Origin: Ruminococcus sp.
Lineage (GTDB): Bacteria; Bacillota; Clostridia; Oscillospirales; Ruminococcaceae
Assembly: GCA_017462565.1 (NCBI GenBank)
Contig: JAFTQW010000023.1
Location: 1 to 39,437, forward strand
Reading direction: 5' to 3'
Length of the DNA stretch: 39,437 bases
The notes below the pieces were generated by a model. That model was not told where the DNA came from. It saw nothing but the letters and a program-made list of their open reading frames with translations, and ran no database searches. Numbering within the stretch: position 1 is the stretch's first letter; each line of letters begins with the position of its first letter. Below, one piece after another: positions 1 to 39,437 of this stretch. A program made the translations under genes and the position numbers.

Positions 1-473
1 AGATCATTTTTTACTCAGGTTCATAATTTTCTCTCTGTTGTTCATCTGAATTTTTCTGATTCTCTCAACTCTTTGCTCTCTTTCAATTTTCAGTGTTTTG
101 ATTCTAATTATTGATTGATTTGAAATGGAGGATAGTATATACATAAAAATAATGTGTTTAGCGCTAACGTTATGATTCCGATGTAAACATCTAAAAATAC
201 ATCAAAAACCGTCGCTTTACAGTTAAAAAATGTAGATATATACTATTCGTGTAAATTTTAACAAAACCGATACACAATTATCCCTCTAAATAGGTTCTAT
301 AGGTCTACCTTGCGGAATACCACAATTTTGATCACTTGTCAATAAAAAATCGCCAATCTCTCGACAATTTCATAATTTTTTACGGCTATCTGATTGGTCA
401 AGTGGCAAAATTTGGGGCTCCCGATTACAAGGTGAAATTATTTGGAAAGGCGGGAGGAAGGTGATCGAAGCAC
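1..473. other. Left-edge non-coding stretch
   Basis: No convincing gene on either strand. The stretch is AT-rich with a pyrimidine-rich left end. A 10-bp perfect palindrome (TTAGCGCTAA) lies at 158-167. The only long frame overlapping the right end (minus strand) runs into the HipA gene and has no ribosome site, so I treat it as a shadow. Confidence 0.5.
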
Positions 474-502
474 TTGATTTTCAGTTTGAAAAATGGTATA
501 AT
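474..502 (+). promoter_or_regulatory. Promoter of the HipA-like gene
   Basis: TTGATT at 474-479, a 17-base spacer, then TATAAT at 497-502. Transcription would begin near 509, about 27 bases before the TTG start of the next gene, so the leader is short and holds only the ribosome site. Confidence 0.75.
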
Positions 503-535
503 GATTTCAGAAAAACAGTGAATTGAGGTGAGATT

Positions 536-1780
536 TTGAAATATATTCTTATGCACAAAAATATTTCTGTGGCTGAAATCAAGATAGATGATGCGGTCGG
601 AGTTATAACTGAAGTCAGCAATGTGCTGAGAAAAGAGCATCTTCCGATCGGGGTTATTCATTCACTCAGACATAAGGAAATCGTTGACCGTGCGGCGCTG
701 AATCATTGGTGGAGAAGGCGTTCCATTCCTGCAAGCCGTATGGGAATTTCCGATGCGCTGGATTCTCTCGGACTTTATGAAACAGGCGAACTTCTGACGA
801 AATGTTTCGGGTTAAGTCTGTCGGATCACTACTGGGTAAAGCCTTTTGAAAGTGCATTGACATGGGAAAAAGTGAACTTTTTTGATAATGATTTTTCCGA
901 TGATATCGGCGATGTGCTTTTAGGAACGAGCCGTAAAATTTCGGATTTTGATTTTCTCTCACCCGACAATACTTCGGATGGAAATTTGAAAAAGCGGTGG
1001 AAGATAATAAACGGAAAGCGTTGCTTGCTAAAATCAGGTTCAGAACTGTTCAGACAGCAGCCGTTTAACGAGGTTATAGCTTCAAAAATAATGGAAAGAC
1101 TGGGAATAGATCATGTTTCATATAGAATCATATGGAACGAAAATGAGCCGTTCAGTGTGTGTGAAAATTTTGTTACAAATAATACAGAGCTTATCAGCGC
1201 TTACAGAATACTTCAGATCCGTCCGAAAGAAAATAATGAAAATGAATACCTACATTATGTGAATATCTGCAAGGAACTTGGTGTCAAAAATATTGTTTCC
1301 GCCATTGATGCGATGATAGTAACGGATTATCTGATAGCAAACGAGGACAGGCATTTCAACAATTTCGGACTGCTCAGAAATGCTGATACCCTTGAGTGGA
1401 TAGGCGCTGCTCCGATTTTTGACAGCGGAAATTCACTGTGGTACAATATTGCGGAAAAAAATATTCCGTATGCAGACGTGAAATGCAAGCCATTTAAAAA
1501 ATCTCACAGCGAGCAGTTAAGGCTTGTTTCAGATTTAAAAAGGTTTGATTTTTCAAAGCTTAATGGTATCGAAGATGAGATAACCGAGATATTGTTATCA
1601 GAAAATTCAAGGAATTTCATAGATGAAAGCAGGTCGGAAATAATAGCCGCATCAGTCCGAAAACGAATTGATCATCTGCAAAAAATGGCTCTTGATTATA
1701 ATCAGAGCATTGATAACAGCTTCACAGAAAATGATCTTGAGGAAAATATTGCAGAGGAATATGATATGAAGATTGAATAA
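536..1780 (+). CDS. HipA-family Ser/Thr kinase-like protein
   Basis: A 414-residue protein of the HipA-C group common in Firmicutes. HipA kinases phosphorylate a cytoplasmic target (glutamyl-tRNA synthetase in E. coli) and cause dormancy. The fold's catalytic signature is visible as NEDRHFNNFG (residues 269-278), followed by the metal-binding PIFDSGNSLW (293-302). The N-terminal 130 residues (with RSIPASRMGI and LSLSDHYW) are the conserved front of this subgroup. The start is TTG at 536, chosen because GAGGTG at 525-530 is well placed for it. No hipB partner lies upstream in the window; the only XRE trace is a 30-codon stub just downstream. It may be a solitary HipA or a toxin whose antitoxin has decayed. 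The substrate cannot be told. Confidence 0.8.
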   Translation: MKYILMHKNISVAEIKIDDAVGVITEVSNVLRKEHLPIGVIHSLRHKEIVDRAALNHWWRRRSIPASRMGISDALDSLGLYETGELLTKCFGLSLSDHYWVKPFESALTWEKVNFFDNDFSDDIGDVLLGTSRKISDFDFLSPDNTSDGNLKKRWKIINGKRCLLKSGSELFRQQPFNEVIASKIMERLGIDHVSYRIIWNENEPFSVCENFVTNNTELISAYRILQIRPKENNENEYLHYVNICKELGVKNIVSAIDAMIVTDYLIANEDRHFNNFGLLRNADTLEWIGAAPIFDSGNSLWYNIAEKNIPYADVKCKPFKKSHSEQLRLVSDLKRFDFSKLNGIEDEITEILLSENSRNFIDESRSEIIAASVRKRIDHLQKMALDYNQSIDNSFTENDLEENIAEEYDMKIE

Positions 1781-1805
1781 GCCAAGAATTATTGGAATGA
1801 TAGCT

Positions 1806-1895
1806 ATGGATCTAAAGAAAACAGGCGTGTTTATAAGCCTCATACTTTGGCATAAATGGGAGGCTATTGGAATATCTCTTGACAAACACGGGTGA
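1806..1895 (+). pseudogene. XRE-type regulator, N-terminal stub
   Basis: A 29-residue open frame (MDLKKTGVFISL, then unrelated residues) ending in TGA. The first dozen residues match the usual opening of helix-turn-helix XRE regulators (MDxxKIGxFIxxLR), but the helix-turn-helix itself is missing. A further in-frame-looking scrap ends at 1978. Probably what is left of a regulator next to the HipA gene. The match is short. Confidence 0.35.
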
Positions 1896-2203
1896 GCAAA
1901 TATTCAGGAAATTATAAGCGGAATCAATAAAACTAATGGGTACAGTATTGATATGCCGATGCTTGAAGAAATAGATTAGGCTGCTTTTAGGTTTTAAGCT
2001 TCTGTATTTATGGAATCAACGTATTTATCTCCTGTACCTTGATACAGTATTTCGGGAGGAACAGCTTCTTTCAGCTCAACATCGACATTGATATAATGAC
2101 CTTGCTTCTCTCCTCATTAAAATGTATCGCTGTTTGTTATAAGTCTAATGTATTTATAGGGCAGACTTGCTTTCATTTTAATATTTTCCTTCTATTTGAA
2201 ATC

Positions 2204-2356
2204 GGCAGAAGTCTTGTTACTTCCATGCCTGAAAATGATGTTCTTGTTCCGGTAATAGCTCAGGCGCTTGGACATGGCGATCTGAATATTGTTGGAAGTT
2301 ACATTAGGGTCAGTATTAAGCTTTTTAAAAAGTGTGCGATGGATGATTTTGAATAA
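2204..2356 (+). pseudogene. Tyrosine recombinase, C-terminal fragment
   Basis: About 50 codons reading GRSLVTSM, then VIAQALGHGDLN and SYIRVSIKLFKKCAMD. This is the end of an integrase of the XerC/phage type: the LGH box is present, and SYIR stands where the catalytic tyrosine region lies. The rest of the gene upstream is not recognisable. Its stop overlaps the start of another recombinase-like fragment. Confidence 0.6.
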
Positions 2357-2470
2357 GCGTTTTAGAAAAAATCCTTATTTTGACGGCTCTTTTGCAATTA
2401 TGTGTCCGGAATTTGTAGAATACAAGCTCAGACAAGGTTGTAGCTATAATGGAATAATTCATAAAAAACC
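2352..2470 (+). pseudogene. Second tyrosine recombinase, N-terminal fragment
   Basis: In a different frame directly after the previous fragment, the translation contains PYFDGSFA, FVEYKLRQGCSYN. This resembles the SAM-like N-terminal DNA-binding domain that opens tandem tyrosine recombinases (usual form: F...FV.YKR..G.KY). Only about 35 codons remain before the terminator of the opposite-strand operon. The arrangement (end of one recombinase overlapping the start of the next) is that of elements carrying recombinases in tandem. Confidence 0.4.
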
Positions 2471-2498
2471 TCCTGTAGTCCGAATGAACCGCAGGAGG
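2463..2498 (-). terminator. Rho-independent terminator of the rtcB-DUF2828 operon
   Basis: On the minus strand CCTCCTG (2498-2492) pairs with CAGGAGG (2475-2469) and is followed by six T (2468-2463). It lies 8 bases beyond the stop of the DUF2828 gene. Confidence 0.85.
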
Positions 2499-2505
2499 TC
2501 GATAT

Positions 2506-3975
2506 TTATGTCATGGTGATGTGAGCGTATCTTTCTGAGGAGAGGATTCTGTTCATAACGATCTCAGGCGAGCAGTCGCCGCCCATTACCATATCGAATA
2601 TAGCAGGAGAGTAGCCAGACACCAGTGCCGCACCGGTCTCGGAACGAGTTACAGGTATTGCATTGCAGCGGCTGTTGACATTCCAGAAGATAACTTCGGG
2701 GAGCTCATAGCCGTATTGACTGTAGAGCTTTCTCATCGAATGGAATAAGGTATTGTTGTTTCCGCCTGTTACGCAGTAATCGAACTGCATATCAGAGATT
2801 ATGTAGAGCTTTGCAGGCATATCAGACTGAAGAACACGATTCTTTATGGCTGTCTTGAGTATAAGTTTGAAAACTGCCTCCAGGTTGGTGTTCGCTATCT
2901 CGTTGAAATTGCGGCAGTACCGGGATTTTTCAACAATGCCGCTGCCCTTTATCTCTACCAGCCGGGGAGTTTCAGAGAAAGTTATGAAGTGGTTCGCAAA
3001 TGCGCCTGTGTTGTGCTCAGCAAAGTAGATTCCCAGTGACAGCGCCGCATCAATAGGACGTATACCCATTCCACACGTCATTGAGCCTGAGCCGTCTATG
3101 ACTGCAATTGCGTTTTCACGCTTTGCAGCGGTCAGGTCAGGCAGAGATTTCCATGCAGCATCAAGGGACAGCTTTTCTTCGGGAGATACATCATATTCTA
3201 TCGCCGCACGTACAATGTCGTAAGGAAACAGACGGTCAGCGTGAAGCTTTGACTCTCCGTTGTGTACCTTGTTCAGGTATGCTGTGTATCGTTCGTTATC
3301 GTTGCGGATAAAGGCGCAGCGGTATTTAAACATAGCGCAGGAGGGTTGTACCTCGTAGTTAAATGTGTAGTCACGTTCACGGAGACGATTCTCGATGATG
3401 TCGGTATATCTGCGGAGTGCGGACAGAGTTTTGCGGTACTCAGGCTCGGACATCTCAAGCAAAGCGGCAAGCCGTCTGCCCATGTTCCTTGTCTCTTGGG
3501 AGGAGGTATTCACGGATGGCAGCCATTTTGCAAGCAGTGAAACTTTTCCGCCGACAGCCATTGCAGCCTTGTCAGAGCGGAGCTGAGTGTCGATTATCTC
3601 GACTGCTTCCTTTTCAAGGGAAGTTCCGAGAAGTATGCACAGGTCGTCAAAACGACCGTACTCGGCAAACAGGCGTATGTTCTTCTTAACAGATTCGGGA
3701 GCTGTTTTAACAAGCGCTGCGATAGCGATACGGAAAAAACGTCTCTCGCCAAGACCGCCTCTTGCGTCACGGGCAAAGAAGATTATCTTCATAGTCTTGT
3801 GTGGATTCTCAGCATAAGCACGCGTCACTACGTCTGCTATCTCTTCTGCCGTGGAATTTCTCATAGCGCCTGCCTTGAAGAACATATCGAGGCAGTAAGA
3901 CTCTGTTGAACGGTAAGCGGCACCGCCATTCTCGGTGTATGTATTGTTGGATTCTTTCTTTAAAAAATTAAGCAT
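2506..3975 (-). CDS. DUF2828 protein: Ro60/TROVE-like RNA-binding protein with vWA domain
   Basis: A 489-residue soluble protein of the DUF2828 type. The first 285 residues are helical and open with TYTENGGAAY...CLDMFFKAGAMRN, the form shared with TROVE (Ro60/Rsr) proteins, which ring-bind misfolded RNAs and Y RNAs. The C-terminal third is a von Willebrand A domain with a complete-looking MIDAS: DGSGS at 294-298, TFSET near 332, and a later ISDMQFD. GAAAGGAG lies 8-10 bases before the ATG. The gene is last in an operon behind rtcB and an array of structured RNAs, the same company kept by Ro60 in other bacteria (rsr, Y RNAs, rtcB). I infer that it binds the array RNAs or RNAs being repaired. 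The DUF2828 assignment is from memory of the family; biochemical function is unproved. Confidence 0.8.
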   Translation of the reverse strand: MLNFLKKESNNTYTENGGAAYRSTESYCLDMFFKAGAMRNSTAEEIADVVTRAYAENPHKTMKIIFFARDARGGLGERRFFRIAIAALVKTAPESVKKNIRLFAEYGRFDDLCILLGTSLEKEAVEIIDTQLRSDKAAMAVGGKVSLLAKWLPSVNTSSQETRNMGRRLAALLEMSEPEYRKTLSALRRYTDIIENRLRERDYTFNYEVQPSCAMFKYRCAFIRNDNERYTAYLNKVHNGESKLHADRLFPYDIVRAAIEYDVSPEEKLSLDAAWKSLPDLTAAKRENAIAVIDGSGSMTCGMGIRPIDAALSLGIYFAEHNTGAFANHFITFSETPRLVEIKGSGIVEKSRYCRNFNEIANTNLEAVFKLILKTAIKNRVLQSDMPAKLYIISDMQFDYCVTGGNNNTLFHSMRKLYSQYGYELPEVIFWNVNSRCNAIPVTRSETGAALVSGYSPAIFDMVMGGDCSPEIVMNRILSSERYAHITMT

Positions 3976-3980
3976 AATGA

Positions 3981-4052
3981 TTCTCCTTTCAAGTCACCGC
4001 CGTATGGCAGGAGGTATTGTATTTTGACTTTCAAGTCAGCATTTACCATACG
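3981..4052 (-). promoter_or_regulatory. Candidate translation switch before the DUF2828 gene
   Basis: The ribosome site AGGAG (3987-3983) can pair with CTCCT at 4013-4009, which would hide it, with a small GCC/GGC hairpin nested inside. A perfect competing pairing exists: CGTATGG (4052-4046, inside the last RNA element) with CCATACG (4007-4001). An 11-base direct repeat, TGACTTGAAAG, occurs at 4038-4028 and again across the ribosome site at 3996-3986. The pairings are seen; regulation is inferred. Confidence 0.4.
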
Positions 4053-4109
4053 TTTCCGCAGGGCAGGATTTGAACCTGCATAAAACCATTTTTTTGCTGT
4101 TGCTGACTT
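4033..4109 (-). ncRNA. tRNA-like RNA element 5 (77 nt)
   Basis: Closed by a perfect 9-bp stem, AAGTCAGCA (4109-4101) with TGCTGACTT (4041-4033). ACAGCA follows at 4100-4095, nine bases from the 5' end. Inside is a textbook T-arm: GCAGG-TTCAAAT-CCTGC at 4079-4063. Unlike a tRNA, this arm does not abut the closing stem. The bases after it (CCTGCGG) could instead pair, with one bulged G, with CCGAGG at the junction with element 4, so two folds are possible. The motif CGGAAACG is shared with element 4. No D-arm, anticodon arm or CCA end of a functional tRNA is visible. Confidence 0.6.
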
Positions 4110-4119
4110 AATATTTCCT

Positions 4120-4192
4120 CGGCTCGTCTTTATACTCAGCCCTTGTCGTTTCCGATGGTACATGAGTTCCCAAACTAACGCTGTGAGAGCCG
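4120..4192 (-). ncRNA. tRNA-like RNA element 4 (73 nt)
   Basis: Closed by CGGCTC (4192-4187) with GAGCCG (4125-4120), 6 bp plus a T/C mismatch. ACAGCG follows at 4184-4179, eight bases from the 5' end. Inner hairpins seen: AGTT-TGGG-AACT, and TCG-GAAA-CGA with a GNRA-type loop. CAGC near the start can also pair with GCTG further in. At 73 nt it is tRNA-sized but has no T-arm. It is the most divergent member by motif (G instead of A at the end of ACAGC). Confidence 0.5.
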
Positions 4193-4210
4193 AAAAAGTA
4201 TTGTTGAAAC

Positions 4211-4263
4211 AAGACGCTTTATTCATTTTTATATGAAATATAAACCTCTGCTGTGTGCGTCTT
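4211..4263 (-). ncRNA. tRNA-like RNA element 3 (53 nt)
   Basis: Closed by a perfect 7-bp stem, AAGACGC (4263-4257) with GCGTCTT (4217-4211). ACAGCA follows at 4254-4249, nine bases from the 5' end. A 17-nt arm sits at 4244-4228: TTTAT, loop ATTTCAT, ATAAA (it could also zip to 7 bp with a 3-nt loop). Together these make a minimal two-arm RNA with acceptor and one arm of tRNA dimensions. Confidence 0.6.
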
Positions 4264-4266
4264 AAC

Positions 4267-4315
4267 AAGGCACTTATTTATCGTGAAAGGATAATATGAT
4301 TGCTGTTTGTGCCTT
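4267..4315 (-). ncRNA. tRNA-like RNA element 2 (49 nt)
   Basis: Closed by a perfect 7-bp stem, AAGGCAC (4315-4309) with GTGCCTT (4273-4267). ACAGCA follows at 4306-4301, nine bases from the 5' end. A 17-nt arm at 4294-4278 has a 5-bp stem and 7-nt loop: TTATC, loop CTTTCAC, GATAA, the dimensions of a tRNA anticodon arm. Three bases separate it from element 3. Confidence 0.6.
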
Positions 4316-4320
4316 AAACT

Positions 4321-4380
4321 CGTCACCGTGGGAGTTGAACCCGTTCTCATATGAACTGCCTTGATTTGCTGTAAGTGACG
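4321..4380 (-). ncRNA. tRNA-like RNA element 1 (60 nt)
   Basis: Begins 5 bases after the rtcB stop codon. Closed by CGTCACT (4380-4374) with GGTGACG (4327-4321), 7 bp including one G-T pair. ACAGCA follows at 4372-4367, eight bases from the 5' end. A T-arm-like unit (ACGGG, loop TTCAACT, CCCAC; 4344-4328) directly abuts the 3' strand of the closing stem, as in a real tRNA, though only three of its five stem positions pair. A further hairpin GTTC-ATATGA-GAAC lies at 4356-4343. Too short and too degenerate for a translating tRNA. Confidence 0.6.
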
Positions 4381-4385
4381 AAGAA

Positions 4386-5630
4386 TTATCCCTTGATAAC
4401 TCCGACTGTAAACAGCCTTTTTACAGGCTCGGTAAGGTCGGTCTGATTAGCCATTACATCGTTGATGTCTTTGTATGCAAAGCGTGATTCCTCGGCAACA
4501 TCAGACTTTTTATTCTTGGCAAGAACTACGTTCTGCTGTTTCAGATCTACCATTACGGATTCGACTGAAAACTTATCCATAGCCGCTGTACGTGAATATG
4601 CTCTGCCTGCGCCGTGGGACGAGGACATAAAGCTGTCGGGACAGCCCTTGCCTCGGACTATATAGCTGTAGCTTCCCATAGCTCCGGGGATAATGCCCAT
4701 ATCGCCTTCACGGGCACAGATAGCGCCCTTGCGGTGAACCCATACATTTTTGCCGAAGTGGTTCTCCAGCGCAGCGTAATTGTGGTGACAGTTTATCTCC
4801 CCTGAAAATTCCGGGATTATGCCCGTATGCTTTTCAACGTGTTTGGAGAACAGCTCCTTTACTTTGCGGAGCATGATTCCACGGTTTTCATATGCGAAAT
4901 CCATGCAGAGATTCATCCATGCAAGATATCTCTTTCCCTCGCCGGTGTCAACGGGGAGAAAAGGCAGATTCCACTCGCTTGGTACCTGTGAAAACCACCT
5001 TTCGTTCAGCTCGTGAGCTATCTTATTGAAGTACTGTCCCACGATGTTGCCGAAATGACGGCTGCCCGAATGGAGCATTATACCGCACATCCCTTCGTCG
5101 TCCTGTTGGAGCTCAATGAAGTGGTTTCCGCCGCCGAGAGTACCTGCCTGATAGTAGCCCTCTTCTATCTGAGTGATAAGCTCTTTATCGGATTCGTAGC
5201 GGCTCATCTCTGCCTTGGCGTTGTCAAGAACTTCAGAAACCTGAGCGGTCTTGTAATGCGCAAAGCCTGTTGGGATATTTCGCAGGATATCGCCGCATAT
5301 GGTCTGTACCAGACTTCCGCTTCCCGTTATAGTCTCACGGAGAAGCGATACGGGGATATTAGTCTGGACGTAAGCCATTCCGCAGCCGATGTCAACTCCT
5401 ACAGCGTTCGGAATAACGACATCCTCGCAGGCGATAACTCCGCCTATGGGCATACCCTTTCCTGCGTGGGTATCGGGCATGAGTGCTATCCATTTGTGTG
5501 CAAATGGAAGCTTTGCAAGGTGCTCCGCCTGTTCGATACATTTTTCACCGACTGCTTCAAGGTCAGTCTGCCATATCTTTATGGGGAGCATATTTTCATT
5601 TTTGTCATAATGTACGAACATCTTCTTCAC
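4386..5630 (-). CDS. rtcB: RtcB RNA 3'-phosphate ligase
   Basis: A 414-residue RtcB, the GTP- and Mn-dependent ligase that joins an RNA 2',3'-cyclic phosphate or 3'-phosphate end to a 5'-OH end and so reseals RNAs cut by toxins or stress nucleases. All family blocks are present: DIGCGM (80-85), GGGNHF (166-171), HSGSRHFG, NCHHNYA, MGSYSYIVRGKG, and the SHGAGR signature near 338-343, whose histidine is the guanylylation site in characterised RtcB. Length is that of the bacterial short form. The start is GTG at 5630 (GGAAAG close upstream); an ATG three codons later is possible. No archease gene or rtcA is visible. It is the first gene of the operon, and the RNA array begins right after its stop. 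Confidence 0.95.
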   Translation of the reverse strand: MKKMFVHYDKNENMLPIKIWQTDLEAVGEKCIEQAEHLAKLPFAHKWIALMPDTHAGKGMPIGGVIACEDVVIPNAVGVDIGCGMAYVQTNIPVSLLRETITGSGSLVQTICGDILRNIPTGFAHYKTAQVSEVLDNAKAEMSRYESDKELITQIEEGYYQAGTLGGGNHFIELQQDDEGMCGIMLHSGSRHFGNIVGQYFNKIAHELNERWFSQVPSEWNLPFLPVDTGEGKRYLAWMNLCMDFAYENRGIMLRKVKELFSKHVEKHTGIIPEFSGEINCHHNYAALENHFGKNVWVHRKGAICAREGDMGIIPGAMGSYSYIVRGKGCPDSFMSSSHGAGRAYSRTAAMDKFSVESVMVDLKQQNVVLAKNKKSDVAEESRFAYKDINDVMANQTDLTEPVKRLFTVGVIKG

Positions 5631-5652
5631 TTCTTTCCTTTAGCTTGATCTT

Positions 5653-5661
5653 AGTATATCA
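5653..5661 (-). promoter_or_regulatory. Extended -10 promoter of the rtcB operon
   Basis: On the minus strand TGATATACT gives a TG-n-TATACT extended -10. No good -35 hexamer lies 16-18 bases upstream. That is the usual look of a promoter needing an activator, and the divergent WYL regulators are the obvious candidates. The start would fall about 15 bases before the GTG. Confidence 0.5.
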
Positions 5662-5712
5662 CAGTTTTTTCCAGAAATCATATAAAATTTTCTGCACACA
5701 CTCATGATCTTA

Positions 5713-5741
5713 TTGCAAATGGGAAAGATTTCTGTTAAAAT
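5713..5741 (+). promoter_or_regulatory. Promoter of the WYL regulator pair
   Basis: TTGCAA at 5713-5718, 17-base spacer, TAAAAT at 5736-5741. AGGAAGGAG follows at 5748-5756, ten bases before the ATG at 5766. It is back to back with the rtcB promoter, about 52 bases between the two -10 boxes' outer ends. Confidence 0.75.
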
Positions 5742-5765
5742 ATAAATAGGAAGGAGTGAAGAAAT

Positions 5766-7040
5766 ATGGCAGGATTTTCAGAGCTTATCAAGAATTTTGA
5801 CAAGACACGTGACTACGTCAGGGACTTCTTTATATACGGATGTAAGGTTCGGAGTGACTTCGACCGCAAAAGTATCCGCACATATGGTGACGAAAAACGC
5901 CGTGTTGAGAGCTGGATGGGCGACTGTATGCGCTATGACGATTCAGTCCGAGGCAGGAGCGTTTCTATCTCTGTCGACAGCGGTCACATTCCTGAAAATC
6001 CGCTGTATAACGCCTATTACTCCAAGAGCTTTACGGACAACGATATCCGTCTGCACTTCCTTATTACCGATATTCTGCATGACGGAAAAAGCCGTACACT
6101 TAAAGAAATTGTTGATGTTTTAAATATAGATTATGAACAGCTTTTCGATGAGCAGACTGTTCGCAATAAGCTGAGGGAGTATGTTGACGAGGGAATAATT
6201 ATTTCCAAAAAGCAGGGAAAAACTCTTTATTACTCGCTCACTTCCGATAATGCGGACAGTTTTCTGCAAGACTTTAAGGGAATTGACGATGCGCTGAAAT
6301 TTTTCTCGGAAACTCAGCAATTCGGCATTATCGGCAACAGCATATTCAAAATGCTTGGGCTGAAAAATGACCTGTTTTTCATAAAGCACAATTACATTAT
6401 CCACACACTTGAAGATATACTTTTACCTGAAATACTGACGGCTATGGATGAAAAACGCTATGTTTCGTTCCGCACTTTTTCGGAAAAAAGACGTAAGAAA
6501 GGTGACGGCATCGGAACTGAAACTCAGGTAGTGCCAATGCAGCTGCTTGTGTCAGTACAGACCGGACGACGCTATCTTGCGGCGTATATACCGACCTTGA
6601 AAAGATTCTCAGCGTTCCGTCTGGATTATATGAAAACTGTGAAAAAAGGCGGTATATGTGAGAATTATGATGCTCTGAAAGCTAAGTTTGACTGCAATAT
6701 ATCCCACTGTTTCGGTGTTTCATTCGGTATGCGCCGTGAGATCGGGACTGTAACTCAAATGAAAATAACTCTTTTTGTTGACGAGGAAAATGAGCCATAT
6801 ATCCTCGACCGTCTGGAGCGTGAGAAGCGTTGCTGTACACTTGAAAAGTCCGGCGAGCACCTCTATACTCTTACAGCGGATGTTTTCGATCCCAATGAGC
6901 TTATGCATTGGGCAAAGACTTTCATTGGGCGCATAGTTCGTATTGAGGGCGGCGCAGACAGTGTCCGGGATCGGTTTTACAGCGATATTGCAAGAATGAA
7001 CAGAATGTATGGCGGTGATGAAAATGAACATATTCAGTGA
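5766..7040 (+). CDS. WYL-domain transcriptional regulator (first of pair)
   Basis: A 424-residue cytoplasmic regulator. Residues about 85-150 form a winged helix-turn-helix (LKEIVDVLNIDY...QTVRNKLREYVDEGII). A WYL domain follows at about 215-310, where GRRYLAAY and FRLDYMKTV give the typical sheet, and a WCX-like C-terminal domain completes it. WYL domains sense nucleic-acid or nucleotide ligands and control DNA-damage, phage-defence and RNA-related genes. The gene is divergent from rtcB and overlaps the second WYL gene by 17 bases, so the two are probably made together and may act as a pair. I infer control of the rtcB operon, perhaps in response to broken RNA; no ligand can be read from the sequence. 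Confidence 0.85.
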   Translation: MAGFSELIKNFDKTRDYVRDFFIYGCKVRSDFDRKSIRTYGDEKRRVESWMGDCMRYDDSVRGRSVSISVDSGHIPENPLYNAYYSKSFTDNDIRLHFLITDILHDGKSRTLKEIVDVLNIDYEQLFDEQTVRNKLREYVDEGIIISKKQGKTLYYSLTSDNADSFLQDFKGIDDALKFFSETQQFGIIGNSIFKMLGLKNDLFFIKHNYIIHTLEDILLPEILTAMDEKRYVSFRTFSEKRRKKGDGIGTETQVVPMQLLVSVQTGRRYLAAYIPTLKRFSAFRLDYMKTVKKGGICENYDALKAKFDCNISHCFGVSFGMRREIGTVTQMKITLFVDEENEPYILDRLEREKRCCTLEKSGEHLYTLTADVFDPNELMHWAKTFIGRIVRIEGGADSVRDRFYSDIARMNRMYGGDENEHIQ

Positions 7041-8013
7041 GATATACGGTACATATTTTCGCATTGCGGCAAAACTTCTTGAGAACGAATTAACTAATGA
7101 AAAAACGGTACGAGAAACTGTTCAGCGTGAGGGCTTTCGGGATTCGGTGCTGTTCCTGCCCCAGAAGCTAATACCCGGCAGCGAGGACTGGGGACTTTTC
7201 AGCCGTACTCCTGATGGAAACCTTAAACGCATTACAAAAAATCCGCCTGTGAAGGTGCTGACGAAATTACAGAAAATGTGGCTGAAGGCAAAGCTTTCAA
7301 ACCCAAGGATAAGGCTGTTTATGGACGATGAGACACTCTCTGTACTGGCAAAAAGACTTGCGGATATTCCTCCTCTTTACCGCAGGGAGCAGTTCAGGAT
7401 TACAGATCGCTTTACGAACAGTGATGACTTTTGCAATGAACAATACATAATAAATTTCCGTACTGTACTTGAAGCAGTCAAGCACAGAAAGATAGTGTAT
7501 ATAGAGTTTGTTTCGGGACATGGCAAGCGTATGAGCGGTAAGTTCGTTCTGTTAAAAATGGAGTATTCGCCCAAGAACGACAAGTTTCGTGTATACTGCT
7601 ATTTATTGCGGAATGACAGGGTAAAAAGCAGCGGAATCATCAATATCGGACGTATTACAAATATCGTAGATACCGGCAGAGTTTTCAGAACGCCTGTGTT
7701 AATTGACGATTACTTTTCAAGTCGTAAATGCAGTTCGCCTGCTGTCATAAGAGTTACAACTGCGAGAAATGGCGTTGAACGGTTTATGCTGGAATTTGCT
7801 TCATATGAGAAGCACACCGTCCGTAACCTTGAAACAGGAGAATATACTGTTGAGCTGTGGTACGATCAGCAGGACGAGACAGAGCTTCTGATACGTCTGC
7901 TGAGCTTTGGTCCCGTTATAGAGATACTCGGTCCTCAGCATTTACGTCAGCAGGCTAAACTGCGCATAAAGCGGCAGGCTGAGCTTTTGGAAAAATACGG
8001 AGAGAAGAAATAA
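7024..8013 (+). CDS. WYL-domain transcriptional regulator (second of pair)
   Basis: A 329-residue paralogue of the preceding regulator with the same plan but a shorter, less canonical front half. The middle part (IVYIEFVSGHGKRMSGKFVL, then FRVYCYLLR) is the WYL sheet, followed by a C-terminal domain ending in a basic helix. ATG at 7024 is chosen because GGCGGTG (7011-7017) sits at correct spacing; ATG at 7018 is the alternative. Overlap with the upstream stop implies translational coupling. The N-terminal region is not an obvious helix-turn-helix, so it may work as a partner subunit of the first protein. Confidence 0.75.
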   Translation: MNIFSEIYGTYFRIAAKLLENELTNEKTVRETVQREGFRDSVLFLPQKLIPGSEDWGLFSRTPDGNLKRITKNPPVKVLTKLQKMWLKAKLSNPRIRLFMDDETLSVLAKRLADIPPLYRREQFRITDRFTNSDDFCNEQYIINFRTVLEAVKHRKIVYIEFVSGHGKRMSGKFVLLKMEYSPKNDKFRVYCYLLRNDRVKSSGIINIGRITNIVDTGRVFRTPVLIDDYFSSRKCSSPAVIRVTTARNGVERFMLEFASYEKHTVRNLETGEYTVELWYDQQDETELLIRLLSFGPVIEILGPQHLRQQAKLRIKRQAELLEKYGEKK

Positions 8014-8041
8014 TATAAACGATGCTTTTTTGAATATTTAT

Positions 8042-8070
8042 TTGACTTTTTGATTGGGGTTTTGTATAAT
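8042..8070 (+). promoter_or_regulatory. Strong promoter before a small hypothetical gene
   Basis: TTGACT at 8042-8047, 17-base spacer, TATAAT at 8065-8070. AGGAGT precedes the ATG at 8102. It separates the following gene from the WYL operon. Confidence 0.8.
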
Positions 8071-8101
8071 ATAAGTATTCGATATTAAAAAGGAGTAACT
8101 T

Positions 8102-8353
8102 ATGGGATTTGATATATATGCAGAAAAAATGACCAGATACTACTCGCGTAACTGGAAAACTTCGGTTCAGCAGTGTGGCGAGGAAAATGGAATACAAGTC
8201 AACATCGTCAGACCTGCCGAGCAGAGAGATGGGACTGTATCGGTTCAAGAGATACTCGAAGATGTTACAAATTGGCGGAGTCAGCTTATTGAAGCATTTG
8301 CTGCGGTACGGCATTCGGAAAAGTATGGCACACTTATAATCTATGATTATTAA
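8102..8353 (+). CDS. Small protein of unknown function
   Basis: An 83-residue protein (MGFDIYAEKMTRYYSRN... ...LIIYDY) with its own promoter and ribosome site. I do not recognise the family. It is soluble, with a central predicted helix (VSVQEILEDVTNWRSQLIEAFAAV). The next reading frame starts 8 bases after its stop and encodes a broken DUF4241 protein, so the two were probably cotranscribed. Confidence 0.6.
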   Translation: MGFDIYAEKMTRYYSRNWKTSVQQCGEENGIQVNIVRPAEQRDGTVSVQEILEDVTNWRSQLIEAFAAVRHSEKYGTLIIYDY

Positions 8354-8361
8354 AGGAGCAA

Positions 8362-8679
8362 CTGGATATACAAGAAGTTTTTCAGGCTAATCTGAAGTTC
8401 ATAAGTCAGACCGAGCTTGATGCTGAATTAATGCAGCGTACATTCACAAAGACCGCTACGAGAGATCACCTTGTCGTTGGCACAGTCGATTTGCCTACAG
8501 GCAGGATAAGGGCCGGTGACGCTCTGGCATATATGGGAACAAAAGAATTCAGCCCTGAGCTCAACAGAACGGTTAAAGCATGATCTTATCCTGTTGAGCT
8601 TGCATTCATCACGACAGACTTTGACACGATTAGGATAACAGCCTCTAAGATAAAGATAAGGAAAATAAGCTGGACATAA
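8362..8679 (+). pseudogene. DUF4241 protein with in-frame stop
   Basis: From CTG at 8362 (AAGGAG just upstream) the frame is open for 73 codons: VVGTVDLPTGRIRAGDALAY is the usual middle of DUF4241 proteins. It then meets TGA at 8581-8583. Read through it continues SYPVELAFITTDF and IRITASKIKI to a TAA at 8677-8679. In the family this position is a glycine (GxYPVE), so a single GGA-to-TGA change explains the stop. The gene is also short at the front. Confidence 0.65.
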
Positions 8680-8719
8680 TCTACGTGTCAAATAGTATCT
8701 GTAGAGGTTAAAGAATAAA

Positions 8720-9234
8720 ATGATTATTTTGATAACTGGTGCATCACATACTGGCAAGACTGCTCTTGCTCAAAAATTACTTGAAGAGTATAAATATCCT
8801 TACCTATCAATAGATCATTTGAAAATGGGTTTGATCCGAAGTGGAAATACTGAGCTTACTCCAATGAGCGAGGATTCTGATCTTACAACTTATTTATGGC
8901 CTATTGTTTGTGAAATGATTAAAACTGCTATAGAAAACAGTCAGAATCTTATTGTAGAGGGATGTTATATTCCTTTTGACTGGAAAAAAATTTTGAAAAA
9001 GAATATCTCGATCATATCAAATATATTTGCCTTATAATGAGTGCGGACTATATAACAAATCATTTTGCTGACATAAAGCGATACGCAAGTGTTATTGAAA
9101 ATCGCTTAGATGATGAAGATTGCACAATAGAGAATATTTTAGCTGATAATGCTCGGATGTTGGAGCTTGCCAAAAAATATGCTGTGAACTATGTGCTTAT
9201 CAACAATGAATATGAAATAGATCTTTATTTGTAA
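8720..9234 (+). pseudogene. P-loop nucleoside/nucleotide kinase-like protein, frameshifted
   Basis: The first frame (8720-9037) gives a Walker A, GASHTGKT, and continues to DWKK at 8989. A run of seven A (8984-8990) then shifts the frame. The -1 frame reads NFEKEYLDHIKYICLI and on through the second piece (9037-9234) to NNEYEIDLYL. Joined, the product is about 171 residues, a normal length for AAA_33/adenylate-kinase-like small P-loop kinases. One A lost from a run of eight accounts for the break. Either a pseudogene, or a gene rescued by slippage at the A run. Confidence 0.7.
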
Positions 9235-9241
9235 AACTAAA

Positions 9242-9263
9242 GGAGCGATTGAAAAATCGCTCC
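9242..9263. terminator. Hairpin after the broken P-loop gene
   Basis: GGAGCGATT, loop GAAA, AATCGCTCC: a 9-bp perfect stem right after the stop at 9234. No T run follows on the plus strand, so as a terminator it is imperfect. Confidence 0.5.
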
Positions 9264-9302
9264 CAGTTCACTTAATAGGCAGAGTCAGTATCAAGGGATT
9301 TT

Positions 9303-9440
9303 ATGACTATCGCAAACCACTCTCTCAATGCTTCCAACATACAATTAGAGGCAATTTTTGTATTTAGAAAACCTCCGGCTTCGGTGATGCTCCATAAAGA
9401 AGTATCTCACCAAATCGAAAGACAAATAGGCAGGCTATGA
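9303..9440 (+). CDS. Possible 45-residue ORF
   Basis: An ATG frame of 45 residues ending SHQIERQIGRL, immediately followed by a strong terminator. There is no clear ribosome site and no family I recognise. It may be a relic of a longer gene. Confidence 0.2.
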   Translation: MTIANHSLNASNIQLEAIFVFRKPPASVMLHKEVSHQIERQIGRL

Positions 9441-9444
9441 TAAA

Positions 9445-9479
9445 GGGATATGCTCTAATCGAAAGCATATCCCTTTTTT
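9445..9479 (+). terminator. Strong rho-independent terminator
   Basis: GGGATATGCT (9445-9454) pairs with AGCATATCCC (9464-9473), followed by six T (9474-9479). It ends transcription of the 8102-9440 unit. Confidence 0.85.
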
Positions 9480-9562
9480 GTATATAGAATTTTTAGTTTA
9501 CAGACTTTACGTTCAAAAGACGATTCCCCATTAAAAGAATTTAAAAATCAGTTCCAAACTCG

Positions 9563-9591
9563 TTGCAATTTCGAGGGAAACGTGGTAAAAT
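9563..9591 (+). promoter_or_regulatory. Promoter of the broken AraC gene
   Basis: TTGCAA at 9563-9568, 17-base spacer, TAAAAT at 9586-9591. GGTGAG follows at 9614-9619 before ATG 9623. Confidence 0.65.
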
Positions 9592-9622
9592 AACATTAAT
9601 GAATAATATAATGGTGAGAATA

Positions 9623-10204
9623 ATGAATAAAATGATCCTTTACCGCAGCGAACAGTTGGAATATATTGTCATTAAAAATGACGTATTGCGGTTTGGTGAG
9701 CATAGCCATGCATCGGATATTGTTGTTAGCGGAATAGTTACTGGCAGTGCTTGCCTTAAGCTTAATGGCAAAGAACACTTGCTTGATAGCAGCGATGTGT
9801 TTTCAGTGCTGCCTTATGAAAACCATTCGCTCACATCTGACGAACCTGTTTGTATGCTGACAATGTGCATAAAAAAAGACCTATTCTCTCTGGAAAAAAA
9901 CGCTTATACAAACTTTGTAATTGCTGTTGTTAACGGACTGTGTGTAAGGTTAGAATTGTCCGAACCAGAAAGAAACATGGCTCAAAGACTATGCACAACA
10001 GTATTGGCTATTTACGATGCGGCTTACGAAGCTCTGACAAGTGAGACAGATATACTGCTTGAAAATGGCAGGCAAATGATAGAAAGTTTTCCCGAAATTG
10101 ATGACAATATACAAAGTTTCGCTGACAGTTCGTTCATAAGCAAATATCATTATATCAGGCGGTTCAGGTAAATTTCGGGGCTTACGCCGAACAAGTTCCG
10201 TTTG
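9623..10204 (+). pseudogene. AraC-family regulator, stopped and cut by a MITE
   Basis: The N-terminal two thirds is an AraC cupin sensing domain (RFGEHSHASDIVVSGIVTG, then a conserved LLDSSDVFSVLPYENH). The C-terminal helix-turn-helix begins (SFISKYHYIRRFR), then meets TAA at 10169-10171, where the family has a glutamine. Read through, ISGLTPNKFRLG follows and is cut at 10205 by a 202-bp inverted-repeat element. The second helix-turn-helix half is gone, so the product could not bind DNA normally. Confidence 0.8.
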
Positions 10205-10406
10205 GGCAACACCGTACAATGCGCCTTCATAGTATCTATCAATAGAAAAGCGACCAGCAAAATAGCTGATCGCATAGAAATATTCTGTATTTCATTCACA
10301 AGGCGCACTGAATCAGACCGTCAGAGATTTTCTGCCAGCCTCATTTGTCTTTCCATATCTTTATTATACCATACTTTTTCACTTTTTGCAATTGTGTGGT
10401 GTTGCC
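10205..10406 (+). mobile_element. 202-bp MITE, copy 1
   Basis: Bounded by imperfect terminal inverted repeats beginning GGCAACACC and ending GGTGTTGCC (about 16 bp matching ACAAT side included). The same 202-bp sequence occurs in reverse at 12065-12266 with about 4 differences, so this is a non-coding transposable element mobilised in trans. It interrupts the AraC gene. It carries an internal promoter on the minus strand (see copy 2). A clean target duplication is not evident. Confidence 0.8.
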
Positions 10407-10498
10407 TTAAAGATATCGGTAAGAAAGCAGGGTTTGAAAAGATGGAAGTACGATATATTGTAAAGGGCAAAAGTATTATGGTCATATATACAAAGTAA
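10407..10498 (+). pseudogene. Methyltransferase C-terminal scrap
   Basis: About 29 codons reading KDIGKKAGFEKMEVRYIVKG, then KSIMVIYTK and stop. This is the typical ending of small class I SAM methyltransferases (GF...V.YIVKGKSI.VI..K). The body of the gene is absent; the MITE abuts it directly. Confidence 0.45.
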
Positions 10499-10558
10499 AA
10501 TATGGCCGTTATAGGTATAAACTGCTTTATTCATGGTAAAATCTCGTATTTATGCGAA

Positions 10559-10575
10559 TGATACGGAACGTATCA
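10559..10575. promoter_or_regulatory. Palindrome, possible operator upstream of the PAP2-XRE operon
   Basis: TGATACG-GAA-CGTATCA, a perfect 7+7 palindrome about 65 bases upstream of the -35 box. A looser one (CGTAA...TTACG) follows at about 10588-10608. Candidate site for the XRE regulator encoded in the same operon; this is inference. Confidence 0.4.
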
Positions 10576-10638
10576 GAGAAAAAACAACGTAATTTCGGGA
10601 ATGTTACGAATCATATCAGTGATGTGACAGAGGGATTC

Positions 10639-10667
10639 TTGTTATTTTCTATGCCCGATGATATACT
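10639..10667 (+). promoter_or_regulatory. Promoter of the PAP2-XRE operon
   Basis: TTGTTA at 10639-10644, 17-base spacer, TATACT at 10662-10667. AAAGGAC precedes ATG 10715. Confidence 0.65.
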
Positions 10668-10714
10668 TTGAATCAGCCGAAAGGTAAAATTCAAATTGAA
10701 AGGACATAGAAAAA

Positions 10715-11377
10715 ATGAAAAAGAACGGAAAAAGATTTTTATTATCGGGAGCAGTGTTCCTTGGAGCATTTGTATTATGGACATTTTTGATTCGGATTGT
10801 GGATGTACAATCAATCGGACAAAACGGAACTGATATTGGCTTTGCGGCATTTAATAGTTGGTTTCATAAGCTTACAGGTGTTCACATGACAATATACACT
10901 ATCACGGACTGGCTTGGACTTGTACCGCTTTTCGTCTGCATAGGATTCGCTGTGCTTGGATTATGTCAGCTGATTAAGAGAAGAGGTCTTTTGAAAGTTG
11001 ACTGTGACATTATCGTTTTGGGTATTTATTATATTTTAGTAATAATCGGTTATGCTGTTTTTGAAATGATTCCTATCAATTACAGACCCGTTCTTATAAA
11101 TGGGATTATGGAGGCATCATATCCTTCATCAACAACACTTCTTGTTTTAAGTGTTATGCCGACACTTGTTGAACAGATGAACCGAAGACTGAAAAGAACT
11201 TCTGCCAAAAGAATTATATGTGTTTTGACTATCGCATTCTCAGCTTTTATGGTAATTGGCAGACTTATTTCCGGTGTTCATTGGTTTACTGATATAATTG
11301 GCAGTGTGTTTTTAAGTGCCGGTTTATTCTGCATATATAAAGCATTTGTTTTACTATATGAAAAGAAAAAAAGCTGA
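10715..11377 (+). CDS. PAP2-family membrane phosphatase
   Basis: A 220-residue polytopic membrane protein with about six hydrophobic segments. The PAP2 signature is present in the second half: RP followed by YPSST (the PSGH block, with T in place of H), and GRLISGVHWFTDIIG (the SRxxxxxHxxxD block, catalytic His and Asp present). Such enzymes remove phosphate from lipid carriers such as undecaprenyl or phosphatidyl phosphates at the membrane's outer face. The stop is 16 bases from the start of the next gene, an XRE-membrane regulator, so they form a two-gene operon. The altered PSGH block is common in this Firmicute subgroup, but the substrate is unknown. Confidence 0.8.
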   Translation: MKKNGKRFLLSGAVFLGAFVLWTFLIRIVDVQSIGQNGTDIGFAAFNSWFHKLTGVHMTIYTITDWLGLVPLFVCIGFAVLGLCQLIKRRGLLKVDCDIIVLGIYYILVIIGYAVFEMIPINYRPVLINGIMEASYPSSTTLLVLSVMPTLVEQMNRRLKRTSAKRIICVLTIAFSAFMVIGRLISGVHWFTDIIGSVFLSAGLFCIYKAFVLLYEKKKS

Positions 11378-11392
11378 TTGGGAGGTTCTTCT

Positions 11393-12010
11393 GTGGAATT
11401 CAATGAAAAATTACAGGAATTAAGAAAAAGCAGAGGTTTAACTCAGGAAGAATTAGCAGAGGCATTATTTGTATCCAGAACTGCCGTTTCAAAATGGGAA
11501 TCGGGCAGAGGATATCCCAGCATTGATTCATTAAAGGAAATATCAAAATATTTTTCAGTATCAATTGATGAATTACTGACTGGAGAAAAACTGATTTCTA
11601 TTGCAGAAAAGGAAAATAAATCAAATATTCAAAAAACGTGTAATTTGCTGACAGGTATAGTCGATTTGTTTTCGTTTATACTCATTGTTCTTCCGCTTTA
11701 TCCAAATCCGATTAACGGATACATATATTCAGTAAATCTGTTTGCTTATACAGAAACAACATCATTTAACCGTATGCTATATTGGATTATGTTTCTCACT
11801 CTTGTGCTTGTTGGTGCTGTAAAAATTATTATAACACAATTCGAGTTAAATAAAGGGCAGAAAATTGTTACAGCTTTTTCAATTGTACTTAGCATTCTGG
11901 TGATATTGTTCCTGGCAATGACAAGAGAAGCTTACGCCGTAACCATTGCATTTTTCCTGTTTGTTGTAAAGGGCATCTTGCTGTTTAAACATATAAAGTC
12001 AGAAAAATGA
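11393..12010 (+). CDS. XRE regulator with membrane C-terminus
   Basis: A 205-residue protein. Residues 1-65 are a classic XRE helix-turn-helix (LQELRKSRGLTQEELAEALF, AVSKWESGRGYPSIDSLKEI, then SVSIDELLTGE). The rest holds four hydrophobic segments. Such proteins are membrane-anchored repressors of neighbouring genes. GTG at 11393 is taken as the start, because GGGAGG at 11380-11385 is 7 bases away. It is downstream of and cotranscribed with the PAP2 gene. The unit lies between two inverted MITE copies. Confidence 0.85.
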   Translation: MEFNEKLQELRKSRGLTQEELAEALFVSRTAVSKWESGRGYPSIDSLKEISKYFSVSIDELLTGEKLISIAEKENKSNIQKTCNLLTGIVDLFSFILIVLPLYPNPINGYIYSVNLFAYTETTSFNRMLYWIMFLTLVLVGAVKIIITQFELNKGQKIVTAFSIVLSILVILFLAMTREAYAVTIAFFLFVVKGILLFKHIKSEK

Positions 12011-12064
12011 AGAAAACCAAAAAAACCTCTGCCGGATTAACTCCAACAGATGCTTTGGCATATA

Positions 12065-12266
12065 GGCAACACCGCACAATTGCAAAAAGTGAAAAAGTAA
12101 GGTATAATAAAGATATGGAAAGACAAATGAGGCTGGCAGAAAATCTCTGACGGTCTGGTTCAGTGCGCCTTGTGAATGAAATACAGAATATTTCTATGCG
12201 ATCAGCTATTTTGCTGGTCGTTTTTCTATTGATAGATACTATGAAGGCGCATTGTACGGTGTTGCC
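12065..12266 (-). mobile_element. 202-bp MITE, copy 2 (inverted)
   Basis: Reverse complement of the element at 10205-10406 with about 4 mismatches in 202. It contains, reading plus, TTGCAA (12080-12085), a 17-base spacer and TATAAT (12103-12108), so it brings a mobile promoter pointing towards 12541. Copy 1 carries the same promoter pointing back into the AraC remnant. A tiny frame, MERQMRLAENL, follows the promoter and may be the stub of the parent transposase. Confidence 0.8.
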
Positions 12267-12540
12267 TAAAAGTAACCGAATATGATATGTATGGCTATCT
12301 GCCGACCGTTCTCCTCAAGTGGGGTACATACCCAAGCGATGCGTAGATTTGCGAACGCTTCTACATTTTTACTTATAGGACAGGGTGACGGTTACTTTTT
12401 AGAATAGTTGATTTTACAAGCACTGGCAGCTCAGATAGCGTGTAAAACGTTCCCTGAGCCACCTTTCTTTTTCAGCGAACAATGCGCTCTATATCATCGT
12501 CAACGGTGCTGAGAAGCTTTTCCGTTCGTCTAAGGGCATT
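12267..12540. other. Debris between MITE and methyltransferase
   Basis: AAAAGTAACCG (about 12269-12279) and CGGTTACTTTT (about 12389-12399) form an inverted repeat around 110 bases. On the minus strand those bases translate to a short open piece (NVEAFANLRIAWVCTPLEEN and on to IFGYF, stop). From 12540 back to about 12475 the minus strand has another scrap ending TVDDDIERIVR. Neither is recognised; both look like ends of lost mobile-element genes. Confidence 0.35.
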
Positions 12541-13401
12541 GTGTTATTCAAGATAATTCTTCTTGTGCTTCTCCTGTGTCCTCTGTCTGCTTTTCTCCCT
12601 CTCACGCTTCATAATGAATTCAAATCCATGTCAGATGGTATAAATTTTTTCAATCCGGCTTTCACGGGAAATTCACAGGAAGCCCTGAGATGGGTTGTGG
12701 ATAATCAATTATCTCCTTCTCCGCTTGGCAGGTCTGTTTTTGCGGAAAAATCACTTGAGCGGGCGATTAAAATCGGCGCAAGGCAATACTTGATTTTCGG
12801 CGCCGGTTATGACACTTTTGCGTATCGTCAGCCATCGTGGGCAAATGCATTGGAAATTTTCGAGATAGACCATCCTGCTACAGCATATGATAAGCAAGCA
12901 CGTCTGAAAAATGCAAAATATGTGATACCTGATAATATTCATTACATTGAGGCTGATTTCACAGAAGATTATTGGCAGGAGAAATTACTGAATCATGAAG
13001 CATTTGACCGCCGAAAAATAAGCTGCTGTGCGATTCTTGGTGTCGCCTATTATCTTTCAAAGCAAACCTTTGAAGCTTTGATTTCTGTCATAAGTTCCGC
13101 TTTACCGAAAGAAAGTTGTGTCATATTTGATTATCCCGATGAGAACAGCTATACCGAAAAAGCAGGACATCGAACAAAAAGGCAATCCCTGCTGGCAGGT
13201 GCAGCTAACGAGAAAATGTTGGCGAGCTATTCCTATGCAGAAATAGAAAAGCTTCTCTCTGCTCATGATTTTTTGATATATGAACACTTAAATCCACAAA
13301 AAATGACAGAAGAATACTTTGAGTCCTATAATAAGGCAAATCCATCCCATAGGATGACTGCGTTTGATAATGTCAATTATTGTCTTGCAGTCAGAAAATG
13401 A
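12541..13401 (+). CDS. Class I SAM methyltransferase (LCM/PPM type), 5'-truncated
   Basis: From about residue 27 (EFKSMSDGINFFNPAFTG) onward this is a leucine-carboxyl-methyltransferase-like protein. EALRWVVDNQLSPSPLGR is the family block, YLIFGAGYDTFAYR the SAM-binding glycine loop, and IFEIDHPATA the acidic loop. The C-terminus is complete. Relatives begin about 45-50 residues earlier with a helical segment; here those are replaced by an unrelated hydrophobic run read from the preceding debris, and there is no ribosome site at 12541. So the 5' end has been lost in a rearrangement. Substrate unknown; probably not functional. Confidence 0.7.
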   Translation: MLFKIILLVLLLCPLSAFLPLTLHNEFKSMSDGINFFNPAFTGNSQEALRWVVDNQLSPSPLGRSVFAEKSLERAIKIGARQYLIFGAGYDTFAYRQPSWANALEIFEIDHPATAYDKQARLKNAKYVIPDNIHYIEADFTEDYWQEKLLNHEAFDRRKISCCAILGVAYYLSKQTFEALISVISSALPKESCVIFDYPDENSYTEKAGHRTKRQSLLAGAANEKMLASYSYAEIEKLLSAHDFLIYEHLNPQKMTEEYFESYNKANPSHRMTAFDNVNYCLAVRK

Positions 13402-13472
13402 AAATCATATTCATTCCGGCAGCTCCCGGTTTATTCGAGTGCTGCATGGAAAGGCAGCATGGGTGTTAATAG

Positions 13473-13631
13473 ATGAAGAAAATTTTAATTGTTGAAGATG
13501 ATGCGGCAATCCGCACTGAACTGATTACATTGCTCCGTAGTAATGGTTACACTACCGTGGAAAACAGCCCCTGTGACCTCATCCTGATGGACATCAATCT
13601 GCCGGGAGAGAGCGGCTTTACCCACTGCTGA
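13473..13631 (+). pseudogene. Response regulator stub
   Basis: It opens MKKILIVEDDAAIRTELITL, a response-regulator receiver domain, loses about 15 codons after GYTTV, resumes with CDLILMDINLPGESGF (phospho-acceptor Asp), then ends in TGA. The DNA-binding half is absent. Directly after it, in another frame, is the tail of a permease. Confidence 0.75.
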
Positions 13632-13831
13632 TGACAGTGCCCATCGGACTGATCTTTGGGAAAATCTATGAAATCTGGGGCTTTGCGGGTCTCAGCGGTC
13701 AGCGTGCTATGGAGATAGCCCTATGGATCGCCCTTGCAGTTGCAGGCATCTACGCCTTGTATTTTGTGATTACCTATCGGATTGCGTGCAGTCATGTAAT
13801 CTGCTGCGGAAGTGAAAATCGTGAAGCGTGA
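13610..13831 (+). pseudogene. BceB/FtsX-type ABC permease, C-terminal tail
   Basis: The frame reads RLYPLL, then MTVPIGLIFGKIYEIWGF, a last hydrophobic segment (IALWIALAVAGIYALYFVIT) and a basic end. This is the end of a bacitracin-export type permease. With the response regulator stub before it, a whole bceR-S-A-B cassette has collapsed by a deletion of several kilobases with its junction near 13610. Confidence 0.6.
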
Positions 13832-13880
13832 AAGAAATTAGAATTTGTCGAGACAACTAAAATTGATTATTTCCTAAAAG

Positions 13881-13910
13881 CTGTGAAGCATTTTAGCTTC
13901 GCAGTTTTTT
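13881..13910 (+). terminator. Terminator after the permease tail
   Basis: CTGTGAAGC (13881-13889), loop ATTTTA, GCTTCGCAG (13896-13904) with one G-T pair, then six T. It is the original terminator of the collapsed cassette. Confidence 0.75.
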
Positions 13911-14064
13911 CATTTTACCCGGACAAAATGTCGAACTGAAAAGGTTCAATGGAACAGAAAGTTCGTGCGCAATGCGAATAGACAAACGGCGATACAGCGC
14001 GCTATAATATTATCGTGGGGTATGGAATTATCCTGCGAAACTATAAAGAAACAAGGTGATGCGA

Positions 14065-14566
14065 ATGAGATCGAATGCAGTTCTGTCGGATAACGATGTC
14101 AAGCTCGATAAGCTTGAAAAGTCCATTCAGGCAGCCCTGAAGCGTAAGCGTAAGATCATCGAGGACAGTAAGCTATTTACTTGATGATCTGTTTGAGAGA
14201 TTATACGAGGATAATGTTTCGGGGAAAATCTCCGATGAGCGTTTCGCTACAATGTCGGCAAGATATGAATCGGAGCAGAGCCGGCTGAAAGCCGATGCCG
14301 CCAAGCTCACTGAGACGATCAGTCGCAAGGAACAAAAGAAAAGCGATGTTGTGAACTTTGTAAATATCGTCAAGAAGTATGAGGAGTTCACTGAGCTTAC
14401 ACCTGAGATCATGCACGAGCTTATCGACAAGATCGTTGTTCACGCACCGGAGGGCGGTAGGGCTAATCGGACACAACAGGTTGATATTACGTTCCGCTTC
14501 AAGGTGGTAACTGCTACGGCAACGGCAGATTTCAAACAGTATTATGTAAGAAGAAAGGCTGTGTAG
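14065..14566 (+). pseudogene. Large serine recombinase, C-terminal part
   Basis: Begins LEKSIQAALKRKRKI and shifts frame near 14170. It continues LLDDLFERLYEDNVSGKISD, the coiled-coil (SRLKADAAKLTETISRKEQK), then IMHELIDKIVVHAPEG and the usual end in VTFRF-like and YY residues. The catalytic N-terminal domain and zinc-ribbon are missing. This is the tail of a Tn4451/ICE-type serine integrase, marking a lost integrative element. Confidence 0.8.
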
Positions 14567-14641
14567 AGCCAAACTCTGCACAACCTTTCAATTAGAACCT
14601 GAGATAGTTCTATATGTGTAATCGCCTTTTGCGGGGGATGT

Positions 14642-14737
14642 TTATTTACCAAATCGCCGCACTCCAGAAAGTATTTTCACAAGCGGAGAATCTATAAAAG
14701 GATCTATCGCTTTAATGTAATCAGGTCTAAGTATCAT
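14642..14737 (-). pseudogene. DUF4143/AAA ATPase, N-terminal stub
   Basis: The minus strand reads MILRPDYIKAIDPFID, SPLVKILSGVRRFGK, stop. This is the opening of the common AAA_14/DUF4143 ATPases (usual Walker A GVRRCGKS), cut inside the P-loop. The next ATG upstream (14755) would be almost on the -10 box, so 14737 is the likelier start. Confidence 0.6.
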
Positions 14738-14759
14738 TACTACCACTTCTCTCATATAT

Positions 14760-14788
14760 ATTATACCCGAAAAATCCCAACATTTCAA
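14760..14788 (-). promoter_or_regulatory. Promoter of the DUF4143 stub
   Basis: Minus strand TTGAAA (14788-14783), 17-base spacer, TATAAT (14765-14760). It is still intact although the gene is reduced to 31 codons. Confidence 0.65.
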
Positions 14789-14850
14789 CGGTTATTTCTT
14801 GTATATAGGTAAAAACAATTTGATTTTATATTAAGTTTCGACATACAGAG

Positions 14851-14872
14851 AAAAGGCAGCCTTTCGGCTGCC
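14851..14872 (-). terminator. Terminator of the AraC/GyrI-like gene
   Basis: Minus strand GGCAGCC-GAAA-GGCTGCC (14872-14855) followed by TTTT. It lies 12 bases beyond the stop of the gene at 14884. Confidence 0.8.
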
Positions 14873-14883
14873 GCTTTGCGCTG

Positions 14884-15735
14884 TTATCCCTTTTTCTTTG
14901 ATACTGGTATCCATACCTCATATTGTGTGTGTTTCGGATCTGGATTTAAGTAAACCTCAATATCGGGAGCGTTGGCATATTCATATCCGGAGGTCGGTAG
15001 CCACTCAGTTATGATTCGCTGTTCCAATTCCTGTATTGACTGATTTGTGCCTGTTCCGGAAAAGATTGCCCATGTAGATGCAGGAACGGCATATTCTTCA
15101 AATTCACTGTTTATTTTTGTACTGGAAACGGCAATAAAATATTTCCATTGTTCTTCGTCATTGCAGGCACTCACGCCCAAAAGTCCCATTGGCGGTGTAT
15201 CCATCATTTCTGCCAATTTCTGTATTGTTCCATTTGCAGCGGCATTCTGCCACATCTTAGGCACAACCATAAAGTTATTTTCGATTTCCTTATCAAGCGG
15301 TGCAGATACGCCTATGATGCGGAATGCCTCTTTTGTTTCGATTCTATAATTCATCTCTGTTGCTCCTTTAACAGCAATTTTAAATACAATTGGGGAAAAA
15401 GATTTCACAGATACGCCTTCATTTTTTACGGACGAGGGTGCTATCCCATGAAAAGACTGGAACGCCCTGTTAAATGCAGTCGGAGAACGGTAACCGTACT
15501 TCTCTGCAATATCAATGATCCGTTCATCTCTGCTCTGCAAGTCTACTGCTGCTAAAGACATTTTTCTTCTTCGGATATACTCTGCCAAAGTAATGCCTGC
15601 CAGATAAGTAAACATTCTCTGGTAGTGATAGGCGGAGCAGCAGGCGATCCGCCCAAGCTGTTCATAGTCAATTTCACTTTTTAAATGTTCCTCGATATAA
15701 TTAATACTTTGGTTTAACCTTTCAACCCATTCCAT
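14884..15735 (-). CDS. AraC regulator with GyrI-like effector domain
   Basis: A 283-residue regulator of the Rob/SoxS-plus-GyrI plan. Residues 1-110 hold two helix-turn-helix units (IDYEQLGRIACCSAYHYQRM, then IIDIAEKYGYRSPTAFNRAF). Residues 130-283 form a GyrI/BmrR-like ligand pocket (FRIIGVSAPL, WKYFIAVSS, PASTWAIFSGTG, YEVWIPV). Members bind amphipathic drugs or metabolites and activate efflux or resistance genes. The ATG is preceded by AGGAGGTATCTC. It is a single-gene unit with own promoter and terminator. The nearby CatA-like gene is a possible target, but no shared site was found. Confidence 0.9.
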   Translation of the reverse strand: MEWVERLNQSINYIEEHLKSEIDYEQLGRIACCSAYHYQRMFTYLAGITLAEYIRRRKMSLAAVDLQSRDERIIDIAEKYGYRSPTAFNRAFQSFHGIAPSSVKNEGVSVKSFSPIVFKIAVKGATEMNYRIETKEAFRIIGVSAPLDKEIENNFMVVPKMWQNAAANGTIQKLAEMMDTPPMGLLGVSACNDEEQWKYFIAVSSTKINSEFEEYAVPASTWAIFSGTGTNQSIQELEQRIITEWLPTSGYEYANAPDIEVYLNPDPKHTQYEVWIPVSKKKG

Positions 15736-15790
15736 GAGATACCTCCTATCCGCACATATTGCGCTTTGTTGACATACATTTTCCTTTATT

Positions 15791-15819
15791 ATTATAACAC
15801 TTATTCTTTAATTTGTCCT
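15791..15819 (-). promoter_or_regulatory. Promoter of the AraC/GyrI-like gene
   Basis: Minus strand AGGACA (15819-15814), 17-base spacer, TATAAT (15796-15791) with a TG extension. The weak -35 suits an activator-dependent or self-regulated promoter. Confidence 0.6.
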
Positions 15820-15847
15820 CTCTATTCTTGCACAAAAAAGAGAGTCA

Positions 15848-16555
15848 TTAATAATTGATATTTGCTTTTCTGGCTTGGCTGCATAAGTCACGAGTAGGCA
15901 GAGTGTAGCTTTTTCCGTCCTTGATAAAATGTGTCCCACACTGCCGAAATTCAAAATGTACTTTGTGTGCGATGCATTGCTCCCGTATAGAAAGAACCCA
16001 CGCATAATCAAGTGGTCTGGCATTTCTGTCTGATTCACCGCCTACTACGACTAACTCAACATTATCAAGATAGGCGGTAATGTTTATTTCTCCGATCAAT
16101 GGCTGACAGATAATATTTTTATGCTTGATAGGCAGTTCGTTGAAAATGGAAAGCCTGTAATCAGCCATGTCTTGATTTTCTATCGTACAGCCAACCGTAA
16201 CATTATCATATCCGTCGCCCCAGTCCACGGGAATGCAATTCATAAACCGTTCAATACGCTTTGTCAAAAACAGAAAGTGCAGATCGGAACGCTTCTGTAT
16301 CATCTGCCAACATTCAGAACGCCATTCATCGGCATCTTCAATCAGAAAATCCGTTGAAAAGCAAAGATATACTGTCTGTCCGGATTTTATTTTGTATGCT
16401 CCCGATTTGTTTTTAGCGATAGGAGCGTAGAAATTATCCATCTTTACAATATTATTTGTATCGATTCCACGCTTGAAGTCGCCTTTATGAATATAACAAT
16501 ACCTGCACCCCTCGCTATGTTTGTGGCAGCCACGCCACGGATTCCACATTGCCAT
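15848..16555 (-). CDS. DUF5131 (phage Gp37/Gp68-like) protein
   Basis: A 235-residue protein opening MWNPWRGCHKHSEGCRYCYI, with cysteines spaced like a radical-SAM iron-sulphur loop (CxxxxxxCxxC). It continues with LTKRIERF, NVTVGCTIENQ, and GGESDRNARPLDYAWV, the family's conserved blocks. These proteins occur on phages and islands. Their reaction is not established; a radical-SAM-like role is inferred from the cysteines. GAGGT lies 9 bases before the ATG at 16555. The C-terminal 20 residues run on past the family core. Confidence 0.85.
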   Translation of the reverse strand: MAMWNPWRGCHKHSEGCRYCYIHKGDFKRGIDTNNIVKMDNFYAPIAKNKSGAYKIKSGQTVYLCFSTDFLIEDADEWRSECWQMIQKRSDLHFLFLTKRIERFMNCIPVDWGDGYDNVTVGCTIENQDMADYRLSIFNELPIKHKNIICQPLIGEINITAYLDNVELVVVGGESDRNARPLDYAWVLSIREQCIAHKVHFEFRQCGTHFIKDGKSYTLPTRDLCSQARKANINY

Positions 16556-16780
16556 ATCATTTTACCTCATTTTTAAAATATATCTTTGCTTCAAATCCTT
16601 AGTATTAGCTTCAATTAATTTTCTCACTTGCATTTTGGACGGAAGAGAGGTTAATTCTTGAATAACAACCGACCAGCGATTTAATTTGAGTAACTAATAG
16701 TAGAGTAGCCTATCATTCCGATACCGCTGCACTTTTGCCAATATTTTTATCAAAATCTACTGATTTAAGAAAAATACAGT

Positions 16781-17398
16781 TTACAAGCTGTTTATTTCTG
16801 CTTGCAGAAGCTCAAGAAAATAAGCCGCTTGCTCACCGTCCATTTGGGTGTGATGAAACTGAAACGAAATGGGAAGAGTTATTTTAAATATTTTCTTCTT
16901 ATATTTGCTCCAGGTCATAAAGGGATTATTATAAAATCCTGCATAAATATTTACAATTCCATCAAGTTCATATTTTACAAGCGCAGATGTACCTATCACC
17001 ATATATTCTTCTCCGAGTTCAAGTGCTGAACAAGTATCATGAACTTTTTTTGTCAATTTGAGGTAACATTTGCTAAAATTCTTTAAATCATTAGTAAAAG
17101 GAATGTCACAAGTGCTTATACTCTTATTCTTCGTCATAACAACTGTATTTACCGCAAGTTTATCAAATTGCATCAGCTTTTTGTCAACAGGAAGCATATA
17201 GAATTCGTCAATTTGCGAAGCGGCTTTTCCGATGCACCAGCACATTAGCATATTAAATTTGTAATTGTGTTTTCGACTGTATCTAACCAATTTCGTGACG
17301 TCTAAGGTTTTAAATAAAGTTACCATTGGCATGGGAGCATTCATCCATAATTCAAAAGCATCGGCTCGTTTGGTTAGTTTAGGATCAATGTTTTTCAT
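16781..17398 (-). CDS. CatA-like chloramphenicol O-acetyltransferase
   Basis: A 205-residue protein of the type A chloramphenicol acetyltransferase fold, which works as a trimer moving acetyl from acetyl-CoA to a hydroxyl. The catalytic histidine block is FQFHHTQMDGEQAAYF (HHxxxDG complete) near the C-terminus; NMLMCWCIGKAA and YAGFYNNPFMTWSK match the core. It is slightly shorter than true CAT enzymes. The divergent group of which it looks a member is often annotated CatA-like without proven resistance. A strong promoter lies about 155 bases upstream, with a remnant ORF in the leader. Confidence 0.8.
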   Translation of the reverse strand: MKNIDPKLTKRADAFELWMNAPMPMVTLFKTLDVTKLVRYSRKHNYKFNMLMCWCIGKAASQIDEFYMLPVDKKLMQFDKLAVNTVVMTKNKSISTCDIPFTNDLKNFSKCYLKLTKKVHDTCSALELGEEYMVIGTSALVKYELDGIVNIYAGFYNNPFMTWSKYKKKIFKITLPISFQFHHTQMDGEQAAYFLELLQAEINSL

Positions 17399-17457
17399 AG
17401 CGTTGTTTTCCTTAATTCAAAATATAAAACTACTGTGGGCAGTTGATAAAATACTGC

Positions 17458-17532
17458 TTATTCTTTCCTCTTTATTATATATTTTTTAGTAAACTGCGAT
17501 TTGAATTCTATATTTTCAGTTTCGTAATTCAT
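17458..17532 (-). pseudogene. AlbA_2/Schlafen-type protein, N-terminal stub
   Basis: A minus-strand frame of 24 codons: MNYETENIEFKSQFT, then KKYIIKRKE, stop. The first 15 residues are the classic opening of AlbA_2-domain ATP-binding proteins (ExxxIEFKxxxT). It sits in the leader between the promoter at 17561-17589 and the CatA-like gene. The promoter therefore probably belonged to the lost AlbA_2 gene and now serves CatA. Confidence 0.5.
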
Positions 17533-17560
17533 AATAAGAGTATCTTTTCACTGTTTAATT

Positions 17561-17589
17561 ATTATAATACTGAATTTTTACCTTGTCAA
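17561..17589 (-). promoter_or_regulatory. Strong promoter upstream of the CatA-like gene
   Basis: Minus strand TTGACA (17589-17584), 17-base spacer, TATAAT (17566-17561): both hexamers perfect. Confidence 0.85.
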
Positions 17590-17824
17590 GGTGAAAAAGT
17601 AAAAATTCATAAAACTAAGAAATGTATTAAAATTGAATTGATTTTATTTACATCCAGAAAGGGCAACGTCATTAGGTAAAGACAAATATGTGAAAAAACG
17701 TAGTCTGAGATGTTTTTATTTTTTCCTGATAACTGAATTCAGCTTGTTTTTGACGACATTTAGTAATTTTGCATAATAATGTCCTTACATCAGATGTATA
17801 TATTTAAGCAATAGTCGTATACGT

Positions 17825-18068
17825 TTAAGTATGTGCATCATCATGAAGCAGAGCATCGCAGCATGAGCATCGAGTGTAATGATTATTGTAATAATGACCG
17901 CATAATATGTTGCATTCATCCCCGTATGAATCTTGCAATCAGACAGTATTTCCGCAGCGCTCGCAGGTCGTAGTGTGATGTTCGATGCAGTCCGTACAAA
18001 CTGGTTCAACGTTGACCGTGTCGAAATCCTCGTCCTCAATGAGATCTTCGCAATTGGAGCAGTAAACT
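17825..18068 (-). pseudogene. Zinc-ribbon protein, fragment with in-frame stop
   Basis: The minus strand reads KVYCSNCEDLIED, EPVCTDCIEHHTTTCERCGN, then TGA, then CNILCGHYYNNHYTRCSCCD, ALLHDDAHT, stop. Repeated CxxC pairs define several zinc knuckles, as in proteins of conjugative elements and phages. The 5' end is missing: it is cut where the GNAT-like sequence on the other strand begins, near 18069. Confidence 0.65.
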
Positions 18069-18538
18069 TTGTTTTCTTAAGAAAAGAATTTTTTGATAAC
18101 AATGAAACGATAATCAATGGAAGCGAACTGTTTGATAAGACAGATGAGTATAGTGATTGGCTTAAGTCGGTTACTGCCAATACGAGTATTGAAACTGTAA
18201 ATCCTAATTGGGTTGTAACAGACATCTTCTTTGCTGTAGATGATGATAATAGAATTGTAGGTATTATTGATTTGAGACATACGCTCAATAATTTTTTGAA
18301 GGATTTAGGTAATTGTGGTTATAGCGTCCGTCCGACTGAAAGAAGAAAAGGCTATGCTACGGAAATGCTGTGGCAGTTATTATCTGTGGCAAGTGACATT
18401 GGAATGAGCGAACTGCATTTATCTGTTGAAAGGGATAATGAATCATCTATCAAGACCATAATAAGAAATGGTAGTGTTTATGAGCGGAGTTTTGAATATG
18501 AAAGCGAGCAAGCAGATATATACAGAATAGCCCTATAA
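17933..18538 (+). CDS. GNAT N-acetyltransferase with chimeric 5' end
   Basis: From about 18069 (FLRKEFFDNNETIINGS) the product is a GNAT acetyltransferase. WVVTDIFFAVDDDNRIVGI starts the core, and GYSVRPTERRKGYATEML is the acetyl-CoA pyrophosphate loop (RRKGYA). The first 45 residues are the antisense of the zinc-ribbon fragment, and no ribosome site precedes the ATG at 17933. So the native start, probably only 10-15 codons upstream of 18069, is lost. Substrate unknown. It may be silent. Confidence 0.65.
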   Translation: MQSDSISAALAGRSVMFDAVRTNWFNVDRVEILVLNEIFAIGAVNFVFLRKEFFDNNETIINGSELFDKTDEYSDWLKSVTANTSIETVNPNWVVTDIFFAVDDDNRIVGIIDLRHTLNNFLKDLGNCGYSVRPTERRKGYATEMLWQLLSVASDIGMSELHLSVERDNESSIKTIIRNGSVYERSFEYESEQADIYRIAL

Positions 18539-18574
18539 GTTCCGATTTATGCGAGTAATACAATATTAAAAACA

Positions 18575-18610
18575 AGCCCGAAAACGGTACATCCAAACCG
18601 CTTTCGGGCT
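18575..18610 (-). terminator. glmS terminator (works both ways)
   Basis: AGCCCGAAA-ACGGT pairs with ACCG-CTTTCGGGCT around a short loop. The minus strand continues TTGTTTTT after it. It lies 44 bases past the glmS stop and between convergent genes. Confidence 0.8.
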
Positions 18611-18653
18611 AAAACTTTTACATAGATATTATACTTTAAGAGCAGCCTTTTAT

Positions 18654-20492
18654 TTATTCAACAGTTACGCTCTTAGCGAGATTTCTCGGCTTATCAACAT
18701 CATATCCCTTTGCAACAGAAACGTAATATCCAAGAAGCTGCAATGGAATCACGGAAAGACTTCCTGCAAAATGAGGGTCTGTCTGAGGGATATAAACGGT
18801 AAAATCGGCAGTATCTTCCATACTGTAGTTTCCATATGTTGTAAGTCCCATAAGAGAAGCTCCACGGCTTTTTACTTCAACCATATTGCTTACGGTTTTT
18901 TCGTAAAGATCCTGCTGAGTAAGAACGCTTATAACGAGAATGCCGTCCTCAATAAGACTTATCGGACCGTGTTTAAGTTCTCCGGCAGCATATGCTTCAG
19001 AATGAATATAGCTGATTTCTTTCATTTTAAGACTTCCCTCAAGACTGATAGCATAGTCTATTCCTCTGCCGATAAAGAAAGCGTCTTTAGCTCCGGCAAG
19101 CTTATTTGCAAACCACTGAATCCTCTCTTTATCCTCAAGAATTTTCTCAATCTTATCAGGAATAGTGTAGAGTTCATCAATCATTTCACTGCACTTTTCT
19201 TCGCTCATCTCACCTCTTGCAATTGCAAACTGCATAGCGAGAAGATAGCCTGCAATAAGCTGTGTGCTGTAAGCTTTAGTAGTAGCAACGGAAATTTCAG
19301 GTCCGGCAAGAGTATAGAAAACGTTATCGGCTTCACGAGCGATAGAAGAACCGACTACGTTAACAATTCCAAGAGTTTTTATACCTTTATCCTTAGCTTC
19401 ACGAAGAGCGGCAAGACTGTCGGCAGTTTCTCCGGACTGACTGATGATAATTACAAGACTATCTTTTACAAGAGTCATTTTTCTGTAGCGGAATTCCGAT
19501 GCAAGCTCAACTCTTACAGGTATAGTTGTAAGGTCTTCAATAACGTACTGAACAGCCATTCCGACATGATATGCCGAACCGCAGGCAACAATATAGATCT
19601 GGCTTATTTTCTGCATTTCTTCATCGGAAAGTCCGATAGAACTAAAATCAATTTTCCCGTCTTTAATAACAGAATTGATAGTATCACGAACTACCTTTGG
19701 CTGCTCATGAATTTCTTTGAGCATAAAATGTTCGTAACCGCCTTTTTCAGCAGCCTCAGCGTCCCATTTTATTTCAGTAAGTTCTTTCTGAATCACTTCA
19801 CGGTCGATATTATAGAATGTTGCATTTCCCTTTTCAAGCTTTGCAATTTCCATGTTTCCAATATAATAAACGTTTCTTGTATATTTAAGAATTGCCGGAA
19901 CATCAGAAGCAACATAAGTTTCACCGTCTGCAATACCGATTATCATTGGACTGTCTTTTCTTGCTGTATATATCTCGCCGGGATGCTCTTTAAACATAAC
20001 GCAAAGCGCATAAGAACCTCTTATACGAATCATTGCACGAGCTATTGAGTCAACCGGTCCGAGACCGTATTTCTTATAGTAATAGTCAATAAGCTTAACG
20101 GCAACTTCCGTATCGGTCTGCGATTTGAATTCATAATTGCTTTTTATAAGCTTTTCACGAAGTTCCTGATAATTCTCAATAATACCGTTATGAACGGCAA
20201 TAACATTTTCATCGTCGCTGCCGTGAGGATGAGCGTTAAGCGTTGAAGGTTCGCCGTGAGTAGCCCATCTTGTATGTCCTATACCGCAGCTTCCTTTAAC
20301 GGCTTCACCGTTGTTAGTCATTTTTTTAAGTACATTGAGCTTGCCTTTAGCTTTTACTATCTCTGTTTCTCCGCTGCCGTCACGAACGGCAATGCCTGCT
20401 GAATCATAACCTCTGTATTCAAGCTTGGAAAGTCCATCAAGCAGAATCGGAGCAGCCTGCTCTGTTCCGGTAAAGCCAACTATTCCACACAT
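18654..20492 (-). CDS. glmS: Glutamine-fructose-6-phosphate aminotransferase
   Basis: A 612-residue GlmS, full length. It makes glucosamine-6-phosphate from fructose-6-phosphate and glutamine, the first step to UDP-GlcNAc for cell wall. The N-terminal class II glutaminase begins MCGIVGFTG with catalytic Cys2, followed by GIGHTRWATHGEP. Two SIS sugar-isomerase domains follow (YIVACGSAYHVGMA, SQSGETADSLAALREAK; then FFIGRGIDYAISLEGSLK, EAYAAGELKHGPISLI). It ends DKPRNLAKSVTVE as usual. GGAGG precedes the ATG. It is a single-gene unit. Unlike Bacillus, no glmS ribozyme core is visible in the roughly 80-base leader. Confidence 0.97.
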   Translation of the reverse strand: MCGIVGFTGTEQAAPILLDGLSKLEYRGYDSAGIAVRDGSGETEIVKAKGKLNVLKKMTNNGEAVKGSCGIGHTRWATHGEPSTLNAHPHGSDDENVIAVHNGIIENYQELREKLIKSNYEFKSQTDTEVAVKLIDYYYKKYGLGPVDSIARAMIRIRGSYALCVMFKEHPGEIYTARKDSPMIIGIADGETYVASDVPAILKYTRNVYYIGNMEIAKLEKGNATFYNIDREVIQKELTEIKWDAEAAEKGGYEHFMLKEIHEQPKVVRDTINSVIKDGKIDFSSIGLSDEEMQKISQIYIVACGSAYHVGMAVQYVIEDLTTIPVRVELASEFRYRKMTLVKDSLVIIISQSGETADSLAALREAKDKGIKTLGIVNVVGSSIAREADNVFYTLAGPEISVATTKAYSTQLIAGYLLAMQFAIARGEMSEEKCSEMIDELYTIPDKIEKILEDKERIQWFANKLAGAKDAFFIGRGIDYAISLEGSLKMKEISYIHSEAYAAGELKHGPISLIEDGILVISVLTQQDLYEKTVSNMVEVKSRGASLMGLTTYGNYSMEDTADFTVYIPQTDPHFAGSLSVIPLQLLGYYVSVAKGYDVDKPRNLAKSVTVE

Positions 20493-20570
20493 AATTTATC
20501 CTCCGTATTATCGCAATAAAGCGTATTTCAGAATTTTATTCTCAGAATCAGAACAAATACTAATATATTT

Positions 20571-20600
20571 ATTATACAATATTTATAGTTGTTTTGTCAA
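20571..20600 (-). promoter_or_regulatory. glmS promoter
   Basis: Minus strand TTGACA (20600-20595), 18-base spacer, TATAAT (20576-20571). Confidence 0.8.
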
Positions 20601-20760
20601 TACAATTATGTTTTTATTTTGAAAAAAGCTGTATAATGAATATCTTTTTCTTTATGCCTAAAATTAATAATCATTGACGACGTACAATAATAGTATAAGT
20701 GACCTTATTCGGCATTTGTGGTCATTTCTTAACTATGACGGCTATTTTTTACACTGTCGA

Positions 20761-20792
20761 CCGCTTATCAGTAATTGCTGCCGCTTATCGGT
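20761..20792 (+). promoter_or_regulatory. Direct repeat, possible activator site
   Basis: CCGCTTATCAGT (20761-20772) and CCGCTTATCGGT (20781-20792) are direct repeats with starts exactly 20 bases apart, about two helical turns. They end 16 bases before a -35 box at 20809. This is the layout of a paired response-regulator or activator site. The gene it served has been reduced to eight codons. Confidence 0.45.
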
Positions 20793-20808
20793 TTGTGTCA
20801 GCAAAATA

Positions 20809-20837
20809 TTGAAATTATGCTTTGACCGCACTATAAT
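20809..20837 (+). promoter_or_regulatory. Promoter with no gene left
   Basis: TTGAAA at 20809-20814, 17-base spacer, TATAAT at 20832-20837. CAGGAG then precedes ATG 20897. Confidence 0.7.
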
Positions 20838-20896
20838 ATAAAATACAGGCAATTTTGCCAAAAATATAAGTAACGATTCAAATCAGGAGACAACTT

Positions 20897-20923
20897 ATGA
20901 AAAAAAGAATTTTACTGCCTTAA
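20897..20923 (+). pseudogene. Eight-codon stub (MKKRILLP)
   Basis: A well-placed ribosome site (AGGAG) and an ATG open a frame that looks like the start of a signal peptide (MKKRILLP) but ends after eight codons, nine bases from the end of the convergent gene at 20932. It could be a leader peptide; more likely the rest was deleted. Confidence 0.4.
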
Positions 20924-20931
20924 ATTATAAG

Positions 20932-21339
20932 CTATTTTATTATAGCCTTAAACGGCGGATGACCTGTTTCCTGATTTCTCAATAAAGAAGGTTTTCTATA
21001 TCTTCTGCTGCATATTAATTTATATATGGAAAATTCTTCTCTATTACATGAATATTCAACATTAATCCAAATTGGAACTATTGGCATATTATATGCAGAA
21101 ATCAATAAAGTTAATGAATCTAAAGCCTGGTCAATTGTAAATATCATTTTATTTATTCTGTTCACATTTAAAATATTTAGATGCATTATTTCATCGTATG
21201 CATTTAAGGGCTTTCCTTTTTCTTCGTACGTTTCTATTTTTAATATTATTTTGGAAATATCTTGATTTGCATCTATTTCTTTTATTGTTTTTATCAAGTT
21301 TTCACGTAATATATTGCGATTCATCTCTTTTATCATCAT
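20932..21339 (-). CDS. Hypothetical protein in the toxin/immunity cluster
   Basis: A 135-residue, AT-rich-coded soluble protein (MMIKEMNRNILRENLIKTIK... ...GHPPFKAIIK). I do not recognise it. The N-terminal half is helical and charged; the middle holds IVPIWINVEYS and a basic SRRYRKPS. The last ten residues may be read out of an unrelated junction, since a deletion scar abuts the stop. By position, on the same strand after toxin-like genes, it could be an immunity protein; that is a guess. Confidence 0.5.
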   Translation of the reverse strand: MMIKEMNRNILRENLIKTIKEIDANQDISKIILKIETYEEKGKPLNAYDEIMHLNILNVNRINKMIFTIDQALDSLTLLISAYNMPIVPIWINVEYSCNREEFSIYKLICSRRYRKPSLLRNQETGHPPFKAIIK

Positions 21340-21500
21340 TAATTCCTCATTATTTCAATAGTTTTTGAGTATAATAAATTGTTTTACCAACATAGACAGA
21401 GAACGTAAGTAGGTAATCCAGCATCTTAATCCTCATACCATAAGTATAAGGATTAAGTGCAATAAAAGTCAAAATAGATTTAACTATTAAAATTCACAAT

Positions 21501-21731
21501 TTACTTATTGTCCTCATCTTCTAAAAAAAAGCTAACCGCAGCATTAACACAACGTGATAGTATTTTTTCAACTAAAAAAGCATTAAGTAATGGAATGAAA
21601 ATTATTAAAAATATCTTGTATATAATACTTGCCATTAGATCCCATAAAAGAAAAAAGCTTAAAACAATAAGTGCAATCATAATCGCAGTGTTCGAAATAA
21701 AGAAGACAATTGTATTATCAATTTTTTTCAT
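21501..21731 (-). CDS. Small membrane protein
   Basis: 76 residues, with two hydrophobic segments (TIVFFISNTAIMIALIVLSF and IIYKIFLIIFIPLLNAFLV) and a charged C-terminus, SFFLEDEDNK. GGGAGG lies 6 bases before the ATG, so it is a real gene. No family recognised. It lies inside the toxin/immunity cluster, where small membrane proteins are often immunity factors. Confidence 0.6.
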   Translation of the reverse strand: MKKIDNTIVFFISNTAIMIALIVLSFFLLWDLMASIIYKIFLIIFIPLLNAFLVEKILSRCVNAAVSFFLEDEDNK

Positions 21732-21894
21732 ACTTAACCTCCCAAAAAAAACAGCTGATTGAATAATTAATGTTTTAAAAAATTTTCAGGAGTCTTAATA
21801 ACCATATCCGGCTGCAACAAAATCAATATTCTTACTGGAATCTGTAATTTCCTTACCACCTTTAATACAAAACCGCCGACTGCATCAATTTATA

Positions 21895-22647
21895 TTAAGC
21901 TTTAATCCATACCCCTGATTTATCGTTAAAATCAAATATTGCTTTATCTTTTTTTGAAATCTGTACTGAATACAAATCGCTTTCGTCATAAATAACAATA
22001 TCCCGTTTATATACAAAATATAATACAAATTCTCCTTGAGAAGTTGTTATTTCGTAATATTTTTTAATATTTTCAATTTGATCAACTACTTCAATAGCAG
22101 ATTTTATCTCCATAAATGCGGCACTGCTTTTTTTGAATATATTGTTGACTTTTTTGAGTTTCAATTTGGTTTTAAAATCTATAGAAAAATATCTGTTTTT
22201 AAAGTTTAAACGAAATTGTCCTTTTGTTATTGTTGAAACCAGATCTTCAAAGGACATCCGAGTACTATATGTATGTTCCACTGCAATGATATCATTCGTT
22301 TCGACATCAATATTCAGAATATTATTTGATAAAATCTCAGAAATTTTTGGCGGCAGATCAGATATCAGTAATGGTTTCTTTGGCGTTGTTAATTTTAAAT
22401 AATTCGTAGTATCTCCTTCGCCTATACAAGCATCAAAGCAGAAATAATCCTTTCCTGTCACTTTAAGATAATGATTGATGCTTTTCGTTTCAAAATAATT
22501 TTCAAGCATCTTATTATTACTTTCATATGCATAAACAAATTTAGGAATATTTCCAAATCCTGATGTCAGAAATTCAATAATCCGACCATATTTATCAATA
22601 GCGTACCATGCATTTAATTCAATAAAATTGTTGACTTCCAAATTCAT
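21895..22647 (-). CDS. Hypothetical protein, candidate immunity protein
   Basis: 250 residues from ATG 22647, chosen because AGAAGGTG lies just upstream; a longer frame to 22731 lacks a site. The opening NFIELNAWYAIDKYGRIIEF, then SGFGNIPKFV, follows a pattern (WYAID..G.I.EF.S.GFGN.P) I associate with immunity proteins of polymorphic toxin loci. It is soluble with no signal peptide, and lies downstream of the deaminase-like toxin fragment on the same strand. Function is inferred from position and this resemblance only. Confidence 0.55.
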   Translation of the reverse strand: MNLEVNNFIELNAWYAIDKYGRIIEFLTSGFGNIPKFVYAYESNNKMLENYFETKSINHYLKVTGKDYFCFDACIGEGDTTNYLKLTTPKKPLLISDLPPKISEILSNNILNIDVETNDIIAVEHTYSTRMSFEDLVSTITKGQFRLNFKNRYFSIDFKTKLKLKKVNNIFKKSSAAFMEIKSAIEVVDQIENIKKYYEITTSQGEFVLYFVYKRDIVIYDESDLYSVQISKKDKAIFDFNDKSGVWIKA

Positions 22648-22812
22648 ACAGCACCTTCTAAAATAGTATATCGAATCATCATTAATATTTCTTGATGGTT
22701 CGATATACAAAATATAACTCACTTTTTGCATTCAATTGGATCACAATTCAAATCAAAGAATTATTAATCCATTGAATCATCCTCTGAACTTTAAACGCCT
22801 CAGTAAACATAT

Positions 22813-23148
22813 TCAAGCAGTTGCCATATGTGTTGGTATTAGCTTATCTTGACGAATAGCAGGAGTAAACCTTATAAATTGTACATGACTGCCATCAATG
22901 ACTAATTGATTTGACGCTATAAATTCTGCACATACACCAAGTCTATTTCCATATTTGGTAATCTCTCCGCATTCACCTATTCTGGATGCCCTATTAAGCA
23001 ATTCTGGATGAACTCCAGCTGATGCTATGGGTGCTCCTGAATGGGCTACTGCAATTTTACCGCTTATTGAATCATATGCACCAATTACTACTCTTTTTTT
23101 CACTGCTGAGCTGTATTTAGTATTTTTCAACCACAATTCCATGATCAT
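22813..23148 (-). CDS. YwqJ-like deaminase toxin domain, orphan
   Basis: 111 residues. GKIAVAHSGAPI begins the domain, NRLGVCAEFIASNQL holds the CAE active-site motif, and VQFIRFTPAIR with KLIPTH ends it. These are the marks of the YwqJ-type nucleic-acid deaminase tips of polymorphic toxins. The second zinc cysteine pair is not evident after IPTH, so the fold may be clipped. There is no trafficking domain in front, so it is an orphan toxin tip. It overlaps the upstream gene by 32 bases. Confidence 0.55.
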   Translation of the reverse strand: MIMELWLKNTKYSSAVKKRVVIGAYDSISGKIAVAHSGAPIASAGVHPELLNRASRIGECGEITKYGNRLGVCAEFIASNQLVIDGSHVQFIRFTPAIRQDKLIPTHMATA

Positions 23149-23428
23149 TCATTACATAAACAACTTTACCATATTTATCAGAAATAGTAAGACAGTCATA
23201 TGCTTCAGGCCATAGTTTTTTTGTTTTTAACGAAATGACGTCAATATACCATACTGGTTCATTTACTACATATGAATTTGCATCATATATAATATTTGTT
23301 TTATTTATCTCATATTCTTCTGTTTTGCCTTCAACATAGTTTTCAGCAATTCTTATTATATCACTTTTTTTGAGATTTGTTGTAAAATTAACTTCATCAA
23401 GTTTTAGTAGTTTCTTCATTATATTCAT
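23117..23428 (-). CDS. Small protein, candidate immunity to the metallopeptidase tip
   Basis: 103 residues (MNIMKKLLKLDEVNFTTNLK... ...GIVVEKY). The middle EPVWYIDVISLKTKK and the end DKYGKVVYVMNDHG suggest a small alpha+beta fold. It is not a family I can name. It starts within the stop of the metallopeptidase-like gene (4-base overlap), the usual toxin-then-immunity coupling. Confidence 0.5.
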   Translation of the reverse strand: MNIMKKLLKLDEVNFTTNLKKSDIIRIAENYVEGKTEEYEINKTNIIYDANSYVVNEPVWYIDVISLKTKKLWPEAYDCLTISDKYGKVVYVMNDHGIVVEKY

Positions 23429-23697
23429 TTCAACAACCTTTCAATATAGTTAATGGCTCCTTGTAATTCTGCTTCATTAAACAAATAACTATTTCCCATA
23501 ATTCTATTGAAAACATAATTCTCCCTTGTCAATGACCCTAAACCTATATAACTTTCCTTACCAATTTTAAGATATTGTTCTGCATGATATACTTCATGAT
23601 ACAAATCAATCAAACCAGGTTTTTTCTTAAAATCCAATGCTTGATCTTTCAATTTTTTTGTTGGTCTAACTAATTTCATCACTGTTTTATCCTCCAT
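23425..23697 (-). CDS. Zincin-like metallopeptidase toxin domain, orphan
   Basis: 90 residues. LYHEVYHAEQYLKIGK gives an HExxHxxQ-like zinc site, and GSLTRENYVFNRIMG and FNEAEL follow, as in the Tox-MPTase tips of polymorphic toxins. The N-terminal delivery domains are missing. GGAGG lies within codons 2-3 of the ATG at 23697, so the real start may be GTG 23682 or ATG 23679. It is first in a minus-strand group with a consensus promoter. Confidence 0.55.
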   Translation of the reverse strand: MEDKTVMKLVRPTKKLKDQALDFKKKPGLIDLYHEVYHAEQYLKIGKESYIGLGSLTRENYVFNRIMGNSYLFNEAELQGAINYIERLLK

Positions 23698-23720
23698 AAA
23701 TACCGATTTATCTTACTAAA

Positions 23721-23749
23721 ATTATATCACGGCAGCAGCAATATGTCAA
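23721..23749 (-). promoter_or_regulatory. Promoter of the toxin/immunity cluster
   Basis: Minus strand TTGACA (23749-23744), 17-base spacer, TATAAT (23726-23721): full consensus. Confidence 0.85.
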
Positions 23750-23751
23750 TA

Positions 23752-23796
23752 AAAAATACCATAGTACTTCCGACTATAAAATCAGAAATACTATGG
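23752..23796 (-). terminator. Terminator of the yunB unit
   Basis: Minus strand CCATAGTA (23796-23789) pairs with TACTATGG (23766-23759), followed by TATTTTTT. Its T run nearly touches the -35 of the next promoter. Confidence 0.75.
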
Positions 23797-23837
23797 CTTG
23801 AAATTCCTCATGAGTGCCACACTGAGGAGGCAGCTTT

Positions 23838-24488
23838 TTATCCTGCAAAAGCCATTCTGCTGTATTCGGGAACATCTCCTATAAGAACGTTTTCCGCAAG
23901 AAGAAACTCAAAGCTCACTTCGGTCTCAAATGAATAAATTGGCAGAGATGATTCTATTTCCGCTGTTACTACAGCAGAGATGCGATGTTTTGTCTGATTA
24001 ATTCCGGCGGATTCAAAGCAGCTTTTCAGCTCGACAGAAGCTTTCTCTGCCGGACAGATTCTTATGCGTATATACGGTCCCTTTCCGGCAAGCATATACG
24101 ATCCTGTAAGCGAACCAAGAGGAATTTTTGAATAAGTCTCAGAAGCAGAACTGAATTTTCGGTTTATCATAAGCGTTAATCCGGACTGTACTTTATTTAT
24201 ATTATATGGTATAGCCTCAACAGAAACGACATTGCCGTTTTCGTCATAAAGCACAGCGGCAAAATCTTCATAAGAAAAACGATTTTCTTCAAGATATTCA
24301 AGAACCGCTTCTGAAATGATCTCGCTTGCTGAGCTTTTTGCATAATGCTCCGCCTGCATTGCGGCAACCGGTCGGACTGCTTTATCTGTTTTAATAATTG
24401 AAAAAATCAGAAGCAGAATTATTATAATAAGAATAATTGCACCGAGTATCGGACGCCGGTTTGATCTGCCGTGTTTTTTTCTTCTCAT
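23838..24488 (-). CDS. yunB: Sporulation protein YunB
   Basis: 216 residues with one N-terminal membrane anchor after a basic lead (MRRKKHGRSNRRP, then IIIILLLIFSII). The YunB body follows: EHYAKSSASEIISEAVLEYL, VSVEAIPYNINKVQSGLTL, IPLGSLTGSYMLAGKGP, and the end GDVPEYSRMAF. In Bacillus YunB is made in the mother cell under sigma-E and is needed for proper spore formation; its molecular job is not known. It lies 25 bases after the stop of the cysteine-rich gene upstream, so the two are one operon. Confidence 0.85.
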   Translation of the reverse strand: MRRKKHGRSNRRPILGAIILIIIILLLIFSIIKTDKAVRPVAAMQAEHYAKSSASEIISEAVLEYLEENRFSYEDFAAVLYDENGNVVSVEAIPYNINKVQSGLTLMINRKFSSASETYSKIPLGSLTGSYMLAGKGPYIRIRICPAEKASVELKSCFESAGINQTKHRISAVVTAEIESSLPIYSFETEVSFEFLLAENVLIGDVPEYSRMAFAG

Positions 24489-24513
24489 TACAGAGATACC
24501 GATAAAACTGAGA

Positions 24514-25254
24514 TCAACTCATGTCGGAAGCCGTATTATCACATTCCTCTTCACAGCTGCAGAGCGACTGCGGAGAAAATTCCTCTTCAGGAAATTTGAG
24601 CTTTTCAAATACTTCGCAGGGGGAATCGGATTCATTGCAGCATTGCTTATGCGGGATAGTATAATCAAGGGTTGGAACCATTATCGTAACCGGACGTGAA
24701 AGCTCGATAACAGAAAAAAGTCCGAGAGTAACAGTAATTTGCGGCGTTGAATTCTGATCGTTAATATTAGAAGAATTTCTGCATATATTCGTTTCAAGGA
24801 TAACGGGTTCAAGAACTGAAACGCTTGCAGTCGGAGGATTGCCAGCCCGGCATGGTGTATTATTTGTCAATGAACAACAGGTTTCAGAATCAGTAAATGT
24901 TTTCACAGATGATTCGCTTCCATAAAGTATGCAGTTTTTTGAAGCATAAGCTGTTCCCTGAAGAATGATAGGAGCACATTTTGAATTTTCATAGCCAAGA
25001 ATTTCAAGGCAGAATGTAAATGTAATGTCGATTGAATAAAATCCCTTGTTGAACGGAACAGGTTCAACGCTTATACTTACGTTTTCAACGGATGCGGCAC
25101 GGCTTCGTACTATGTTTATATTGGATGAAATAGCTCCTGAGCAGATAGTTACCGGAATTTCGGCAAGACAATCTTTATCGCTGCAGCTGTCAAACACCCT
25201 GTTCACTCTTACAGGCACTCCCTCACAGGAAGAATTAAAATTAAAATCGCTCAT
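24514..25254 (-). CDS. Conserved clostridial cysteine-rich protein, probably spore-related
   Basis: 246 residues, cytoplasmic (no signal). The opening VRVNRVFDSCSDKDCLAEIP and VEPVPFNKGFYSIDITFTFC match a conserved clostridial protein usually left hypothetical. About 20 cysteines, many in the C-terminal third (CCNESDSPC, LCSCEEECD), suggest cross-linking or metal binding as in coat layers. AGGAGG precedes the ATG. Pairing with yunB supports a spore role; direct evidence is lacking. Confidence 0.7.
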   Translation of the reverse strand: MSDFNFNSSCEGVPVRVNRVFDSCSDKDCLAEIPVTICSGAISSNINIVRSRAASVENVSISVEPVPFNKGFYSIDITFTFCLEILGYENSKCAPIILQGTAYASKNCILYGSESSVKTFTDSETCCSLTNNTPCRAGNPPTASVSVLEPVILETNICRNSSNINDQNSTPQITVTLGLFSVIELSRPVTIMVPTLDYTIPHKQCCNESDSPCEVFEKLKFPEEEFSPQSLCSCEEECDNTASDMS

Positions 25255-25469
25255 AATGACCTCCTTTTAATTATTGCTCCTCCAACTAAATATTGCCGGC
25301 AATTTCTGTCAAAAATACAAAAATCTCTGTGTTGCAGATTTTGACATATGATAGTATGAAAGCTTTGATATTTCGCATTTTTGTCTGCGCCCTTTAGCAA
25401 GCTTTAATTTATAGAACAATATCATCATTGTATTATATTCAAAGTTACGCTGTAATGTGACTTTTTATG

Positions 25470-25498
25470 TAGACAAAAAGGAAAAAATGTGATATAAT
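25470..25498 (+). promoter_or_regulatory. Promoter of the TetM-like/NYN gene
   Basis: TAGACA at 25470-25475, 17-base spacer, TATAAT at 25493-25498. Start near 25505, so the RNA begins almost exactly at the hairpin below. Confidence 0.75.
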
Positions 25499-25506
25499 TA
25501 AAGTAT

Positions 25507-25577
25507 CACTGATTAAACCTTGTGCGAAAGATGCAGGATGATTCCGTGAAAAGCAGTAAAGCGGAATTTAATCAGTG
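25507..25577 (+). ncRNA. Structured 5' leader of the TetM-like/NYN mRNA
   Basis: A perfect 11-bp outer stem, CACTGATTAAA (25507-25517) with TTTAATCAGTG (25567-25577). It encloses two smaller hairpins: TGC-GAAAGAT-GCA, and TTCCG with CGGAA. The result is a compact three-way junction at the very 5' end of the mRNA. I do not recognise it as a known riboswitch class. It may be an mRNA stabiliser or a sensor. Confidence 0.5.
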
Positions 25578-25617
25578 ATTCTTTGAGTTAACAAATAATT
25601 ATTGGAGTTATTTTTCT

Positions 25618-28188
25618 ATGAAAAAAATTACAATTGGAATTACTGCTCATGTCGATTCCGGAAAAACTACTCTTGCAGAAGCCATGCTTTATAAAAGCGG
25701 AAAAATTCGTCGGCTCGGAAGAGTAGATAATGGAAATTCTGCGCTTGATACCGACACGATTGAACGTGACCGTGGAATTACTATCTTTGCGCATCAGGCT
25801 GAATTTTCAAGCGGCGATACTAATTTTTTTCTGCTTGATACTCCGGGACATATTGATTTTTCCGCTGAAACCGAAAGAACTATGCGTGTTCTTGACTACG
25901 CTGTTCTTGTTATCAGCGGAACCGACGGAGTTCAGAGTCATACGCTTACTCTATGGAAGCTTCTTCAAAGATATGAGATTCCTGTTTTTATTTTCGTGAA
26001 TAAAATGGATCTTATCGGAGCGGAACAAAGTGCGGTTTTGTCAGATCTTCAGAAAAGATTATCTGTATCATGCGTCGATTTTTCAGAGAGTGATGAGCTT
26101 GTTTACGAAAATTCAGCAGCTTGCAGTGAAGAGCTTATGGAAAAATATCTCAGCGAAGCCGGGATAAATGATGAAGATATAATTGCTGCCATTTCAGACA
26201 GACAGCTTTTTCCGTGCTTTTTTGGTTCAGCGTTAAAAATGAACGGTGTGGACGAATTTGTGAAGGGGCTTGATCGTTTTACTGCTGAACCATTAAGAGA
26301 TAAGGCGTTCGGAGCAATGGTGTATAAAATATCCTACGACGCAAAGGGAAGCCGTCTTACTCACATGAAAATAACCGGCGGCGAGCTGAGAATGCGTGAG
26401 GAAATAAATTACAAAAATTCCGACGGTGAAGATGTTTCCGGAAAAATAAGTTCAATCAGATTTTATTCCGGCGATAAATTCCGCAATGCGGAAATTGCCG
26501 AAGCGGGCGATATCTGTGCTGTTACCGGATTGCAGTTTACTTATGCCGGACAGGGGATAGGTTATGTAAAAAACTGCGAAAGAACTTATTTAGAGCCTGT
26601 TATGACATATAAACTTTTACTTCCGGAAAATGTGAACGTATACGATGCCCTTAAAGATATGCGAAAGCTTGAAGATGAAGATCCCCAGCTTCATATTGTT
26701 TGGAATGAAGAACTTCATGAAATACATATTCAGCTTATGGGAGCGGTTCAGCTTGAGGTGATTACACAGATAACGGAACAGCGATTCGGATATAAGGTTC
26801 AATTCACAGACGGTGCGGTCGCCTATAGAGAGACTATCCGTAATAAAACAGAGGGAGTTGGTCATTATGAGCCGCTTCGCCATTATGCGGAAGTTCATCT
26901 GCTCCTTGAACCGCTTGAACGTGGAAAAGGATTACAGTTTGCATCATCATGTTCGGAGGATATGCTCGACAGAAACTGGCAGAGACTTATTCTGACTCAT
27001 CTTGAAGAAAAAGAACATAAAGGAGTTCTTACTGGTTCATCAATTACGGATATGAAAATAACTCTTGCCGCAGGAAAAGCTCATATAAAGCATACTGAGG
27101 GAGGAGATTTCAGACAGGCTACGTACAGAGCTGTTCGTCAGGGATTAAGAAAAGCTGAAAGTGTTCTTTTAGAGCCTTATTATGACTACGAACTGGAAGT
27201 TCCGTCAGAATACGTCGGACGAGCTATTTCAGATTTGCAGCATATGTCGGCAGAATTTAATGCTCCGGAATCACTTGGCGACACTTCTGTAATAACCGGA
27301 TGCGCTCCGGTCTCAGAGCTTAACGGTTATCAATCGGAGATAATCAGTTACACAAGGGGCAGGGGAAGACTGAGCTGTACTGTAAGCGGATATCGTGAAT
27401 GTCATAACGCTGATAAAATAATTGAAAGCATAGGCTATGACTGCGACAGCGATGTTGAAAACAGCGCAGATTCCATTTTCTGTTCGCACGGAGCAGGATA
27501 TATCGTGAAATGGAATGAAACGGAAAAACATATGCACATTCCGTCATGTATTGAAAAAAATAGTGACGATGAAGAATCCGACCGTAATAAAGCCAGAAAA
27601 TATGTTGAATATGCAGTTTCCGATAAAGAGCTTATGGAGATTTTCGAGCGGACTTACGGTAAGCTGAAAACTGATCCCAGAAGAGCGTTCAAAAAAAGTA
27701 AAACTGTGATCGCTGATAATAAGCAGGTTAAGCTTCCGAAATACAGCGGTCCGGATTATCTTCTTGTTGACGGGTATAATATTATTTTTGCATGGGAAGA
27801 ATTGAAAAAAATCGCCGAAGAAAATCTGGATGCTGCTCGTGGAGAGCTTATTAATATGATGTGCAATTATCAGGGATTTGCAGGATGCGAGCTGATACTT
27901 GTTTTTGACGCTTATAAAGTTAAGGGAAAATTTCGTGAAATTGAAAAATACCTGAACATAAATATAGTTTACACAAAAGAATCCGAAACGGCTGACACTT
28001 ATATAGAAAGAGTTTCTCATGAACTTTCTGAAAATCATCGTGTAAGAGTTGCAACCTCGGACGGCGTCGAACAGATGATAATTCTCGGAAACGGAGCAAT
28101 GAGAATTTCAGCGTCGGAATTTCACGAACGTTATCTGGCTTCGCAAAAAGCGATAAGAGAATATATTTCTTCAATGAAACAGAGCTGA
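25618..28188 (+). CDS. TetM-like ribosomal GTPase fused to Rae1/YacP-like NYN nuclease
   Basis: 856 residues. Residues 1 to about 640 are an EF-G-like GTPase of the ribosomal-protection (TetM/TetP) class: G1 AHVDSGKTT (10-18), RGIT (52-55), DTPGH (74-78), NKMD (128-131), then the usual beta-barrel, domain III and IV (GVGHYEPLRHYAEVHLL) and V. These remove tetracycline from the ribosomal A site or act in translation stress. The last 145 residues are a NYN domain (LLVDGYNIIFAWEEL, LVFDAYKVKG, SETADTYIE, VATSDGVEQ) like YacP/Rae1, a nuclease that in B. subtilis cuts mRNA in the A site. It has its own promoter, leader and terminator. Whether it confers tetracycline resistance is unknown. Confidence 0.9.
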   Translation: MKKITIGITAHVDSGKTTLAEAMLYKSGKIRRLGRVDNGNSALDTDTIERDRGITIFAHQAEFSSGDTNFFLLDTPGHIDFSAETERTMRVLDYAVLVISGTDGVQSHTLTLWKLLQRYEIPVFIFVNKMDLIGAEQSAVLSDLQKRLSVSCVDFSESDELVYENSAACSEELMEKYLSEAGINDEDIIAAISDRQLFPCFFGSALKMNGVDEFVKGLDRFTAEPLRDKAFGAMVYKISYDAKGSRLTHMKITGGELRMREEINYKNSDGEDVSGKISSIRFYSGDKFRNAEIAEAGDICAVTGLQFTYAGQGIGYVKNCERTYLEPVMTYKLLLPENVNVYDALKDMRKLEDEDPQLHIVWNEELHEIHIQLMGAVQLEVITQITEQRFGYKVQFTDGAVAYRETIRNKTEGVGHYEPLRHYAEVHLLLEPLERGKGLQFASSCSEDMLDRNWQRLILTHLEEKEHKGVLTGSSITDMKITLAAGKAHIKHTEGGDFRQATYRAVRQGLRKAESVLLEPYYDYELEVPSEYVGRAISDLQHMSAEFNAPESLGDTSVITGCAPVSELNGYQSEIISYTRGRGRLSCTVSGYRECHNADKIIESIGYDCDSDVENSADSIFCSHGAGYIVKWNETEKHMHIPSCIEKNSDDEESDRNKARKYVEYAVSDKELMEIFERTYGKLKTDPRRAFKKSKTVIADNKQVKLPKYSGPDYLLVDGYNIIFAWEELKKIAEENLDAARGELINMMCNYQGFAGCELILVFDAYKVKGKFREIEKYLNINIVYTKESETADTYIERVSHELSENHRVRVATSDGVEQMIILGNGAMRISASEFHERYLASQKAIREYISSMKQS

Positions 28189-28215
28189 TGATTTATACGT
28201 CAGCTCTGTTTTTAT
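28180..28215. terminator. Terminator between convergent genes
   Basis: CAGAGCTGA (28180-28188, containing the stop codon) pairs with TCAGCTCTG (28200-28208), then TTTTT. It can also act, less well, for the minus-strand lyase gene. Confidence 0.8.
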
Positions 28216-28226
28216 ATATTTGGATT

Positions 28227-31200
28227 TTACTTTTGTTTTTCAGGATCGAGAGTTCCTACAAGGTTCAGACGATATTTCTGAATCATAAGCGCATCTTCGT
28301 TTGTAACGCCGCTTGTACCATGCTCATAAACATCGGCATTAAGCAAACCCCGGTTTGTAATATGCGTTGGATCAGAACCGTTAATGCCATACTTATCAGG
28401 ATTGGAATTTGACTGCATGATAAGAACCGCATCTGACATATCTACTTGATCGTCGCAGTTAGCGTCGCCCCACACTGCTGTTTCAGGAGATGATTCTGTT
28501 GTTGTAGTTGAAGAAGATGTTGTTGAGGTAGTGGTTGTGGTTGTCGAAGTAGTAGTTGTGACTATATCAGCAGCTTTTTCCGTAACAAGAACGGTATAAT
28601 TTACGCAATATGCCGACTGACCGTTTGCTCCGAGAATTATTTTGTCTCCCTTAGCAAAATCCTTTTTATAGAAAGTGAAATCAAAATCGTCGTTATAGCT
28701 TGTTGTCATTTCAGTTTTTTCGTATGAATTCATCCATGACGGGAGCTTTTCAACTCGATTGTCAAGAGCGATATAGACCGTGATATCCTCGGAAGCTGTA
28801 AACGAAGCAGCGTCATTTTCGTAGAATTTTGAATTGCAGGCTGTCAGTATCTGTTCAGCTCCGTTCAGCTCATCCGGCAGGGTTTTGAATGTGAATTCTC
28901 TGTCGCCGAAAAGAAGCGAACCTGCGGCTGCTTTATCTGATAATTTCCAATCGGATGAACGTTCAGTATCGTTTACAATAAGATTGGAAATAAGTCTGCC
29001 GTTAAGCGGAACGGAATCCTTTCCGAAAACAAATCGGTCGATATTAAGAAGATAACCGCTTCCGCCCTTGAAAACAAGATAGATGTCATGCTTGCCTGTA
29101 ATGGTTGGGATATTGAATGAAAGCTCTTCCCAGTTGTTCCACGAGCCGCTGCCGTTAAATTTAATAACAGCGGAGGGCGTATCGGAAATTTTATCCGTAT
29201 AAATTTCTATTTCACTTGCGTTTCCGGTCAAATTAGCGGTAAAGCTTTTAGCTCCGGTTTCAAAATCAACGTTTTTGAAGCAGATGTGATCGCCGTTTTC
29301 AATGTATGCAACATGAGAACCGCCGTCGTCACGATTTTCATTTTTTGTGCCTGATTCGCTGCTGTAATCTTCAGCTTCAAAATTTTCAAAAGCCGATCTT
29401 GCGGGAGCGCCGTTATACTCAACAGGATCTCCGGCAAGCTCGTTAAGATACATTTCAACGTTAGTGTAATCGTCAGCGGAAAGACTTACAATTGAGCCGT
29501 CGGAAGCGTCATTCGGATCAAGACCGTGTTCTTTTTCCCAGGTATCGGGCATACCGTCTTTATCGGTATCTGTGGGAGCTGTTCCGCCCTTGAAATTAGA
29601 ACTGTCAGGATAGCCTCCGGCATCATTCTGGCTGTCGATTATGCCTTTAAGCTTCTGCTTGCTTCCGGTATAGGTATATTGGTTGTTTATAACTTCATTA
29701 TGATAGCGGCTGTCGATATAGTCAAGCTTTGGCACATTTGCGCCTGCACCGGAAGTTGTGTTCGTTACTTTTTTATAAGCTTCTTCTGCGGAATCAAGAG
29801 TTATATAATTTTCAAAGAACGGCGTATCGCTTTTTACATCGTTCACGGTAGAATTTTTTCCTCCTGAAACAGCCTTGCCTTTTGCCCATGCATCATCGGT
29901 TGATTTAAGAATTTGCGTTCCGGCATAGTCTGTCATAATATTGCCGGAAACATACATTTTCTGCATATCGCTTGTATTCAGTTCATTTCCGTCCGTGGAA
30001 ACGATGTGAAGTCCGGAATTTGATTCTGCTCCGGCTTTATAATAGTTATTCACGAAATTCAGTCTGCGAACTCCTCCGTCTGTGGTACGGTCACGCCAAT
30101 TGTAGACAACATTGTTGCTGATATCCAAGGCTCCGCCGTATGTAACGCCGTCGTTTTCCATACCTCCGGCAAGCGACCAGTTTCGTCCTGTGCAGTCGAT
30201 GAGCAGATTATGGTGGAAACTTCCCTTATTTCCGCTGATAGAGGCGGCAAAAGCGTGGGTTTCGGTTCCGGTATGTCCCGAACCGTAATGGACGGAATCA
30301 TGCAGTGATTCGCCGATGATATTCCACTGGAAAGTGATATTGGATGCGCTTCGTGAACTGAATCCCTCGTCGGTAGCCCATGAAATAGAGCAGTGATCGA
30401 CAATTGAATTGTTGCAGCTTGCAAGTCCCATTCCGCCGGTGGATTCACCGTTCATATCTCCGACTCTTACACGAATATCACGGATAACGACATCCTCTGA
30501 ACCCATACCCCCGAAATCATAGTTTGTAAGAGTGATTCCGTCTCCGGGAGCAGTCTGTCCGGCAACGTAAACGTCTCCACCGTCATCCGGTATATAAAGA
30601 GTGCTTTTTAAAGATATGACGCCGCCAACACGGAAAACAACGATTCTCGGACCTTTTTCAACTTCAAGCGCCTGACGGAGCGAGCCTTCGCCGGAATCGT
30701 TCAGATTAGTAACTTCAACTATTCTGCCGCCTCTGCCGCCTCTTGCCCAACGGCCGTAGCCTTCGGCAGTTGGAAAAGCGAGACGATTAAGCTGGAATGA
30801 ATAAACGCTGCCCTTTACAGTTCCGCCGCTTCCGTTTTCATCAACACGCCAATAATACGTCGGAATGGATGAGTAACTGCTGTCGAGATCAAAATGCGGT
30901 TTGGAAACAGTGCCCTTATATTCGGGAGAAGATTTTGTTGCATTGAAAACGCTGTTGTAATCTGTGCCTATATAGACATCGTGGGAAGAAGCTCCCTGAC
31001 CGGCTGTCCATGAAAGACCGTCTTCTATATTCTGATGATTTGACCGGTCGGACGGAGTGATTCTGGAAATTGAAGCAAAAGGACTTGCTCCGTCGATCTC
31101 AAAGCCGTTGAGCCATGCGTTATTTACAGCTGCGTTGCCCTCTCCCTGAATGAGTATAGTGACAGTTTTTCCCGAAACAGCGTCGAATTCGGCGTAGGAC

Positions 31201-31751
31201 ATACCTGCATCGTCGCTGTTTGAAACATTGGTCGGACATTTTATTCCGGTTTGAACTGTTTTTCCGTCAACTGTAAGCTTGAGAGAGCTGTTTGTAACGT
31301 TGTCAATACAGCAGTGCCATCCTGTAAACGAATGCGTACCGGATGAAAGTCCGGAGATTTCAAGTTTAAGGATTCCTCCGTTGTCACCGTCCTTTATCTT
31401 AGCGCCGTCGGCGGTAAGGTAAGGAGTTGTGCCGTCATATTTCTGGAGCTTTTTATTGTTGATAACATCAACACCTTCTCCTGCAGAGCCGCCGTTGCTC
31501 AGCTTGAAGGTTAACCCTCCGGACTTAAATTCGCTTCCGGAATAAAGCCAGTTTTCAGCATTTTTGGAATACAGGGCTTTACGTCCGTCATTTCTGTTAA
31601 TATCGATCCTGATTCTGTTTTGTGAAGCTGCTGCGGATACTGATGCCGGAATCATAGTGATATCCGGTATTTTTAATGATCCTGCCCCTGCACATACAGA
31701 AGCTGCTATAATTGCCGAAGCAATTCTTTTGGAAAGAGTCTTTTTTCTCAT
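28227..31751 (-). CDS. Secreted family 1 pectate lyase with CBM and dockerin
   Basis: 1174 residues. A signal peptide (RKKTLSKRIASAIIAASVCA) comes first, then an N-terminal beta domain (40-220) and a fibronectin-like segment (about 225-325, ending YYWRVDENGSGGTV). A PL1 beta-helix lyase follows (about 330-700): GRWARGGRGGRIVEVTNLND, AGQTAPGDGITL, VDHCSISWATDEGFS, NNVVYNWRDR. After it come a calcium loop (DTDKDGMPDTWEKEHGLDP), a CBM6/35-like sugar-binding module (FEAEDYSSES...), a second domain, a Thr/Ser linker and a C-terminal type I dockerin (GDANCDDQVDMSDAVLIM, then GVTNEDALMIQKYRL). It would cleave pectin outside the cell while docked on a cellulosome scaffold. No operon partners. Confidence 0.92.
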   Translation of the reverse strand: MRKKTLSKRIASAIIAASVCAGAGSLKIPDITMIPASVSAAASQNRIRIDINRNDGRKALYSKNAENWLYSGSEFKSGGLTFKLSNGGSAGEGVDVINNKKLQKYDGTTPYLTADGAKIKDGDNGGILKLEISGLSSGTHSFTGWHCCIDNVTNSSLKLTVDGKTVQTGIKCPTNVSNSDDAGMSYAEFDAVSGKTVTILIQGEGNAAVNNAWLNGFEIDGASPFASISRITPSDRSNHQNIEDGLSWTAGQGASSHDVYIGTDYNSVFNATKSSPEYKGTVSKPHFDLDSSYSSIPTYYWRVDENGSGGTVKGSVYSFQLNRLAFPTAEGYGRWARGGRGGRIVEVTNLNDSGEGSLRQALEVEKGPRIVVFRVGGVISLKSTLYIPDDGGDVYVAGQTAPGDGITLTNYDFGGMGSEDVVIRDIRVRVGDMNGESTGGMGLASCNNSIVDHCSISWATDEGFSSRSASNITFQWNIIGESLHDSVHYGSGHTGTETHAFAASISGNKGSFHHNLLIDCTGRNWSLAGGMENDGVTYGGALDISNNVVYNWRDRTTDGGVRRLNFVNNYYKAGAESNSGLHIVSTDGNELNTSDMQKMYVSGNIMTDYAGTQILKSTDDAWAKGKAVSGGKNSTVNDVKSDTPFFENYITLDSAEEAYKKVTNTTSGAGANVPKLDYIDSRYHNEVINNQYTYTGSKQKLKGIIDSQNDAGGYPDSSNFKGGTAPTDTDKDGMPDTWEKEHGLDPNDASDGSIVSLSADDYTNVEMYLNELAGDPVEYNGAPARSAFENFEAEDYSSESGTKNENRDDGGSHVAYIENGDHICFKNVDFETGAKSFTANLTGNASEIEIYTDKISDTPSAVIKFNGSGSWNNWEELSFNIPTITGKHDIYLVFKGGSGYLLNIDRFVFGKDSVPLNGRLISNLIVNDTERSSDWKLSDKAAAGSLLFGDREFTFKTLPDELNGAEQILTACNSKFYENDAASFTASEDITVYIALDNRVEKLPSWMNSYEKTEMTTSYNDDFDFTFYKKDFAKGDKIILGANGQSAYCVNYTVLVTEKAADIVTTTTSTTTTTTSTTSSSTTTTESSPETAVWGDANCDDQVDMSDAVLIMQSNSNPDKYGINGSDPTHITNRGLLNADVYEHGTSGVTNEDALMIQKYRLNLVGTLDPEKQK

Positions 31752-31966
31752 TTAATTATTCCCCCATAATGATTTGTTGATTATTACTACAAATATTATA
31801 ACACTGCTCCAATTAATAGTCAATATGCAAATATATTCATATTTAATTCATTTATCAGGCTTTAAAACTGCATATTAAGGCAATGGATATGCACTATAAT
31901 ATCCTTTGATATATAAAATAACATTATCGGCTTATGAAATTTTTTCAGAAAAATTTAAAAAAATAG

Positions 31967-31995
31967 TGGAAATTTTTTTGGAGATATGTTATAAT
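31967..31995 (+). promoter_or_regulatory. Promoter of the oad operon
   Basis: TGGAAA at 31967-31972, 17-base spacer, TATAAT at 31990-31995 with a TG extension. AGGAGG at 32068-32073 then serves ATG 32081. Confidence 0.65.
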
Positions 31996-32080
31996 AGAAT
32001 CAAATGTTGTAATTTTTAGGATTTGTCCTTAGTATTTACACGTTTATATTTTATTCAGATATATTTTAGGAGGCTTGTAC

Positions 32081-33478
32081 ATGAAAAAAGTGCAACTGAC
32101 AGAAACGGTTTTGCGTGACGCCAATCAGTCGCTGATGGCTACACGTCTGCCTTATGCAGATTACGAGGGAATCCTCGCAGATATGGATAAAGCAGGGTAC
32201 TATTCAATTGAATGCTGGGGCGGAGCGACCTTTGATTCCTGCCTTCGCTATTTAAATGAAGATCCATGGGAAAGACTTAGAAATTTAAGAAAAAATCTCC
32301 CCAACACAAAGCTCCAGATGCTTCTCAGAGGACAGAATCTTCTTGGCTATAAGCATTATCACGATGATGTGGTAGAGAAATTTATCGAGCTTTCTATCAA
32401 GAACGGTATTGATGTTATACGTATTTTCGACGCTCTTAACGATTTCAGAAATATCGAAACAGCTCTCAATGCCACATTAAAATATGCAACAAAGAATACG
32501 ATCGCTTCCGGATGCATTTCGTATACTCAAAGTCCTGTACATACGGTCGATAAGTACATTGAAATGTGCAAGGAACTGAAGAAAATGGGATTCCAGACTA
32601 TCTGTCTTAAAGATATGGCGGGAACAATGTCGCCTTACGAGGCTGAACACCTTATCAAGGGCATTAAAGACGCTATCGGCGATATGACTCTTATTCTTCA
32701 TACCCATTGTACTACCGGTATGGCTTATATGACTATTACCAAAGCAATTGAATCGGGAATAGACGTTATTGATACTGCCGCTTCATGCTTCTCCGGCGGA
32801 ACATCTCAGCCTTCAACGGAAACAATGTATTATGCTCTTAAACAGTACGGTATTGAAACAGGTCTTGATGAGGAGATCATCAATAAGGTAAATGATTTCT
32901 TTAAGCCTGTCAAGCAGAAATATATCGACAACGGACAGCTTAATCCGAAGAGTCTTGCAACCGATGCTCAGGCGCTTGTTTATAAAGTTCCGGGAGGAAT
33001 GCTTTCCAATATGATCGCTAATCTTACTGATATGCACGCTATGGATAAATTCGACGCTGCTCTTGCTGAAATTCCGGAGGTAAGAAAGGATCTTGGTTAT
33101 CCTCCGCTTGTTACTCCGCTTTCACAGATGGTTGGAAATCAGGCTGTTACAAACGTTCTTGTCGGCGAACGTTACAAAAATATCTCCAAGGAAGTTAAAA
33201 ATTATATCAAGGGAGAATACGGTATTGCTCCTGCGCCTATAAGCGATGAACTTATCAAAAAAGTTCTTGGTGACAATCAGCCTGTTGACTGCCGCATTGA
33301 GGATAAGAAGAGAACCGGAGAGGAATTCAGATCAGCTAAAGAAGCTCTTGGCGATCTTTGCCGCAGTGAAGAGGATATCATGAGCTACATCTGCTATCCC
33401 GATCAGACACTCAGCTTCCTTAAGAACCGCAAGGCTCAGGAGGAGAATGAAGCAGTCTATACCATTGAGGAAATGTAA
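32081..33478 (+). CDS. oadA: Oxaloacetate decarboxylase alpha (carboxyltransferase) subunit
   Basis: 465 residues, from ATG 32081 (AGGAGG 7 bases upstream; a TTG at 32075 is in frame but closer to the site). TETVLRDANQSLMATR is the metal-binding DxNQS front of the TIM barrel, with LRGQNLLGYKHY, CLKDMAGTMSP and HTHCTTGMA (metal histidines), then the conserved C-terminal helical part. It moves CO2 from oxaloacetate to biotin. It stops before the biotinyl domain, which is a separate gene two positions on, as in split Oad and methylmalonyl-CoA decarboxylases. Substrate could also be another beta-keto acid. Confidence 0.9.
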   Translation: MKKVQLTETVLRDANQSLMATRLPYADYEGILADMDKAGYYSIECWGGATFDSCLRYLNEDPWERLRNLRKNLPNTKLQMLLRGQNLLGYKHYHDDVVEKFIELSIKNGIDVIRIFDALNDFRNIETALNATLKYATKNTIASGCISYTQSPVHTVDKYIEMCKELKKMGFQTICLKDMAGTMSPYEAEHLIKGIKDAIGDMTLILHTHCTTGMAYMTITKAIESGIDVIDTAASCFSGGTSQPSTETMYYALKQYGIETGLDEEIINKVNDFFKPVKQKYIDNGQLNPKSLATDAQALVYKVPGGMLSNMIANLTDMHAMDKFDAALAEIPEVRKDLGYPPLVTPLSQMVGNQAVTNVLVGERYKNISKEVKNYIKGEYGIAPAPISDELIKKVLGDNQPVDCRIEDKKRTGEEFRSAKEALGDLCRSEEDIMSYICYPDQTLSFLKNRKAQEENEAVYTIEEM

Positions 33479-33492
33479 GGAGGTTGCTTTAT

Positions 33493-33921
33493 ATGGAAAT
33501 TGGTACTATCTCTGTCGAAACAGTAACGGAAGCAGTTTCAGAGATTGCAGAAAAGGCCGCTGATAAAGGCGATAAGCTCAGCATTTCTGATGCGGCTGTT
33601 ACAGCAGTTTTCGGATATGCGGTAGTTTTTGCCGGACTTTTGATACTTATGATCGTTCTTTACTGCACAGGAGCGTATTTTAAGTCGAAGGACGCAAAGG
33701 GAAAGGCTGAAAAAACCGCAGAAGCTGCATCATCAGCAAAGAATTCTGCAAATACAGCGTCTGCCGCTCCGGCTGCTCCTGTTGCTCCGGGTTCAGCAGG
33801 TCATGTAAAGCTCTTCGACGTACCGGATAAGGAAGCCGCAATGATCATGGCTATAGTCGCTGATAAAATGCAGAAGCCTCTTAATGAGCTTCACTTTATT
33901 TCAATTAAGGAGGTTAAATAA
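33493..33921 (+). CDS. oadG: Oad gamma subunit (OadG-like)
   Basis: 142 residues from ATG 33493 (GGAGG at 33479-33483 overlaps the oadA stop). An N-terminal soluble lead precedes one membrane span (AVFGYAVVFAGLLILMIVLY), the mark of OadG, which anchors alpha to beta. An Ala/Pro-rich linker (AAPAAPVAPG) and a small folded end (AAMIMAIVADKMQKPLNELH) follow. The membrane span sits further from the N-terminus than in classic OadG. Confidence 0.75.
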   Translation: MEIGTISVETVTEAVSEIAEKAADKGDKLSISDAAVTAVFGYAVVFAGLLILMIVLYCTGAYFKSKDAKGKAEKTAEAASSAKNSANTASAAPAAPVAPGSAGHVKLFDVPDKEAAMIMAIVADKMQKPLNELHFISIKEVK

Positions 33922-33923
33922 TT

Positions 33924-34319
33924 ATGAAGTATAAAGTTACACTTAACGGCAAAACATATGAGGTTGAGGTTGAACACGGCAAGGCTGTACTCCTTGATGA
34001 ATACGAGGCTCTTGCTCCGGCACAGGCTGCTCCTGCAACTCCGGCTGTCACAGCACCGGCAGCAGCTCCTGCACCGGCACCAGCCGCTCCTGTTAATCTT
34101 GCAGCAGGCGAAACAGTTGCCGCTCCTATGCCGGGAAATATCATCAGAATCGACGTTGCTCAGGGCGATGCGGTTAAAGCCGGACAAATTCTTGTTATTC
34201 TTGAAGCAATGAAAATGGAAAACGAAATTGTCGCTCCTAAAGACGGAACAGTTGCTCAGGTCGTTACAAGCAAGGGTTCAGTAGTTGATACAGGCGCTCC
34301 GCTGGTTATCATAGCATAA
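33924..34319 (+). CDS. Biotin carboxyl carrier subunit of the decarboxylase
   Basis: 131 residues. A short N-terminal beta domain (YKVTLNGKTYEVEVEHGKAV) is followed by an Ala/Pro linker of about 35 residues, then a biotinyl domain with EAMKMENEI, whose second-motif lysine carries biotin. It shuttles CO2 from alpha to the membrane beta subunit. Its ATG is 2 bases after the gamma stop (AAGGAGG within the end of gamma). Equivalent to the C-terminal domain of fused OadA. Confidence 0.92.
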   Translation: MKYKVTLNGKTYEVEVEHGKAVLLDEYEALAPAQAAPATPAVTAPAAAPAPAPAAPVNLAAGETVAAPMPGNIIRIDVAQGDAVKAGQILVILEAMKMENEIVAPKDGTVAQVVTSKGSVVDTGAPLVIIA

Positions 34320-34331
34320 GGAGGGCGCATA

Positions 34332-35549
34332 ATGGATATTCTTGAAACCCTGAAAACCCTTTGGAACGAATCGGGTTTTCAAAGCTTTTTCGTTGACGGA
34401 GGCTGGAAGAATCTTCTCATGATCTTAATTTCATGCGTTCTTCTTTACCTCGGTATTAAGAAAAAATTTGAGCCGCTTTTGCTTGTAGGCATCGCTTTCG
34501 GATGTCTGCTTGTAAACCTTTCATATTTCGGCGCAGGCTCGACAGACGCTCTTTATCATCTTGATCTCTGGGATAATTTCCTTGATCCATCTCATCCGGA
34601 TTATCACAGCTACGGCGCAATAATGAGAGAGGGCGGACTTCTTGATATTCTCTACATAGGCGTTAAGGCTGGAATCTATCCTTCGCTTATCTTTATGGGC
34701 GTCGGAGCTATGACCGATTTTGGTCCGCTTATATCAAATCCTAAGAGCCTTCTTCTTGGAGCAGCCGCTCAGATGGGAGTATTTCTGGCTTTCTTCGGAG
34801 CAGTCTGCCTCGGATTTACGGGACAGGAAGCAGCTTCTATCGGTATTATCGGCGGAGCTGACGGTCCTACCGCTATTTTCCTGACAACAAAGCTTGCACC
34901 TCATCTTCTCGGACCTATCGCCATTGCAGCTTATTCTTATATGGCGCTTATTCCGATGATTCAGCCTCCGATTATGAGACTGCTCACAACAGAGAAAGAG
35001 CGTAAGGTTAAAATGGAGCAGAGCCGTCAGGTTTCCAAAACAGAAAAAATTATTTTCCCGATCATTGTTGCAATGTTTGTAATTCTTCTTCTTCCGTCAA
35101 CAGCTCCTCTTGTAGGATGCCTTATGCTTGGAAATCTCTGGAGAGAGTGCGGAGTTACAGAAAGACTTTCAGATACAGTTCAGAATGCTCTTATGAACAT
35201 CGTAACAGTATTCCTCGGAATTTCAGTTGGAGCAACAACTGCTGCAAGCCGTTTTCTTTCACTGGAAACAATCAAGATCGTTTTCCTTGGTCTTACAGCA
35301 TTCTGTTTCTCCACTATCGGCGGACTTCTTGTCGGAAAGCTCATGTATAAGCTTTCCGGAGGAAAGATCAATCCTCTCATAGGTTCTGCCGGAGTATCAG
35401 CCGTTCCGATGGCAGCCCGTGTTTCGCAGACAGAAGGACAAAAAGCAAATCCATCCAACTTCCTTCTTATGCACGCTATGGGACCGAATGTTGCCGGAGT
35501 TATAGGTTCTGCTATCGCAGCAGGATTCCTTCTCGCTGTATTCAAGTAA
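34332..35549 (+). CDS. oadB: Sodium-pumping decarboxylase beta subunit
   Basis: 405 residues, about nine to eleven hydrophobic segments. GGADGPTAIFLTTKLAPHLL is the family's signature, with the Asp involved in sodium coupling; NVLVGIS-like region appears as VFLGISVGATT, and AGVSAVPMAARV and GPNVAGVIGSAIAAG end the protein. It decarboxylates carboxybiotin and exports two Na+ per cycle. AAGGAGG precedes the ATG. With alpha, gamma and carrier it forms a complete pump that turns oxaloacetate to pyruvate and charges the membrane. Confidence 0.93.
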   Translation: MDILETLKTLWNESGFQSFFVDGGWKNLLMILISCVLLYLGIKKKFEPLLLVGIAFGCLLVNLSYFGAGSTDALYHLDLWDNFLDPSHPDYHSYGAIMREGGLLDILYIGVKAGIYPSLIFMGVGAMTDFGPLISNPKSLLLGAAAQMGVFLAFFGAVCLGFTGQEAASIGIIGGADGPTAIFLTTKLAPHLLGPIAIAAYSYMALIPMIQPPIMRLLTTEKERKVKMEQSRQVSKTEKIIFPIIVAMFVILLLPSTAPLVGCLMLGNLWRECGVTERLSDTVQNALMNIVTVFLGISVGATTAASRFLSLETIKIVFLGLTAFCFSTIGGLLVGKLMYKLSGGKINPLIGSAGVSAVPMAARVSQTEGQKANPSNFLLMHAMGPNVAGVIGSAIAAGFLLAVFK

Positions 35550-35573
35550 AATAATCGAAATACGATTGCTTTA

Positions 35574-35610
35574 AACCCCCGAAAGATAAAATTTCGGGGG
35601 TTATTATTTT
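35574..35610 (+). terminator. Terminator of the oad operon
   Basis: AACCCCCGAAA (35574-35584), short loop, TTTCGGGGGTT (35592-35602), then ATTATTTT. Confidence 0.88.
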
Positions 35611-35776
35611 CCTATGTAATAAATGAATGGCGCTGCGTCTTTCAGAGCGATTAGACCTGATTTTTATATCATAGCGTTCAATATATAAGCTCGGGCGAGA
35701 TAACTCCTAATGAACCGGCTGACATTTGATTTAAGAAAAGCGCCTTGAAATACCCTGATGATATTGCAGAAATTTG

Positions 35777-35805
35777 TTGACTAATGATGTTTTTTGTGGT
35801 AGAAT
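35777..35805 (+). promoter_or_regulatory. Promoter of the PH-domain/FkbM pair
   Basis: TTGACT at 35777-35782, 17-base spacer, TAGAAT at 35800-35805; AGGAGG then precedes ATG 35848. Confidence 0.75.
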
Positions 35806-35847
35806 AATATATGTAAACTATTTTTATTATGACAGGAGGATTCATCT

Positions 35848-36264
35848 ATGAAAAAAAATGCCTTCAAGTATGTCTGGACTGACAAAAAACGTACATTATT
35901 CGGACTTCCTATCTCATTTACAAGATATTATCTTACGGAAACCAAGTTTATAACACGTACCGGTTTTCTCAGTATTGACGAGGATGAAATAGATCTTTAT
36001 AAAATTACCGACAAAAAAGTTAAATTTCCGTTTTTTCAAAGACTTTTCGGCTGCGGAACTATCATAATTTACAGCAAAGATACCGATACTCCGTCAAAAG
36101 AGGTACATTGCATAAAAAATGTCCGTATGGTTTCCGAGCTTATCGATAAATATCTCACTATAATGCGTGATAAATACGGTATTCGTGGAAGAGACATGAT
36201 GGGCTTGAATCACGATCACTGTGATGAATGTGATGACTACAGCGATTATGACGACCAATTTTAA
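35848..36264 (+). CDS. Bacterial PH-domain protein
   Basis: 138 residues, soluble. FTRYYLTETKFITRTGFLSI, DEIDLYKITDKKV, FGCGTIIIYSKD and VRMVSELIDKYLTIMRDKYG follow the bPH2/YdbS strand-and-helix pattern: strands, the Y..T...I...GFLS.. turn, and a closing helix. The acidic, His/Cys-rich end (NHDHCDECDDYSDYDD) looks able to bind metal. No membrane part, unlike most relatives. It is 19 bases ahead of the FkbM gene and probably cotranscribed. Function unknown. Confidence 0.75.
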   Translation: MKKNAFKYVWTDKKRTLFGLPISFTRYYLTETKFITRTGFLSIDEDEIDLYKITDKKVKFPFFQRLFGCGTIIIYSKDTDTPSKEVHCIKNVRMVSELIDKYLTIMRDKYGIRGRDMMGLNHDHCDECDDYSDYDDQF

Positions 36265-36283
36265 ATTCGGGGTGATAAATTAA

Positions 36284-37348
36284 ATGCTCTCGTTTATAAC
36301 AGAAAAACAATCCTGCTGGGATAGGCTTAAAGCCGAAAAAAGACCGATTTTTATATATGGAATGGGTGACGGCGCACTTAAAATAATGTCAGTTTTCAGA
36401 GAACGTGATATAGCTGTTTCAGGAATTTTTGCAAGCGATGATTTCGTTCGTGGACATTCATTCGAGGGATTTCGTGTACACAAGCTCTCTGAAATAGAAG
36501 AAATGGTAGACGATTTCGTTGTCGTTCTCGCATTTGCTGCCGGATATCAGGAAATTGTTGATAAGATTCATGCTATTGCTGCAAAACATCCGCTTTATGT
36601 TCCGGATGTGCCCGTTGCAGGCGGAGGCCTTTTCACGTATGAATACTGTATTCAGAATGCAGAAAAAATACAGCTCGTTTACGACAGTCTTGCGGATGAT
36701 TATTCACGAAAGGTTTATGCCAATATAATCAATTTTAAAATAAGCGGCAAGATTGAATACCTTTCCGCAGTAACATCATCTAAGGCTGATATTTATCATA
36801 AAATCATAAAACCGACCCATGCTGAGGTTTATGTTGATCTTGGGGCATATAACGGCGACACCATAAGAGAGCTTCTGGAGTTTACTAACGGTACTTACCA
36901 TTCTATTTATGCTCTTGAACCTGATAAAAAGAACTTTAAAAAGCTCGCTAAATTTGTTGACGGCATGAAGCACGTTTATGCCTATAATGCAGCAGCCTGG
37001 TGTACTGATACGTCGCTTCCCTTTGCTGCAAAGGCTGGAAGGCAGTCGGCTATTAATGCGTCTTCTGATAATTTTGTTGCCGCTCGGTCAGTAGACAGCA
37101 TTCTCGAAAATAAGTATGCTACGATAATTAAAATGGACGTTGAAGGCTTTGAACGTGAAGCTATATGGGGTGCATCTCAGACTATTTCACATTATTCTCC
37201 TAAACTAATGGTTGCTCTTTATCACCGCAACGAAGACATTTTCGAGATTCCGCTGCTGATAAAATCGCTGAATCCGAATTATAAGTTATATATCAGACAT
37301 CAGCTTTATATTCCTGCTTGGGAAACCAATCTTTATGCAACAATTTAA
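36284..37348 (+). CDS. FkbM-family methyltransferase
   Basis: 354 residues. The first 100 form a Rossmann-like nucleotide-binding front (PIFIYGMGDGALKIMSVFRE, with GFRVHKLSEI), as in sugar-biosynthesis proteins. Residues about 185-354 are the FkbM domain: YVDLGAYNGDTIRELLE (SAM loop), YALEPDKKNFKKL, IIKMDVEGFEREAIWGA, and PKLMVALYHRNEDIFEIP. Such proteins often O-methylate surface sugars; its acceptor is unknown. GGGGTGAT precedes the ATG. Terminator follows. Confidence 0.88.
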   Translation: MLSFITEKQSCWDRLKAEKRPIFIYGMGDGALKIMSVFRERDIAVSGIFASDDFVRGHSFEGFRVHKLSEIEEMVDDFVVVLAFAAGYQEIVDKIHAIAAKHPLYVPDVPVAGGGLFTYEYCIQNAEKIQLVYDSLADDYSRKVYANIINFKISGKIEYLSAVTSSKADIYHKIIKPTHAEVYVDLGAYNGDTIRELLEFTNGTYHSIYALEPDKKNFKKLAKFVDGMKHVYAYNAAAWCTDTSLPFAAKAGRQSAINASSDNFVAARSVDSILENKYATIIKMDVEGFEREAIWGASQTISHYSPKLMVALYHRNEDIFEIPLLIKSLNPNYKLYIRHQLYIPAWETNLYATI

Positions 37349-37352
37349 ATTA

Positions 37353-37382
37353 AAAGGAGCTGTTTTATTACAGCTCCTTTTA
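37353..37382 (+). terminator. Terminator after the FkbM gene
   Basis: AAAGGAGCTGT, loop TTTATT, ACAGCTCCTTTT: a perfect 11-bp stem running into a T run. Confidence 0.85.
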
Positions 37383-37487
37383 ATTATTTACTCATAGTAG
37401 ATTTTTCATTTTGCTTTGTCAGTCACAAATGGTAGTATAATATTAATACGTTTAAGAACTTGTTCTAAATCCTATATACGCACAATT

Positions 37488-38768
37488 TTATTTTGCAGAT
37501 ATAAAGTTATTTTTTTCAAAAAGAATGTCTCTGAGTTTAACAATATCAAACGCATTAATCTGGTCGTCATCGCATACGTCTGCCAATTGCCAGCAGCCGA
37601 TAACATTGTCTTTCTCGAGCAGCCATCTTTGAAGCACAACAAGGTCTGATATACTGATCTCGCCGTCTTTGTTTGCGTCGCCCTTGCAAGCTTCACGTAT
37701 CTCACCGTTTTCATCAGAAATATACGTGCCGAGGATTTCAGGATAATAACGTTTATCGTATATTTCAAGATAAGAAGCAGACGGCATTTCAAAGCAGGCA
37801 ACTATATAATCACCATAATATTGGTCACTGTATTTTTTATAAGAAATCGGAGCTTTGACATCAGATTTTTCTGAGAGACATATCTTGTCAATTCTGGTTG
37901 AATCAGCAGCATTGATATATATCATAGAACATATCATATCATCTTTTACGACTGTTGTGGCATCTACCATGCCTACAGCTGTTGTGCCGTTTTCAATCAT
38001 AAATGTTTTCGCTTCATCGGCGCTTTTCGGAAGCCAATTAGGAAGCGGCTTTTCAGTCGGTTCAAGTTTTTCTTCAAGCTTAACAAAGTCATCGGAAAGG
38101 GTTTCGATTTCTATTTCACCGTTATTGCAGACAATTTCCGCTATACTTTTATCAGCTTCAAGTCCAAAATGCACTTTATCTTCATATTCAGTCAATTCAG
38201 CTTTGCAAATAGCGAGAGTATCGTTTTCTGACGTAAAAATCAGCTCGCTGTCATGGCACATATAATCGCCGAAATAATAAACATTTGATGTTTTGGTGTC
38301 GAAATATCCGGCTTGTGAGCAATACGTACCGGCATTCCATGAATAGGTAAAATATATCTCATACGTACCATCTTTATTAAGATCGCCAAGAGCTAATGAT
38401 GTAACTCCCAGACCCCCATCGTTTCCGATCAACCGTATCACTTTATCATCAACCGCCAGATGTGCTGCGCCGGTATTTGAATCCTTATACAAATACATCC
38501 AAAGGTCCTCGATACTTGTGTCATTGGAATTTTCGGGAATAGTTCTAAGCCGGTAACAGTTTTTTTGATCGTTTAAAAGAGCGCGGTCTATATCCATATC
38601 ATCCAACATCGCATAGAAGCCTTCTACGCTATCCTTGACAGGAAGCAGCGAATAAGCAGTAATGCCATCAGTTTCTTTTGCAATCGCAAAGTGATTTTCT
38701 GCCGCAGAAAATGGGAAACATAAATTTGATATAAGTAATGCTGTCGCTATTTTAGCAATTTTTTTCAT
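37488..38768 (-). CDS. Secreted dockerin-containing protein of unknown function
   Basis: 426 residues from ATG 38768 (AAGGCGG 9-13 bases upstream; the frame is open to 38798 but that start has no site). A signal peptide (MKKIAKIATALLISNLCF) is followed by about 340 residues with no family I recognise. An FG-GAP-like calcium segment (LALGDLNKDGTYEIYFTYSW) and a lone CAKE-free beta-rich middle are visible. The C-terminus is a type I dockerin with two calcium loops (GDANKDGEISISDLVVLQRW and CDDDQINAFDIVKLRDIL). It should dock on a cellulosome scaffold. No catalytic motif seen. Confidence 0.8.
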   Translation of the reverse strand: MKKIAKIATALLISNLCFPFSAAENHFAIAKETDGITAYSLLPVKDSVEGFYAMLDDMDIDRALLNDQKNCYRLRTIPENSNDTSIEDLWMYLYKDSNTGAAHLAVDDKVIRLIGNDGGLGVTSLALGDLNKDGTYEIYFTYSWNAGTYCSQAGYFDTKTSNVYYFGDYMCHDSELIFTSENDTLAICKAELTEYEDKVHFGLEADKSIAEIVCNNGEIEIETLSDDFVKLEEKLEPTEKPLPNWLPKSADEAKTFMIENGTTAVGMVDATTVVKDDMICSMIYINAADSTRIDKICLSEKSDVKAPISYKKYSDQYYGDYIVACFEMPSASYLEIYDKRYYPEILGTYISDENGEIREACKGDANKDGEISISDLVVLQRWLLEKDNVIGCWQLADVCDDDQINAFDIVKLRDILFEKNNFISAK

Positions 38769-38943
38769 ATTAATAATCCGCCTTTCTGCGAAGGACATTA
38801 ATCAAATTATGAAAAATGTGCTTTCGCTAAATATTAAAAAGTGATATAATGTAGTTGAGAAACACGGTCAGCTACAGAAACAGTGGAGGTGAGCGGCGTG
38901 GCTTTACAGCAGCAACCTTGCATGATTATACAGTAAAATCTGT

Positions 38944-38963
38944 GCACTGGATTTAATCAGTGC
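38944..38963. repeat. Short hairpin upstream of the dockerin gene
   Basis: GCACTG, 8-base loop, CAGTGC. It sits in the non-coding stretch 38799-39344, which otherwise holds repeats and no gene I can support. Role unknown. Confidence 0.4.
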
Positions 38964-39086
38964 TTCCTTAACGTAAGTATAACATTTTTAACACATAAAA
39001 TCAAGTGTTATGAGAAATGTTTTTAAGGTAATATCGCACAAGGATTATGCTGGAGATGCGCAGTTGATTTTTTCGTTAGTTATTAA

Positions 39087-39189
39087 GGGGACGCTGTCTC
39101 CTTGAACCCCTGCCAAAGGGGAGTACATCCTCTTTGGAAACCCAGTATTAATCATTTCTGATACCCATAAAGGGTATCAGAAATGATTA
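39087..39189. repeat. REP-like palindromic repeat
   Basis: GC-richer block beginning AGGGGACGCTGTCTCC, with AACCCCTGCCAAAGGGG and CTTTGG, typical of dispersed clostridial repeats. It is followed by a perfect 18-bp inverted repeat: 39149-39166 pairs with 39172-39189 around ATAAA. Likely a dispersed repeat or the end of a mobile element. Confidence 0.55.
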
Positions 39190-39268
39190 GGGCAGAATGT
39201 CCAGACGGAAATCCACCGTTTAGTGGGAAATTAAAGAATCAAAGTCCACTTGATAAATATAACAAAAA

Positions 39269-39314
39269 GTAAATGATGTTGCCCTGATAGTAATTGCACG
39301 GCAACAGCATTTAC
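39269..39314 (+). repeat. Inverted repeat at the left end of the IS
   Basis: GTAAATGATGTTGCC (39269-39283) and GGCAACAGCATTTAC (39300-39314) pair over 15 bases with one mismatch, 30 bases before the transposase start. It may be a hairpin that shields the transposase gene from read-through, or part of the IS end. Confidence 0.5.
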
Positions 39315-39344
39315 ATTTTATCAGAAAAGTGGTAAAATAGAAGA

Positions 39345-39437
39345 ATGAAGATAGAAAGATTAACAGAACGGCTTTCCGAACTCACAGATCCGAGGAGGAC
39401 GAGATACGGAAATATCCGACATAAGCTTGAAGATATC
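39345..39437 (+). CDS. ISAs1-family transposase, partial at window edge
   Basis: 31 codons to the edge: MKIERLTERLSELTDPRRTR, then YGNIRHKLEDI. This is the well-known opening (DPRR...R..H.L.DI) of ISAs1/H-repeat type DDE transposases. There is no strong ribosome site, as is usual for IS genes. The remaining roughly 340 residues would lie outside. Confidence 0.8.
   Translation, partial: MKIERLTERLSELTDPRRTRYGNIRHKLEDI

What the first reader, a model, noticed from the sequence alone, without database searches (positions are those of the whole stretch)
4033..4380. Tandem array of five tRNA-like RNA elements inside an rtcB operon
Seen: between the rtcB stop and the DUF2828 start the minus strand holds five consecutive units (60, 49, 53, 73, 77 nt). 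Each is closed by an acceptor-like stem with a different sequence (7 bp with one G-T; 7 bp; 7 bp; 6 bp; 9 bp). In every unit the hexamer ACAGCA (ACAGCG once) starts exactly 8 or 9 nt from the 5' end. Four of five contain a 17-nt arm with a 7-nt loop; the stem is 5 bp in three of them and 3 bp plus mismatches in element 1. Two of these loops are TTCAA T-loops, and in element 1 the arm abuts the closing stem as in tRNA. Stems vary while pairing is kept, the mark of selected RNA structure. Known: Ro60/TROVE proteins pair with Y RNAs, some of which mimic tRNA, often beside rtcB. Inferred: these are dedicated RNAs, either scaffolds for the DUF2828 protein, decoys for tRNA-cutting toxins, or sensors whose cleavage and RtcB resealing report damage.
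Basis: partly seen in the sequence, partly recalled or inferred. Interest (0 to 1): 0.95.

Follow-up and report, generated by a model that had tools for sequence, protein, structure and literature searches.

The report
Array of tRNA-piece mimic RNAs
Beside a gene for a Ro60-like RNA-binding protein, a gut bacterium carries a row of small RNA units that share one handle but display different pieces of tRNA, such as anticodon loops, and hundreds of phages carry the protein too, so these may be decoys for enzymes that attack tRNA.

The parts
4319..4381 (-). Unit 1: handle TCGTCAC/GTGACGA, TT, ACAGCA; head = small hairpin GTTC/GAAC followed by a T-arm-like arm (GGG TTCAACT CCC); 3' G at 4319
   Evidence: similar heads in L048, L050, L052, L060, L061, L107, L108
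4266..4315 (-). Unit 2: handle AAGGCAC/GTGCCTT, AA, ACAGCA; head = anticodon-arm mimic TTATC-CTTTCAC-GATAA (anticodon UUC, Glu); 3' G at 4266
   Evidence: loop identical to own-genome tRNA-Glu; z -2.4; model R1, E 3.5e-9; close orthologues are in the model
4210..4263 (-). Unit 3: handle AAGACGC/GCGTCTT, AC, ACAGCA; head = hairpin TTTAT-ATTTCAT-ATAAA, anticodon-like but not identical to a known loop; 3' G at 4210
   Evidence: z -3.4; model R1, E 7.6e-10
4118..4193 (-). Unit 4: handle TCGGCTC/GAGCCGA, TC, ACAGCG; head of 53 nt with nested hairpins, kept in related Ruminococcus loci, target unknown; 3' G at 4118
4032..4109 (-). Unit 5: handle AAGTCAG/CTGACTT, CA, ACAGCA; head = GG element, T-arm GCAGG-TTCAAAT-CCTGC and a following hairpin (tRNA elbow/minihelix mimic); 3' G at 4032
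   Evidence: window plus 21 orthologues; one T-arm pair GC in 16, AU in 4; cmscan tRNA T-arm 14.4 bits, below gathering
2506..3975 (-). DUF2828/DUF7788 protein, 489 aa, Ro60 fold (helical repeats plus vWA with DxSxS motif); proposed handle-binding protein
4386..5630 (-). rtcB RNA ligase (414 aa)
5675..5695 (-). Putative operator/promoter start between the divergent WYL gene and rtcB (GCAGAAAATTTTATATGATTT); the exact motif GCARMWTTTTT lies within 3.5 kb upstream in 43 of 80 loci on the sense strand and 2 of 80 on the other (the window itself has only a looser form)
5766..7040 (+). WYL-domain regulator, divergent
   Evidence: (just below the Pfam cut-off)
7009..8013 (+). second WYL/WCX regulator

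Best explanation
The locus encodes a Ro60-type ribonucleoprotein whose RNA part is an array of Y-RNA-like units. Every unit has the same protein-binding handle (7-bp stem, two free bases, ACAGCA, closing stem, G) and a different head. Many heads copy pieces of tRNA that enzymes recognise: an anticodon arm alone, the elbow (GG element plus T-arm), the T-arm/acceptor/D-arm body in YrlA-like permuted order, or a whole cloverleaf with its own anticodon. The DUF2828 (Ro60-fold) protein holds the handles, and the exposed heads act as baits that occupy or use up tRNA-attacking enzymes (anticodon nucleases of toxin-antitoxin, colicin-like or anti-phage systems), sparing real tRNAs; RtcB, where present, reseals what is cut. 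Bacteria switch the set on through WYL regulators under stress, and phages carry the same module as counter-defence. Shown by computation: the units, their covariation, their link to DUF2828, the predicted Ro60 fold, the tRNA-piece heads and the change of anticodon loop in an orthologous slot. Inferred: transcription and processing into separate RNAs, handle binding by DUF2828, WYL control and the bait function.
Against: No RNA from the window was measured, no binding shown, no nuclease partner identified. Only part of the heads is explained: 51 of 196 short bacterial heads match the anticodon-arm pattern; the heads of U3 and U4 are not assigned; 152 of 319 heads have no recognisable relative in another locus. 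A 9-nt loop is also in excess in short bacterial heads (47 against 19.7, max 29). Of the swapped loops, CTGTCAA (the commonest), ATGAAAA and CTACCAA are not loops of the window genome's tRNAs; CTACCAA would be an unusual anticodon. ARAGORN heads tRNAs, so a few whole-tRNA heads might be working tRNAs. Hughes et al. report that YrlA itself is not cut by their anticodon nuclease. 23 of 77 handle-pattern phage stretches lie on records without a DUF2828 match, including records of 176-278 kb. 35 of 80 phage DUF2828 contigs have no unit within 2 kb upstream even by the loose rule (20 of 80 have one downstream), and Vibrio phage KVP40 has none. The D-arm signal over all bacterial heads is weak (40 of 325 against shuffles mean 20.9, max 28). 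Two of 22 unit-5 orthologues break one handle pair.
Confidence: 0.57

Rival explanations
1. Scaffold or gate model (RYPER-like): the units tether the Ro60-like protein to partner enzymes that bind tRNA, such as PNPase or tRNA-processing enzymes, and specialise them for decay of structured or damaged RNA; different heads recruit different partners.
For: Ro60 fold; YrlA-like permuted tRNA heads in several loci; published Rsr-YrlA-PNPase work as summarised in PMC8394870 (passages).
Against: One partner needs one head; here 72 of 80 bacterial loci with units have 2 to 6 and the richest 11, many heads are bare anticodon arms with different anticodons, and the loop changes in an orthologous slot. 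PNPase has no known use for a particular anticodon (recalled).
Confidence: 0.17
2. Sponge for tRNA-modifying or tRNA-binding enzymes: heads titrate anticodon-loop or T-loop modification enzymes (for example Tgt for GUN anticodons, TruB for the T-loop), or T-box leaders, retuning translation under stress or in infection.
For: Asp-, Asn- and Tyr- (GUN) loops make 16 of 39 bacterial and 5 of 23 phage heads with an exact loop against the wider reference; YrlA is modified by DusA and TruB (PMC8394870 passages).
Against: Phe-GAA, Glu-UUC, Lys-UUU, Leu-UAA, Ser-UGA and Pro-UGG loops share no single modification enzyme (recalled); change of the loop between close genomes suggests conflict rather than housekeeping.
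Confidence: 0.11
3. Sentinel model: heads are cut by tRNA nucleases and the cut RNA is the signal that activates DUF2828 or the divergent WYL regulators and RtcB repair.
For: WYL genes in 57 of 80 and RtcB in 44 of 80 bacterial loci; tRNA fragments activate RtcR in Salmonella (PMC7790460 passages).
Against: The 80 phage contigs, 45 of them with units, show no WYL or RtcB match at that sensitivity.
Confidence: 0.1
4. Cis elements: leader or punctuation hairpins that control or process the mRNA of DUF2828 and neighbours.
For: In bacteria the units lie mainly upstream of the DUF2828 start (330 units in 2 kb upstream, 16 in 2 kb downstream).
Against: Units also lie downstream of the gene (Mycobacterium, Staphylococcus and Felixounavirus phages), upstream of a rtcB placed before DUF2828 (L112) and spread over several kb in some phages; a cis element would not need real anticodon loops.
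Confidence: 0.05

Closest known systems
Bacterial Y RNAs (YrlA) with Rsr/Ro60
   Same: Encoded beside a Ro60-fold protein; basal stem as handle; heads of several relatives show the same permuted T-arm, acceptor hairpin, D-arm order as YrlA (order recalled; tRNA-like domain described in PMC8394870); sometimes with rtcB.
   Different: Handle is 7-bp stem/NN/ACAGCA/G, not the GNCGAAG...CUUGACC site (recalled motif; 0 pairs in 116,602 bases upstream of 80 DUF2828 genes); arrays of up to 11 units; many heads are other tRNA pieces, such as bare anticodon arms; the protein is the DUF2828 clade, not reported by the Pfam TROVE model.
rsr-yrlBA-rtcBA RNA-repair operon (Salmonella)
   Same: Ro60-type protein, Y-like RNAs and RtcB together (PMC7790460 passages).
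   Different: Divergent WYL regulators stand where RtcR stands; RtcB optional and of at least two families; whether RtcA is present was not searched for.
Putative Y RNAs of Listeria phage CKA15 (PMC12282133; passages and section 8 read)
   Same: P100-like phage; CKA15_055 is an Rsr homologue and P100's counterpart is of the DUF2828 family; three highly transcribed noncoding regions within 2 kb upstream, suggested by the authors to be Y RNAs.
   Different: The passages give no structure or motif. The one region with coordinates (26,236-26,727) seems not to be the ACAGCA units, which in P100 lie within about 340 nt of the gene; the link is inference.
Ro-like proteins of phages
   Same: Mycobacteriophage genes annotated as Ro-like RNA binding protein are of this family; phage Wamburgrxpress has two strict units and one GCAGCA unit with a permuted tRNA head. 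A review of jumbo phages notes a TROVE protein with a tRNA-like partner in a small subset (PMC7824862 passages).
   Different: Chen et al. 2014, cited for mycobacteriophage Y RNAs, is not held, so I could not check whether their consensus includes this handle.

Membership tests
Ro60/TROVE (Rsr) protein | helical-repeat ring plus C-terminal vWA domain | tested here: met
Ro60/TROVE (Rsr) protein | MIDAS-type DxSxS motif in the vWA domain | tested here: met
   D294, S296, S298 invariant in 20 aligned proteins
Ro60/TROVE (Rsr) protein | match to the TROVE sequence model PF05731 | tested here: not met
   only DUF2828 and DUF7788 at E <= 0.001
Ro60/TROVE (Rsr) protein | binds Y RNA and ends of misfolded RNA | not testable with these tools
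   needs biochemistry
Bacterial Y RNA (YrlA type) | encoded beside a Ro60-type gene | tested here: met
Bacterial Y RNA (YrlA type) | canonical Ro-binding stem GNCGAAG...CUUGACC (recalled) | tested here: not met
   0 pairs upstream of 80 DUF2828 genes
Bacterial Y RNA (YrlA type) | tRNA-like domain with T-, acceptor and D-arms | tested here: inconclusive
   present in some units elsewhere (L096, L103, L110, L196, L212, L290, L291), absent from the five window units
tRNA gene | cloverleaf recognised by ARAGORN or by RF00005 at gathering score | tested here: not met
   window: 0; T-arm only, 14.4 bits. In relatives 5 heads reach gathering in 12 loci and ARAGORN heads
RNA family of Rfam 15 | match at gathering score | tested here: not met
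   0 in the window; in 12 related loci only tRNA (heads) and one lysine riboswitch
rsr-yrlBA-rtcBA operon | RtcR (CARF, sigma-54) regulator | tested here: not met
   the two divergent genes match WYL/WCX models

The most novel reading that the evidence does not exclude
A hypervariable, RNA-encoded decoy repertoire against tRNA-attacking enzymes: one Ro60-type protein displays a set of interchangeable tRNA pieces, above all anticodon loops swapped on constant stems, and bacteria and their phages carry versions of the same module on both sides of the conflict.
Probability: 0.5. Interest if true: 0.95.

Novelty: new variant of a known kind. Interest (0 to 1): 0.88.

Why it matters
The role of bacterial Ro60 and Y RNAs, and why some Y RNAs imitate tRNA, is a long-open question. 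Here a large divergent Ro60 clade (27 of 297 sampled genomes of the host family, the window's own included; 679 of 50,697 phage records, duplicates included) comes with RNAs many of whose heads name their probable targets: the anticodon in such a head can be read and tested against a nuclease that cuts that tRNA. The handle gives a simple motif for finding such RNAs in any genome; Rfam 15 had no match for it in the window. If the decoy reading holds, it is an unrecognised layer of defence and counter-defence around tRNA; the protein occurs in phages of laboratory hosts such as E. coli K-12, Bacillus subtilis and Mycobacterium smegmatis.

Tried and rejected
Tried: Rfam at gathering and permissive thresholds: only chance-level hits and a T-arm. 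ARAGORN on the window: none. PDB by sequence: two weak unrelated rows; the fold search solved it. Plasmids by DNA: no match; by protein 4 records. PADLOC and NCBIfam: no name for DUF2828; PHROG 850 'RNA-binding protein'. Canonical TROVE genes in the host phylum: 5 of 398 genomes; no unit near them apart from one match each in two of the five loci (L301, L303) that look like the same coding sequence (only about 3 kb per locus read, so a weak negative). In the ten search listings (open-licence PMC texts, titles and abstract starts only) I saw no paper that describes ACAGCA-handle RNAs, DUF2828 RNAs or anticodon-arm decoys held by Ro60; Chen 2014, Wang 2018 and two Wolin reviews are not held.

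Rejected: units as T-arm elements only (U2 is an anticodon arm, U3 anticodon-like); units as copies of tRNA genes (stems differ in 61 of 62 anticodon heads); purely cis-acting elements (position data); RtcB as an obligatory partner. The script's labels 'permuted' and 'canonical' are loose: several Ruminococcus elbow heads were labelled canonical by a chance D-arm match, so I use only heads that I read individually. The wider tRNA loop reference (1,012 tRNAs of the fetched loci) can include unit heads that ARAGORN calls tRNAs (11 of 1,067, units beyond L207 not checked), so I rest on the own-genome set (31 loops from 30 of 36 tRNA loci). From alignment A2 I left out one of the 23 sequences (L062, whose head is different). 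GG elements 5' of T-arms (49 of 69 bacterial, 6 of 14 phage T-arm units) were counted without a control.

Full report
What was claimed and what is there. All five are there. The common form is a 7-bp stem, two free bases, ACAGC(A/G), a variable head, the closing arm and a G. Genes around: two divergent WYL/WCX regulators, rtcB, the array, DUF2828.

Chance and conservation. DUF2828 relatives occur in 27 of 297 sampled genomes of the host family at E <= 1e-20, the window's own included, a patchy distribution. Of 21 upstream stretches read (window and 20 relatives), 19 hold ACAGC; in the two that do not (L044, L045) a distant rtcB abuts DUF2828. For counts I used the best 80 of 482 relatives found in genome contigs and the best 80 of 255 in viral contigs (some near-identical). 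In the 1,200 nt upstream, the 80 bacterial loci hold 480 ACAGC, 283 of them in a strict unit; wrong linkers give 9-26, the 29 other letter orders 0-9. With a looser rule over 2 kb, 79 of 80 bacterial loci have a unit on the sense strand (330 units; antisense 11 units in 9 loci; downstream 16 in 15) and 45 of 80 viral contigs (121 units; antisense 3 in 3; downstream 23 in 20). After removing duplicates and overlaps, and with the window added, there are 319 bacterial units with 91 stems and 99 viral units with 51 stems; 72 of 80 loci with units have 2 to 6, the richest 11. These counts require pairing; the controls above are the test against chance. On 43 short units the handle gives a covariation score of 0.50, shuffles 0.18, slid versions 0.11 or less; the count of double-changed pairs, 5, is reached by 52 of 500 shuffles.

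Independent recovery. A pattern for one handle version, blind to DUF2828, found 77 phage stretches: 45 carry DUF2828 in the stretch, each on the same strand, 9 more elsewhere in the record, 23 not. The same pattern matched 4 of 391 genomes of the class, the window's own among them, reversed control 0, all 4 beside DUF2828. None of the 32 phage records without DUF2828 in the fetched stretch has a TROVE match. Covariance model R1, built from 43 bacterial short units without the window (but with close orthologues of unit 2), was run on the window, 57 of the 80 viral contigs and 9 phage isolates: 94 matches at E <= 0.1 (rough E-values) in 872,377 bases, every one on the DUF2828 strand, two of them window units 2 and 3; matches lie in 6 of the 9 isolates. 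By script, counting only matches outside coding genes and followed by G, 7 of 9 isolates have units: Listeria P100 3, Enterococcus EFDG1 3, Bacillus PJN02 5, Mycobacterium Wamburgrxpress 2 (plus one GCAGCA unit read by eye), Staphylococcus S-CoN_Ph7 3, Escherichia Pr103Blw 3, Campylobacter F355 2; Synechococcus B23 has one near-match without the flanking G, Vibrio KVP40 none.

The heads. Heads differ within a locus and between loci: 152 of 319 have no relative above the 99th percentile of shuffles in another locus (15 of 96 among close Ruminococcus loci). What many share is tRNA. T-arms: 70 of 325 bacterial (mononucleotide shuffles mean 2.3, max 6), 17 of 102 phage (0.9, 3). D-arms are weak over all heads (bacterial 40 of 325, shuffles 20.9, max 28; phage 17 of 102, 5.7, max 11). 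Short heads without a T-arm prefer a 5-bp stem with a 7-nt loop (82 of 196 bacterial, dinucleotide shuffles 23.4, max 32; 35 of 78 phage, 10.6, max 15; in bacteria 9-nt loops are also in excess, 47 against 19.7, max 29), and 51 and 25 fit the anticodon rule (U33, purine 37) against 3.9 and 1.7. 11 and 10 have a loop identical to an anticodon loop of the window genome's tRNAs, against 0.09 and 0.05. The stem is that of a real tRNA with that loop in 1 of 62, and stem G+C is 0.25 against 0.58: the loop is imitated, the arm is not a tRNA copy. In phage heads the commonest loop is CTTTTAA, Lys-UUU (7 of 23 exact loops against the wider reference), the tRNA cut by PrrC (recalled); phage contigs are partly related, so these counts are not independent. 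Whole cloverleafs: ten heads chosen for their look give, without prior structure, the D, anticodon and T arms on the handle, 7 of 21 pairs changed on both sides (2 of 500 shuffles reach that; covariation score 0.288 against 0.143; the number of pair types is not above shuffles), with anticodon loops such as TTTACAT, TTCATAC, CTGAAAA, CTTATAC. Five heads in 12 loci reach the Rfam tRNA threshold, and ARAGORN heads tRNAs, so a few could be working tRNAs. Permuted tRNAs in YrlA order occur in bacteria and phages. Window unit 5 is an elbow/minihelix mimic; among the window and 21 orthologues one T-arm pair is GC in 16 and AU in 4, all 22 show a GG 5' of the T-arm by eye, and two break one handle pair.

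Change of target. In the AAGGCAC slot of 13 Ruminococcus-type loci the stem T[TC]ATC/GAT[AG]A stays and the loop changes: CTGTCAA 6, CTTTCAC 3, ATGAAAA 2, CTGTCAC 1, CTACCAA 1. CTTTCAC and CTGTCAC are loops of the window genome's Glu and Asp tRNAs; CTGTCAA matches a tRNA-Asp elsewhere (L235); the other two are not known loops. A second slot carries CTGTTAA or CTTTTAA on a similar stem. This is what one expects if the set of attackers changes.

Mechanism. The simplest account is a bait library held by a Ro60-type protein, with RtcB as optional repair (44 of 80 bacterial loci; WYL 57 of 80; 0 of 80 viral contigs for either at that sensitivity; P100 has a gene annotated tRNA splicing ligase further downstream). 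Hughes et al. (PMC7790460, passages) raised competitive inhibition of an anticodon nuclease as one role for YrlA and noted that YrlA is not itself cut. Rivals are a RYPER-like scaffold, a sponge for modification enzymes, a cleavage sensor and cis elements; each explains part, but none predicts many anticodons per locus as directly.

What is not shown. No transcription, processing or binding. In Listeria phage CKA15 three noncoding regions within 2 kb upstream of the Rsr homologue are among the most transcribed (PMC12282133, passages and section 8); the one with coordinates probably lies about 1-1.5 kb upstream (judged from the gene's place in the related phage cka16), outside the units, so this supports expression near the array only. 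U4's head and much of the head repertoire remain unassigned.

Novelty. Ro60/Y RNA particles and YrlA tRNA mimicry are known. New here, as far as the searched open texts and Rfam 15 show, are the ACAGCA handle, its tie to the DUF2828 clade, the arrays, and heads made of anticodon loops. I rate it a new variant of a known kind.

Noticed in passing
window 4118-4193 and the [AT]CGGCTC slot of Ruminococcus loci: Head of unit 4 (about 53 nt, nested hairpins) is kept in shape but varied between loci and matches no tRNA piece that I recognise; perhaps a mimic of another RNA.
   Followed up: no
window 5640-5700 (minus strand) and upstream of arrays in other loci: A GCARMWTTTTT motif, near a promoter-like stretch in the loci read, within 3.5 kb upstream in 43 of 80 loci on the sense strand and 2 of 80 on the other: possible WYL operator.
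   Followed up: partly
L040 and L046 upstream regions: Variant units with core ACCGCA and GC-rich stems beside DUF2828; not counted as units.
   Followed up: no
L112, L044, L045: A second, distant RtcB family (about 27% identical to the window's) sits just before DUF2828 (55-60 nt in L044 and L045); in L112 the units lie upstream of that rtcB.
   Followed up: partly
L289 about 5420-6000 (Listeria phage P100): A roughly 500-nt noncoding stretch with a sigma-A-like promoter near the DUF2828 gene; perhaps the counterpart of the most transcribed region of CKA15, and not an ACAGCA unit.
   Followed up: partly
L296 5884-6490 (Felixounavirus Pr103Blw): Three units with stems AGACCG(T/A) stand among the tRNA genes, one with a permuted tRNA head.
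   Followed up: partly
viral records G683, G697, G698, G704 (L209, L246, L248, L259): Long phage records with an exact handle pattern but no DUF2828 or TROVE match; another handle-binding protein may exist.
   Followed up: partly
L250 (phage), unit at 539-611 counted on the unit strand: The head looks like the anticodon arm (GCU) plus long variable arm of a tRNA-Ser.
   Followed up: no
window 536-1780 (+): Gene with a HipA C-terminal domain, near the array but on the other strand.
   Followed up: no
PMC listing: The word DUF2828 occurs in four held papers, all on plants (listing seen only), which suggests that the family also exists in plants.
   Followed up: no
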